Shown in pieces: positions 1 to 64,000 of a stretch of 64,000 bases of DNA. The stretch is from Lepiota brunneoincarnata (Eukaryota; Basidiomycota; Agaricomycetes; Agaricales; Agaricaceae). The stretch covers positions 1-64,000 of the forward strand of contig JAEBUN010000006.1 in the NCBI GenBank assembly GCA_023014365.1, in the 5' to 3' direction. Each line of letters opens with the position of its first letter. Position 1 is the first letter of the stretch. A program made the position numbers and the translations under genes. A model generated the notes under the pieces. That model saw only the letters and a program-made list of their open reading frames with translations. It had not been told where the DNA came from and searched no databases.

Positions 1-2
1 CC

Positions 3-902
3 TCCGACCGCGGCTCCAAATTCGTCTCCCACTTCTTCCGCTCCCTAGGACAAGCCCTCGACATGAAACTACACTTCACTTCGGGCTATCATCCAGAAGG
101 CGACGGACAGACGGAACGCACCAACCAGACCCTGGAACAATATCTCCAGGTCTATTGTAACTACCAACAGGACAATTGGTCCGAATTACTACCACTAGCT
201 GAGTTTGCATACAATAACGCCCCTAGTGCCACTACCGGTGTCTCCCCGTTCTTCGCTAACAAAGGATACCATCCGAATATCACAGTTCACCCTGAATGCG
301 ACCTCGCCTCTGCCCAGGCCCGCCATTTTGCTGTTGATCTCGACGACCTACACACCACCTTGAAGTCTGAAATAGCGTTAGCCCAGCAACGCTATCAGGC
401 CTCCGCCGACGCCCGCCGACTCCCCGCCCCGGACTTCAAGGTTGGACAAAAGGTATTCGTGAAAGCCCAATTCTTCCGCACCACCCGTCCTTCCAAAAAA
501 CTCTCCGAAAAGTTCCTTGGGCCTTATGAGATCATTGCACAAGCAGGTACCCATTCCTTTACACTCCGACTTCCTGATTCCATGCGTGGGGTACACCCTG
601 TCTTCCATGTTTCCATGCTCGAACCAGCTATGCCTAACACCATACCCGCCCGATCGGACCTGCCACCTGCGCCAGTTTCTATTGATGGTGAACCAGAATA
701 CGAGATAGCCCACATCGTCGATTCGAAGATAGATCGGCGCCGCGCATGCAAGCTCCTCTATAAAGTCATCTGGTTAGGTTATGAAGATACTGAAGAAGAA
801 TCCTCATGGTTACCGGCAACCGAGCTTGAACACGCTACCGATCTAGTAGAGGCTTTCCACTCCTCTTACCCCTCTAAGCCTGGTCCCCTCTATTCACTCT
901 GA
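3..902 (+). CDS. Ty3/gypsy pol C-terminus: integrase and chromodomain (element B, partial)
   Basis: This is the end of a pol polyprotein whose start lies before the window; the frame is open from base 3. It begins in the integrase core (SDRGSKF, second catalytic Asp) and continues to the catalytic Glu in DGQTER. Next come a GPY/F-like module (LGPYEI) and a C-terminal chromodomain (YKVIWLGYEDTEEESSW), before the stop at 900-902. Chromodomain integrases belong to chromoviruses and may direct insertion to marked chromatin. It is closely similar to the pol C-termini of two other copies in this window (12931 and 35508, both minus strand), so it is the same family. No break is visible in this part. 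Confidence 0.93.
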   Translation, partial: SDRGSKFVSHFFRSLGQALDMKLHFTSGYHPEGDGQTERTNQTLEQYLQVYCNYQQDNWSELLPLAEFAYNNAPSATTGVSPFFANKGYHPNITVHPECDLASAQARHFAVDLDDLHTTLKSEIALAQQRYQASADARRLPAPDFKVGQKVFVKAQFFRTTRPSKKLSEKFLGPYEIIAQAGTHSFTLRLPDSMRGVHPVFHVSMLEPAMPNTIPARSDLPPAPVSIDGEPEYEIAHIVDSKIDRRRACKLLYKVIWLGYEDTEEESSWLPATELEHATDLVEAFHSSYPSKPGPLYSL

Positions 903-961
903 ATCTTCAGCTGACCACCCACCACACCAAGAAACAAAAAATATTATTGGACAAGTACAAA

Positions 962-2052
962 CTACTTGTCCGTATCGTTCTCAGAGGTACGGGGCGGCGC
1001 TGCTGCGTCCTCCATCATACCTCACACCTCCTCTTCCGAAATGCCCCCAATGCTCTCCGACTCCGACTCCTCCGTCTCCGTAATACCCCTACTTGGCCAA
1101 TCACCATCCACCTGCGCTTCCCAATGCCGCAGCTGTTCGTAGCGGCCAGCCATCAATTCGAACTTATCCACCCTCTCCCCCAACCGAGCGATGGCCTGTT
1201 CGAGCTGCACCTCCATGATATTCACCCGCTTGAGGGTCTTCTGGTGCCCCTCCTCGATGAGTCGCTTCAGCTCTACGTGATCTTTTGGTCAGCAAACCTC
1301 GCAGCCAGAAACCCCTACTCACCTTCAAATTGGTGGTCCAGCATACCTCCGGCCCCACTCGGCTCCGTCTCTTCTTGACCCCTGCATCGTTTCTTCATTT
1401 TGCTACACTGTCGGCAACTCCTAGTGTTGCTGGGACCTTTGTCAGCATTTATCATCGTTGGATTTCTTGTAGTTACTTACCCGCCGGCAATCTCACACTG
1501 GACCTCATCCCGCTGACATCTCCAGCACGGGTTATCGCCCCCGAACACGTGTTTGTTGCCCCGCTGCGGGGCCGCCCTCGCCTTTCCCTTTCCTTTTCCC
1601 CTTCCCTTCGCATCCGAATCTTTGGACTCCTCCTCCTCCTCCTCTTCGTCCCTCGCCACGTCTTTGCCCGTGTAATTTGGGTCGGACTCTTCCTGGTCGA
1701 TTTCCATGGGCTGTTCTGGCAGGTGGCTAGACAAAGCTGTCGTGGTCATCGCAATGAGTCGGGCCCAGATCGCCCAACGTTCGTCCTCGGCAGCTTCCTC
1801 TTGCTGCTGCCTGATCTCTTCCGCCCGTCGCTCCCGAGCCTGCTCCTCCGCTTGCCGCTGACGCAGTTCGATCATACGTCACCGATCTTCCTCTTGACGC
1901 TCTGCCGCCAACTGCCGTTCCTCCTCTCGCCGTTCCTCCTCTTCCAGCCTCTCGATCTCCTTCCGCATCCGCTCCTCCTGCTCCGCCTTTTCCCTCAGTA
2001 ACTGCGCCTTGCGCTCCACCACGGTTGGTTGTCGAGACATTTGACTGCTCAT
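962..2052 (-). pseudogene. Antisense spliced Zn2Cys6 coiled-coil gene of element B (aORF-B), one stop
   Basis: Lies on the strand opposite to pol, between pol and the 3' LTR. An ATG at 2052 (or in-frame at 2040) starts a charged coiled coil, then an acidic stretch, then the half-cluster CWRCQRDEVQC. A GTAAGT...CCAG intron follows, then CRRC-type half-cluster (CRQCSKMKKRC), a GTGAGT...CGTAG intron, a second coiled coil and an acidic tail ending at 962. A TGA at 1879-1881 interrupts the N-terminal coiled coil where the related copy reads CGG/CGA-type Arg; this looks like CpG decay. A TATAAAAAA box about 60 bp upstream of the ATG is conserved with the two other copies. Same gene as the one at 11770, which is intact. 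Confidence 0.8.
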
Positions 2053-2171
2053 GGTGGTAGGAAGTCAAGTTGTGTATTTTCGGACCGAGCCAGTTCACCG
2101 TTTTTTATACCCTGCCGGAATTTTCCAATGGGCCCCGGCCTAGGCCGCCTTGGGCCTCGAGGCTCGGCCCT

Positions 2172-2182
2172 AAGGGGGGGGC
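2172..2182 (+). other. Polypurine tract of element B
   Basis: AAGGGGGGGGC directly before the 3' LTR, as expected for the plus-strand primer of an LTR retrotransposon. The equivalent G-run borders the 3' LTR of copies A and A2. Confidence 0.75.
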
Positions 2183-2184
2183 AC

Positions 2185-2845
2185 TGTCATATCCATGCCA
2201 ACTCAGAGTCTAATCACTTAAACTTTGGCTTCTTGATTCCACGTGTGCTCCACACAACAACCCTCTGCCCTCCGACTCGGCCCCAACTTGCTCCGACCGC
2301 AACCCACTGCCCCGATCACGCGACCACCTCCACACGTGCTGTGGTCACCTGACCCTTGGTGTCTCTAGTTCCAGTCTCCATTTCCCGTCCGTAGTCAAGA
2401 TACGTTATCGGTCTCCATACCTGTACCGGTTTCCATTCCATTCGTAATCTGTTCGTAATCCGTTTGTAACTATATCGGCCTCCGCTTCGCTCCGCACGTA
2501 ATCAGTACGAGTCATAGTTCGTAAGGCCAGTAGTATATATACTGTAGGTACTTGGCTTGTACTCCTCAGTCTGATAATTGAATCGAGCAGCGGACCAGCT
2601 CCCTGTTCTCTATCCTCTCCTCTCTTCTGCCTCGCTCCGCTTCGGCCCCGACTTCCTGAAATACAGACTAGGACAGTAGGAGGGCACAGCACATACGCTG
2701 AGGCCGCAAGTCCAACCCCCCGCCCGACGTACTCCACCTCGGTCCCGAAGTCTACATACTGACTTTGCCCCGTCCCCCGGTTCCCTTATATCAAGGATAC
2801 CACCCCGACCCTCTGCTTCGGTCCCGACCCGCACCGGCTCTAACA
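2185..2845 (+). repeat. 3' LTR of element B (661 bp, TG...CA)
   Basis: Begins TGTCATATCC and ends GGCTCTAACA. It is homologous to the four LTRs of copies A and A2 and has exactly the same length, 661 bp. A TATATATA box (2534-2541) lies 34 nt before AGTCTGATAAT (2568-2578), the predicted RNA start that matches the family primer-binding site. The next five bases, CCCCT (2846-2850), are the expected TSD, but the partner lies outside the window. Confidence 0.92.
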
Positions 2846-3187
2846 CCCCTACCCCAAAGACCTCCTCAACATTGCACCACCCCCACTGTCACACCCCAAG
2901 CTGCGACAACCCGCTCGTATGATGTTGGAAGAAATCGCTGCTTTGAATGCCATCAAATTGGCCACTGGGCACACAGTTGCCCCCGATACACCTGCCACCA
3001 CTGCAACCGCTCCATGCCAGGAGACTACATGCAAACCTGTCCCATCTACTACCAGAATCAACGGAACACTGCACTCGAAAGGACAGCGCAATGCTATCCC
3101 AATACCTTTGGACGAACGTACGATATCATTGGCGATGGCCAATACAATGATTATGACTACGCCTACAATGGTTACGGCTACAACTAG
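2846..3187 (+). CDS. Double zinc-knuckle ORF before the 3' LTR of element C (5' part lost to insertion)
   Basis: Open frame running from the edge of the B insertion to a TAG stop at 3185-3187. It holds a CCHC knuckle (CFECHQIGHWAHSC), followed at once by CPRYTCHHC and a further Cys (MPGDYMQTCP), then a Tyr/Asn/Asp-rich tail (NDYDYAYNGYGYN). The stop is followed by a polypurine tract and an LTR, so this is the last ORF of an LTR retrotransposon. A similar cysteine arrangement occurs after pol in element F (58193-58381). It may be a displaced nucleic-acid-binding Gag-like protein or an extra ORF. The N-terminus is not visible. Confidence 0.7.
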   Translation, partial: PLPQRPPQHCTTPTVTPQAATTRSYDVGRNRCFECHQIGHWAHSCPRYTCHHCNRSMPGDYMQTCPIYYQNQRNTALERTAQCYPNTFGRTYDIIGDGQYNDYDYAYNGYGYN

Positions 3188-3263
3188 GAATGACTACATC
3201 TGCGATCCATACCCGACACCTGTACCCTGCCGCTTGTTAGCTTCGAAACAGAGTTTGAAGATT

Positions 3264-3272
3264 AGAAGGGGG
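3264..3272 (+). other. Polypurine tract of element C
   Basis: AGAAGGGGG immediately upstream of TAA and the TGTTACC LTR start. The stretch 3188-3275 holds only the short 3' untranslated region and this tract. Confidence 0.7.
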
Positions 3273-3275
3273 TAA

Positions 3276-3625
3276 TGTTACCATATTCCTCTTAGCACGT
3301 CTACCTGTCTGCTTTTATTTATCACATGTCATTGCCCGTTCAGTGCCCGGTTATATTTACTTATCACATGCCACCACCCATCTATAGTTAGTCCACCTTT
3401 GGCCTGTGATTTCCACCCGTTCGCATGTGATTCTCTTCTTTATCACATGCCAGTCATCTCAGTAGTATATATAGACCTAAGTATTACTTGTAATCCTTAG
3501 CTTTGTCTTATTATACATAGTATTTGTTCCTGCTCTTTGGCATCACCTTAGACTTACTTGCATTACTCAACGGTTAACTTGTCGTTAATCGCATTGAGCC
3601 TTGCAGACACCTAACCAGCATAACA
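3276..3625 (+). repeat. 3' LTR of element C (350 bp, TGTTA...TAACA)
   Basis: Terminal inverted TGTTA/TAACA, preceded by a polypurine tract and followed by LINE sequence that starts GCTGC. It contains a TATATATA box (near 3468) and is A/T-richer than its surroundings. Motif order resembles the element F LTRs (TATA box, then a CTTATC/CTTAGC stretch, then TTTGCCC/TTTGGCA), suggesting related families. The 5' LTR and most of the body are outside the window. Confidence 0.85.
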
Positions 3626-3713
3626 GCTGCACTCTGGATTACTGGCACCTTTAGGACATCACCCAATGGGGGGGTTGGGGCTATTGCAGGCCTGATCCCT
3701 ATCTATCTATCGC
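3626..3713 (+). pseudogene. LINE ORF2 fragment (target of element C)
   Basis: Translates as AALWITGTFRTSP followed by GGVGAIAGLIPIYL, matching the post-RT region of L1 ORF2 near 9210-9290. The LTR of element C ends exactly at its first base, so C was inserted in a LINE. Only about 90 bp are recognisable. Confidence 0.75.
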
Positions 3714-3874
3714 TTCTTGATCTGGTACTCCCACCAGCAACGTGCACAGCCACGCCCACCTTGACACTATATCTCTCGTCCTGCATACCCCCGCTGTTAG
3801 ATTCGACTAAAAGTACCTGCAACCTCACATGTCCTCCTTGGTCTCACAACAGGCAGTGCGAGGAGGGGTGGATC

Positions 3875-5577
3875 ATGGCGGATCCTGCAGTTCAGGCTGC
3901 GGCCCCCCTCCTACCCCCTCCACCAACCCACTGGATGTCCTGTCCCCCGGCTCCCCGAGGAGCCCTCTTCAAGAGCCTGCTGGCCACTATGGTACAGCAG
4001 CAAGCATGCATGCTGCAGTTTTCCCACCCTGTGGGATGGCTGTCAACCTGGTAGAGACACCACGGCAGGCTTGTCCTGTCTCTCATCTCTCTGTGTTTTC
4101 TAATGAATCTTGGTCATCCTCCAAGCATCCGAGGTGTAACTCTAGCAAAGGGGGTCATCCCCTCTTTGCCCCCTCTGCAATCACCCCTCGTCTGTCGCAC
4201 CCTGGTTTTCGTCGGGGTAGTGAGCTCTTCACCCATGCGCACTTCTTTATGGAGTGTAGCCTTTCAAGTCAGTGGGACTCTCTTCCCTACCTTTATTGGT
4301 AGTTATACCATGTATTAGTTGCCTTGTACGTAGCTAGTGCACACGGACTGCGTTCGAGCATGGTGTTATAAATTGTTGATTTCAAAAAAAAAAAAAAAAA
4401 AAAGCCCCCTCTGCAATCTCCCCCCTGAGGGTTGACTTAGCTGCTGAACCTGACAACAACAGTCAGGCAGACCACCTTCAGGCGATAGCGGAGTCATTCG
4501 ATCTTGCCATGGAGTACTTTGTTAAGCACACCAAGGTGTTAATGGTGGGCCCCTCATGGGAAAGGGCCTGGCTTGCTTTTGATGGACTCTTGCGGCGCAC
4601 TGGGCATTGCAGGTTCTTGGATTACGGATTGAAGTGCAAGGTTTGGGGCGTTTTCCTGCTGGGTATGTGCATCTGGACCTTTGCGCAAGCAGGTCATGCT
4701 CACCCTCACAGGGGGCGGTCTCCTGGTTAACCTGGGCCCTGTTGTCTGCGCAGAGATTCATCAGGTGGCTGCCGCTGCTCTGGCTTCTGTGGGCTTGCTC
4801 ATTCACATCAAGCGGGTCCAGCACATGGACGCACATGTAGCATGCTACACCACCACCATGCCCAGTGAACTGGACATTGGCACCATCAGGAATGCGGTCC
4901 GCACGAACTGGCCTCAGGCCATCATGGACACGAATCTCCCTCAGTCAAAGAGCTACCTCAAGCTCCTCGATGTGCCTATGTTCCGGGGTGGTCAGCCCTG
5001 GCTCACACCCGACAGGGTTGTCGAGGCCATGCAGCGCTCTGTGTGGTCTGAGTACTTTGTGTTGGCCACCAGGCCATGCATCGTCAAGAACTTGAGGGCT
5101 GCTGATACAGCCACCGTGTTCTTTGAAATCTGGGACTCTCAACAGGGTTCCAACGTGAAGACGGTCTCTCAATGCATCATCACCATCGATGGCACCCTGT
5201 GCAGGATTATCCCTGCCAAGGCCAACCCCGGCATCCCCCTCTGCCAGTGCTGCTGGAAGTGGGGGCATCCCTCTCTGGCCTGCCGACGTGAGGCCATCTG
5301 CTGCTCTCATTGCAGTGGCCCACATTCCCTGACTAACCATTGGGCATTTGCTTCGTGCTGCAAGGGCCAGCCCAACCCACAGGCCGCCCATTGCCCCTAC
5401 CCCTGCTGACTGCCCCTGCCCTCATGCCCCTGTGTGCATGAACTGCGGCAGTGCTCATGCTGCTTCGGCTTTGGCCTGCCCGTTCTGGGCTCACTACTTC
5501 AATCGGGAGTGGATTGAGTGCTGGTATGACTCTTCGGTAAGGGTCCATTCCCCACTGCATCAACCTTGCTTACCCCA
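3875..5577 (+). pseudogene. L1 ORF1, Gag-like protein with three zinc knuckles (broken)
   Basis: A likely start at 3875 (MADPAVQAAAPLLPPPP) is followed by stops and frame changes; the L0 insertion also lies inside. The best stretch is 4681-5409. Near its end are CQCCWKWGHPSLAC, a CCHC knuckle, and a second Cys/His cluster (CSHCSGPHSLTNHW). After a frameshift near 5400 a third cluster follows (CMNCGSAHAASALACPFW) up to 5579. This three-knuckle end, just before ORF2, is typical of ORF1 in fungal LINEs and would bind the element RNA. Not functional as it stands. Confidence 0.8.
4183..4403 (+). mobile_element. L0: 221 bp 5'-truncated LINE tail with 15 bp TSD
   Basis: Consists only of a LINE 3' end (CGCACCCTGGTTTTCGTCGG ... 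TTATAAATTGTTGATTTC plus poly(A)), matching the L2 3' end at 20020-20236. It is flanked by a perfect 15-bp repeat, GCCCCCTCTGCAATC, at 4168-4182 and 4404-4418. This is a severely truncated insertion made by LINE target-primed reverse transcription. Confidence 0.93.
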
Positions 5578-5894
5578 ATGAATAGGGACCGTCAGGAACC
5601 TAGGAGATTGAGGAGAGCATGTTGTATATGGTCACAGAATGTATTTCATAGTTACATTCTTGTGGACTCTCTACTAGAACAATTCAAGGGCAATGTTGAC
5701 ATGTTCTTACTACAGGAGCTGCCTTGGCGCTCCATCCGTCGTGTTCTGTCCTCCTCTGACCCTGATGGGGATGAGGTTGTCGGGGCACCCAAGCATCCGG
5801 AGTGGCTGTGCTTGTTCCGCCCTCCTTCTTCCCCAGATCAGCCTCCTCAGGTTATGGCATATGTACATAACCAGATGATGCAGCTCCGGCCCTC
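5578..5894 (+). pseudogene. L1 ORF2 part 1: start of AP endonuclease domain
   Basis: ATG at 5578. The sequence IWSQNVFHSY and DMFLLQELPW carry the Asn and Glu of the first endonuclease motifs (QN and LLQE). The frame runs into the SINE1 insertion at 5895. The coding sequence resumes at 6979 (RCDVVDHHDVMAISMF). Family role: nicks target DNA for target-primed reverse transcription. Confidence 0.85.
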
Positions 5895-6966
5895 TTTTTT
5901 TTTTTTGAAATCAACAATTTATGAGGTATAGGGCCCTCCTGTGAGGGAGGACCCTATTGCTATGCACTCTTGCAAGGCAAGCACCGGATGCACCGGACCC
6001 CGGAATCAACTTAGACTCTAACCTGGCTTAGTCAGTCAGGAGAACCGACAGAGGATTTAGTGCACTCGAGCCAGGTCACAGGAGACTATCCCAGCCCGCT
6101 ATGGCTCACGCTTTGCCAGGGAGTATAGAGCCCCAGTTACTGGGCTTCCCGTTCCCAGGCAGGTGGTTCGCTGAAGCCAACCGGTGTGGATCCCCACCTG
6201 TCCCAGGTCTCTGCCTCGCCCATAGCCAACCATGTTGCACTCCCAGAGGTCTGTGGACCAGTGGCATGGAGTTGTTTCAGCACCCTAAGCCTGCACTGCC
6301 CACTTCAGATGGAACACCCACAGGGGATCTAACCTCAGGGCATGCCCAGATGCGGACTCACCCAGAGCTCCAAGGTCCGGGCGGCGGACCTCCCCAATCA
6401 GCAATCCCTATGGGAGAAGCCATGGGTAACCCCAAAGCCCCAGTTCCCCACCCTTTGCCACCTGACTGGATACCTACTACCATGGACTAACGACTGGTAC
6501 TTACTTGGCTTAAGCTGGCGGCACCCGGACCAAGCATTCCCATGTAGGGGGTTACCTGGCCCCTTATTGGGATGTTTGATCTGTTTTTGTTAGAATTCCC
6601 CCACTTACCGCACCCTGTGCTTTCGCTCCCTTATTGGGCACAGCCAATCTGGTCCGATTGAGATCAATCCAGATCCGCCACTTTGGGCTCCAATGATCTC
6701 TCCCCCAGATTTATCCCAGATTGGCAATTGCCAGTTGCCAAATCAAGAACTGAGATCAAGGAGACCACCGAATTTCCTCAGAGATAGTTTACCCACTTGA
6801 AGAACCAAGCACACAGTAGTATCTGATGACAACCACGCAACCTTTCCCCACTTCACAGGTATGGAGGATGAGAGGGAATTGAACCCCCAACCTTTCCAGC
6901 AGCTATGCACAGCCACCTCTCCCCATCTTTAGTGATCGAAACCACTGGGCTAGAGGGGCCCCCATG
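5895..6966 (-). mobile_element. SINE1: about 1.07 kb tRNA-derived SINE with LINE-type tail
   Basis: On the minus strand it starts CATGGGGGCCCCTCTAGCCC, with a box A (TAGCCCAGTGG) and box B (GGTTCAATTCC) of an RNA polymerase III promoter, then about 900 bp of non-coding body. It ends CCTCATAAATTGTTGATTTC plus poly(A), which reads as the T-run at 5895-5905 on the plus strand. The flanks GCTCCGGCCCTC (5883-5894) and GCTCCAGCCCTC (6967-6978) are an 11/12 TSD. A second copy lies at 49523. No coding potential is seen; ORFs in it are chance. Confidence 0.9.
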
Positions 6967-9410
6967 GCTCCAGCCCTCACTTCGATGTGACGTTGTTGAT
7001 CACCATGATGTCATGGCCATCTCCATGTTTCTGCATGGGGAGGCTGTGTACTTTCTCAACGTCTATTTGGATGACAGGCAGTCGGGCATCCGCTATCTGG
7101 CGGATGCTGTTGACTCTCTCCTGCAGTGCACCCTCATGTTGGGGGACTTTAACTGCCGCTCGCCACAGTGGGATCCGTGGGCCCCCCACAACCCCACTGC
7201 TGCTGCCTCCCTGCTGGAAACGGTGGACTCATTGGGCCTGGACCTCTTGCTGCCTGAGAACCCCAGCCCCACGCACTTCCCCTTTGAGGAGGGGCTTGCT
7301 TCTACCATAATTGACCTCGTGTTTGTGAGGGCAACTGCGGGCCATCTGCCGCTTCCCATGTGGTGTCCTGATCTGTGGGGTCAATCTGACCATTGCCCTC
7401 TTCGGATTGTTATCCCTCTGGAGGCCTTTGAGGAGGCTGTGCCCAGGCACTCGCTGAAGCAGGACTCGGATGAGGAGGCTGAGTTCCTAGCTGAGGTCTT
7501 GATGGGGCTCATGGGTCTGGATTTTCCGGACCTGGGCTCATCCACCAGGATCGATGAGGTGGCCTTGGCCATCTCTGCAGTCTTCTCCGGGGCATGGCTT
7601 GCCCACTCCAAGGAGGTATGTGTCATCTTGCAGTCTAAGCTATGGTGGGACGATGAGTGCTCGCGCACTTACGCGGCGTATTCTCAGTCCTGGGACCAGG
7701 ATGATGCGCACATGTTTAAGCAGACCTGGAAGGCCGCCAAGCACAAGTTCTTCAATGAGCGCATCGAAGAGATTGCCTCTACCAACAAGCACCCCTGGAA
7801 CCTGATGGATTGGGTCAGGGCACACAAGTTGCCTCCCTGTGAGGCGATCCACTATCGCGATCACCCCTGCAACACCCTCGAGGAACTCTGGGAAGGGCTC
7901 CACAGTTCTTACAATGCTGCCAACAGCTGCCCAGTTGATGTTGGCATTCTTGATCAGATCGAGCCACTCCCGCCATGGGAGTGGCCGGTCTTCTCCGATC
8001 TGGAGATGCATGAGGCCTTGCATGCATGCTCCTTCCTGTCTTCACCCAGTCCGGACCACGTCACATGGACACACCTCAAGTCCATTCTGGCGGGCCCAAC
8101 AGTCACTCGTCTGGTCTGTTGGATTGCCGATGCCTGCATGGAGTGCGGGCATTGGCCTCGTCACTTTAAGGAGAGCATGTCAGTTATCATACCGAAGCCT
8201 GGCAAGCCCTCCTATGCTACTCCGAAGGTGTTCAGACCGATCGTCCTTCTTAACACTCTCGGTAAACTTATCAAGAAAATGATCTTGTGCCGCTTGCAGT
8301 TTGAGGCTGTCAAGTTTGGTGTGTTCCATCTGAACCAGTTCGGTGGTGTGATCCAGCGGTCCACCGAAGATGCTGGTGCCTACCTTGTGCACCTTGTCTG
8401 TGCCGGGTGGGCCCGCAGGTTGAAGACAAGTGTTCTCGCCTTTGACATCACACAGTTCTTCCCATCCCTTAACCATGGGATGCTTCTCACGGTTCTGGCT
8501 TGGCAGGGTTTCTCCCCTTGCGTGGGCTGGTTCTTTGCTTCTTATCTCACAGGGAGGTTTACCAGCTATGCCTGGAACTCCTTCCTGTCTGAACTGTTCC
8601 AGGCAGAGGTGGGGGTGGGCCAGGGGTCTGCCCTCTCACCCATCCTGTCTGGCCTCTACTTGGGTCCCACCATGTATATCATCAAGCAGAGGCTCCCTCA
8701 GCTGGGCCTCTCACTCTTATCTTACGTCGATGTTGGTACCATCGTGGCGCAGGCCTGGGACTTGGGCACTAACTCTGTCCTTCTCCACAGATCTTACAAG
8801 GTTGTCCATGACACCTTTACCTAGTTTGCACTTGTTGTGGAGCACGACAAGTCTGAGCTGTTTCACTTCTCATGGGATCATTCTGGTGAGAATCCCCTGG
8901 TGGACTTAGGGTTTCCCCCATTCACTGGCACTACCCCCCTTTGGCCCAAGACCTATTGGAGGTACCTGGGCTTCTATTTTGATCGTGCCCTTACGTTTAA
9001 GGAGCATGTTCAGTTCTACTCTACCAAGGCTATTTCCACAGTCAAGGCCATGGGGATGCTTGGTAACTCTGTCTGGGGGCTTCTGCCTGATCAGAAGCAC
9101 CTGCTTTATCAGTCATTTGTAGTTCTTATTGCCATGTATGGTTTCCATTTGTGGTACTACCAGGGTGCAAGGTGTAAGGGCACTTTGGACCACCTCCACT
9201 GGATGCAGCGTTGGGCTGCACTCTGGATTACTGGTGCCTTTAGAACATCACCTGATAGGGGGGTTGGGGCTATTGCTGGCCTGATCCCCATTCATCTTCA
9301 CCTCCGGAAGCTCCATGATCATGCTGAGTTGCGGTACGCCATGCTTGCTCTGGGCCATCCTGTTCATGCCCTCCTCAGCTGGGGCTACAGTGGTGATCTC
9401 CAGTCTCATG
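6967..9410 (+). pseudogene. L1 ORF2 part 2: endonuclease C-terminus and reverse transcriptase (dead)
   Basis: Begins with the TSD copy and resumes the endonuclease. LMLGDFNCRSPQWD carries the Asp/Asn pair and QSDHCPLRIV the terminal SDH. RT follows: IIPKPGKPSYATPKVFRPI, motif A SVLAFDITQFFPSLNH, motif B GQGSALSPILSG, and motif C as LLSYVDVG, where the second catalytic Asp is replaced by Val. An in-frame TAG at 8822-8824 follows, and reading continues in the same frame from 8837 (thumb and connection). At 9410 L2 interrupts it. The missing Asp and the stop make it inactive. Confidence 0.92.
9395..9410 (+). repeat. 16 bp TSD of L2, left copy
   Basis: GATCTCCAGTCTCATG, repeated perfectly at 20237-20252 directly after the L2 poly(A). 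L1 sequence continues across the pair, proving that 9411-20236 is an insertion. Confidence 0.95.
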
Positions 9411-10974
9411 CGTTCTTGCATGAAGAGGTCTGCCCCTGGGCCTGACCATGTTATGTGGTCATACCTGAATGACATTGTGGCGGACCAAGCATCCTGCCGC
9501 ATATTCATCAATCTCACCAATGCCTGCCTGATAGCAGGGCATTGGCCGGATTACTTCAAAGAGTCTAACTCGGTGGTCATACCTAAACTGGGGAAGCCCT
9601 CTTACTCTACACCCAAGGCCTTTAGGCCGATTGTGTTGTTGAACATGCTGGGTAAGCTTGTGGAGAAGATGATCTCCAACCGCCTCCAATTTGACTGCGT
9701 CAAGTGGGGGGTGTTTCATCCCAACCAGGTTGGTGGAATTCACCAGAAGTCCACTGATGATGCCGGGTTGATCCTCACCCATCTCATTTGTGTGGGGTGG
9801 GCTCGGGGGCTGCAAACAAGTGTTGTCACTTTTGACATTGCTCAGTTCTTCCCTTTGCTGAATCATGATATGATTCCGACAGTTCTATCACGGTCAGGGT
9901 TCGCGCAAGAGTTGGTGTGATTCTTTGGCTCTTACCTGGTCAGGAGGTCTACTACTTACTTGTGGAACTCCTTCCAGTCAGACCCCAGGCAGGCGGATGT
10001 GGGCATGGGGCAGGGCTCGGCTCTGTCCCTGGTCTTGTTGGCCTTGTATCTCGCCCCTCTGGTTTATCTTTACTACCAGAGAACCCCTGGTCTCAGCGTT
10101 GACATGCTCTCGTATGTCAATGACAGGACCCTTATAGTTCAGACCAAGACTTGGGAGGACAATGTATCTGCCCTGCAGGCGGCTTACCGCTGCGTGCATG
10201 GGCTCTTTGACTCTTTCAGCCTCACACTTGAGCATACCAAGTCAGAGGTCTTCCACTTCTCTCAGAATCTGAGGGATGCCAACCCGCCCATTGACCTGGG
10301 CTTCCACCCATACATGGGGGATACCCCTCTGAAGCCCAAGCTGTTTTGGCAGTACTTGGGTTTCTATTTCGACCGTGCTCTCACTTTTTGCGAGCATGTA
10401 CATTACTATTCTACCAAGGCGTTCTCCATGGTTGGTGTGATGGGGATGCTTGGCAATTCAACCCGGGGGCTGCTTCCTGACCAGAAGCGCCTCCTCTACC
10501 TGTCCTGCATGGTGCCTATAGCCACGTACGGATTCCGTATGTGGTATCATGAGGATTTCCGTAATAAGGGGATCCTCAAGATGTTCAACTCCATGCAGCG
10601 GCGCGCTGCTAACTGGATCATCGGTGCATTCCGCACATCCCCCTCCAGGGGGACAGAGGCTCTCGCAGGCCTTCTGCCCTTCTGGTTGCATCTCAAGAAG
10701 CTGGCCTCCCAAACAATATTCTGGGTTACCACACTTGCGGCGAATCACCCACTTCAGCCCTTGCTGGGCCACAAGTTCAGGGGGAGCACTACAGCGCACC
10801 CTCACTCTATTTCTTCTCTCACCCCGGCGCTTCAGCCCAAGGTGAAGAGTGGTCTCATGGAGGTACAGGATGTACTTCTGCAGCTCACTGAGTCATTCAG
10901 CCTGTTTGCGGACGAGAACAGGCCAGGTCTCCGACTTTTGGACCGCTTTTTGGAGTGGATCAAGTTCATGCTTT
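9411..10974 (+). pseudogene. L2 ORF2 part 1: reverse transcriptase and connection region (dead)
   Basis: RT motifs are visible: VVIPKLGKPSYSTPKAFRPI, motif A SVVTFDIAQFFPLLNH, motif B GQGSALSLVLLALYL and motif C MLSYVNDR, where YVDD has become YVND. A TGA at 9918-9920 splits the frame; 9960-10974 is open and continues into the RNase H-like region. The frame is cut at 10974 by element A and resumes at 18824. The first Asp of the catalytic pair is lost, so this copy cannot reverse-transcribe. Confidence 0.9.
10970..10974 (+). repeat. 5 bp TSD of element A (GCTTT), left
   Basis: GCTTT before the LTR and again at 18819-18823 after the other LTR. The L2 reading frame (FLEWIKFML) rejoins TVDPEG when the element and one copy are removed. 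The minus-strand paralogue at 24050-23900 confirms this (FLEQIKFMLNTVDPEG). Confidence 0.95.
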
Positions 10975-11635
10975 TGTTAGAGCCGGTGCGGGTCGGAACC
11001 GAAGCGGAGGGTCGGGGTGGTATCCTTGGTATAAGGTAACCGGGGGACGGGACGACGTCAGTACGTAGACGGCGGGACCAAGGTGGAGTACTTCGGGCGG
11101 AGAGTGGACTTGCGGCCTCAGCTTATGTGCTGTGCCCTCCTACTGTCCGAGTCCGTATTTCAGGAAGTCGGGGCCGAAGCGGAGTGAGGCAGAGAGAGAG
11201 GAGGATAGGGAACAAGGGACTGGTCCGCTGCTCGATTCGATTATCAGACTGAGGAGTACAAGCCAAGTGCCTACGGTATATATACTACTAGCTCGACGAA
11301 TGATGACTCGTACTGACTACGTGCGGAGCGAAGCGGAGACCCATATGGTTACAAGCGGATTACGAATAATTTCGAATGGAATGGAGACCGGTACGGGTAT
11401 GGAGACTGGTAACGTATTCTGATTACGGACGGAGAATGGAGAACTGGACAATGGGAGCACCGAGGGTCAGGTGGTCATGGCACGTGTAGAGGTAGGTCGC
11501 GTGATCGGGGCGAAGGGTTGCGGTCGGAGCCAGTCGGGGCCGAGTCGGAGGGCATAGGGTTGTCGTGTGGAGCACACGTGGAGTCGAGAAGCCGAAGCCT
11601 AATGGTTAAGCTCTAGGTTTGGTGTGGATATGACA
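10975..11635 (-). repeat. 3' LTR of element A (661 bp)
   Basis: TG...CA ends (plus strand TGTTAGAGCC ... GGATATGACA). Differs from its partner at 18158-18818 by five substitutions seen by eye, all at CpG dinucleotides (CG in one LTR, TG or CA in the other). Confidence 0.95.
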
Positions 11636-11655
11636 GTGCCCCCCCTTTAGGGCCG
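11636..11655 (-). other. Polypurine tract of element A
   Basis: On the minus strand CCCTAAAGGGGGGGCAC directly precedes the LTR. It lies inside the intergenic promoter region of the antisense gene, so the plus-strand primer and the aORF promoter share about 130 bp. Confidence 0.7.
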
Positions 11656-11708
11656 AGCCTCGAGGCCCAAGGCGGTCTAGACCGGGGCCCACCGGAAAAT
11701 TCCACGAG

Positions 11709-11720
11709 GGTATAAAAAAA
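11709..11720 (+). promoter_or_regulatory. TATA box of the antisense gene aORF-A
   Basis: GGGTATAAAAAAAG about 55 bp upstream of the ATG at 11770. The equivalents GGGTATAAAAAAC (copy B, minus strand) and GGGTATAAAAACGG (A2, 34324-34336) are at the same distance. Conservation in all three copies supports a dedicated RNA polymerase II promoter. Confidence 0.7.
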
Positions 11721-11769
11721 GGGTGAACTGATTCGAATTTGAGAGGACACAACTTGACCTCCTACCCCC

Positions 11770-12855
11770 ATGAGCAGACAACCATCCCGTCAACCGACCG
11801 CTACGGAGCGCAAGGCGCGATTACTGAGAGAGAAGGCGGAGCGAGAGGAACGAGAGCGGCTCGAAATCGAGAGGCTAGAAGAAGAGGAACGGCGAGAGGA
11901 GGAGGAGCGGCGGCTGGCAATAGAACGCCAAGAGGAGGAGCGACGGCGGCTCATAGAGCTGCGCCAGCGACAAGCGGAAGAGCGCGCGAAGGAGCGATAT
12001 GCGGAGGAGATCAGGAGGCAGCAAGAGGAAACCGCCGAGGCAGAGCGTTGGGCGATTTGGGCCCGACTCATTGCGACGACCACAGGGGCCTCGTCGAGCC
12101 GTCTGTCGGAAGACCCGATGCAAGTAGATACGGAGGAGTCGGATTCCGAATATACGGATAGGGATGAGGCGAGGGACGAGGAGGAAGAGGGGGAGGAGGA
12201 CTCCGGGGATTCAGGGGGTAAGGGTAAGGGGAAGGCAAAGGCGAGGGCGGCCCCGCGATGGGGCCATGCGCACGTATTCGGGGGCGAGAATCCCTGCTGG
12301 AGGTGCCAGCGAGACGGGGCCCCATGTGAGGTGGCCGGCGGGTAAGTCATTTTGGAGGATTTCTGGACTACATACTGATAGTTTCTTAGTAACACCAGGA
12401 GTTGCCGTCGGTGCAGCAAAATGAAAAAACGGTGCGGGGGTCAAGAGGAGATGGAGCCGAGCGGGGCCGGTGGTTTGTCGGGCCAGCAATTCGAAGGTGA
12501 GTAAGGAATCCTGTATTATGATGGATGCCAATTGATGGACCTTGTAGAGTTGAAACGGCTCATCGAAGAAAGGCACCAGGAGACCGTCAAGAAAATCTAC
12601 ACCCTGGAGGTGCGAATTGAGCGGTCCATCGCTCGGTTGGGGGAAAAGGTCGACAAGATGGGGTCGCTTGCTGGCCGCTACGAGCAACTACGGCGTTGGG
12701 AGGCTCAGGTGGACGGAAATTGGTCGAGTGGAAATTTTTCGGAGACGGAGGGTTCGGAGGGGAGTGTCGGGCCCGCTTCGGAGGAGGAGGTGCAGGATTT
12801 GATGGAAGAAGTGAATGGGTCGCCCGGGCTCTCTGGAGACGACACCGATAGGTAG
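11770..12855 (+). CDS. aORF-A: spliced antisense Zn(II)2Cys6 coiled-coil protein of a Ty3/gypsy element
   Basis: Three exons: 11770-12341, 12390-12496 and 12548-12855. Introns of 48 and 51 bp have GTAAGT/TTAG and GTGAGT/GTAG ends. The joined frame codes 328 residues. Residues 1-105 are a highly charged Arg/Glu coiled coil (REKAEREERERLEIER). About 118-165 are Asp/Glu/Ser-rich, followed by a Gly/Lys stretch. Cys176, 179, 186, 196, 199 and 206 give C-x2-C-x6-C-x9-C-x2-C-x6-C, the fungal binuclear zinc cluster, with basic residues SKMKKRC in the second half. A second coiled coil (LEVRIERSIARLGEKVDKM) and an acidic tail follow. The first intron falls between the two halves of the cluster. The zinc-cluster family is known for DNA-binding transcription factors; that this protein binds DNA, perhaps its own LTR, is inference. 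I do not recognise a named gene. Confidence 0.87.
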
Positions 12856-12930
12856 TTGTACGGGGTTGTTTTTTTTTTTTTGGTTTGTTTAATACATGGT
12901 TGTTTCTTGGTGCGATGTGTGGTCAGTAAC

Positions 12931-15900
12931 TCAAAGTGAGTGAAGAGGACCAGGCTTTGCAGGGTAAGAGGAATGAAAAGCCTCTACGAGATCTATAGCA
13001 TGTTCAAGCTCGGTGGCTGGCAACCACGAGGACTCTTCTTCAGTGTCTTCGTAACCTAACCAGATGACTTTATAGAGGAGCTTGCACGCGCGGCGCCGAT
13101 CGATCTTAGAGTCGACGATGCGGGCAATCTCGTATTCTGGTTCACCGTCAATGGAAACCGGCGCGGGCGGCGGATCCGATCGGGCGGGTATGGTGTTAGG
13201 TGTGGCTGGTTCGAGCATGGAAACATGGAAGACTGGGTGTACTCCACGCATGGAGTCGGGAAGTCGGAGTGTAAGGGAGTGAGTACCTGCTTGTGCAATG
13301 ATCTCATAAGGCCCAAGGTACTTTTCGGAGAGTTTTTTGGAGGGACGGGTGGTGCAGAAGAATTGGGCTTTCACGAATACCTTTTGTCCAACCTTGAAGT
13401 CCAGGGCGGGGAGTCGGCGGGCGTCGGCGGAGGTCTGATAACGTTGCTGGGCTAGCGCTATTTCGGACTTCAGGGTGGTATGTAGGTCGTCGAGATCAAC
13501 AGCAAAATGGCGGGCCCGGGCGGAGGCAAGATCGCGTTCAGGATGAACTGTGATGTTCGGATGGTATCCTTTATTAGCAAAGAATGGGGAGATACCGGTG
13601 GTGGCACTAGGAGCGTTGTTGTAAGCAAACTCAGCTAGGGGTAGTAATTCGGACCAATTGTCCTGTTGGTAGTTACAATAGACCCGAAGGTATTGTTCGA
13701 GGGTCTGGTTGGTGTGTTCCGTTTGTCCGTCGCCTTCTGGATGGTAGCCCGAGGTGAAATGTAGCTTCATGTCAAGGGCTTGTCCCAATGAGCGGAAGAA
13801 GTGGGAGACGAATTCGGAGCCGCGGTCGGAGGTAACATGTTCGGGTACGCCGTGCTTGGAGAAGACGTGGAGGACGAATAGGCGGGCGAGGTCGGAGGAG
13901 GTGACGGTATCATAAGTCGGGATGAAGAGGGATTGCTTGGTGAGTCTGTCAACGATTACCAGGATGGCGTCATAGCCGGAGGAGGCGGGAAGTTTTTCGA
14001 TGAAGTCCATGGAGATTGAATTCCAAGGGCGTTCGGGGATGGGGAGTTGCTTAAGGAGACCGTAGGGGCAATGGCGCTGGGGTTTAGACCTCATACAGGT
14101 GACGCAAGACTTACAGAAATCCTTGACAAAGGTGCGGACGCTAGGCCAGGTGTATTCGCGCCGGATGAGTTCCAGCGTTTTATTCTGACCGAAGTGGCCG
14201 GCTAGGACGTGATCATGCTTGTACTGGAGGACCCGAAGTCGGAGATTGTCGGTGTCAGGGACGTAGATTCTGTCGTCTAAGAGGAGGAAACCTTTATCAT
14301 TAACTGACCAACGGCCTTCTGGGCTGGCAAGATGGGCGGAAGCGGTCGGATCCGCTGGTAGGGCGGCGAGGATATCGCGGTGTAGCTGATCGAGGTCCAT
14401 GACTACAGCTGCGCGAAGGGAAGGGGCGTAAAGAGTGGTGGCACGGACGGAGGCCGCGAGCTGTTCGTGAGTGAACACAGGCCGGAAGTTGTGCGGGTTG
14501 ACTGATGCATAGTCGCTATTCCCCCCTTTAGGGTAGACATCCCATCGTCTAGTTAGGGCGTCAGGCTTGGTGCCGAGGCGGCCGGGTCGGAAACGGATGA
14601 CGAGGTGGAATTGGGATAGGAACTCGGACCAACGAGCTTGGCGGCGAGTCAGGATCTTGGTGGTGCAGAAGTATTCGAGGTTCTTGTGGTCAGTGACCAC
14701 ATCAATAGCAAGGGGGGCACCTTCGAGATAGTGCCGCCAGATGCGAAAGGCTTCGAATATCGCCAGGAGTTCCTTGTCGTGAGTGTCATAGTTGAGTTCG
14801 GCCGTGTTAAAGGTGCGGGAATGGAATGCAACGGGATGGACCTCCCCATCGTCGGTGACGATAGAGAGGATTGCCGCAAGGGCGTAGTCGGAGGCGTCGG
14901 TCTCGACAATGATCTGAGCGTCGGGGACCCAAGGAGTGAGGACGGGGGCGGAGATAAATGCTTCCTTCAGGGAGTTAAAGGCCTCGCGACAATCATCAGT
15001 AAAATTCCACTTCACGTCTTTGCGGGTGAGGCGAGTGAGCGGAACGACGATGTCGGAGTATCCGTGAATGAAGCGACAGTAGAAATTGGCGAAGCCTAGG
15101 AAGGACTGGATGTCCTTGACTTTCTTAGGCTCAGGCCACTCCTGGATGGTCTTGACCTTAGATTGGTCCATTCGGAGGCCGTCGGGGGAGAGAATGTAGC
15201 CGAGATATTCCACTGTGTCAGAGTGGAACTGGCATTTGTCAGGGCGGGCGTATAGACCGTGTTGGCGGAGCCGCTTGAGGACCTCCTTGACTTGGTCACG
15301 ATGGATACTATGGTTGTCGGAGTATATCAGAATGTCGTCAAGGTAGATAGTAACGCAGACGTCGAGCATGTCCTTGAATATATCGTTCATGAACCGCTGG
15401 AAGGTGGCGGGGGCATTGGTGAGGCCGAAAGGCATAACCATCCATTCGAAGGAGCCGTAGCGGGTCCGAAAGGCGGTCTTCCATTCGTCGCCGTCAGCAA
15501 TGCGGACAAGATGGTAGGCGTGGCGGAGGTCGATCTTGGTATATACGCGAGCTTTGCGAGGGGAGTCTAAGAGGTCGGAGATGAGCGGAAGGGGATAGCG
15601 GTCCTTCTTGGTGATACGGTTGAGACCTCTAAAATCAACGCATAAGCGGAGGGAGCCGTCCTTTTTCTTGACGAAGAGGACCGGGGCTCCATGAGGGGAA
15701 GTGGAGGGGCGGATGAAACCAATAGATAAATGTTCGTCAATAAAATCACGTAGAGCTCCAAGCTCCGATTGTGAAAGGGAGTAAATGGTACCGACTGGAG
15801 GCTGACCGCCATCCTCTAGGTTAATCTGGAGGTCGTAAGGGCGGTGTGGAGCAAGTGTGTCAGCACGCGATTTACTGAAAACGTCAGCGAACTCGTGGTA

Positions 15901-16737
15901 TTCCTCGGGGATAGACGAGAGGTCAGGCGGTTCCTCGGAGACAGAAGAGGACGCGGCCGATGCGGAGGCGGCGGAAAGATTTATTCGGAATTGTTGGGAG
16001 CCAGGGAGCTTGGCAGCGCGGATAAAGGCAGGAGCGTTTATCAAGGAGATGTGCGGTTTCGCAAGGGGGACAGATTGGGACGAGGTCCCGGACAGGGGTG
16101 GTGAACCTAGGTCAGGAGAGTCAGGGGCGGCCATAGGCGGAGCCGATGCGGGTGCGACGCAGGTAGAGACGGAAGCAGGATTCTCGAGTAGGGATGGCCG
16201 GAAAGTAATACTGCCCAAAGCCCAGTCAATCAACGGATTGTAGCGGGTGAGCCAGTTGTGTCCTAAGACCACAGAACAGGAAGAGTCGAGCCGGGTGACA
16301 TAAGTGTCCAAAATGATAGATTCACCGGAGGGGAAAGATACAGGCAGTTGCGCAAGCTCCGTAATGTAGGCATTTGAGGTCCCATCAAATAACCGAAGTT
16401 CAATAGCCGGAATGGACGCGGTTGGAATACTATGAGAACGAACAAAAGATGAGTCCACAAAACAGTGAGTAGAACCACTATCAACAAGGGCTTTGAAAGG
16501 AGAAAGAGAAGAGAAGTCAGAACTAACTACATTGTCCGTTGTAGAAAGCGGGTCTGAAGCGGAGAGTACGGAAGCGGAGACAGAAGATACAGAAGTAATT
16601 AAAGGAGAAGTTAATGTGATATGAAAGGAGTTCGGGTCGGAAAGAGCGGACGCATTGAGACGGAAACTCTCTGGAGCACAGCAGAGTTCAATGCAATCCT
16701 CAGTCTGTGCAGAGGCCTGAGGACCGCCGACTATTTT
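12931..16737 (-). CDS. Pol polyprotein of element A (PR-RT-RH-IN-chromodomain), intact
   Basis: About 1,268 residues open without a stop when read from the -1 shift point at the gag stop. Protease DSGST is at about residue 86. RT has YLDD (465-468), RNase H TDAS (about 613-616), and the integrase zinc site HDH...CKSC-VTC. The integrase core is D911 (SMDF), D971 (TSDRGSEF) and E1007 (GQTEHT), a DD35E spacing. A GPY/F module (LGPYEI) and a C-terminal chromodomain (YKVIWLGYEDTEEESSW) follow. There is no own ATG at the frame start; Pol is probably made as a Gag-Pol fusion. All catalytic residues are present. Confidence 0.95.
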   Translation of the reverse strand, partial: KIVGGPQASAQTEDCIELCCAPESFRLNASALSDPNSFHITLTSPLITSVSSVSASVLSASDPLSTTDNVVSSDFSSLSPFKALVDSGSTHCFVDSSFVRSHSIPTASIPAIELRLFDGTSNAYITELAQLPVSFPSGESIILDTYVTRLDSSCSVVLGHNWLTRYNPLIDWALGSITFRPSLLENPASVSTCVAPASAPPMAAPDSPDLGSPPLSGTSSQSVPLAKPHISLINAPAFIRAAKLPGSQQFRINLSAASASAASSSVSEEPPDLSSIPEEYHEFADVFSKSRADTLAPHRPYDLQINLEDGGQPPVGTIYSLSQSELGALRDFIDEHLSIGFIRPSTSPHGAPVLFVKKKDGSLRLCVDFRGLNRITKKDRYPLPLISDLLDSPRKARVYTKIDLRHAYHLVRIADGDEWKTAFRTRYGSFEWMVMPFGLTNAPATFQRFMNDIFKDMLDVCVTIYLDDILIYSDNHSIHRDQVKEVLKRLRQHGLYARPDKCQFHSDTVEYLGYILSPDGLRMDQSKVKTIQEWPEPKKVKDIQSFLGFANFYCRFIHGYSDIVVPLTRLTRKDVKWNFTDDCREAFNSLKEAFISAPVLTPWVPDAQIIVETDASDYALAAILSIVTDDGEVHPVAFHSRTFNTAELNYDTHDKELLAIFEAFRIWRHYLEGAPLAIDVVTDHKNLEYFCTTKILTRRQARWSEFLSQFHLVIRFRPGRLGTKPDALTRRWDVYPKGGNSDYASVNPHNFRPVFTHEQLAASVRATTLYAPSLRAAVVMDLDQLHRDILAALPADPTASAHLASPEGRWSVNDKGFLLLDDRIYVPDTDNLRLRVLQYKHDHVLAGHFGQNKTLELIRREYTWPSVRTFVKDFCKSCVTCMRSKPQRHCPYGLLKQLPIPERPWNSISMDFIEKLPASSGYDAILVIVDRLTKQSLFIPTYDTVTSSDLARLFVLHVFSKHGVPEHVTSDRGSEFVSHFFRSLGQALDMKLHFTSGYHPEGDGQTEHTNQTLEQYLRVYCNYQQDNWSELLPLAEFAYNNAPSATTGISPFFANKGYHPNITVHPERDLASARARHFAVDLDDLHTTLKSEIALAQQRYQTSADARRLPALDFKVGQKVFVKAQFFCTTRPSKKLSEKYLGPYEIIAQAGTHSLTLRLPDSMRGVHPVFHVSMLEPATPNTIPARSDPPPAPVSIDGEPEYEIARIVDSKIDRRRACKLLYKVIWLGYEDTEEESSWLPATELEHAIDLVEAFHSSYPAKPGPLHSL

Positions 16738-16740
16738 TCC
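16731..16740 (-). promoter_or_regulatory. Candidate -1 frameshift site between gag and pol
   Basis: The gag frame ends TCG GAA AAA TAG; a -1 slip on the A5 run reads GGA AAA ATA and enters pol. The string GGAAAAATAG is identical in A2 (39303-39312). It is not a perfect X-XXY-YYZ heptamer, so the mechanism is inference from frame geometry and conservation. Confidence 0.45.
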
Positions 16741-18104
16741 GAGCTCGGGAGAGCCGGCGCGTCTGTCTCGGGGAGCTGAGCCTGTCGGCCTTTAGCCTTG
16801 GCATCAGGGAATTTTTTCTTGTCGCAGTTAGCAGCCCTGTGATTGGGATCTGCGCAGACAAGGCAGAGGTTATTGTCGAAACGTCGTTGACGTTCCTCGG
16901 GGGTTAATTTACCGTCCTTACCAAGTTTACTAGTAAGGTCGGATTTGGGCGGGGCCGATTTCTGACCGGCGGACAGGTTGGGCGGATTGCCCTTGTTATT
17001 ATTGGCAGGCTTGGCGGCAGGTTGCGGGTTGGTCGAGGTGGAAGGGGATGGGTTACCTCCAGGTTTCCTAGAGGTGGTCGGGTCCGAAGCGGCTTTGGCG
17101 CGGGCCTTCTCACGTTGGCGTTCCCAGTAGCGAGCGTCGATCTTCATCGCTGCTGCTCGCATTTCGATGAAGGTGTCGGGCTTGCCGTCGGGCCGATTGG
17201 ACAGAATGTCCTGGATGCGGTCGGGGAGGCCTTTATAGTAGCGGTGACAGAATACTTTGTCACCCCAGCGGAGTTGGCCAGCTAGACGGAGGAAATCGAC
17301 GTTGTAGACGGCGATCTTCTCGTCGTAGCGCATTCGGAGGGAGTCGAGCTGCTCAGCAGCTTCTCCGGTCGGATCCGCGGGACCGAAATTGGTCTGCAGT
17401 TCCAGGGTGAACTGGTCCCAGTCCTCGATCCAGTCGTGTATTATTCCGTGGTTGTCGGCCTCGTCGAGGCCGATTTCGAAGTGTTGCTGTGCCACGCCTG
17501 TGAGGTATGTCAACGCGAAGTTGACCTTGGTGGTGGGGATAGCGAACTGGGCCGGGTTAGTACGGAAATAGAGCCGACATTGGAAGAGGAAGGGTTTGAG
17601 TTTGGCGGGGTCGGAACCTGTAAAGATGTCAGGTTCGCGAGCTTTGGTACGGGGAGATCGAGGAGGCTGTGGGGCTTGAGAGTTCCCACGGCCGTCCATT
17701 TGGTCGGCTATGCGTTGGAAAACTCGGAGTATGAGTCTATCATGGTCGTCTCGGGTGTTGCCAGGTGGGATGTTGTTGTTGTTGTCGCCGTTGTCTGATG
17801 GTTCGTCGTCGCCCGGGGGCCCGTCCCCATTGTCAGGGTAGTCGTCGGGATCACCAGGTTCGCTGGGATCAGGATTGGGGTCGGGGCCGTCGTCGGGGCC
17901 GTCGGGAGTCCGGAATACTGAAGGTTGTATATCTTCAGAGAAACGGTCTGGGGTCGAGGGTGCGATCGATTGTTGGTGAGAGCGAGAAGCCCTCGGGGAG
18001 TCGGGTTGCAGTTCCTCGGAAGGAGGTTGTCGAGTGATGCGTTTGCTACGGCGAGCGGCTGGAGTTACCAGAGTGCGAGTACGGGTAACTGTTCGAGAGA
18101 CCAT
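16731..18104 (-). CDS. Gag of element A, 457 aa with CCHC zinc knuckle
   Basis: ATG at 18104, about 50 bp after the primer site. The N-terminus is basic/Ser-rich, then comes a Pro/Asp/Gly-rich linker (PDGPDDGPDPNPDPSEPG). The retrotransposon capsid region follows (KPFLFQCRLYFRTNP ... YLTGVAQQHFE ... NFGPADP ... YKGLPDRIQDIL). Near the C-terminus CLVCADPNHRAANC (414-427) is a C-x2-C-x4-H-x4-C knuckle for RNA binding. It stops at TAG 16733-16731, where the pol frame begins at -1. No interruption is visible, unlike the A2 copy. Confidence 0.94.
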   Translation of the reverse strand: MVSRTVTRTRTLVTPAARRSKRITRQPPSEELQPDSPRASRSHQQSIAPSTPDRFSEDIQPSVFRTPDGPDDGPDPNPDPSEPGDPDDYPDNGDGPPGDDEPSDNGDNNNNIPPGNTRDDHDRLILRVFQRIADQMDGRGNSQAPQPPRSPRTKAREPDIFTGSDPAKLKPFLFQCRLYFRTNPAQFAIPTTKVNFALTYLTGVAQQHFEIGLDEADNHGIIHDWIEDWDQFTLELQTNFGPADPTGEAAEQLDSLRMRYDEKIAVYNVDFLRLAGQLRWGDKVFCHRYYKGLPDRIQDILSNRPDGKPDTFIEMRAAAMKIDARYWERQREKARAKAASDPTTSRKPGGNPSPSTSTNPQPAAKPANNNKGNPPNLSAGQKSAPPKSDLTSKLGKDGKLTPEERQRRFDNNLCLVCADPNHRAANCDKKKFPDAKAKGRQAQLPETDAPALPSSEK

Positions 18105-18144
18105 GGTTAGAAAAATTCAGAGTGTGGTGGACAGGAGGAGTTTG

Positions 18145-18155
18145 AGTCTGATAAT
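18145..18155 (-). promoter_or_regulatory. Self-type primer-binding site of element A
   Basis: Two bases inside the 5' LTR, the minus strand reads ATTATCAGACT. This is the exact reverse complement of AGTCTGATAAT at 18433-18423 in the LTR, 34 nt downstream of a TATATATA box (18467-18460), where transcription should start. No tRNA-like TGG primer site is seen. Tf1 primes itself with an 11-nt RNA 5' end in this way. Confidence 0.8.
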
Positions 18156-18157
18156 AC

Positions 18158-18818
18158 TGTTAGAGCCGGTGCGGGTCGGAACCGAAGCGGAGGGTCGGGG
18201 TGGTATCCTTGGTATAAGGTAACCGGGGGACGGGACGACGTCAGTACGTAGACGGCGGGACCGAGGCGGAGTACTTCGGGCGGAGAGTGGACTTGCGGCC
18301 TCAGCTTATGTGCTGTGCCCTCCTACTGTCCAAGTCCGTATTTCAGGAAGTCGGGGCCGAAGCGGAGCGAGGCAGAGAGAGAGGAGGATAGGGAACAAGG
18401 GACTGGTCCGCTGCTCGATTCGATTATCAGACTGAGGAGTACAAGCCAAGTGCCTACGGTATATATACTACTAGCTCGACGAATGATGACTCGTACTGAC
18501 TACGTGCGGAGCGAAGCGGAGACCCATATGGTTACAAGCGGATTACGAATAATTTCGAATGGAATGGAGACCGGTACGGGTATGGAGACTGGTAACGTAT
18601 TCTGATTACGGACGGAGAATGGAGAACTGGACAATGGGAGCACCGAGGGTCAGGTGGTCGTGGCACGTGTAGAGGTAGGTCGCGTGATCGGGGCGAAGGG
18701 TTGCGGTCGGAGCCAGTCGGGGCCGAGTCGGAGGGCATAGGGTTGTCGTGTGGAGCACACGTGGAGTCGAGAAGCCGAAGCCTAATGGTTAAGCTCTAGG
18801 TTTGGTGTGGATATGACA
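18158..18818 (-). repeat. 5' LTR of element A (661 bp), promoter
   Basis: Partner of 10975-11635. In element orientation it contains TATATATA (18467-18460) and the predicted RNA start at 18433. Followed on the plus strand by the TSD GCTTT. Confidence 0.95.
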
Positions 18819-19785
18819 GCTTTACACCGTTGATCCAGAGGGGGATTCAAAGCAACGGCATCTCAACAGACTGCACGCCTCCATCCGGAGGGCACAGGCC
18901 AACCCGTCGTCTACTTGCATAGCGGCTGGTGCTCACCAGCTGCCATGTGGGAGACTGCAGGCTGTTTCAGTGGCTTGCGTGTTTGCAGGCGGGCACTTGG
19001 TCAAGCAGGCCAGGCAAGCTGCAGGGAGGGTTCTGCTCGCTGATGCGGAGCTCCACTCCATTTGACTGGGAGTAGGCATGGTCTTGGATCGTGCTGAAAC
19101 TAATCACATCTTTGTATACACCAGCTCCACGGGCTCCACCCGCAGAGCTGTTGATCCTTCTGTGCACGCAGGCCAGGCTCATTCCCTGGTGGTGTGCTGA
19201 TCTCTGGATTGCTGGCTGTCTGCCAAGGCCCAGTGGACCGTCACTTTCTGGCAGGTGCCCTCGGGCTCTGTTGCAGAGCTTCACTCTGACGCTGTTGCAA
19301 TGGTGAAGGAACTCCGTGTATCGTTGGGTGCTCGCCTGGCGACTACCATTGACTCCCTCCATGCTGAGGTCACGAGGGGGTGCATTGACAAGTGGGTGAA
19401 TATGTTTCACTTGCCCTTGTATCGGGGCAGGAATTTCCTCCCCCTGTTGGACTCCTTTGGGAGGCCTCTCCAACCCTCATACCTTTCCAGAGGTACTTGG
19501 CTCCGGGAAATCAGTCCTTGGATGTCTGTCGCTGGCACAGCGCAGGCAGCCTGCACTATACTCAGTCACACCCCCATAGGGGAGTACTGCACTAGATTCC
19601 ACCCCCAGGAGGATCACTCCTGTCCTTGTGGGTTGTGGCTTCAGACCTGCACTCACATCCTCACCTCCTGTCTGGAGTATACGCGGCGTGGCAGCTTACC
19701 CCGCAACCTCGACGCCCTTCTAGGCTTTCTGGAATGCAATCCCTGCGCATTTGCATTCCTATCCCAGCCCCAAGGGGTGGGATAA
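18819..19785 (+). pseudogene. L2 ORF2 part 2: RNase H-like region and C-terminal Cys/His motif
   Basis: Reads on from element A in the L2 frame: ACTVDPEG-type start, HASIRRAQA, ETNHIFVYTSSTGS, then PSGSVAELHSDAVAMVKEL, an RNase H-like fold. The C-terminus has DHSCPCGLWLQTCTHILTSC, a Cys/His cluster found in fungal LINE ORF2 ends. Stops and frame breaks occur (for example near 19065 and 19200). The last open piece is 19255-19785. The paralogue L3 (23013-24584, minus) supports the alignment. Confidence 0.85.
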
Positions 19786-20236
19786 CTGGGGAGGGCCTTC
19801 AGGTTATTCCCCCCTTGTGGGCTTCGGCCTCGAGGAGCCGATGGTTATTCGCCCCCTGCCCTTGGGCAGGGTGTAGCGATTTATGGAGAATTGACTCCTA
19901 ACGCCCCATAGGGGCGGAGACCCAAAGCTCTTAGAGCCTTGGCCTGCAGGGTGCAGGGATTTACAGAGAACTGACTCCTAACACCCCTAGGGGCGGGGAC
20001 CTGTTGGCCCTATCCACCCCTCATCTTTCGCACCCTGGTTTTCATCGGGGTAGCGAGCTCTTCGCCCATGTGCACTTCTTCACAGAGTGTAGCCTTTCGA
20101 GTCAGCAGGACTCTCTTCCCTACCTTTATTGGTAGTTATACCATGTATTAGTTGCCTTGTACGTAGCTAGTGCATGCAGACTGCGTTCAAGCACTGCATT
20201 ATAAATTGTTGATCAAAAAAAAAAAAAAAAAAAAAA
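19786..20236 (+). other. L2 3' UTR and poly(A)
   Basis: Non-coding, with two similar segments containing GACTCCTAACGCCCC/GACTCCTAACACCCC, then the block shared with L0 (TTGCCTTGTACGTAGCTAGTGCA) and the terminal TTATAAATTGTTGATC plus poly(A). Confidence 0.85.
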
Positions 20237-20252
20237 GATCTCCAGTCTCATG

Positions 20253-21363
20253 TCTGGTCCATAGCCAGGCTCCCTCCCTGCAAGTTGATCAAGGTGAAGG
20301 GGTCTGTTGTCGATGCTAACCAGCATCTTGCTGCCCTTGCTGGGCCTTTCAACACTGTTGCACTAGAGGCCTGGCCAGGGCATCATTTCTTGGATGTGTA
20401 CCCAGGGCGGGTCCACTTCCACTCTTATGACTGGGGGGCAGATGATGCCCTTATGGCCCATGTTGTGTCTCTCAACTAGGGGACTTGCCCAGGCTGTGGG
20501 CTGATTCAGGGGTTCTGGTGGCAGGTGACAGACGTGAGTCTGCCACCCTGCTGGGTCCACCAGGCAGTTTCAGCTGCTCAGGTTTTCTGAGGGCTGGACT
20601 GCATTCATGCTGGTCCAGCTTCCAGGGGGGAAGGTTACAGGCTCCTGAGGCCAAGCTTTTCGCCATCCAGCTGGTGGTGTCCAAGGCAGTTTCTGCTGAG
20701 GGCACCACAGGCCTTGTCTTGTTCACTGACTCAATGGCTTTGGCCAGGTAGGCAGTGGATCCTTTGGTGCACTCTGCCCAGGGCCAGTCCCTGGTGGTGT
20801 GCTGCCTTCTCGCCGAGTGGTTTGCTGGGGGTCTGGCCTGCTCAGTCCATTTCTGGGAGGTCCCTTTGTGTGTGAAGTGGCCTTTCTACACTCAGGTACA
20901 CGACTTTGTGAGGTCATTGCCTCCTGTTGGGGTAGGGGCTTGTCCCCGGGCCTTGCTTGACTACCTTTGTAGGGAGGAAGTATGCTCTTGTCAGGACCAC
21001 TGAATTGATTCATTCCAGGATCCCAACCATCATGGGCATAGGTTTTCTCCAGCTTAGCCAGGGACAACGACCATCCCCTGTGGCCCACATATCTCCATGG
21101 TGGGGCCTGGATCCCGCATCACTCACTCAGTGTCGCTGATGGCCCAGATGACACATGCTATTCTTAATCATGCACCGATAGGGAGCTATCGGAGGCATTT
21201 TTCCCACAGGAGGATTACTCCTGCTGCTGCAGGTTTCAGGAGGAAACTTGTGAGCATGTGTTTAGGAGTTGCCCTAGGCACTCCATGGTGGGGGTCCCTG
21301 GCTATGGTCGAGGCCCTCATTGCTTTCCTTGAGGCATCACTGACCACAGTTCGCATTCACTGA
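20253..21363 (+). pseudogene. L1 ORF2 part 3: RNase H and C-terminal region (decayed)
   Basis: Continues L1 after the 16-bp TSD. FNTVALEAWPGHHFLDVYPG, then APEAKLFAIQLVVSKAVSAEG followed by GLVLFTDS resemble an RNase H core (Glu and Asp positions). A Cys/His stretch follows near 21220-21260 and the frame ends at TGA 21361-21363. Several stops and frameshifts are present. The less decayed counterpart is at 54003-54490. Confidence 0.75.
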
Positions 21364-21452
21364 GAGGGCTGGGCCCCCTCCAGGGGGTATCGGCTAGTAG
21401 CTCTGCCTAGCACCCAGCTGGGTCCAGGCTGGGGCATTGGTTATTCCCCCAC

Positions 21453-22886
21453 TGTTGTGCCTGCAAAATCATTTCATTTGTGAAATCACTAGCTAATAAA
21501 GTAACTAACTTTCCATTACCAAATAATATCAGTATATGGCCATGGTCAGACACTAGGGTGCAAGAGATTTAGAATACTATCTAAAATATGTGAAGGCAGA
21601 CATCTCAGAAACAGAACCAGAACACTCAGACAAGTAAAAGTGATGTTAACTAACTTATGGGTGACAAGGCTATGGAAGAATGACTTTGGTATGAATGTAC
21701 CCAAGCATTGTATCCGATACCATGTTAACTAAGATATTAGTTAAGATACTCATGACTGCACAAAAGACCCATTTCCTCACCTCTGCCCTAGAAAGCAGAT
21801 GAAGTTGCAACACCTATGTCATCCAGGATGGTACCTAGTCATAATAACAGGTCTGGGAGTGAATCCTGACAAAAGAATGTAGGGATTAGCTAATGCCCTG
21901 ACAAGAATGTCCCCTTGGAATGGTTCTGATGATATTGAAACCTAAGGGATTGAATGGGGGTATCCCAGAGGGTACTCAGGGAAGGATGCCCCCTCATAGA
22001 AACAAAAAGAGATCAGAAATGATGAACTAGAAAATGAAGATTGATAAGAATAGAATAAGCTAATTAATTCTAGTGTTAGTCTACTACCTGAGGACTATGG
22101 AAGTGGACTTTAGAACATTAGGATTGAGAAACTCAGGTGTGGAGAGTCCGAGAATAAAAACCAATAGATAAACATTAGCAAGGAAACTCACTAACCCAGT
22201 TGGCTGTGATATAAATAGCCAGGCACCTAGGGAGCAAGTCCCTGAGAGCAAATTGATGTCAGCTGATATTGGAACTCCTAGAATGATGCTCTTAAATGAT
22301 GAGGAGACAATAAAATGATGAAGCTGAAGGCTTGTTTCAGGTATACCCATAAGTTAATTGTATATTGTTATAAAAACTCATCTGTAATTTACATGGGAGG
22401 CAAGAAACCGCTTGCCTATTTCCCCCCCCCTGATTGTATGGTCGAATTAGGATAGGAATATATAGCAATTTTACTGCAATTTTCTTTGGTCATAGACCAC
22501 CAGAGACTTAAAGAGTATAACTCTTTAAAACCAGACCCTTTGAAATGATTGAGACATTGACAGACCCTTCTGCTTGACTTAAGAACTGAATATGAGTTGC
22601 TACAACTCTTCTATTCTTAAGTAGAAAGTTCACTAACTTCTGTTTCTTTGGGTTCCTCTTAGAGGCCTTGCCTCAGAAGTATACCATTGAATTGTAGAGC
22701 TGTTTAATTGAGAAGCAAACACAGTATGCTAGGGCCCATTGAAAACACTGTCCACTAGGTCTATCTAGTTTAAAGATACTTACTGCAGGAGCTCACTAGA
22801 AGCCTGTCTCGCTGAGTAGTATAAAGTTTTAATTGCCTTGTTCAGAAGCTGTAGTGCACTAGGGCCTGTTAGATAATGCCGTCCAC
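21453..22886 (+). repeat. LTR-D1: truncated copy (about 1.43 kb) of the 1.86 kb LTR of element E
   Basis: Starts TGTTGTGCCTGCAAAATC and is the reverse complement of 28795-30218 and of the matching part of 59712-61581. It lacks the last 430 bp or so of the LTR. It sits in the L1 3' UTR, whose tail resumes at 22887, and about 340 bp of that UTR are absent, so insertion was followed by deletion. No ORF of interest. Confidence 0.85.
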
Positions 22887-22930
22887 ACATAATAAATTGG
22901 AGATTTTTTTTAAAAAAAAAAAAAAAAAAA

Positions 22931-24584
22931 GAGGGGGGAATAACCTGAAGGCCCTCCCCAGTTATCCCACTCCCTCAGGGGGGTGGGATTGGAACAAAAA
23001 TGCAGAAGGGTTTCATTCTAGAAAGCCCAGAAGGGCATCAAGGGTGCAGGGTAAGCCACCATGCCACATGTACTTTGGGCAGGAAGTGAGTATGTGAGTG
23101 CAGGTTTCAAGCTGCAACCCACAGGGACAGGAGTGGTCCTCCTGGGGGTAGAATCTAGTATGGTACTCCCCTATAGGGGCATGACCAAGTATAGTGTGGG
23201 CTGCCCATGCTGTGCCAGCAACAGACATCCAAGGGCTGATTTCTCAGAGTCATGTACCTCTGGAGAGGTACGAGGGTTGTAGAGGCTTCCTAAGGGAGTC
23301 CAGCAGGGGGAGGAAATTCCTGCCCCTATACAAGGGTGAGCAAAACATATCCACCCACTCGTCAATGCACCCCCTTGTGACCTCAGCCCTGAGGGAGTCA
23401 ATGGTGGTCACCAGGTGAGCACCTAGTGAGATGTGTAGTTCCTTTGCCATTGCAACAGTGTCAGAGTGAAGTTCTGCAACAGAGCCTGAGGGCACCTGCC
23501 AGAAGGTAACAGTTTGCTGTGCCTTAGCAGACAATCGGTGGTTCAAAGATTGGCACACCTCCAGGGAGTGGGCCTGGCCAGCATGAATAGAGGGATCCAC
23601 AGCTCTACAGGCAGAGCCCATGGAGCTTGTATAGATAAAGATGTGGTTGGTTTCAACATGGTCCAAGACCATGCCTACTCCCAACCGAATGGAGTGGGGC
23701 TCCACATCAGTGAGCAGAACTTTCCCCATGGCCTGCTTGACCAAGTGCCCACCTGCAAACATGCAAGCCACTGAGATGGCCTGCAGCCTCCCACACAGCA
23801 GCCGGTGGGCACCAGCTGCTATGCAAGCTGACAGGGAGTCAGCCTGTGCTCTCTGAATGGAGGCGTGCAGCCTGTCAAGATGCCATTGCTTCAAATTCCC
23901 TTCTGGATCAACAGTGTTGAGCATAAATTTGATCTGCTCCAAAAAGTGGTCCAAAAGATGGAGACCTAGCCTGTTCTTGTCTGCAAATGGGCTGAACAGC
24001 TCAGTAAGCTGCGGAAGCACATTCTGTACCTCCATAAGAGCACTCTTCACCTTGGGCTAAAGCACAAGGGTGAGAGACAAGATAGACCGAGGGTGCTCTG
24101 GAGAGGTCCTCCTAAACTCATGGCCCAGCAAGGGCCAAAGCAGATGATTTGCTGCAAGAGTGGTGACCCGGAATATTGTTTGGGAAGCCAGCTTCTTGAG
24201 ATGCAACCAGAAGGGCAGAAGGCCCACAAGGGCTTCTGCCCCCCTGGAGGGAGATGTGTGAAATGCACTAATGATCCAGTTAGCAGCGCACCACTGCATG
24301 GAGTTGAACATCTTGAGGATTCCCTTGTTACAGAAACCCTCATGATACCACATGCGGAACCCATATGTGGCTATAGGAACCACACAGGACTGGTAAAGGA
24401 GGCGCTTCTGGTCAGGAAGCAGCCCCCAGGTTGAATCACCAAACATCCCCATCGCACCAACTGTGGAGAAGGCCTTGGTAGAATAGTAGCAGACATACTC
24501 ATGAAAAGTGAGAGCACAGTCAAAATAGAAACCCAAGTACTGCCAGAATGGCTTGGGCCTCAAAGGAGTATCTCCTGTATCCAT
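22931..24584 (-). pseudogene. LINE L3 (L2-type) ORF2 C-terminal fragment
   Basis: 5'-truncated LINE on the minus strand, starting GDTPLRPKPFWQYLGFYFD and running through the connection, RNase H-like and Cys/His regions (HSCPCGLQLETCTHILTSC). Open pieces: 24057-24584, 23250-24050 and 23013-23228, separated by a stop and a frameshift. Closely follows L2, with CpG sites largely replaced by TpG/CpA. The end at 22931 is cut in the 3' UTR (GGTTATTCCCCCCTC) where the L1 poly(A) begins. The 5' end lies in the pol of element E. Confidence 0.85.
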
Positions 24585-25032
24585 TTTGAAACTCCCCCTT
24601 TCTGTGTCATCCCAGGCAAATGCCTCGTTCTGTACCCCTACCAGATAATGCATTAGTTTCCTCTCTTCTGGTAAGAGAAAATCTTCTTTATGTTGTGCAT
24701 CCATTTGTTCTTTTCTTTCCTCTGTGTACCTGCCTACAGGTTCAAAGTTTGGCAATATCTTAGGTAAGATTGGCAAGTCTTTCAAAGGGTCCCCTTTGAT
24801 TTCCCTTTTTATATGATATTCTCAGGGGACTTCTCCTAATACTGGTCTTACTTTTAAATGTACCAGTTTGTACTTTTTTCCCACTAAGCTTAACTAGCCT
24901 TTCATATTCATCTTCTATTTCAGTTTCTCCTAATGCTACAATTTGTCTGTAGTTTGCAACATAACTCATACTTTGTTTTGGGAAAGTTTTGAAATACCTC
25001 CTTGTCCTGACAAGTCCTCTGGTCAGTTTCAA
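24585..25032 (-). pseudogene. Element E pol fragment upstream of RT
   Basis: Two overlapping frames read ETEIEDEYERLVKLSGKKV, then FEPVGRYTEERKEQMDAQH, FLLPEERKLMHYLVG and NEAFAWDDTERGSF. This is the conserved region that precedes RT in many basidiomycete gypsy elements. It is cut by L3 at 24584. Confidence 0.75.
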
Positions 25033-25321
25033 AACTTTTCTACAAATATATCATGTTTACCTCATCTTCAGTGAATGAATCCATTCAAAGAGGCAGCAGT
25101 TCACATATATATGGTTCATCTTTCTTGTCTAATTCTACAATACAGGCTACCTCTCCTTGGTCATCCACCAATTCATCAAGGTTACCTAAAAATTTCCTTC
25201 TAGTTCATTTTTTAATATCTGAGGTAACTCTCCTTGAGCATAGGTAGGCAAGGTAATCTGTGCTTTAGTATTAGGATCTCTAATCACCAGACGCTGACCT
25301 CTATTTGCCATATTCTTGACC

Positions 25322-25742
25322 TCACTTTCTGTGAAAACATCGAAAAGGCCTCCCTAGTAAAACCCTGTAAGCAGGTTTCTGCATCACATGTACTTGTAGA
25401 TAGACTGTTATCTTATCCATTTTAAAAGGCACATCCTTGGCTAACCCACAAGTCTTTTCTATCTGACCATTCGCACTTTGCATATTTATGGTAATGTCTG
25501 GATCCCAAGCTATGTTGCAAGCTACTGCCACTTCCTTACTCATAGATATGATTTGTGACCCATTGTCTAGTAGGGCTTCTTCTTCTCTGACCCCATTAAT
25601 TAGCATAGGGATTACACACAGTGATTCTGACTCCCTGCCCACGAAGACTTGTTTGCTTCTTTCTTTGGGTACTAGAGTGTCTAAATACTGTATAACAGGA
25701 TCTTGTGTGGTTCAGGCTTCACCCCATTTGCCATTAGTCTGA
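25322..25742 (-). pseudogene. Element E aspartic protease region
   Basis: ALLDNGSQIISMSKEVA is a retropepsin-type active site with DNGS in place of DSG/DTG, followed by RVLLGRPF, the typical ILG-like motif. Upstream in another frame are PRPQ-like remains. Not expressed as it stands. Confidence 0.7.
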
Positions 25743-25987
25743 AACACCTATTTTAATTAGTCTAGGATGGTTTGGTAAGTGCATCTAGATTAACAGAGAT
25801 GAGTTCTGGTTCTTCCCTAGGTTCTTTGTGAACTTCGTCACTAAAACAAACCATATTGGTTTTCTTGCCAGGAGTGATTTCTACAGGTACTCAACATTGT
25901 TGTATTCGCCCTTTAAAGGCATTCCTATATTTTGGAGAGAGAGCTAGCAATTCTTCCTGAGTAATAGGGAGCTCCTCCTTTCAATAC

Positions 25988-27960
25988 TCAAATTAACAAG
26001 TCATCTAAGTCCAAGCCTGCTTCTACCAGTGCTTGGTGTTTATAGCCTTTCTCTACCTTTTCTTTTAGGTAGCGCATAGGTATAGGAGGGACTTCCACTA
26101 CTGGGGGTAGTGGTACCACCTTTCTATAGGGTAACTTGGTTGGTTTCTCATTAGTTAACTTGGCGGGTAACTTCCTAACTTTCTTTATTAGTTCATCTTC
26201 ACTTGGTAGAGAGTCTTCATCACTTTCAGAAATGTCCTCAGGCTCCAGGGTCTGATGTGGCATAATTATCTTTCAGTGCCTGTTGTACCTTCCTTGAACT
26301 GTCTAAAAACCTGAAGGTCCCCTGGTCTTTGCAGAGCTAGTCTGGGTCTCCAAGAACTGTTGTTCTGGGATTTCATCTCCCCATCTCTGTACTTGGGTCT
26401 CCAACCTCCCCAACTGTGCTGTAAGTTCAGCAATCAGCTAGGATCTTCAGTAGGTACCAGCAGGCTTGATGGAGTTCTGCTGTGACAGCTGAGTTGTTAG
26501 AGCCTGTTCTAGTTTTACAATTCAGTCTTGGAGCCCCTTTCCTTGGGGATCTTCTGTCATAATGGAGAAAGTATGCCTTTCTCCTTGGGACTCTCAAGTT
26601 TTATTAGCTACTGCCTGTCACTAACTTGTTAAATTCTATGGGATCATACCCTATCATCAGTTGTTCACTATACATATTCTGCACCATGATCTGTAAGTGG
26701 CAGGTCAATCCACTTGATCATGGACCTCTCCCAGGAGTTATAGGTGACCCATCAGCCATTCTGATCTCTCTATTTTCTAGCTTAATTAGACCCCAGACTA
26801 TATAGTCTTGAGCTTTCAAGCAAGAACCCCAGGCATGCCCAAAGATACCACAAAAGAAACACCCTTTATCCCATATATTTGGGGTGGGATTACTATTGAA
26901 CTGCCAAGGCCATTCAATAACCGGAGCACCTTGCTGGTTGAAGGTTTGCATCTTTTCTAGGTAAGCTTTTAGCAACTTTTCTTGGTTATTCAGGGAGTCC
27001 TTGACATTAGCCAGTTCTTATTTAAGCCTGGTATAGTCTTCACTCGTATTTTGAGTAGAGACCTCTTTCTTTACTCTTGCCATTAATTCCTTAGTAATAG
27101 CAGGGACTTCTTCTCTTTTTGCTAATGACCTAGTTAATGTTTACTGCTAACTAAATCCACCACTTTATTGATTACTTCCATAATTTCATAAGGATCTTCA
27201 CCCCTTGGTGACTGGTTGTTCTGTAGAGTACCTTTAATAGTTAACAAATTATTCAAGCTTTCTTGAAATTATTTGTCTAACTGATTTCATGAACAATTCT
27301 ACCAGTTCTCTATTTGTAACTACGGCTGGTGGATGGAGGCACTTATTTGCTTCGAGCAGGAATTTTCACTTGAAAGCTAATAGTTCTCCTTCCTCATCCA
27401 TAGCTATGTCTCTGTATTTTCTGCATACTTTCATTAGGTTCCTAAATGATCCTGTCTTTCTTTCAACTAGTTCTGGGTATTCTTTATTTAGCCTTTCTCA
27501 CAAGGTAGTCCAATTGTTTAGCCTTACTTCTTCAAAGATTTCCTACTCATATCTGACATCCAGGGATACATAACTGAGCAACCATTTGACTTTCTGGGTG
27601 CTATCTCAGATATTAGCCAAATCAAATAGAGTCTCTATATTATAGAAGAATTCTTCTAATTCTTCTGGGTATAAGCCAGACCAATGTGGAGCTTTTGAAT
27701 CCCTGGGATGGGGCATTTTATAGTCCAGCATTTGGTTGACTGCTGTCTGGGATAAGCTGGTTGAGTTTAGTGGTTGTGGCTGTTGTAACAGTGCCTGAGA
27801 TTGCAATGGCTGGTTTTGGGGCTGCGCTGGAGGTTGTAAAGGATTGGGTTGTTGTAGTGAACTTCCTCCTGAATTTCCTACCAAAGTGTTGCCAGATAAA
27901 GAACCTCCAGTAGGGTTGCTACCACCTGGTAATTGATCTAGTGTAGAACTATCTTCTGGA
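25988..27960 (-). pseudogene. Element E gag with CCHC knuckle (many stops)
   Basis: A Gln/Pro-rich N-terminus (27884-27606) leads to HWSGLYPEELEEFFYNIETL. A capsid-like region follows, with stops between 27600 and 27130 (KVKWLLSYVSLDVRYE, GELLAFKWKFLLEANKCL). The zinc knuckle CFFCGIFGHAWGSC is in the segment 26975-26718. An acidic linker (EPEDISESDEDSLPSEDEL) lies at 26263-25988. At least several in-frame stops make it a pseudogene. Confidence 0.8.
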
Positions 27961-28338
27961 ATGTCCCAATCTAGGTAAGTGGTAATCTAAGGGCTAACTG
28001 TTGGTAAGGAGGGATGACTCTGTAGCTTATAGAGTGCAGAACTCCTTGGTATGGTCACAGCTGTCTCAAGGATTTCACTTTCTAGATTCTGAGCTTCTTT
28101 CTGTTTGCCTGAACTCCTTCCTATTCGTTCATAAGCTGCTGTTACAGGAATAATAGGAGTCCTTCTAGAATTTCTAGTACTTCAAACTGTACTGGCGCTA
28201 CTAGGTTCAGGACTTTCTTGGCTTGTGTCCTGGGCAGACAAGCACAACATAGATATCTCTGGTCCTTGACTAAAAGATGTTTTTGTTATTTTTGATAATT
28301 TAAAAATAGAATCAAGGTTTCTGAATCTCTGAACTCCC

Positions 28339-28355
28339 CCTCATGGTGGGCTCCA
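28339..28355 (-). promoter_or_regulatory. tRNA-type primer-binding site of element E
   Basis: Minus strand TGGAGCCCACCATGAGG begins two bases after the LTR end. TGG matches the complement of tRNA CCA. This contrasts with the self-type site of family A. The tRNA was not identified. Confidence 0.6.
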
Positions 28356-28357
28356 GA

Positions 28358-30218
28358 TGAAATGCAGATTACTTTATGAGATCGAAAATGAAGTTCATTA
28401 ACAAGTTTGCTAATTCCAACTTTATAAGTTTGTGGGGGAGAGGTTGTCACAAATCTCCAGAAATATATTCAATTCTAATGTTTTTAGGGTTTTGGTAAGT
28501 TATTCTCTTAGTCTCCAACTAGGCAGACAGGTTTCCTATCTGAATACAATGGGAACTTGGACGGTTGTTACTATATAATATGTTAACTAATATCTTCACG
28601 ATTTGATAAGTTAGGCAAAATGCAAGCTTTTGCAATCAGTGAGCCTCCATAGACCTAGCAGACAATATGTTCTAACCGACCCTAGCATACTATGTCCTTT
28701 TCTCTTGACAATACTATAAATTTACACTACCCAGCAAGACAGGCTTTTGACAAGCTCCTGCAGTAAGTGTCTTTAAGCTAGTAGGCCTAGTGGACAGCAT
28801 TATCTAATGGGCCCTAGTGCACTGCAGCTTCTGAACAATGCAATAAAACTTTATACCACTCAGTGAGACAGGCTTTTGGCAAGCTCCTGCAGTAAGTATC
28901 TTTAAACTAGATAGACCTAGTGGACAGTGTTTTCAATGGGCCCTAGCATACTGTGTTTGCTTCTCAATTAAACAGCTCTACAATTCAATGGTATACTTCT
29001 GAGGCAAGGCCTCTAAGAGGAACCCAAAGAAACAGAAGTTAGTGAACTTTCTACTTAAGAATAGAAGAGTCATAGCAACTCATATTCAGTTCTCAAGTCA
29101 AGCAGAAGGGTCTGTCAATATCTCAATCGTCTCAAAGGGTCTGGTTTTTAAGAGTATAACTCTTTAAGTCTCTGGTGGTCTATGACCAAAGAAAATTGCA
29201 TAAAATTGCTTTGTATTCCTATCCTAATCAGCCATACAGTCAGGGGGAGGAAATAGGCAAGCGGTTTCTTGCCTCCCATGTAATTTACAGATGAGTTTTT
29301 ATAACAATATACAATTAACTTATGGGTATACCTGAAACAAGCCTTCAGCTTCATTATTTTATTGTCTCCTCATAATTTAGGAGCATCATTCTAGGAGTTC
29401 CGATATCAGCAACATAATTTGCTCTCAGGAACTTGCTCCCGAAGTGCCTGGTTATTTATATCACAGCCAGTCAGGTTAGCAAGTTTCCTCACTAACTCTT
29501 ATCTAAGGGTTTTTATCTTTTTCTTGGATTCTCCACACCTGGGTTCTCAACCCTAATGTCCTAAAAGTTCACCTCCATAGCCTTCAGGCAGTAAACTAAT
29601 ATTAGAATTTAATTAGCTTGTTTCATTCTTATCAATCTTTATTTTCTAGTCCATCATTTCTGGTCTCTTTTGTTACTATGAGGGAGCATCTGTCCCTGAG
29701 TACCCTCTTGGATACCCCCATCCAATCTTTTATCTTTCAATACCATCAGAGCTGTTCCAAGGGGACATTCTTGTTAGGGCATTAGCTAATCCCTACATTC
29801 TTTTGTCAAGATTCACTCCCAGACCTGTTATTATGACTAGGTACCATCCAGATGACATAGTTGTTGCAACTTGTCCGCTTTCTAGGGCAGAGGCAAGGAA
29901 ATGGGTCTTTTGTGCAGTCATGAGTATCCTAACTAATATCCTAGTTAACACAGTATCAGATACAATGCTCAGGTACATTCATACCAGAGTCATTCTTCCA
30001 TAGCCTTATCACTAATAAGTTAGTTAACATCACTTTTACTTGTCTGGGTGTTCTGGTTCTGTTTCTGAGATGTCTGCCTTCACATATTTTAGATAGTATT
30101 CTAAATCTCTTGCACCCAGTGTCTGACCATGGCTATATACTGATATTATTCGGTAATGGAGAGTTAGTTACTTTATTAGCTAGTGATTTCACAAATGAAA
30201 TGATTTTGTGGTGCAACA
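28358..30218 (-). repeat. LTR-D2: 5' LTR of element E (1,861 bp)
   Basis: In element orientation starts TGTTGCACC and ends CTGCATTTCA. Two other copies occur: 21453-22886 (truncated) and 59712-61581. It contains two related internal segments (AGCTCCTGCAGTAAGTGTCT and AGCTCCTGCAGTAAGTATCT near 28760-28900), each followed by AGGCCTAGTGGACA/AGACCTAGTGGACA. No ORF is supported in these 1.86 kb. Confidence 0.87.
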
Positions 30219-32308
30219 ACTGCACTGTATAGCTTACCTTGTCACTCCAAATTTTGATATCCACCTGTGATTGTATTGGATCGCTGCTTGCAGAAGCAAT
30301 CCTGATTTTGTCACCCAAAGTAAATGACTGTGGAGGTTCAATTGTAGAATGTCTAGAAAAGGTGTATATGCATGTCCACAATCTGAACCAGGGTAGCAAC
30401 TTTATGCATAGGTACATCAGCAAAAGTATTATGCTAGTCAATCAGGGCCTTACTTGGACCATGGTAGAGCTCCTGTAATACTGTACCGTTTCGGTAATTA
30501 TATATCCAAACCAAGCCATTATCACTACCAACCACTACTAGCTTGCCATCTTTCACAGATGTCATGAGAAGGGGTACATTATACTGAATATGCTGCCTGA
30601 AGACCTTGATAGCTCTTGTAGGGGGGAGCATGTATGCATCAATCCCATTCAGGAGATTTGAAACTAGGAGAATATGTTCACTTGCAATGACAACAGCATG
30701 CCCACTAAATAGTTGGTAAGATCCTTGAGGTGTATGTGGTACCACAGGAGCCCTACATTCTTGTTGGTAGCATCCAGCATGAAACTGTCTTCCATGGGTG
30801 TAGTTGGTAAACAACACTGGAAGAGAATAAGGTGAGAGCTCAATCAACCCAAGACAAATGCAATGGTTACATTTCTTGCATCTCCAGGTAGCTGGTGATA
30901 ACTTTCCTCCCACTGTTGAAGAATTCAATGGATCAGGGGGTTGATGACTGGGTGGCTGATGTTGCAAAAAATGATAGACTGCCTACAACAAAATAATTAG
31001 AAGTGCAAAATGGAAGAGTTGGCTCAATCTACCATCCAACAACATATCCCATATCTTAACTTGTCCAGCACCAGCGCTTGCCAAACACTGCTTTATAGTA
31101 TCAACTGTGAGTGCCTCAATGGCTCATTCATGAATGGTAGTCTTGAAGATGAACCCAAAATCATCTTGTCCTTTGACCTGTTGGTATACATAAATGGAAC
31201 CATCTGCACATCCAAAGATGATGTACTGAGCTGTTCCATTACCCGTTAACTGGAGCCATGCTGCACAGCAGATAGCACCACTACCAGGTACACAAGTTGA
31301 CCATTCTAATGCACCTGATCCTACATTCCAGATGGCCAGCATCACATTATCGCCTGGGATGATCAGAATGAGTATGGAGAGTGCCTGGGGTTTCTAACAC
31401 ACCTGTGCTTAAAAGCTTTGAACCATTGAGGTTGAACTTCAAAACATTGACTGGTTTAGTGTGATGTAATAGTGTCCTTCAGTGTTGGAACTGGACACCT
31501 ATCAGGTACATAGAAAGAACATTATTTACAAGACTCACATAGGAGGTGTTGGACATCATGGTAGGAATGACTGCATGGGGTGGCAACAGATGTCCATATT
31601 ATATACATATCTGGTTATTGTAGTTATAGCATAGTATAACAATTAGACATAAACATTGATTCAAGTATCATTATTGTTACACAGATCAAGGAGACCCACT
31701 CATTGCACAGCCCTAGACCTGTCACACATGTGACACCCACTCAATTGTTGATGGCTTGAGTAGAGCACATCTCCTGGAAGATGGTCTGTGGTTGTCACAT
31801 GATCAGATAAGGGGACACATACCTGAATAATTGGCTTCATGATCAGGCAGTCCTTCTCCCACAGAAAGGATATGGCTGCATAAATAGTGGTTGAGCTTGG
31901 TAGAATTTCCACCTTGGCATTTATTATGCTCAACCAGGCACCAGCACCAAACTCTTCAAATTTGTTGAGGAAATTGAGTAGTACCTGTTGTTGATATTGA
32001 TGAACTGCAAGGAAGAAGTCTGTGCTAATATCAGGGGCAAATATGGCCCTTATTATGGCTGGAACCAATTGTTTGTTGCATGATCAGTAGAAAAATATAT
32101 AACTATTTCTCTTCATTCTGAAGGTAGTTGAGAATTCTTTACTGTTGATGACACATCTCAGAAAGTGGTTGACTTCTTTGCTTGAGATGTCATAAGCCTG
32201 TAGTTGCCTCCAAATATCTATGTCAAGTACAAATTTCTTCCCCACTCCCTTTGGATACATACACTGGCTGAAGGTGGTGGTGTCATCTGAGAGTGTGCCA
32301 ATTTTCTG
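30219..32308 (-). pseudogene. WD40-repeat-like host gene, interrupted by element E
   Basis: Read on the minus strand. Segment 32308-32129 (GTLSDDTTTFSQCMYPKG, VLDIDIWRQLQAYD) is joined by a 46-bp GTTATA...TTCCAG intron to 32037-31700 (FAPDISTDFFLAVHQYQQQ). Then 31380-31030 (NVMLAIWNVGSGALEWST, FGCADGSIYVYQQVKG, AGAGQVKIWDMLLDG) and 30967-30219 (VVVGSDNGLVWIYNYRNG, IKIWSDKVSYTVQ) show WD40 blades ending in W-D/IW-like dipeptides. At least one in-frame TGA (near 31122) is present and E cuts the 3' part at 30219. Other introns are likely. The role is unknown; WD40 proteins are interaction scaffolds. The N-terminal block is not recognised. Confidence 0.6.
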
Positions 32309-32410
32309 CAAGGGGAAACAGTTCCCAGCTATGGCCAAGGCCCTCATCACTTTCCTCAAGGTGTCGCCAACCACATTCACATTTGCTGAGAGGGCCAGGC
32401 CCCCCCTTTC
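32309..32410 (+). pseudogene. Short LINE ORF2 end fragment (L1 type)
   Basis: CCCAGCTATGGCCAAGGCCC to GCTGAGAGGGCCAGGCCCC matches the L1 ORF2 end at 21297-21375. It abuts the WD40-like remnant. The stretch 32411-32508 holds nothing I can identify. Confidence 0.7.
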
Positions 32411-32508
32411 AAATGCTTACACCCCAAACATAACCAGAAAGCATCAGAGGTCCCCTCACTGCCCAGTTAAACCCCTCCCTTCACTCTCCTTAACCCTCAC
32501 CTGCTTCC

Positions 32509-32892
32509 TGTTATCAGAAGCTTTATCAGAAGGACAGTTATTTTTAATCTACATTCCCATGTCACTATGAAACCATCAGTAGTGTACATCAGAAGGACTA
32601 TTCTTAGTATACACCTCATGTTTCTTATCTCTGACTCATAGTTACTCTGGTCCAGACTATTATAGTAGGAGTACAGCCACACTTAGAAGTATATAAGGAT
32701 ACAGTACAATACCTTGTATCCTTATCTTAGTGTTATACAGTTCTTGCCTCTTATAACTCTTTGCCCTAAACTGGCTGGACTATAGTGCTCCGTCATCTCC
32801 AAGTCATGTTTAGTAGGACAGGACCAAGTCTGTATAAAAATCCTGTGACAAACCCCATGCTACTCAAGAGTGAACCCCTAACCTGGGTAACA
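32509..32892 (+). repeat. Solo LTR of the element F family (384 bp) with 5 bp TSD
   Basis: TGTTATCAGAAG ... GGGTAACA, flanked by CTTCC at 32504-32508 and 32893-32897. Homologous to 56079-56505 and, in reverse, 57330-57718. Left by recombination between the two LTRs of an element. Confidence 0.92.
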
Positions 32893-33271
32893 CTTCCTCC
32901 CATTTCCCATAGACTTCAGACTGTTATCTTCACTCTCCACACTTGTTTTAATCACACCTGGCCTTGTGCAACACCCAGACACCACAGTCAAGCCTCATTC
33001 AATTTATATTGATTATATAAGTCAAGTATATACATAGTTTTTGCTTGCAGGGGTTCCCTCATCCTATTCTCTTAGGATTTCCCTGCAGTGACATTTCAGC
33101 TCCCTGAGTTGTCCAAACCCTCCAGGTTGCCCTAACAGAAGAATAGGATCCCCCTAACAAAACCAGTCTTGTGTCCATAGGCCCTACCCTGTCTATAGTG
33201 TGTTTTTTGACTCAGTAGCAGCCTATCACTCAGCACTCTTCTCTCCCCTTGTCCAACCTTGTCTCTCACTC
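32893..33271 (+). other. Non-coding leader of element G
   Basis: No ORF is supported. It precedes the gag ATG of G at 33272 and is probably its 5' LTR/leader, but I could not define LTR ends because no second copy is in the window. Confidence 0.4.
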
Positions 33272-33589
33272 ATGTCACAGCAAAATGCACCAGAGAACAG
33301 GCCCTCAGACCCTCTGGCTATGATTGCCCAACTCCAGCAGGATGTGGCATCAGTGGTGACTATGCAGGCTGACTCCAAGCTGGCCCTCACAGAAGTGATC
33401 CAGTCAATTCAAACTACCCTCCAAGAACTCTCCCAACATCCAAAAACCCTGAACACTCCTGACGCAGCTTCACCCATCCCCAACACGTCCCCTCCCTCTA
33501 CCCAACACACTCACTCCTCAAAAGTCAAACCAGCAACTCCACCAGACTTCTCAGGTGACTAAATGCATGGGAGGGCCTTCTCGAACTCC

Positions 33590-34250
33590 TGTTAGAGCTG
33601 GTGCAGGTCAGGACTGAAGCGGAGGGTCGGGGTGGTATCCTTGGTATAAGGTAACTGGGGGACAGGGCGAAGTCAGTACATAGACTTCGGGACCAAGGCA
33701 GAGTACGTCGGGCGGGGGGTTGGACTTGCGGCCTCAGCTTATGTGCTGTGCCCTCCTACTGTCCTAGTCCATATTTCAGGAAGTCGGAGCTGAAGCGGAG
33801 CAAGGCAGAAGAGAGGAGAGGATAGGGAACAGGGAGCTGGTCCGCTGCTCGATTCGATTATCAGACTGAGGAGTACAAGCCAAGTACCTACAGTATATAT
33901 ACTACTGGCCTTACGAACTATGACTCGTACTGACTACGTGTGGAGCGAAGCAGAGACTGATCTAGTTACAAACGGATTACGAACGGATTACGAATGGAAT
34001 GGAAACGGGTACAGGTATGGAGACTAATAACGTATCTTGACTACGGATGGGAAATGGAGATGGGGGTATGAGACACCAAGGGTCAGGTGACCATGGCACA
34101 TGTGGAGGTGGTCGCATGATTGGGGCAGTGGGTTGCAGTCGGAGCAGGTCAGGGCTGAGTCGGAGGGCAGAGGGTTGTTGTGTGGAACACACGTGGAGTC
34201 GAGAAGCCAAAGTTTAAATGATTAGACTCTGAGTTGGCATGGATATGACA
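33590..34250 (-). repeat. 3' LTR of A2 (661 bp)
   Basis: Plus strand TGTTAGAGCTGG ... GGATATGACA; partner at 40762-41422. Preceded by TSD ACTCC. Confidence 0.94.
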
Positions 34251-34381
34251 GTGCCCCCCCTTTAGGGCCAAGCCTTGAGGCCCAAGGCGGTCTAGGCCGG
34301 GGCCCATCGGAAAGTTCCAGCAGGGTATAAAAACGGTGAACTGGTTCGATTCCAAAAAACACAACTTGACCTCTTACTCCC

Positions 34382-35449
34382 ATGAGCAGACAACCCTCCT
34401 GACAACTGACTGCCACGGAGCGCAAGGCGCAATTGTTGAGGGAGAAGGCGGAGCGAGAGGAGTGAGAGTGGCTGGAAATCAAGAGGCTGGAGGAGGAGGA
34501 GCAACGAGAGGAGGAGGAGCGGCAGCAGATGATAGCGCTGCGCCAGTGACAAGTGGAGGAGCGGGTGAGAGAGCGTATGGCAGAAGATATCAGGCGGCAA
34601 CAAGATGAGGCTGCCGAGGCAGAGCGTCAGGCAATTAGGGCCCAACTCATCACAACGACTACGGGGGCCTCGTCGAGCCGTCCGTCGGAAGAACCGATGC
34701 AGGTAGATACGGAGGAGTCAGATTCCGAATACACGGATAGGGACGAGGTGAGAGATGAGGAGGAGGAGGAGGAGGAGGCCTCCGGGGATTCAGGGGATAA
34801 GGGTAAGGGGAAGGCAAAGGCGAGGGCAGCCCCGCAACGGGGCCATGCGAACGTATTCAGGGGCGAGAACCCCTGCTGGAGGTGCCAGCGAGACAAGGTC
34901 CTGTGTGAGGTCGCCAGCGGGTAAGTCATTTTGAGGGTTTCCAGGCGACATACTGATAGTTTTTTTAGTAACACCAGGAGTTGCCGTCGGTGCAGCAAAA
35001 TGAAAAAACGGTGTGGGGGTCAAGAGGAGACGGAGCCGAGCGGGGCCGGGGGGATGTCAGGCCAACAATTTGAAGGTGAGTGAGGAGTTTCTGACTGCGA
35101 GGTTTGCTGACCAAATGATCCTGTAGAGCTGAAGCGACTTATCAAGGAGGGGCACCAGAAGACCCTCAAGCGGGTCAATATCATGGAGGTGTGGCTTGCA
35201 CAGGCCATCACTCGATTGGGGGAGAGGGTGGACAAGGTCAAGCTGACGGCTGGCCGCTATGAACAGTTGCGGCGTTGGGAGGCGCAGGTGGATGGTAACT
35301 GGTCGAGTAGGGGTATTACGGAGATGGAGGAGTTGGAGGAGTCAGAGGAGTCAGAGAGCATTGGAGGCATTTCGGAAGAGGAGGTGCGAGGTATGATGGA
35401 GGATGCGGCAGTGCCACCCCGCACCTCTGGGAACGACACGGACAGGTAG
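34382..35449 (+). pseudogene. aORF-A2: broken antisense Zn2Cys6 gene
   Basis: Same three-exon layout as 11770-12855, with the ATG at 34382 and a TATAAAAAC box at 34326. A TGA appears after six codons (CGT to TGA) and further stops occur in the coiled coil (near 34463 and 34548). The zinc cluster is still readable: CWRCQRDKVLC before the GTAAGT intron and CRRCSKMKKRC after it. Exon 3 is open to 35449 (MEVWLAQAITRLGERVDKV). Retention of both splice sites and all six Cys despite decay suggests past constraint. Confidence 0.8.
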
Positions 35450-35507
35450 TTTGTACTTGTCCAATAAATTTTTTGTTTCTTGGTGTGATGGGTGATCAGT
35501 GGAAAAC

Positions 35508-38500
35508 TCAGAGTGAATGGAGGGGGCCAGGCTTATCAGGGTAAGAGGAATGGAAAGCCTCTACTAAATCTATGGCATGTTCAAGCTCGGTAGCCGGTAA
35601 CCACGAAGACTCTTCTTCGGTGTCTTCATAACCTAACCAAATGACTTTGTAGAGGAGTTTGCATGCGCGGCGCCGATCAATCTTTGAGTCGACGATGCAA
35701 GCGATCTTGTATTCTGGTTCGCCGTCGATAGAAACTGGTGCAGGTGGCGGGTCCGATCGGGCTAGTATGGTATTAGGTGTGGCTGGTTCAAGCATAGAAA
35801 CATGGAAGACTGGGTGGACTCCACACATGGAATCAGGAAGTCGGAGTGTGAAGGAGTGAGTCCCTGCTTGGGCAATGATCTCGTAAGGTCCAAGGAACTT
35901 TTCAGAGAGTTTTTTGGAAGGATAGGTGGTGCGGAAAAATTGGGCTTTCACAAATACCTTTTGTCCAACCTTGAAGTCCAGGGCGGGGAGTCGGCGGACG
36001 TCGGCGGAGGTCTGATAGCGTTGCTGGGCTAGCACTATTTCAGACTTCAAGGTGGTATGTAGGTCGTCGAGGTCAACAGCAAAATCGCGGGCCCGAGCGG
36101 AGGCGAGATCGCGTTCAGGATGAACTGTGATGTTCGGATGGTATCCTTTATTAGCGAAGAACAGGGAGATACTGGTGGTGGCACTAGGAGCATTGTTGTA
36201 AGCAAACTCAGCTAGTGGTAGTAATTCAGACCAATTGTCCTGTTGGTAGTTACAATGGACCCGGAGATATTGTTCCAGGGTCTGGTTGGTGTGTTCCGTC
36301 TGTCCGTCGCCTTCTGGATGATAGCCCGAAGTGAAGTGTAGTTTCATGTCGAGGGCTTGTCCTAGGGAGCGGAAGAAGTGGGAGACAAATTTGGAGCCAC
36401 GGTCAGAGGTAACATGTTCAGGTACACCGTGCTTGGAGAAGACGTGGAGGACAAATAGGCGGGCAAGGTCGGAGGAGGTGATGGTATCGTAGGTGGGGAT
36501 GAATAAGGATTGCTTGGTGAGTCTGTCGACTATTACTAGGATGGCGTCGTAGCTGGAGGAGGCGGGGAGTTTTTCTATGAAGTCCATGGAGATTGAATTC
36601 CAAGGGCGTTCAGGGATGGGGAGTTGCTTGAGGAGACTGTAGGGGCGGTGGCACTGGGGTTTAGACCTCATACAGGTGACACAAGACTTACAGAAATCTT
36701 TGACAAAGGTGCGGACACTAGGCCAGGTGTACTTGCACCGGATGAGCTCCAGCGTTTTATTCTGACCGAAGTGACCGGCTAGGACATGATCATGCTTGTA
36801 CTGGAGGACCCGAAGTCAGAGATTGTCAGCATCAGGGACATAGATTCTGTTGTCTAAGAGGAGGAAACCTTTATCATTAACTGACCAACAGCCTTCTGGG
36901 CTGGCAAGATGGGCGGAAGCGGTTGGATCCGCTGGTAGGGTGGTGAGGATATCGCGGTGTAGCTGATCGAGGTCCATGACTACAGCTGCGTGAAGGGAAG
37001 GAGCGTAAAGAGTGGTGGCACGGACAGAGGCCGCGAGTTGTTCATGAGTGAACACAGGCTGGAAATTGTGCGGGTTGACTGATGCATAGTTGCTATTCCC
37101 CCCTTTAGGGTAGACGTCCCATCATCTAGTTAGGGCATCAGGCTTGGTGCTGAGGTGGCCGGGTCGGAACCAGATGACGAGGTGGAATTGGGATAGGAAC
37201 TCAGACCAACAAGCTTGGCGGCGAGTAAGGATCTTGGTGGTGCAGAAGTATTCGAGGTTTTTGTGGTCGGTGACTACATCAATAGTAAGAGGGGCACCCT
37301 CAAGATAGTGCTGCCAGATACGAAAAGCCTCGAATATTGCCAGGAGTTCCTTGTCGTGGGTGTCATAATTAAGTTCAGCCATGTTAAAGGTGCGGGAATG
37401 GAATGCAATGGGGTGAACCTCCCCATCATCGGTGATGATAGAGAGGATAGCTGCAAGGGCGTAGTTGGAGGCGTTGGTCTCGACAATGATCTGAGTGTCG
37501 GGGGCCCAAGGAGTGAGGACAGGGGCGGATATGAATGCTTCCTTCAGGGAACTGAAGGCTTCGCGGCATTCATCGGTGAAATTCCATTTCACATCTTTGC
37601 AGGTGAGGCGAGTGAGCGGAACAACAATGTTGGAGTAACCATGAATGAAGCAACGGTAGAAATTGGCGAAACCTAAGAAAGACTGGATGTCCTTGACTTT
37701 CTTGGGTTCTGGCCACTCCTGGATGGTCTTGACCTTTGATTGGTCCATTCGGAGACCGTCAGGGAAAGGATGTAGCCAAGGTATTCCACTGTGTCAGAGT
37801 GGAACTGGCATTTGTCAGGGTGGGCGTATAGACCGTGTTGTTGGAGCCGCTTGAGGACCTCCCTGACTTGGTCACGGTGGATACTGTGATTATTGGAGTA
37901 TATCAGAATATCGTCAAGATAGATAGTAACGCAGATGTCAAGCATGTCCTTGAATATATCGTTCATGAACCACTGGAAGGTGGTAGGGGCGTTGGTGAGG
38001 CTGAAAGGCATAACCATCCATTCGAAGGAGCCGTAGCGGGTCTGAAAGGCAGTCTTCCATTCGTCACCGTCAGCAACGTGGACAAGATGGTAAGCGTGAC
38101 GGAGGTCAATTTTGGTATATATGCGGGCTTTGCGAGGGGAGTCTAAGAGGTCGGAGATGAGCGGAAGGGGGTAACGGTCCTTCTTGGTAATACGGTTGAG
38201 ATCTCTAAAATCAACACATAAACGGAGGGAGCCGTCCTTTTTCTTTACGAAGAGGACTGGGGCTCCATGAGGAGAAGTGGAGGGGCGAATGAAGCCAATA
38301 GATAAATGTTTGTCAATGAAGTCACGTAGAGCTCCAAGCTCTGATTGTGAAAGGGAGTAAATGGTACCAACCGGAGGCTGACCGCCATCCTCTAGGTTAA
38401 TCTGGAGGTTGTAAGGGCGGTGTGGAGCGAGTGTGTCAGCACGCGATTTACTGAAAACATCAGCAAACTCATGGTATTCCTCGGGGATGGACAAGAGGTC

Positions 38501-39336
38501 AGCCGGGTCTTCGGAGACAGAAGAGGACGCAGCCGATGTGGAGGCGGCGGAGAGATTGATTCGGAATTGTTGGGAGCCAGGGAGCTTGGCAGTGCAGATA
38601 AAGGCAGGAGCGTTTATCAGGGATATGTGCGGTTTCGCAAGGGGGACAGATTGGGACAAGGTCCCAGACAGGGGTGGTGAACCTAGGTCAGGAGTGTCAG
38701 GGGTGGCCATAAGCGGGGCCAATGTGGGTGCAATGCAGGTAGAGACGGAAGCAGGATTCTCAAGTAGGGATGGCCGGAAAGTAATACTGCCCAAAGCCCA
38801 GTCAATCAACGGATTGTAGTGGGTGAGCCAGTTGTGTCCTAAGACCACAGAACAGGAAGAGTCAAGCCGGGTGACATAAGTGTCCAAAATGATAGATTCA
38901 CCGGAGGGGAAAGATACAGGCAGTTGCGCAAGCTCCGTAATGTAGGCATTTGAGGTCCCATCAAATAACCGAAGTTCAATAGCTGGGATGGACAAGGTTG
39001 GAATACTATGAGAACGAACAAAAGATGAGTCCACAAAACAGTGAGTAGAACCACTATCAACAAGAGCTTTGAAAGGAGAAAGAGAAGAGAAATCAGAACT
39101 AACTACATTGTTTGTTGTAGAAAGCGGGCCCAAAGCAGAGAGTACAGGAGTGGAAACAGAAGATACAGAAGTTACTAAAGGAGAAGTTAATGTAATGTGA
39201 AAAGAGTTCGGGTCGGAAAGAGCGGACGCATTGAGACGGAAACTCTCTGGAGCACAGCAGAGTTCAATGCGATCCTCAGTCTGTGCAGAGGCCTGAGGAC
39301 CACCGACTATTTTTCCAAGCTTGGGAGAGTTGGCGC
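35508..39336 (-). pseudogene. Pol of A2, broken
   Basis: Protease DSGST is intact in the piece 39133-37673, which also has RT YLDD. A one-base deletion near 37765 shifts the frame to 37748-37122 (RNase H, VETNASNY, with the catalytic TDAS Asp changed to Asn). TGA stops at 37122-37124 and 36816-36818 replace CGA of copy A. The last piece, 36671-35508, has the integrase core, GPY/F and chromodomain to the stop. The first frame enters at the same GGAAAAATAG site as in A. Confidence 0.92.
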
Positions 39337-40719
39337 GTCTGTCTCGGGGAGCTGAGCCTGTTGGCCTTTAGCCTTGGCATCAGGGAATTTTTTCTTGTCG
39401 CAGTTAGCAGCCCTGTGATTGGGATCTGCGCAGACAAGGCAGAGGTTATTGTCGAAACGTTGTTGACATTCCTCGGGGGTTAATTTACTGTCCTTACCAA
39501 GTTTACTAGTAAGGTCGGATTTGGGCGGGGCCGATTTCTGACCGGCAGGCGGAATGGGTGGATTGCCCTTGAAGTTGTTGTTGGGGGTGCTGCCTCTGTT
39601 ATTATTGGCAGGCTTGGTGGCAGGTTGCGGGTTAGTCGAGGTGGAAGGGGATGGGTTACCTCCAGGTTTCCTAGAGGTGGTCGGGTCCGAAGTGGCTTTG
39701 GCGCGGGCCTTCTCGCGTTGGCACTCCCAGTAGCGAGCATCGATCTTCATCGCTGCTGCTTGCATTTTGATGAAGGTGTCGGGCTTGCTGTCGGGCCGAT
39801 TGGACAGGATGTCCTGGATGTGGTCGGGGAGGCCCTTGTAGTAGCGGTGACAAAATACTTCATCACCCCAGCGGAGTTGGCCAGCTAGGCGGAGAAAGTC
39901 GACGTTGTAGACAGCGATCTTCTCGTCGTAGCGCATTTGGAGGGAGTTGAGCTGCTCAGCAGCTTCTCTGATCAGATCCGTGGGACCAAAATTGGTCTGC
40001 AGTTCCAGGGTGAACTGGTCCCAGTCCTCGATCCAGTTGTGCATTATTCCGTGGTTGTCGGCCTCGTCGAGGCTGATTTCGAAGTGTTGCTGTGCCATGC
40101 CTGTGAGGTATGTCAATGCAAAGTTGACCTTGGTGGCGGGGATAGCAAACTGGGCTGGGTTGGTACGGAAATAGAGTCAGCATTGGAAGAGGAAGGGTTT
40201 GAGTTTGGTGGGGTCGGAACCTGTAAAGATGTCAGGTTCGCGAGCTTTGGTACGGGGAGTTTGAGGAGGCTGTGGGGCTTGAGAGTTCCCACAGCCGTCC
40301 ATTTGATTGGCTATGCGTTGGAAAACTTGGAGTATGAGTCTATCATGGTCATCTCGGGTGTTGCCAGGTGGGATGTTGATGTTGTTGTCGCCGTTGTCTG
40401 ATGGTTCGTTGTCGCCCGGGGGCCCGTCCCCATTGTCAGGGTAGTCGTCGGGATCACCAGGGTCGCTGGGATCAGGATTGGGGTCGGGGCCGTCGTCGGG
40501 GCCATTGGGAGTCCGGAATACTGAAGGTTGTATATCTTCAGAGAACCGGTCTGGGGTCGAGGGCGCAATAGATTGTCGGCGAGAGCGAGAAGCCCTTGGG
40601 GAGTCAGGTTGCAGTTTCTCAGAAGGAGGTTGTCGAGTGATGTGTTTGCTATGGCGAGCGGCTGGAGTTACCAGAGTGCGAGTACAGGTAACTGTTTGAG
40701 AGACCATGGTTAGAAACAA
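39307..40719 (-). pseudogene. Gag of A2, one stop
   Basis: Same protein as A gag, with the start at the ATG near 40707 and capsid region, linker and knuckle CLVCADPNHRAANC. A TGA at 40177-40179 follows FLFQC where A has CGG. An added Asn/Gly-rich stretch (NNNRGSTPNNNFKGNPP) is present near the C-terminus. Confidence 0.9.
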
Positions 40720-40748
40720 TTCAGAGTGTGGTGGGCAGGAGGAGTTTG

Positions 40749-40759
40749 AGTCTGATAAT
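40749..40759 (-). promoter_or_regulatory. Self-type primer-binding site of A2
   Basis: ATTATCAGACT on the minus strand, two bases inside the LTR, complementary to 41039-41029 in the LTR. Identical to copy A although surrounding sequence has diverged. Confidence 0.75.
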
Positions 40760-40761
40760 AC

Positions 40762-41422
40762 TGTTAGAGCCGATGCGGGTCGGGACCGAAGCAGAGGGTT
40801 GGGGTGGTATCCTTGGTATAAGGTAACCGGGGGACAGGGCGAAGTCAGTACGTAGACTTTGGGACCGAGGCGGAGTACGTCGGGCAGGGGGTTGGACTTG
40901 CGGCCTCAGCTTATGTGCTGTGCCCTCCTACTGTCCTAGTCCATATTTCAGGAAGTTGGAGCCCAAGCGGAGCAAGGCAGAAGAGAGGAGAGGATAGGGA
41001 ACAGGGAGCTGGTCCACTGCTCGATTTGATTATCAGACTGAGGAGTACAAGCCAAGTACCTACAGTATATATACTACTGGCCTTACGAACTATGACTTGT
41101 ACTGACTACGTGCGGAGCGAAGCGGAGACCAATCTAGTTACAAATGGATTACAAACGGATTACAAATGGAATGGAAATGGGTACAGGTATGGAGACTAAT
41201 AACATATCTTGACTACGGATGGGAAATGGAGATGGGGGTATGAGACACCGAGGGTCAGGTGACCACGGCATGTGTGGAGGTGGTCACGTGATCGGGGCAG
41301 TGGGTTGCGGTTGGAGCAGGTCAGGGCCGAGTTGGAGGGCAGAGGGTTGTTGTGTGGAACACACGTGGAGTCGAGAAGCCGAAGTTTAAATGATTAGACT
41401 CTGAGTTGGCATGGATATGACA
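40762..41422 (-). repeat. 5' LTR of A2 (661 bp)
   Basis: Partner of 33590-34250, followed by TSD ACTCC (41423-41427). TATATATA and the AGTCTGATAAT start are kept. Confidence 0.94.
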
Positions 41423-42307
41423 ACTCCTGTAACACTTACCTACAACTCTGCCCCACTCATTTTGCCTCGGACTAGCAGAAGATACTCTGGGCTATGTCAT
41501 TCATGAAAGAGGGGCATGCTGCTAAATGGACGGATCAGATATTTTGGTGGGAAGATAGAAACCAAGGAGCAGAGAGGTTCCTAGATTGGGAGGACCTTCA
41601 AGGCAAATTCCATAATCACTTCTTCCCTGTGGACTCCGAGGCAGCTGCTGTCAATTGGCTGGAAGGTACAGAGTACTTCCAACAAAACAAGAATGTCAAA
41701 GACTACCTAGATGAGTTCCTAGAGCTTATCTTGGACTCCAGGTACAAAGATGACAAGACCATTGTTGTTGAGTTCCATTGAGGCCTTCACCTGGCCATAC
41801 AGACTGCAGTAGCCACGATGATGGCCAACCAACCCTTGGACAATGCTCCAGAGGCTTGGTACAAAGCAGCGCAGCTCATAGATCAAAACTGAGCTGCCAA
41901 CAATGCCTTCCAAGCCTTAGGGCAGACACAAATACCCTTAGCAAAGCCCTCTGCCAACCCCTATCGCCTCACATCTACCCCTGTTGCCCCCTTACCACGT
42001 CAATACCAACCCCCTTTCCACCAGCCTGCTCCTTTGCCCATGTCACCCCCACTCTGACCAAACCCATCCCAATGGATATTGACATGACCAGAAAGGCCAC
42101 GACAACGCCCATAGTCTGCTACAGATGCCACCAGCCAGGCCACATCAAATCCGAATGCCCTAGGCACTTCAACGTTCGCTTCTTAGACTTGGAGGAGAAG
42201 GAAGTCCTGATTCAGCAATTGTTAGGTGAGAAAGACATCATGGAAGCTCAAGGGTCATTGGAACATCGGGAAAGCAAAGATAAGATGGATTTTGTCTCAA
42301 GCGGTCA

Positions 42308-43049
42308 GTGAATAGTGTGCCCCAGTTGCCCACAGGGAGTAGGTACAGTGTATTATCCATAGACCTAATAAATGACACTGTCCCTACCCGAAACCTGATC
42401 CCTGTACAAGACACACCCCCTTTAAGCTCTTCTCTGCCTAAACAACTGAGACGGCCAAAATGGGAGTGGCGTTTGCCCCTGGTGTTCAAGATATCTTCAG
42501 TAGAGTCTCTGTGGTTGCTTCATCTGACAGTGGAGCTAGAAACGATGGACACAGTGGAATGGAAGGTCACTCAGGCCCTCCTGGACAGTGGGGCAACAAG
42601 CTGCTTCATCAACTGCGATTTCATACAGAGAAATTGTCTCAACACATGCCCCCTTTCCCAACCCATCCATCCCCATCTTCAATGTTGATGGCACCAAGAA
42701 CAAAGTAGGTCCAATTACGGAGGTCTTAGACATAGTTCTTCATTACAAATCTCACTCAGAGTACACCACCTTGGTGGTTACATCACTCAGAAAGCAAGAT
42801 TTACTACTTGGCTTCTCATGGTTGAAGGAGCATAACCCCAAAGTAGACTGGCAGACAGGTGAAGTCCAGATGACCCAGTGCCTAGATAGGTGTTGCACAC
42901 TGTGTAAGGAACAGCTGAGAACCAAACAAAAGCTCCGGAAGGCTGAGATTAAAGCAATCTCGATGTGCTTGGAAGGCCCTTATCCACTCTGGGATGACAA
43001 CTGGGAGGAGATTCAAGAGATCCCAGGTCTCCAACCAAAATCCAAATGA
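42308..43049 (+). pseudogene. Element G protease and linker
   Basis: ALLDSGATSCFINCDFI is a retropepsin active site (42308-42688). After a frameshift near 42640 the linker follows (NVDGTKNKVGPITEV, DLLLGFSWLKEHNPKVDW), with the conserved LG-x-x-WL-x-x-HNP motif that precedes RT in gypsy pol. Confidence 0.85.
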
Positions 43050-43299
43050 GGGACCAGAGATGGTGAATGTATCTGGGCTACCGTTCTCTGTCTGGAACCC
43101 CAGTTCATCCAAGCAACCAGCACTACCTCCCAAAGACTCGCAGAGGCCTTCCACCACAATTTGCAACCTTCTCGGGCATCCTCTGAAATCTCCAGCCCTC
43201 TGGATCCCATTCCCAAGTATCTCCATGACTTTGCCTCCATGTTCGAGAAAGAGTCCTTCAACTCTCTCCTGGAACAAAGGGCTTGGGACCATGCTATTG

Positions 43300-44080
43300 A
43301 GCTCATACCAGGAGCAACACCTACAGGCTGTTAGGTATACCCTCTGGCCCCCTCTGAACAGTCAGAACTTGACTCCTTCATTCAGGAGAACTTAGCTACC
43401 AGGAGAATCCATGCTTCAAAGTCCCCCATGGCCTCTCTGGTGTTTTTTATTGAAAGAAGGATGGCTTGCTCAGATTGGTTCAAGATTACCAAGCTCTTAA
43501 TGCAATCACGGTGAAAAATAAATACCCACTCCCATTCATCTTGGAGCTTGTAAATCAACTCTGAGGGGCCAAGTATTTCACCAAACTTGATATTCACTGG
43601 GGTTTCAATAATGTACAGATTAAATCCGGAGACGAATGGAAAGTAGCCTTCCACACCAACTGGGGCCTCTTTGAGCCTCTAGTGATGTTCTTCAGACTTA
43701 CCAATAGCCCTGTTACTTTCCAGATGATGATGAACAATGTCTTTAGGGACCTCATCACAGAAGGGGTCATTGTAGTATATCTCGACAACATCCTTATCTT
43801 TACAAGGACTGTAGAAGAGCATAGAAGAGTCACCCATCATGTTCTAGAGATACTTTACCACCACCAGCTCTACCTCCAACCAGAGAGGTGCAAGTTTGAG
43901 AAGACCAGGGTGGAGTACTTAGGGCTAGTCATTTCAGAAAATAAGGTGGAAATGGATCTGGTAAAGGTTGCCGGAGTACAGGAGTGGCCGAAGCCTATAG
44001 ACAAGTGAGAGGTCCAGGCATTCCTGGGCTTCATGAACTTCTATAGGCATTTTATCCAAGATTTCTCACACTATGGTGAG
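43300..44080 (+). pseudogene. Element G reverse transcriptase, truncated
   Basis: Several frames carry [21 protein letters not shown] remains near 43480-43540, then FKLDIHWGFNN-type sequence, then 43682-44008 with FFRLTNSPVTFQMMMN and VVYLDNILIF, where YLDD has become YLDN. EWPKPIDK and FLGFMNFYRHFIQDFSHY follow, then the sequence breaks off at about 44080 at the L4 fragment. Inactive. Confidence 0.85.
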
Positions 44081-44388
44081 GAGGGAGGGGAGAGAGAAAG
44101 AAGGACAATGTCCTGATGGTCCACAAGGTCCCTCCTAAGAGTAGGGTGCCAAGGGGAGAGTCATTTGTGCACATAGGCTAAGGCTCTTGGATGTTGGTGA
44201 GACTCCTCCTCCAGGGAGTGTGGGTCTCTGTATACCAGTAACCAGTCAGGGTGAATAGGAGGGCCCACAACAGGAGTGCCATCCAGATTGGCAGTAGAGG
44301 GAGCACTCCTAACAATATGCCAGGGGGGCTCCAGAAGAAATAGAACATCCACAGAATCCCTCTTCTGTTCAAGAACATCAGCAATATA

Positions 44389-45994
44389 CAGTGACCCACA
44401 AAACCGTTCCAATGTTTTGTACTTTTAACTTAAAGTAGTAATAGCTCAGTAAATAAAATAGCTAAATTTGTGAATATATTTATAAACATAGCCAAATATG
44501 TCATATCTGACCCTGCAAAGTCGCGTTATGTAATACTTCTAAATGAGGCAATTATGAATTTTGTAAGCATTTTAAGTCATTGGAACAGTTTTGTCAATGG
44601 TAATTTTTAATACTAATCCAAGCAATCACATGGCTCTGTTGATTGTCAATCAACAAGATCATGTGACCATGTGTCTTTGACATATAAATAGATGTGCTGA
44701 CAGCCATGTCCCATCATTCTCAACCCCCTTACCTACCATGAAGCCATTATCTTCTACTCTAAAGCAAACCATCCTCTCTTTGCTAAATTCTCATCATTCC
44801 TATACTAAAATTGAGGCAATTACTGGTGTTGGGCGCAGTACCATATCCAGGCTAGCCTCTAAAAATTGTTCCAGCCTTACCAAATCACTTGGAGGACATC
44901 CTTTAAAACTCTCTACTACCAATATCCAGCATACTATGTATCTTATCTCTGCTGGCAAGGCTGAAACTGCTGTAGATATAGCCAAATCTCTTGCTCCCAT
45001 CATTGGGACATCAGTCTCTTCACAGAATGTAGCAAGGCATCTCAAACAGGCAGGAATGAAGGCTGTAGTCAAGCAAAAAAAGCCTTTACTCTCTGACAAG
45101 CATAGGAGGGCTAGGCTGAATTTTGCTCTGACACACCAGCATTAGACTGTGGAGGACTGGAAGCTGGTTGTATGGTCTGATGAGACCAAAATTAATCGTT
45201 TGGGGTCAGATGGGAGGAAGTGGGGATGGAAAAAGAAGGGAGAGGGGCTTAGTGAAAGATTGGTCAAGGGAACTCTGAAGTATGGAGGAGGATCAGTGAT
45301 GGTTTGGGGCTGTATGCTGTGGGATGGCCCAGGCTATGCAGTGAGGATTGATGGAAGGATGGATGCAGAGTTGTTTGTGCAAATTTTGGAGGAAGATTTG
45401 AAGAAGAGTCTCCGGTGGTACAAGCTTAAACCCCGAGATATTATCTTTCAGCAAGATAATGACCCCAAACACAAGAGTACACTGGCCAAAGAATGGTTTC
45501 AAAAAAACCATTTTAGGCTCCTAACCTGGCCAGCACAGTCACCTGACCTCAATCCCATTGAACACTTATGGGAATATGTGAAGAGAAAGTTGGGAGAGTA
45601 TGAATCTCCTCCCAAGGGTATGGAGGAGTTGTGGCAGAGGGTAGAAAAGGAGTGGGATGCTATTCCAGCTTCTGAGTGTCAGAAGTTAATTGAAAGTATG
45701 CCTAGAAGAGTAGCAGCTGTACTCAAAGCCAGGGGGGGCTACTCTAAGTACTAGAAATAATAGGATAGCCTAGTATAATATGTCATTGACAAAACCGTTC
45801 CAATGACTTAAAATGATTACAAAATTCATAATTGCCTAATTTGGAAGTATTACATGACGCAACTTTGCAGAGTCAGATATGACATATTTGGCTATGTTTA
45901 TAAATATATTCACAAATTTAGCTATTTTATTTACTGAGCTATTACTACTTTAAGTCAAAAGTACAAAACATTGGAACGGTTTTGTGGGTCACTG
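44389..45994 (+). mobile_element. Tc1/mariner transposon (1,606 bp) with 211 bp TIRs and TA TSD
   Basis: CAGTGACCCACAAAACCG at 44389 mirrors CGGTTTTGTGGGTCACTG ending at 45994, flanked by TA on both sides (44387-44388 and 45995-45996). The inverted repeats extend to about 44599 and from 45784, some 211 bp, unusually long for the group. Internal ends repeat the CATTG-ACAAAAC-GTTCC motif, giving two motif copies per TIR. One transposase gene lies inside. Confidence 0.95.
44738..45754 (+). pseudogene. Tc1-family DD34E transposase, one in-frame stop
   Basis: ATG at 44738. The N-terminus has paired helix-turn-helix signals (TKIEAITGVGRSTISRLASK, then IGTSVSSQNVARHLKQAG). TAG at 45143-45145 (after LTHQH) interrupts the frame, which otherwise runs 338 residues to 45754. 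Catalytic triad: VVWSDETK, IFQQDNDPKH and NPIEHLWEY, with 34 residues between the second Asp and the Glu. A single-base change separates it from an intact gene, so decay is recent. The TIRs appear suitable for mobilisation by a related transposase. Confidence 0.94.
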
Positions 45995-46229
45995 TAATTG
46001 TAGTTGTGGCTTACATTTTGGCACCAGACATTGAGAGAAGCAAGCTGGGTACAATGCTGGGAGGAGGTTGGAGAGGTCCCTGGTACAACCATAGAAGAGT
46101 CAATAGCAGGGGGAAAAGGGAGAGAAGTTGGTCTAGTAGGGGAAGGGAGAGAGGCCAGAGGGAAGGGGGAGGGGAGGAAGGCTTGGTCAAAGACTGAGGA
46201 AACTATAGGAGTTGCACCAATCATAGAAA

Positions 46230-48900
46230 AGAAGGGGCAACAGGTTCAGTCTCCATATCTACTGTACTACCAGCAGCAGGAGAGGCAGGGGGTGCAGGGG
46301 AAGGGATTGTGGGGGCCTGCCTGAGGCCAGTAGTAGAGGAAAGGGCTGCTGCAGCACTAGCTGCCTCAGCCCTGGAAGCCCTGACCTCAGACTTCAAGGA
46401 AGCCTGGTGGGCAATGCATCTAGAGATCCAGTCTGGGTTGAACTGGTTACACCAGAAGGGGCAGTGTCAGTCATTAGCAGCATGAGCACCACTGCAGTTG
46501 CAGCACTTGGAAGCATGAGGGCATAGTTGATTCCTGGGGGTACCAAGGACAGGAGGGGAGGCCTTGGGTCTGGGTTGACAGCACTGTGCAACCACATGGT
46601 GGTTAGACTCCTAGTAGGGGCCCATGCACTGGGGACAAGCAGCTGCTTCCTTGTGGCAGACTTTACCAGAGTGGCCCCAAGCCTAGCAATGGTTGCACCA
46701 AGGCATACCAGGATAAGCTTGGGCACATTGAATATGGTAGAGAGTATCTCCAATATATACACTCTGGAGGTTGACAACAGCTGTATTTGACCCAGCCTGA
46801 GAATCCCAGATCTCAAACCAGACTATAGCAGAGTCTGCAGAGCGGGAGTTATGCACTGGATGGGGGGGGCCAACAAGCTGGAGGTGGGAAGCCAGGGGAC
46901 ATGTTGCAAAGGCAGTAGTAACTGCATCATGGATGGCAGGATAAGAGGCAGGGCCTTCAGTACAGGAAACATCAACCAGCTTTAGATAAGACCTGGAGTG
47001 GGGGATGCATACACTCAGAGCCTTGGTAATGGATGGGACATGGGGAAGGAACTACACTACAGTATCAATGTCAAGCTGGGCAGGAACCCCAGTTGTAGCA
47101 AGAGAGATAGTGGCTACTGAGCCTTCAGGGCCATGATAGGAAGACCATGTAGCAGATGAGACACGGAGTTGGGAGGAGACATGTGTGAGACCCCAATTTA
47201 TCACCAGGACAATGTCTGCAATGGTAAAAAGCTTGGCCTAAGTATACTCAAAGGTAGCCAGGAGCTGTCTGTGAGTTGGCCCTCTAGGGGTGGACCTAAG
47301 GGGAGGACGGGATGGGGCTGGAGATACAAGTGTACCAGCAATCAGCTTACCTGCCCTGGTAAGATAGGAGGGGGAGGTAGCCTTGCGAGGGGGAGGGGGG
47401 TGCTGCAAAGTGAAAACCATGTGCTCAATCTTCTAATCAGAGAGATGAGGGAAGGTGTGAGCAATAGCCAGGGCAGAGGGCCTATTACTGCCAGAAGAAG
47501 CAGCAACTGAAGCATAGGAACCAGAGGGAACCCAGGGCTGAGTAGCCAAGGGAGGAGGAGGGGGAAGGGAAGAAGGGAGGCTAGCAGAAGGTGTTCTGGC
47601 AGATGGTAAACCACCTGCCAAAGGAGGTACAACAGATAGTAAACCACCTGTTACTAGTAGACCAGAAGATAGAGCCCCAGTGGCACAAGATGCAGCAGCA
47701 GGAGCAGGTATAGCCTTAGCAGGCCTCCGCTTATGCAGTTTGCTCCTGTGCTGATCCAGCTTGTTGGCCAGGGGGACACTTGGGGAGGTGAGGGTAAACA
47801 ACCCAGTACCCAGACTTGCAGTGGGGGGCACAGGGCCCCCCATACCAGGAGTTGACAAGTCAAGCCCTGGGGCTTGAGTCAGAGAGTGAGAAGACACCAA
47901 ATTACCCCCTAGAAGAGCACAATGCCTGATTACTAACTGGTTCAACCTATTCATCAACTTACCATCCAGTCCCAACTCCACCACCACCTGAAGCAGTGGA
48001 TCCAGGCCAGAAAGAGAGGAGAAGCCAGAAGAGGTTAAGAGCTTAGCCTTATGAGCAGAGAACCAAGAAGCAATAGTAGCCAGAGAGAACTCAGCAGCCC
48101 TTGAGTCATCCTCAAAGGTGCTGTCCAGACAGGAAGGGAGACAGGTATGGAAAGAGGGACCATCTGACTCCAGGGAGTGCCAGGAGGGGCAAAAGGAGCA
48201 GGAATGTCAGCCCAGGAGGGGCAGGGAGTGGAGGGATAAGAGCCAGAGCCAGAAAGAGAGCTAGAGACCAAGCCAGAGACAGAACCAGAGACCAAACCAG
48301 GGACAGAGACATCCAGGAAGGACCCAGAGGGACCAGAGGGACCAGATGAGGCAGCCTGTACAAGTACAGGGGGGGTAGGGGAGCAGCCAGGGAGAGAGGA
48401 TGGGCAGGTAGGCTGAGAATAGACCATGGGGCTACCTGCAGATGGCTGGGGGGGAAGAGGGGCAGAGAGGGGGGCAGAACCATCCCAAGGGATACTGGAG
48501 GAGCCAGACAGACTAGGAAGAGTGCCCTGGCCCACCACAAAGGGATTAGGAGAGGCAGGGGGCAGAGGCAGAACAGCCTTGGGGGTGGTAGGAGAATCAG
48601 CTGTAGAGAGCTGACCAGAGGGGGCAGAGGCCTGAAACTCAGGATTCTCAAAGAGGTTCCTAGATCTCTTAAAAGGCCTAGGGTCCCCAGTTGAGACAGG
48701 CTGAGGGAGGGAAGGAAAAAGTGCCACATCATCAGGAGGGGTTGTGGGTCCAGGGAGTGAGGGAGAGGAGAGAGGGGGAAAAAGAGCACCAGGGGTTGGT
48801 GAAGAGGGCATAGACATGCTGAAGAAGGTCCCTAGAGGGTCCAAAGACTGCCACACAAGCTTTCAAAAAACAGTGGTGGTGGTAAGAGGTCAAGAAGGGA
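46230..48900 (-). pseudogene. L4 ORF1, Pro/Ser-rich Gag-like protein with zinc knuckles
   Basis: Likely start MPSSPTPGALFPPLSS near 48810, followed by a long Pro/Ser region with repeated LVSGSVSGLVSSSLSGSG. After frame changes: VVELGLDGKLMNRLNQLV (47987 on) and QLLATFEYTQAKLFTIAD (47270). A knuckle region near 46700-46470 reads CNHC-x-AWGHSGKVC, CPQCMGPYWESNH and CSGAHAANDYHCPFW. Stops and shifts throughout, but the order matches L1 ORF1. Confidence 0.7.
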
Positions 48901-48947
48901 TCTCTGGCCAAGAGGTTATTCCCTCTTGATTATCAACTTCCACCACC

Positions 48948-49538
48948 ATGGAGTTCTCTCTCAATGATGACTATGATCCATTCTTGGATGATGCTGTTGC
49001 TGATTTTATCCTATCTGAGGCATCAGAGTGCTTTCTAGATCCCTCAGTTGCACACTCTATCCAGTTGCTGGACTTTAGTGACTGTGATACTGTCTCTCTT
49101 AGACAGGCATTGCTGCAGGCAAATATGCAACATTTTGCGTATTTGCTCTGTGATACTTTCATCAGCAACAGCCACTCAGCTGCAGCTGCTGAGCCATCTA
49201 TGCTGCACTCCCAGGGTGTTGTACCCCCTGAGCAGGTGCATGCCACTATTTCTCTCATTGACCAAGTTACCCACTGGGTCCAATGCACTGCACTTGCAAG
49301 GCCCCTCCCACCAGGAGGTGCTGAGCAACTTATGCTGGCAGCTATGGAACTTCTCCAGGCTGTTACACACTTCCCTCAGGCTCTGCCACTGGTTGAGCAG
49401 ATAGAGGCTTATGCGGCACAGCAGAGTTCTCCTCTGGTGGGGGACTCTGGCTATGCCTCACTTTCACCAATGCATGCATCAGAGATATGCCCCAGCGAGG
49501 GGACATCTCATTCTCAAACAGGATGGGGGCCCCTCTAG
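48948..49538 (+). CDS. Unrecognised ORF with good start context, 3' end altered by SINE2
   Basis: CACCATGG context at 48948; open for 196 codons. The protein starts MEFSLNDDYDPFLDDAVADF, is acidic at the N-terminus, and has amphipathic helices (SLRQALLQANMQHFAYLL; EQLMLAAMELLQAV) and a Ser-rich C-terminus (DSGYASLSPMHASE). SINE2 enters at 49523; skipping it gives about ten more codons to a TAA near 50623. No known domain seen. It lies head-to-head with L4 and ahead of a LINE-like 3' tail (51230-51270), so it may belong to a non-autonomous retroelement. It could also be a LINE ORF1 fragment or a host gene. Confidence 0.5.
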   Translation: MEFSLNDDYDPFLDDAVADFILSEASECFLDPSVAHSIQLLDFSDCDTVSLRQALLQANMQHFAYLLCDTFISNSHSAAAAEPSMLHSQGVVPPEQVHATISLIDQVTHWVQCTALARPLPPGGAEQLMLAAMELLQAVTHFPQALPLVEQIEAYAAQQSSPLVGDSGYASLSPMHASEICPSEGTSHSQTGWGPL

Positions 49539-50592
49539 CCCAGTGGTTTTGATCACTAAAGATGGGGAGAGGTGGCTGCACATGGCTGCTGGAAAGGTTG
49601 GGGGTTCGATTTCCTCTCATCCTCCATACCTGTGAAGTGGGGAAAGGTTGCACAGTTGTCATCAGATACTACCATGTACTTGGTTCTTTGGGTGAGTAAA
49701 CTATCTCCAAGGAAATTCAATGGTCTCCTTGATCTCAGTTCTCGATTTGGTGACTGGCAATCACCAATCTGGGGTAAATCTGGGGGAGAGATTATTGGAG
49801 CCCAAAGTGGCAGATCTGGATTAATCTCAATTGGACCAGATTGGCTGTGCCTGATAAGGGAGTGAAAGCACAGGGTGTGGTAAGTGGGGGAAGATTACAA
49901 AAACAGGTCGAACATCCCAATTGGGGCCAGGCAACCCCCCATATTGGGAAAGCCCAGTCCAGCATGCTGCCAGCATACCCTGGGTGAGTACCGGTTGTTA
50001 GTCCATAGTAGTAAGTTCCTGGGTCTGTGGCAAAGGGTGGGGCACTGGGTGTTCTGTGGTGACCCATGGCTTCCCTTAGGAGTTGCTGATTGGGGAGGTC
50101 CACTGTCCACACTGCAGACTCCTGGGTGGGACCACATCTAGGCATGCTCTAGGTTCGATCCCCAAATGGGTGTTCCATGCAACGGTGTGTGGCACAGGCT
50201 TGGGGCTGAAATAACTCCATGCTAGGGGTCTATGGTCCCCTGAAAGTGCAACATGGTTGGCTGTGGGCAAGGCAGAGACCTGGGACAGGTGGGGATCTGT
50301 GCCAGTTGACACCAGTGAACCACCTGCCCAGGAATGAGAACCCCAGTAGCTGGGGCTCTATATAAACTCCCTGGTAAAGTGCAGGCTATAGCAGGCTGGG
50401 ACAGTCTCCCACGATTTGGCTAGAGGGCACTAAATCCTCTGTCAGTTCTCCTGGCTGACTAAGTCAGATTAGAGTCTAAGTTGATTCTGGGGTCTGGTGC
50501 ATCCAGTGCTTGCCTTACAAGAGTGCATAGCAATAGGGTCCTCCCTCACAGGAGGGCCCTATACCTCATAAATTGGAGATTTAAAAAAATTT
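49523..50592 (+). mobile_element. SINE2: about 1.07 kb tRNA-derived SINE, second copy
   Basis: Same family as SINE1, opposite orientation. Box A TAGCCCAGTGG at 49536-49546 and box B GGTTCGATTTC at 49603-49613. A second perfect box B-like GGTTCGATCCC is at 50152-50162, and CTATATAAAC lies near 50358. It ends CTCATAAATTGGAGATTT plus a short A-run. Flanks: CAAACAGG before and GAGAACAGG after, a partial TSD. The tail is of the L1 type (TTGGAG), whereas SINE1 has the L2 type (TTGTTG). Confidence 0.88.
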
Positions 50593-50602
50593 TGAGAACA
50601 GG

Positions 50603-51270
50603 ACACCAGAAATCCTGGCATCACCATCTCTAACCTATGTTAGAGGTGGTGTGTATTCCTGTATCAACCACTGATAAAGTGGATGGGCTTCCACTATGCC
50701 CAGGTTGTCCTTTGTTGCCAACATTGCAGTTGACCTTTTCCCTTCCCTTTGGGAAGTTTACCTTGCTTCCATGGTTATTGTCCACCTACATGGGCATTTG
50801 CGGTGAATTAACATTGTCATGCTACATGCATGGGGACTATGGACCCTTGTTTATTTAGCAGGTCTTCAGACCTGCAGATTTTATTCCCACAGGAATTTCC
50901 TGTGGTCTGCGCTGGGCCCTTTTTAGGTTCCAGTATTTGTCCAGAGGGGAGTATGTACTACATACTCCCTGCTCCAGCCACTGTCCTCTGGGAAGGTGTG
51001 GTAGCAGAGTGGGCTACTGGGTGGGACCCCATGTGTCTGGTGCCCTTCAGGTGCAGGCATGTGCTAACCACTGGGTAGTTTCCCACTTGTTTCTCTGCTT
51101 TTTGTGGGCAGTTCCCTCCTGAGCTTGGGGTGATGCAAGCTTATGTTGGCAGGCATGCTAGTATGTAGGGTGGACTTTGTAGCTACTTGCCCCCTGTAGT
51201 AGGTAGTTGCATGCAGCCTCCCATTGTGGCCCACATTATAAATTGCAGATTTAAAAAAAAAAAAAAAAAA
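50603..51270 (+). mobile_element. Retroelement 3' region with LINE-type tail, no clear ORF
   Basis: Ends GCATGCAGCCTCCCATTGTGGCCCACATTATAAATTGCAGATTT plus poly(A), as in the LINE tail at 53510-53560. An open frame 50637-50858 looks like chance. It probably continues the element that starts near 48900, interrupted by SINE2. It is inserted in the minus-strand LINE fragment at 51271. Confidence 0.6.
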
Positions 51271-51862
51271 CCCCAAGTCCACCAGAGGATTCTCACCGGA
51301 GCAATCCCATGAGAAATGAAACAGCTTGGACTTGTCATGCTCCACAACAAGTGCAAACCAGGTGAAGGTGTCATAAACCACCCTGTAAGATCTGTGGAGA
51401 AGGACACAGTTCACATCCAAGTCCCAGGCCTGTGCCACAATGGTACCATCATCAATGTAAGACAGGAGTGAGAGGCCCAGCTGAGGAAGCCCCTGCTCAA
51501 TAAAATACATGGCCAGGGCCAGGTAGAGGCCAGACAGAATGGGTGAGAGAGCAGACCCCTGGCCTACTCCCACCTCTGCCCAGAACAGTTCAGACAGGAA
51601 GGAATTCCAGGTGTAGCTTGTGAACCTCCCCATGAGATAAGAAGCAAAAAACTGGCCAACACACAGGGAGAACCCCTGCCTGGCAAGAATTGTGAGAAGC
51701 ATCCCATGATTCAGGGATGGGAAGAAATGTGCAATGTCAGAGGTGAGAACACTCATCTTCAACCCATGAACCCACCTGGCATGGATTAGGTGCACAAGGT
51801 AGGTACCAGTGTCTTTGGTGGACCTCTGGATTATACCACTGAACTGGTTCAGATGGAACATG
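51271..51862 (-). pseudogene. LINE RT fragment L5b with intact YIDD
   Basis: Minus-strand RT core of L1 type: FHLNQFSGIIQRSTKD, SVLTSDIAHFFPSLNH, GQGSALSPILSGLYL, LSYIDDGTIVAQ. All catalytic residues of motif C are present, unlike L1. Truncated on both sides (51862, and the poly(A) of the plus-strand element at 51270). Confidence 0.88.
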
Positions 51863-51892
51863 CTGCCTTGTATGTAGCTAGTGCACATGGAC

Positions 51893-52305
51893 TAGGGGTA
51901 TATATATTTAAAATATGAGGTCTCTAGCTCTAGTATATCTAGAGCTATTCAAGGAATAGTTGAGACCTGGAGAACATTGAAAGGTTTTGGCAGCTACTGT
52001 AGTGATCAAATTTTTATAGGGAATTGTGGTATAGTGGTCTTAATCACTGTTATTGCTTGTATTTCCTTAAGGTCTTGGGTTCAAATCCCAGTAATGGATG
52101 TATTTTATTGGTGGCTCAAATTCATTTCAGTCTGCCTGGAATTTGCACAGATCTGCATGGATCTGTACATGGTCTGTATGAATCTGCATGGATCTAGACA
52201 CAGTCTGTATGGATTTGCACAGATCTGAATGTGGTCCAAGTTAGTCCACATGGATCTGCATGGACTCACTCAGACACCTGGGGGAGTGTAATTACTGGAA
52301 AAACC
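51893..52305 (+). mobile_element. tRNA-derived SINE-like repeat
   Basis: Has box A TGGTATAGTGG (52027-52037) and box B GGTTCAAATCC (52078-52088) 51 bp apart, but acceptor and anticodon stems do not pair, so it is not a working tRNA. It is followed by degenerate GATCTGCATGGATCTG repeats (about 52145-52260). A hairpin, TAGCTCTAG-TATAT-CTAGAGCTA, lies upstream at 51925-51947. Bases 51863-51895 resemble an L2-type 3' UTR. Confidence 0.6.
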
Positions 52306-54002
52306 GTGTGATGTCAAAGGTGAGAACACTTGTCTTCAACCTGCAAGCCCACCTGGCACAGATCAGGTGCACAAGGTAGGCACCAGTGTCTTTGGTGGAC
52401 CTCTGGATCACACCACTGAACTGGTTCAGATGGAACACACCAAACTTGACAGCCTCAAACTGCAAGCAGCATGAGATCATTTTCTTGATAAGCTTATTGA
52501 GAGTATTAAAAAGGACGATTGGTCCTGAATGCTTTCAGGGTAGAATATAAGGGTTTGCCAGGCTTTGGTATGATAACTGACATGCTCTCCTTAAAGTAAC
52601 AAGGCCAATACCCACACTCCATGCAGGTATTGGCAATCTGACAGACCAGATGAGTGACTGCTGGGCCTACCAGAACAGACTTGAGGTGCGTCCACATGAC
52701 ATGGTCTGGACTGGAGGAAGATAAAGAGGAGCATGTGTGCAAGGCCTTGTGCATCTCCAAATCAGAGAAGACTGGCCACTCCCATGGAGGGAGTGGATCA
52801 ATCTGATCAAGAACCCTGACATTGACTGGGCAGTCATTGGCAGCATTGTAAGAACTGTGGAGCCCCTCCCAGAGCTCCTTGAGGGTGTTGCAGGGGTGAT
52901 CATCATAGTGGACTGCCTTGCAGGGAGGCAACTTGCATGCCCTGAACCAATCCATTAGGTCCCAGGGGTGCTTGTTAGTAGAGGCAATCTCCTCGATGTG
53001 CTCATTGAAAAACTTGTGCTTGATGGCCTTCCAGGTCCACTTAAATGTGCGAGCATCCTCCCTGTCCCAAGACTGAGAGTATGCTGCATAGGTGCATGAG
53101 CACTTGTTCATCCCACCATGGCTTGGACTGTGAGATGACTGCAGATCTCCTTGGAGTGGGTAAGCCATGCTGCAGAGAAGACCACAGAGAGGGGGATATT
53201 GGCTAGTAGCTCTGCCTGGTGCCTGGTTAGGTCTAGGCCAGGGCACTGGTTATTCTCCCTGCCACCTTTGGGTGGCATGTAGGGATCCATGCAGGAATTG
53301 ACCCCTAACCCCCAATAAGGGGGGGGACCACACCCTGGCTTGGTGCCTACTCCATGTGCTGGGTGGCAGCTGTCTTCCCATCTCTGTTCATTCAGGGTGG
53401 TTTCTTCCTGGGCATAGGGAAATGCATGCCTGCATCCACAGTCACACATTGTATGTACAGATACCCTGTAGTGTACAGCTCAGTCATTTGTACTGTAGTA
53501 CGTTGCTGCATGCAGCCTCCCTATGTGGCCTGCATAATAAATTGGAGATTTTAATAATAATAATAATAATAATAATAAAGAAGACTATAGAGATGGCTAG
53601 TGCCACCTCATTGATCCCATCAGGAGAGCCAAGGTCCAGGAAATCTAGACCCATAAGCCCCATCAAGACCTCAGCAAGGAACTTGGCCTCCTCATCTGAG
53701 TTCTGCTTCAGCAAATGTCTGGGTACAGCCTCCTTGAAGGCTTCCAGAGGGACAGTGATCTGAAGGGGGCAATGATCAGATTGCCCCTGCAGATCAGGAC
53801 ACCATGTGGGAAGCAGCAGATGGCCTGCAGCTGCTCTCACAAACATGAAGTCAATCATGGTAGAAGCAAGCCCCTCCTCAAAGGGAAAGTGTGTGGGACC
53901 CAGGTTCTTAGGAAGCAAGAGGCCCAAGCCCAAAGAGTCCACCATTTCCAGCAGGAAGGTAGCAGCAGTGGGATTATGGGGAGCCCAAGGGTCCCACTGT
54001 GC
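52306..54002 (-). pseudogene. LINE L5a ORF2 fragment: endonuclease to RT motif A
   Basis: Minus strand: QWDPWAPHNPTAAT at 53990, QSDHCPLQITVPL, then EVALAISIVF interrupted by a LINE tail (53190-53578). It then continues SAAWLTHSKEI, TYAAYSQSWDREDART, IIPKPGKPLYSTLKAFR and a frameshift near 52515 to KTSVLTFDITRFF, ending at 52306. Closest to L1 ORF2, with CpG-poor sequence. Confidence 0.88.
53190..53578 (+). mobile_element. 5'-truncated LINE tail (389 bp) inserted in L5a
   Basis: L1-type 3' UTR (GGCTAGTAGCTCTGCC ... TGCATAATAAATTGGAGATT) ending in an AAT repeat rather than pure poly(A). TSD: AGAAGACCACAGAG (53176-53189) and AGAAGACTATAGAG (53579-53592), 12/14 identical. Confidence 0.88.
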
Positions 54003-54545
54003 CCTAGCTGGGTCCCTTTGACACTGTTGCACCAGAGGCCTGGCCAGGGTGCTGTCTTTTGGATGTGTACCCTGGGAGGGCTCACTTCCACTTGTATGAC
54101 TGGAGGGCTGATGATGCCCTTCTGGTCCATATTGCAGCTCTCAACTGGGTTCTTGCCTGGTTGCAGGCCAATCCAGGGTTCCTGGTGGCGGTGACAGACA
54201 CAAGTCTGCTGTCCTGCTGGGTCCACCAGATGGTCTCAGCTGCTCAAGTTTTCCAGGACTTCAGCTGCATTCATATGGTCCAGCTTCCCAGAGGAAGGGT
54301 TATGGCTCCTGAGGCTGAACTCTTTGCTATCTGGCTTGCAGTGTCCAAGACAGTTTCTGTCAAAGGCACTGTAAGCCTTGTCCTGTTCACTGACTTGATT
54401 GTAAGGGGACTTGCGGTGATGCTCCCCCTTACACAAGGTATGTCTAGAGGTCTGTGGTTGGCATCCTGGGCTTGGCCTCTCTAGCTGATGCCTGATGACC
54501 AAGCCTGGCCTCAGCCTTTGGCCACCCCTGTCCCCAAGCCCAATC
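54003..54545 (+). pseudogene. LINE L7 fragment: RNase H region
   Basis: DVYPGRAHFHLYDWRADDAL, VAVTDTSLLSCWVHQ, APEAELFAIWLAVSKT and LVLFTDLI form an RNase H-like domain with Asp, Glu and Asp positions in order. Matches L1 at 20340-20740. The stretch 54546-54615 holds nothing identifiable. Confidence 0.75.
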
Positions 54546-54615
54546 TAGCAAACAATTGTATTGACTAACATTGTTGTGTATTGCATGCGCATATTATTTC
54601 TAGTAGTCTATAGTA

Positions 54616-55758
54616 GTGTTGGACTACCTGGTCTGTGTGCATGCCTCTATGTACTTAAATAGTGCAGGTGTCAATTGTGATCGACACCTGAATATCAACT
54701 TGGTTCTGGTGCACCTACTTTCCTCTAACAATTGCCCAGATGTTATTGACTGCAATGTAACAAACCTGGAGCCATTGAAGAAGATCATGTCAAAATCCAA
54801 ACCCAGTCCCAAGCATTTCACCAAGCCTGCAACTATCGTTGATAACCAAGGAAATATATTAGTATGGTATTTACCCAACCTCTTGCCCCAGAATCATCAG
54901 GTATAACATTCATTGTACAACTATTATGAAGTGTAGCTTATAGTATTGAAACAGGATAATCTCCTCAGGGCAACAGAATTTATTCAACCTCAACTCAAGT
55001 GGTGTTCAGGCCAGGCTCAGACTTGGAGAAATGACCCTGCATCATTTCTCCAAGTCCCAGGTCAGAAGATGACTAGAGGTGTCCTGAACTTCTCACCAGG
55101 TTGGATTCTTGCTGGACATGTGGTGTGTATCCTCTCATTACTGATACTACATACCCAACTCATGCTCTACACTTATTACCAGAATAGTTCCAAGGCAAGA
55201 CTGGTAACCTCTAGTACATTAAAAAAAAACACCAGTAGCAAGGAGTGGCTCAAGATGATTCAACCTTCAACTGAGCTTCTCAACAAGGCACTTGTGCTCA
55301 CACACCCCACTCTCTACAAATCAGGTCAAGCATCCTTGTCAAAACTGCATGTGTTACCTGAAACAAAGGAGTATGCCAATGAGTGGCATTCCTGCTTCTC
55401 AGAGATAACAGTAATCCTTAACAGCATCACTGAAAGCCATAAGGATAGGGGAGCACACTGGACATGTTATGACCTCCTAGTAAGCCTTGGGACCCATGGT
55501 GATGACACTCATTTGTCACTACTGGAGTTAAAGATAACACTTTTGTACCCCTCTGGTACTGGTGTTTTCCTATGTGGATGTTTGCTAAAACATGGGGTTG
55601 GGTGTTGGGAACATGGGGACAGGGTGGTATATGCCTTCTACATGAAAGAGGTGATATACAAGAAGTTAGGTGTGGAAATTCCTGGCTGGTCAAAGCAGTC
55701 AGACTTTGTTGAGAAAATGGAGTTGTGGGAGGTTGGTGGAATGCTTGTATGTAGATGA
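54616..55758 (+). CDS. TET/JBP-type 2-oxoglutarate/Fe(II) dioxygenase, N-terminally incomplete
   Basis: Exon 1 (to 54900, ...LPQNHQ) joins exon 2 at 54955 (DNLLRATEFIQPQLKW) over a GTATAA...AAACAG intron; no clear start codon is seen for exon 1, so the N-terminus may be missing. A further in-frame 60-bp intron is possible at 55123-55182. The catalytic core reads ITESHKDRGAHWTCYDLLVS, where HKD (55438-55446) is the HxD iron site. The distal His is in LLKHGV (55591) and the 2-oxoglutarate Arg in GDRVVYAFYM (55621). The spacing and the LLYPSGTGVFLCG strand fit the fungal TET/JBP group, which oxidises 5-methylcytosine or thymine in DNA and is expanded in basidiomycetes, often near KDZ transposons. 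No KDZ transposase is seen here. Activity is inferred. Confidence 0.72.
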
Positions 55759-55768
55759 TTAAGACTTA

Positions 55769-56960
55769 GAATATATCTATACATGCATGTGTGAAATTGT
55801 CCAGCTACTTGACTGACTTAACAGCAGCTGAATAGTCAAGAAAGGTCAGCAGTGGCTCAACTGGGTGAATGGACAGCTGGAACACTCAAGAGATTCAAGT
55901 TATTGGACTAGTAGAATATATCTATATGTGCATGTGTGAAGTCATTTAGCTAGAATAGTCAAGAAAGGTCAGCAGTGGCTCAACTGGGTGAATGGTGGCT
56001 GGAGCACTCATAAGATTCAAGTCATTGGACTAGTAGAATATATCTATATGTGTATGTGTGAAGTCATCTAGCTAGAATTGTTATCAGAAGTCCCCTTAAA
56101 CCCCCTTATCAGAAACCTCACTGGAAGGAAGCTCTTATCAGAAGCAACAAGTACATAAATAGATAGAAGAACTGTCACTCTGAAACAATCAGAAGTACTC
56201 ATCAGAACAATCTATAATTAGATAGATAAGACCTTGACTCAGTATGACTCACCTTACCTGGGTCCAGATATATATAGTAGGAGCATAGCCACACATAGTA
56301 GTATATAAGGACACTGTACTGTACCTTGTATCCTTATCTTAGTGTTATACAGTTCTTGCCTCCTATAACTCTTTGCCCTTAAATCGGCTGGACTATAGTG
56401 CTCCATTATCTCCAAGTCATGCTTAGTAGGACAGGACTAAGTCTGTATAGACATCCTGTGTTGAACCCCATGCTACTCAAGAGTGAACCCCTAACCCGGA
56501 TAACAAGAATAGTCAAGAAAGGTCAGCAGTGGCTCAACCAGGTGAATGGTGGCTGGAGCACTCAAGTCTTGACTATTCATCTTCAGTCAAGCAGCTGGAT
56601 GACTTCACATGCACATATAGATTATCTATATTCTACTAGTCCAATGACTTGAATCTCTTAAGTGTTCCAGCCACCGTTCACCTGGTTGAGCCGCTGCTGA
56701 CCTTTCTTGACTATTCTAGCTAAATGACTTCACACATGCACATATAGATATATTCTACTAGTCTAATAACCTGAATCTCTTGAGTGCTCCAACTGCCATT
56801 CACCCAGTTGAGCTGCTGCTGATCTTTTGTGACTATTCAGCTGCTGTTCAGTTGGTCAGGTGGCTGGATGGCTTTGATTTCTTGGCTGTTCTAGCTGCCA
56901 TTCACTAAGCTGAGCCACCACTTATCTTTCTTGACTATTTCAGCTCTTGTTCAGCCATTT
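55769..56960 (+). repeat. Palindromic array of about 120-145 bp units
   Basis: Left arm: direct units beginning GAATATATCTATA at 55769, 55914 and 56036, each with ATAGTCAAGAAAGGTCAGCAG and GGCTCAAC-GGTGAATGG. After a centre near 56570-56600 the same units recur in reverse complement (CTGCTGACCTTTCTTGACTAT; TATAGATATATTCTACTAG) to about 56960. A solo LTR interrupts the third unit. No ORF. Could be subterminal repeats of a DNA transposon. Confidence 0.8.
56079..56505 (+). repeat. Solo LTR of the element F family (427 bp) with TSD AGAAT
   Basis: TGTTATCAGAAG ... CCGGATAACA, flanked by AGAAT at 56074-56078 and 56506-56510. It carries a TATATATA box and a TATATAAGG box about 60 bp apart. It splits one unit of the palindromic array, which dates the array as older. 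Confidence 0.93.
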
Positions 56961-57043
56961 AAACCACTGCATGACTTCACACATGGATTTCAAATGGAAC
57001 AAGACTCAAGAATATGATTATTTAACATTAGTTTGTACACATT

Positions 57044-57329
57044 CTACTTGTCTGGCCTCCCATCCTCATCCTCATCCTCATCATCATCATCATCCTCCTC
57101 CTCACTCTCCTCCTCCTCCTCCTCCACATCCTCATTGTCTGTGAATCCCAGATCTAGGGTTGCAACCCCTCTTCTTGCCTGCTTTTTAGAGGCTATCCTT
57201 CTGTCCTCTGCTTTCTCCAACATTTCTATCCATCTCTTCCTGTCCTCCTCCTACCACTTCTTTACCCATCCTGGTGCAAACAACTCCACAAGCCTGTAGT
57301 TGCTCCTGGTCTGCATCTCCAAGGCCATA
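57044..57329 (-). pseudogene. Fragment of an unknown protein with acidic C-terminal tail
   Basis: Minus strand: MALEMQTRSNYRLVELFAPG, WVKKW, a TAG, then a basic helix (EEDRKRWIEMLEKAEDRR) and GVATLDLGFTDNEDV, followed by a Glu/Asp run ending GRPDK and a stop at 57046. The CAT/CCT simple repeat on the plus strand is this acidic tail. The 5' side is cut by the LTR of F. Family not recognised. Confidence 0.5.
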
Positions 57330-57718
57330 TGTTACCCAGGTTAGGGGTTCACTCTTGAGTAGCACGGAGTTCGACACAGGATGTCTATACAGACTTGGTC
57401 CTGTCCTACTAAGTGTGACTTGGAGACGATGGAGCACTATAGTCCAGCCGGGTTAAGGGCAAAGAGTTATAGGAGGCAAGAACTTTATAATACTAAGATA
57501 AGGATACAAGGTATTGTACTGTATCCTTATATACTCCTAAGTGTGGCTGTACTCCTACTATAATTATCTGGACCTAGAGTAACTATGAGTCAGAGATACA
57601 TAAGAAACACAAGGCATAACTAAGAATAGTCCTTCTGATGTACACTACTGATGGTTTCATAGTGACATGGGAATATAAACTAAAAATAACCATCCTTCTG
57701 ATAAGACTTCTGATAACA
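57330..57718 (-). repeat. 3' LTR of element F (389 bp)
   Basis: In element orientation TGTTATCAGAAG ... GGGTAACA. Homologous to the solo LTRs at 32509 and 56079. It follows the F body, so it is its 3' LTR; the 5' LTR lies beyond the window. Confidence 0.85.
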
Positions 57719-57780
57719 TTAGGTCCTGTTTCTAGAGTTGTTTTCCATTACAACTTGTTAGTTTCCTTCTTCCAGGGTAT

Positions 57781-59043
57781 TCAGCTAGGTAATTTGGTTT
57801 GTAGTAGTTGATCTGGGGTTGGTTGGTGGAATCTGGTTGAGGGGGAATGACGGGTGAAAAGGTAGGGGTAGGGGTTCTGTGGAGATTGAGTACTGCAGCA
57901 GTTTCCTGGGGAAGGGGGTTGTCCTGGATAGAATATGTCAGTATAGGAGTTGTCTGAAGTGAGGGCTTTTGATTCTATCTTCTGTAGGGGCAATTTGGTT
58001 TTCTTCAGAAGGAACTGCATGGTTCTCCTGTGATGTTGGACTCAGCGACCTCATTGTAACATTCCTCATAATAGTTGTCATTAGTGAGGTCGATGTATTG
58101 ACTAGGAGTGGAGGGGGTTGTCGTGGGGTAGGCTGCTGAAGTTCAGGAGTAGGGGGTGTGTTGGGTCTTTCAAGCAGGGTATTCAGGTCCATTTATGGCA
58201 TGGTTGGAAAGCTGTGCAGTGGGGGACATCTATATTTGATGCAGTCATAGGAGTAGTGTTCTGGGGCATATTGTTTGCACCCAAGGCAGGCAAATTGGGG
58301 GCAGTCCATGGCCCAGTGTCTGGTATGTCTGCATTGAATGCAGACTGATCTGTCGGTGGTTTCAGGGGTTGGTTTGGGCATGAATGGGATTGGGGGAGTT
58401 CCGAACCATGGACATGGTTATTGGTGACAGTGTGGGTGGTGTTCCCATTGGGGGTGAAATGTCTGAAAGGGTTTCTGAGATTGGTGGACTTTCTTCCCTT
58501 ATTGGGAGTGGTAGTGGTGATAGTAGTAGAGGGTTGTCAGTGGCAGTGGGGGTGATGGTTGTGGTGGGGGACTAGCAAGGTATGTACCTCATTTCGTTTG
58601 GGTAAGTTCTTTGACACCTCAGGACATGAGGCTCAATCTTGAGTGGAGAAGTTGCTCGAGTGATTCTGCCCAGGCCCATTGTGTATTGTACTGCAGTAGC
58701 AAGAGCCTTAGTCTGTCATATGTGGTGGGTATAGTCATACCAGAGTTGTCAGTTGTATTCCTGAAATTGGAGAGTGTTCCAATTTATTTGTAAGGGCTCC
58801 ATCGGTGGCAGCCTTGCACAGATCTCCGTCAGAAGGGTGATCTGGTCCATGTAGGTCATACTCCAGCTGTATGGTATCTAAGGGAGGCAGCTGGAATGAC
58901 TGTTGGTTCTGGGGTGGTGTTGAAGATTGGGGGTCTTGTCTCTGAGGGAGGCATAAGTGGCAGCAAAGGTGTGAGAGGGGGTGTTGGGAGATGGGGACCA
59001 GAACAGGGAGTTGTTTGAAGTGTTGTATGTTTGATGCTTGCAT
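57781..59043 (-). pseudogene. Post-pol ORF(s) of element F with double zinc knuckle
   Basis: Pro/Gln/Ser-rich reading (59043-58735), then 58381-58193 with SVCIQCRHTRHWAMDCPQFACLGC-type clusters (C-x2-C-x4-H-x4-C, then C-P-x-F-x-C-x2-C and YSYDC). Pro/Ser-rich frames follow (58192-57938, 58020-57781) up to the 3' LTR. The cysteine layout parallels the terminal ORF of element C. Stops separate the pieces. Its position after pol is unusual for a knuckle protein. Confidence 0.6.
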
Positions 59044-59711
59044 TATTGACTATGATGATAGAGGATGATGAGGAAGTTGGGGAGGGTGTTGTTGAGTAGG
59101 GGGGAGTGGTTTGAGGGTGAGTTGATGTCGAGGTTTATGGGCATCTTTTCTTTTAAGTGTATTTGGTATGAGAGCAAAGTTGTCTTTGGTGGGTTCTGGT
59201 AGGTTCCTGGTTTTTCTGGGGAAGTCCATGAGCTTCTTTATACTTGGTTAGGTATTCTTTGATGTTTGCGTGGAGTGTTTCATCAGGTGATCCACTCATT
59301 CTCCATGTGGGAGTATCCCTTTCCATTTGACATAGTATTGGAGTTTTCTGCGATATCAGTGGTGATTAAGAATAGTTTCTATTTCGTGTTCTTCTTCTTT
59401 GTTGATGATGTCTGGTGGTGGTGGAGTTGGATGAGATCCGTATGCTTCTGTTTCAGTATATGGGGTTAGAAGATTTCAGTAGAATACCTGGGTGTATCTT
59501 CCATTTGATTGGGAGTTTTAATTTGTATGTTAGTGGTGATAAGACTTCTGAGATAAGGAAGGGTCCTAGTCATTTTGGGGATATTTAGTTGGAGATGAAG
59601 GGGAGTTTGAGGTTCTTGGCTTCTAGCCATACTTTTTGATGTGTTTCAAGGGGTTTGACAATTCTTCTGGTTCTTTGTTTCATAATATTGGCGGAGAGTT
59701 GATGTGCCAGC

Positions 59712-61581
59712 TGAAATGCAGATTACTTTATGAGATTGAAAACAAAGTTCGTTAACAGGTTCACTAATTCCGACTTTATAAGTTCATGGGGGAGAGGTTG
59801 TCACAGATCTCCAGAAATATATTCAATTCTAGTGTTTTTAGGGTTTTGGTACGTTATTCTCTTAGTCTCCAACTAGACAGACAGTTGTTCTATCTGAATA
59901 CAATGGGAACTTTGACTGGTTGTTACTATATAATATGTTAACTAATATCTTCACAATTCAATAAGTCAGGCAAAATGCAAGCTTTCGCAATCAGTGAACC
60001 TCCAGTAGACCTAGCAGACAACATGTTCTAATGGGCCCTAGCGTACTATGTCCTTTTCTCTTGACAATACTGTAAATTTGCACTACCCAGCGAGACAGGC
60101 TTTTGACAAGCTCCTGCAGTAAGTGTCTTTAAGCTAGTAGGCCTAGTGGACGGCATTATCTAATGGGCTCTAGCACACTACAGCTTCTGAACAAGGCAAT
60201 AAAACCTTTATACTACTCAGCGAGACAGGCTTCTAGCTAGCTCCTGCAGTAAGTATCTTTAGACTAGATAGACCTAGTGGACAGCATTTTCAATGGGCCC
60301 TAGCATACTATGTTCGCTTCTCAATTAAACAGCTCTACAATTCAATGGTATACTTCTGAGGCAAGGCCTCTAAGAGAAACCCAAAGAAACAGAAGTTAGT
60401 GAACTTTCTACTTAAGAACAGAAGAGGCATAGCAACTTGTATTCAGTTCTCAAGTCAAGCAGAAGGGTCTGTCAATATCTCAATCGTTTCACAGGGTCTG
60501 GTTTTAAAAAGTATAACTCTTTAAGTCTCTGGTGGTCTTATGACTGAAGAAAATTGCATAAAATTGCTTTATATTCCTATCCTAATTGACCATACAATCA
60601 GGGGGGGAAATAGGCAAGCAGTTTCTTGCCTCCCATGTAATTTACAGACAAGTTTTTATAACAATATACAATTAACTTATGGGTATACCTGAAACAAGCC
60701 TTCAGCTTCATCATTTTATTGTCTCCTCATCATTTAGGAGCATCATTCTAGGAGTTCCAATATCAGCGACATCAATTTGCTCTCAGGGACTTGCTCCCTA
60801 GGTGCCTGGCTATTTATATCACAGCCAGCCAGGTTAGCAAGTTTCCTCGCTAACGTTTATCTATTGGTTTTTATTTTATTCTTGGACTCTCCACACCTGA
60901 GCTTTTCAACCCTAATGTTCTAAAGTCCACTTCCATAGTCTTCAGGTAGTAGACTAACACTAGAATTAATTAGCTTATTCTATTCTTATCAATCTTCATT
61001 TTCTAGTTCATCATTTCTGATCTCTTTTTGTTTCTATGAGGGGGCATCCTTCCCTGAGTACCCTCTGGGATACCCCCATTTGATCCCTTAGGTTTCAATA
61101 TCATCAGAACCGTTTCAAGGGGACATTCTTGTCAGGGCATTCAGCTAATCCCTACATTCTTTTGTCAAGATTCACTCCTAGACCTGTTATTATGACTAGG
61201 TACCATCCAGGATGACATAGGTGTTGCGACTTGTCTGCTTTCTAGGGCAGAGGTGAAGAAATGGGTCTTTTTGTGCAGTCATGAGTATCTTAACTAATAT
61301 CTTAGTTAACACAGTATCAGGATACAATGCTCAGGTACATTCATACCAGAGTCATTCTTCCATAGCCTTATCACTAATAAGTTAGTTAACATCACTTTTA
61401 CTTGTCTGGGTGTTCTGGTTCTGTTTCTGAGATGTCTGCCTTCACATATTTTAGATAGTATTCTAAATCTCTTGCACCCAGTGTCTGACCATGGCCATAT
61501 ACTGATATTATTCAGTAACAGAGAGTTAGTTACTTTATTAGCTAGTGATTTCACAAATGAAATGATTTTGCAGCTGCAACA
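59712..61581 (-). repeat. LTR-D3: isolated 1,870 bp LTR of the element E family, inside F
   Basis: Element orientation TGTTGCAGCTGCAAAATC ... CTGCATTTCA, matching LTR-D2. F integrase sequence reads up to one side (DDTRKEAHT) and continues on the other (LAHQLSANIMKQRTRR), so it is an insertion, probably a solo LTR. The flanking five bases (CCAGC and CCGTG) do not match well, so no clean TSD is claimed. Confidence 0.85.
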
Positions 61582-62644
61582 CCGTGTGTGCTTCTTTTCT
61601 GGTATCATCGAGGAGTTTGATGCGTTCATTTACTGATGGAAAGTTTGAAGTTTCCATTACCATGGGTATTGGTGGAGGGTTATATCCCATGATTAGTTCA
61701 AATGGGGATTTCTGCCTTGAGGCATGTATTTTGGAGTTGTGTGTGAACTCAGCGATAGGGAGGGTTTCTGACCAGTCAAGGGAATTCCTGGTGCAGTATA
61801 TGGTGAGGTAGGTCTTGATTTCTTGGTTGTATCTTTCAGTGGAACCATCTGTCTGGGGATGGTATGCGGTTGAGAATGCTTGTTGAATGTTTAGGCATTT
61901 GGCTAGCTCTCAGAGGGAGTTGGCAGTGAATCTGGGGTCTCGATCTGATATGATTTTGTCAGGTAGTCTGAACCTAGTGAAGACTTTTTCTATTAATAGT
62001 CATCCAATGTTGTCAGCATTTGATCCATCTGAGGTTGGGATGAAAATTACCCCCTTCGTAAGGCCATGGTCAACCACGGACAATATTGCATTATGGCCGG
62101 CGCTAGGTGGTAGACCAGTGATAAGATCCCATGAGATTTGAGCAAATGGGTGCTTGGAAGATGGTGCTGGGATTGGTTGAGTCAGTGCATGATCCGGTCT
62201 GCATATGATTTTGTGTTGCTGACACTCTAGACAGCCTTTGACATAGTTCTCTATGAACATTGACATTTCTGGCCAATATACTTCTTTCTTGGCAAGGTGG
62301 TATGTTTCCTGTTCTCCAGGGTGGCTTGTAGGGTGGTCATGGTATCTTGCAATGACATCGCATCTGAGTTGGAGGTCTTCTGGAATGATGACACATTCTT
62401 GGAATATGAGGAGTGAACTGTTTGAGGTCGGGACTGTTCCAAAGTCTTTATTAGTGGCATTAGGGTGGGTTTCCTTCAGGAGTTTGAACACTTTGGTGGT
62501 TCTAGCATCGTATTTGGGTGATTCTGTGATTCTTTCTTGGAGTTCCATATTGATGATGGCAATAAAGAGGTGTTCTGGGAGTACTGTGATCAGGTTTTGA
62601 TCTTCTATGTCAGTGGTGGCGACAAAGAGGTTGTTTGGAAGCAT
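61582..62644 (-). pseudogene. Element F integrase
   Basis: Zinc-binding region HDHPTSHPGEQET ... GCLECQQHK, core QISWDLITGLP (first Asp), then a stop near 62000. Continuation: PDKIISDRDPRF (second Asp) and PQTDGSTERYNQ (Glu), followed by WSETLPIAEFTHNSK. The triad is recognisable but the frame is broken. Confidence 0.87.
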
Positions 62645-62800
62645 GGTGACATCTTCGTTATCATTATCCTCATCAGGGATGTGGTCTGGATGTCTTGATA
62701 GAGTGTTTGGTGCAGGGACCTTTGATCCTGGGACATGTTCTAGTTTGAAATTGTAGTTGGCGAGGGTCTGGACCCATCGTGCTTGTCAGTGGTTGATTTT

Positions 62801-64000
62801 CTATGAGGTTTTGGTGGTCTGTTCTGATATGGACAGTATGGGGGCTGCCAAGGAGATAGTGGCACCATTTTTCAAGGGCTTGGATAATAGCAAGGAGTTC
62901 CCTGTCATAGATGTCATAGTTTCATTCCGCTGGTCCAAACATCTTTGAATAGAATGATATGGGTTTCCACATTCTGTTGATGTCGTGTTGGTACAGGACA
63001 GCTCCTGATGCGAATTTGGAAGCATTGGCTTCTATTTCAAAGGGTTTTGTGGAGTTGGGCATGAGGAGTACCAGTTCCTTTAAGAATTCGTTCTTGAGCG
63101 TTTTGAATGCTTTCTGTTCTTCTTTCCATTTGAATTTGTTTGATTTGGATAGGAGTTGGTTAAGGGGTTTGGTGTGGTGGGAGTAACTGCAGATGAACTT
63201 CTGGTAGGAGTTGCAGAATCCAATGAATTTCCAAATGTGTTGGACTGTTTTTGGTACTGGCCAGTCTTCTATTCCCTTGAGTTTTCCAGGGTCCATTTTG
63301 ATTTTGTCCAGCATGATAATCATGCTGAGGTATTCGAGTCATTGCTTGTTGAACTTGCATTTTTCCATTTTGAGGTAGAGGTCATTTTCCTGCAGGATTT
63401 GCAGTACTTTTTCCATAAGTCGGTTGGTTTCTTCCTGGGTTTTACCGTAGATTAGGATATCATCCATATAGATGATGATTCCTCCTTTCTCCATTATTTT
63501 GGAGAATACTGTATCCATCATATGTTGGAATGTTGCAGGACTATTGCAAAGTCCAAAAAACATGACAGTCAGTTTGAAAAGACCCATGGGAGTCTTGAAT
63601 GCTGCTTTCCATTGATTGCCATCTTTGATTCTGACATTATTGTATCCTAGGCGGATGTCAAGCTTAGTGAAGTACTTAGCTCCTTTGAGTTTATCCATGA
63701 TAGAGGAAATCATGGGGATTGGGTAGGCATTTTTGACAGTGTGATCATTTAGATAACGATAGTCTTGGCAGGGTCAGAGGTCTCCTCCTTTCTTGGCAAT
63801 GAAAAAGAATGGTGATGCCATAGGGGATTTTGAGGGGCAGATGTATCCTTTTCGGAGGTTTTTGTCTATAAATTCTTTTAGCACCTTTTCTTTGGCAAGT
63901 GCCACTTGATAAGGTTTCATTGATTTTGCTTTGAATGTCGGTTTTAGTTCAATTTCATGATCAAACATTTTTGATGGTGGGAATTGTTTGGATGCTTTCT
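62801..64000 (-). pseudogene. Element F reverse transcriptase and RNase H
   Basis: KPYQVALAKEKVLKEFIDKN and GYICPSKSPMASPFFFIAKK begin RT. Then [34 protein letters not shown] and [12 protein letters not shown] with catalytic MDD intact. RNase H begins FEIEANASKFASGAVL, with the catalytic DAS changed to NAS. Small frame breaks lie near 63339 and 62801. The piece is cut by the window end. Confidence 0.9.

Follow-up and report, generated by a model that had tools for sequence, protein, structure and literature searches.

A Ty3/gypsy chromovirus family of Lepiota brunneoincarnata carries an antisense gene of its own between pol and the 3' LTR, preceded by a promoter-like leader, and the predicted product has a zinc-cluster-like six-Cys domain followed by a helix that may be able to dimerize. 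We analyzed this gene in a window of 64,000 nucleotides (contig JAEBUN010000006.1 of assembly GCA_023014365.1, positions 1 to 64,000 of the forward strand), the whole stretch of DNA to which the coordinates below refer, and searched for its relatives in the 55.6-Mb genome, which comprises 95 contigs and in which the window lies within contig C58.

Host element and gene structure

The gene resides in a complete chromovirus on the minus strand (10975 to 18818; copy A, also L001), recognized from its LTRs and from domain profiles. The 3' LTR (10975 to 11635) and the 5' LTR (18158 to 18818), each of 661 bp and on the same strand, show 5 differences over 662 aligned bases, have TG...CA ends, and are flanked by the target-site duplication GCTTT (10970 to 10974 on the left and 18819 to 18823 on the right). 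A polypurine tract adjoins the 3' LTR at 11639 to 11648 (minus strand, the sense of the element). Profile searches placed gag at 16731 to 18116 and pol at 12931 to 16791, both on the minus strand, with pol encoding protease, reverse transcriptase, RNase H, integrase, SH3_Tf2-1, and a C-terminal chromodomain; both this gene content and the termini are those of a Ty3/gypsy chromovirus. The insertion splits a LINE-like element, the flanks of which (9901 to 10972 and 18824 to 19815) match adjoining parts of a copy near 23920. Elsewhere in the window lie a DDE_3 transposase piece (45146 to 45754) and a Tet_JBP dioxygenase domain (54937 to 55758; E 1.1e-11); domains of the latter type are reported near fungal DNA transposons (PMC12730594).

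On the plus strand, splice enumeration joined three exons between 11770 and 12855 into a frame of 328 residues, which is the longest splice choice, the alternatives yielding frames of 250 to 325 residues. Exon 1 (11770 to 12341) encodes a charged N-terminal helix, an acidic linker, and the first half of the six-Cys motif; exon 2 (12390 to 12496) encodes the second half (CRRCSKMKKRC); and exon 3 (12548 to 12855) encodes a heptad-pattern helix (about 12553 to 12729) and an acidic tail, ending in the stop codon. The exons are separated by a 48-nt intron 1 (12342 to 12389) and a 51-nt intron 2 (12497 to 12547), both with GT...AG ends, and intron 1 splits the motif, which spans 12295 to 12435. As the initial annotation had stated, the gene lies inside the LTRs on the strand opposite to gag-pol. 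Placed in the interval from pol to the 3' LTR, it is arranged tail-to-tail with pol, the two stop codons being 75 bp apart. Of eight copies inspected, five (L012, L016, L025, L045, and L057) have AATAAA or AATAATA after the stop, and neither was seen there in A, L002, and L032. The introns would persist because the genomic RNA that is reverse transcribed runs in the other sense.

Copies in the genome

With the window copies A, B, and A2 as DNA queries, the antisense gene was matched at no fewer than 120 distinct places in the genome, two of which are pieces of one copy. Family copies are thus numerous beyond the window, in agreement with the earlier proposal that the gene is part of the element and not a capture by a single copy. 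The same gene had also been ascribed to copy B (962 to 2052, minus strand; L009) and copy A2 (34382 to 35449, plus strand; L039); DNA search and alignment bear out their homology, but early stops cut the joined frames to 57 and 6 residues, respectively.

In an alignment of 68 loci (A plus L002 to L068), the GT-AG ends of intron 1 are preserved in 67 (L059 has AT) and those of intron 2 in all 68, which upholds the three-exon, 328-residue structure first described. An intact joined frame, 315 residues or longer, is present in 22 loci, and the 46 loci without one include five clearly partial matches (L026 to L028, L067, and L068). All six Cys are retained in every one of the 22 intact copies. The exon-2 pattern occurs at 105 places in the genome versus none for a reversed control. 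In two members of subfamily C (L029 to L038), namely L031 and L036, intron 2 is identical to that of A and intron 1 resembles that of L025. Judging from these two, the subfamily appears to combine two subfamilies in a mosaic, the switch being inside the antisense gene, such as template switching might produce.

Selection on the coding frame

Between A and seven representatives of other subfamilies, dN/dS is 0.13 to 0.24 (dS, 0.49 to 1.04), and it is 0.08 to 0.39 across all 28 pairs of the eight representatives and 0.04 to 0.16 for the zinc part alone in comparisons of A with the seven, values obtained from intact copies alone, which depresses the ratio somewhat. The ratios for A are well below 1, the neighborhood that the initial annotation had taken to speak against its reading. 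Control frames on the same alignments gave ratios above 1, save one reverse frame at 0.20 to 0.36, which is still above the true frame and is probably low because it shares third positions with it. The exons of A differ from those of L014, L031, and L045 at 15 to 25% of bases, and one or both introns differ at 40 to 52%. The exceptions are the second introns of A and L031, which are identical, and the first introns of A and L045, which differ by 11%, such that one intron can equal or exceed the exons in similarity when A is compared with its mosaic or nearer relatives. Across five representatives, 26 of the 31 positions of residues 173 to 203 are invariant, a larger share than in the N helix (63 of 84), the C helix (38 of 60), or the tail (18 of 42). 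Pol is more constrained (dN/dS 0.04 to 0.09 for A versus other subfamilies, with L057 left out as a frame-shifted fragment).

These substitution patterns indicate that purifying selection acts on the protein encoded by the antisense gene. There is next to no chance that the gene consists of fortuitous open frames or of a one-copy capture, an explanation refuted by the at least 120 matched places, the conserved splice sites, and the purifying selection; by the sequence evidence, chance frames in particular are ruled out through splice-site conservation, dN/dS, and the exon-2 pattern count. An explanation in which the antisense RNA, rather than a protein, is the functional product, acting by transcription interference or as double-stranded RNA, would draw on the promoter-like leader and on the tail-to-tail arrangement with pol. 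We nevertheless consider it very improbable, as dN/dS, Cys retention, and intron divergence all point to selection on the protein, and an RNA-only function is disfavored by dN/dS in its own right.

Six-Cys motif and predicted helices

From the N to the C terminus, the protein of A comprises a helix (residues 11 to 104), an acidic linker, the six-Cys motif (176 to 206), a short linker, a helix of about 60 residues, and an acidic tail. Its sole cysteines are residues 176, 179, 186, 196, 199, and 206, and the arrangement C-x2-C-x6-C-x9-C-x2-C-x6-C that had been read from the window recurs in 22 of 22 intact copies. Zinc clusters have the spacing C-x2-C-x6-C-x5..12-C-x2-C-x6..8-C, and the motif lies within that Zn(II)2Cys6 range in all 22. 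The Zn_clus profile (PF00172) scored 14.7 bits on the whole protein, under the curated cutoff of 21, and 18.4 bits on a 117-aa piece; on 57-aa pieces of three subfamilies it scored 21.2, 14.4, and 19.3 bits, one of them barely above the cutoff. No other profile, TRP28 and bZIP included, matched the whole protein at E values up to 1, and an NCBIfam search returned no match. The 117-aa piece gave 31 weak matches in a PDB search (best E, 0.14), mostly to coiled coils, the lowest ranked being two zinc-cluster entries (E 5.9 and 9.4), and PDB searches with each motif half found no zinc cluster. Because the six Cys are at the right spacing, the domain is likely a zinc cluster; the initial assignment to the fungal zinc-cluster domain agrees with the Cys spacing, but the whole-protein score does not establish membership in PF00172.

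The order of the two motif halves may be swapped. When halves were compared with Zn_clus, the N-half of A alone matched (15.9), and neither the C-half nor the N-half of B gave a match when searched alone. The N-half was the best-matched stretch of the 57-aa motif, aligning to profile positions 15 to 31 or 16 to 32, i.e., to the second half of the profile; a second matching stretch was counted besides. We also built half-motif models from 14 first and 21 second halves, of which leave-one-out placement misassigned 1 of 35; LEU3 and PPR1 were left out of the second set, their flanking residues being incomplete, and intron-split host clusters contributed second halves only. The first-minus-second scores of the N-half were -14.3 for A, -4.5 for L057, -2.0 for A2, and +5.0 for B, and that of the C-half was +4.5 bits, supporting a swapped order in A, opposing it in B, and weak for A2, L057, and the C-half. 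The comparison is suggestive of a circular permutation in A and not in B.

Of the coiled coils initially described on both sides of the motif, only the C-terminal one has a heptad basis. AlphaFold2, run on a single sequence, predicted residues 11 to 104 as one long helix, but this E/R-rich segment has no heptad pattern (1433 of 2000 shuffles as good) and thus amounts to a charged single helix, not to a clear coiled coil. The C-terminal helix, predicted in the same way, occupies residues 2 to 60 of a 101-aa piece (ten-residue means of 86 to 98 over the first 60). Its heptad pattern is modest (68 of 2000 shuffles score as well), and it may dimerize the protein.

Leader and candidate binding site

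The LTR and the ATG are separated by 134 bp, which hold the polypurine tract, a CGG-N6-CCG sequence, and a TATA-like box. The box, TATAAAAA (11711 to 11720, plus strand), lies outside the LTR, 59 bp before the ATG, and was present in 16 of the 17 loci inspected among 65 aligned; L014 lacks both it and most of the leader. The CGG-N6-CCG (11673 to 11684, plus strand), a candidate dimer site with the spacing of Ppr1, precedes the box by 26 bp. An exact match occurs in 19 of the 22 intact copies and in 20 of the 43 others, and all 65 fit, with a variable spacer, once CpG transitions are allowed; these counts exclude the three of the 68 loci without the gene start. Of 100 inverted triplet pairs, 22 are kept in all four other subfamily representatives, and the leader CGG-N6-CCG is not among them; we regard it as a candidate site whose conservation is not above background.

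The element of A contains CGG-N6-CCG five times, a second one overlapping the leader site at 11683 and none lying within an LTR; other spacings are more common in it (N2, 24 times; N12, 8 times). Considered as a conserved target, the LTR was rejected, with 9 of 38 CGG/CCG triplets versus 15 of 72 other CpG triplets kept in all four other subfamily representatives (p = 0.81). In the leader, the corresponding numbers are 2 of 6 and 4 of 8. The LTR is no obvious target, and the best candidate site is the one in the 134-bp leader.

Distribution among elements and deletion derivatives

A survey of SH3_Tf2-1 domains scored the best 150 of 1045 candidates, other families included. A match to the gene lies on the opposite strand within 3 kb downstream of 99 of these hits and on the same strand in none, and the exon-2 pattern (100 of the 105 places listed) adds 16, for 115 of 150. 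Four further hits share one identical deletion junction in the antisense gene (L095 and L096, on contigs C52 and C69 of G000, together with C25:79751 and C52:28973 of the same genome). In L095 and L096, the deletion preserves the frame, with 71 residues remaining, and removes the zinc domain and helix while sparing the leader and termini. The pol frames beside the four deletion copies measure 1286, 1181, 1286, and 1286 residues. As L095 and L096 agree at 99.2% from the start of the LTR inwards and have dissimilar flanks, they represent separate insertions, and a shared deletion beside long pol frames at no fewer than two sites implies that the protein is not needed in cis. Loss of the zinc domain has not prevented spread, as would be expected whether the protein acts in trans or is dispensable.

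The other 31 hits have no detected gene, and five of them were inspected. Loci L069 to L072, which belong to other chromovirus families and three of which are nearly alike, have no such antisense gene in the stretch inspected, where L069 holds another element; L098 has an apparent DNA transposon, judged by eye. The gene appears to mark one chromovirus family. This restricted distribution counts against an accessory role in the replication cycle (nuclear import or cDNA or RNA binding), as does the Cys spacing, which presumably differs from that of a CCHC knuckle. Nucleic-acid chaperoning would also be consistent with the basic Cys motif and the long helices, and supply in trans would likewise allow deletion copies to move; on balance, we think it quite unlikely that the product is such an accessory protein instead of a transcription regulator.

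Relatives outside the genome

Protein searches with residues 160 to 328 gave no match at E ≤ 1e-3 among 248 candidates, and those with the exon 1 residues 80 to 191 of L002 gave none at E ≤ 1 among 267. The same kind of search with pol residues 600 to 1286 gave 2354 hits among 7993 scored, the best named match being in Leucocoprinus birnbaumii (83% identity over 92%) and others in Trametes and Pisolithus. No relative emerged when viral contigs were scanned with the zinc-helix piece and with two queries from pol. Ty3 pol fragments with 50 to 53% identity occur in bacterial metagenome bins (L073 and L074) and are probably eukaryotic contamination. A literature search over titles and abstract beginnings of open-licence papers found plant antisense ORFs and no fungal zinc-cluster one. 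A term search found neither "antisense" nor "zinc" in "LTR Retrotransposons in Fungi" (PMC3248453), and neither "antisense" nor "zinc cluster" in PMC2864245.

Proposed function

We hypothesize, with somewhat better than even confidence, that the family encodes a nuclear DNA-binding dimer that regulates family copies in trans as an HBZ-like copy-number brake, with a candidate site in the leader. The protein would enter the nucleus, bind DNA as a dimer, and regulate in trans the transcription or silencing of family copies. By acting on its own promoter through the CGG-N6-CCG before the TATA-like box it would be autoregulated, and it could brake copy number in the way of HBZ, the antisense regulator of HTLV-1. 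Deletion copies beside long pol frames are expected if the product acts in trans. A brake and an activator fit the sequence equally, and we favor a brake with leader autoregulation. We give little credence to a version in which a circularly permuted zinc cluster, with the intron at the joint, sets antisense output and copy number via the leader site and the deletion derivatives are cheaters.

The same anatomy, an element-encoded and probably DNA-binding protein, would also fit an anti-silencing factor that binds noncoding DNA of the family, lifts host silencing, and aids amplification, as VANC does. The gene changes faster than pol, and full copies could supply the protein to the deletion copies. 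However, tandem-repeat targets of the kind described for VANC (PMC10398659) were not seen on reading the leader or the LTR, and we hold anti-silencing to be unlikely.

A fungal family with many copies, some of them young and intact, would make the function of element antisense genes testable within a compact genome, and it would offer a recognizable DNA-binding-like domain, a short leader, and naturally occurring deletion derivatives. Such a case would further demonstrate that a regulator with introns, a feature of some retroviruses, can be carried by fungal Ty3 elements.

Comparison with known systems

Like the fungal Zn(II)2Cys6 regulators (PF00172) Gal4, Ppr1, and Leu3, the protein has Cys spacing within the usual range and a downstream helix. 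Unlike them, it scores below the Pfam cutoff, possibly has swapped halves with an intron between them, and is carried by a retroelement.

VANDAL elements are DNA transposons, a kind of host element different from ours. The VANC proteins of the Arabidopsis VANDAL elements are anti-silencing factors whose targets form tandem repeats, of which none was seen on reading the leader or LTR here; they resemble our protein in being element encoded, fast changing, and proposed sequence-specific binders (PMC10398659).

HBZ is spliced and dimerizing, and it starts in the 3' LTR, whereas the TATA-like box of the fungal gene lies outside the LTR. Both genes occupy the antisense strand of an integrated element, but HBZ is a bZIP protein, whereas the fungal protein has a Cys motif, and no sequence relation was seen. 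HBZ is described as a factor from the proviral antisense strand that antagonizes the viral activator Tax (PMC4793531, PMC5797633).

The nearest parallel in layout is that of the antisense ORFs of plant LTR retrotransposons (aORF-3R), exemplified by the Retand ORF with a TRP28 domain (PF04195) and gene23 of Grande (PMC11963269, PMC7264820). Unlike Retand, which is placed in a nonchromovirus lineage, our element has a chromodomain and a fungal host; and unlike the plant ORFs as described, the fungal gene has a six-Cys motif and two introns and does not match TRP28. What the two have in common is antisense orientation, presence in most copies, probable DNA binding, and a position in the interval between pol and the 3' LTR, the aORF-3R layout found at the 115 of 150 scored SH3_Tf2-1 hits.
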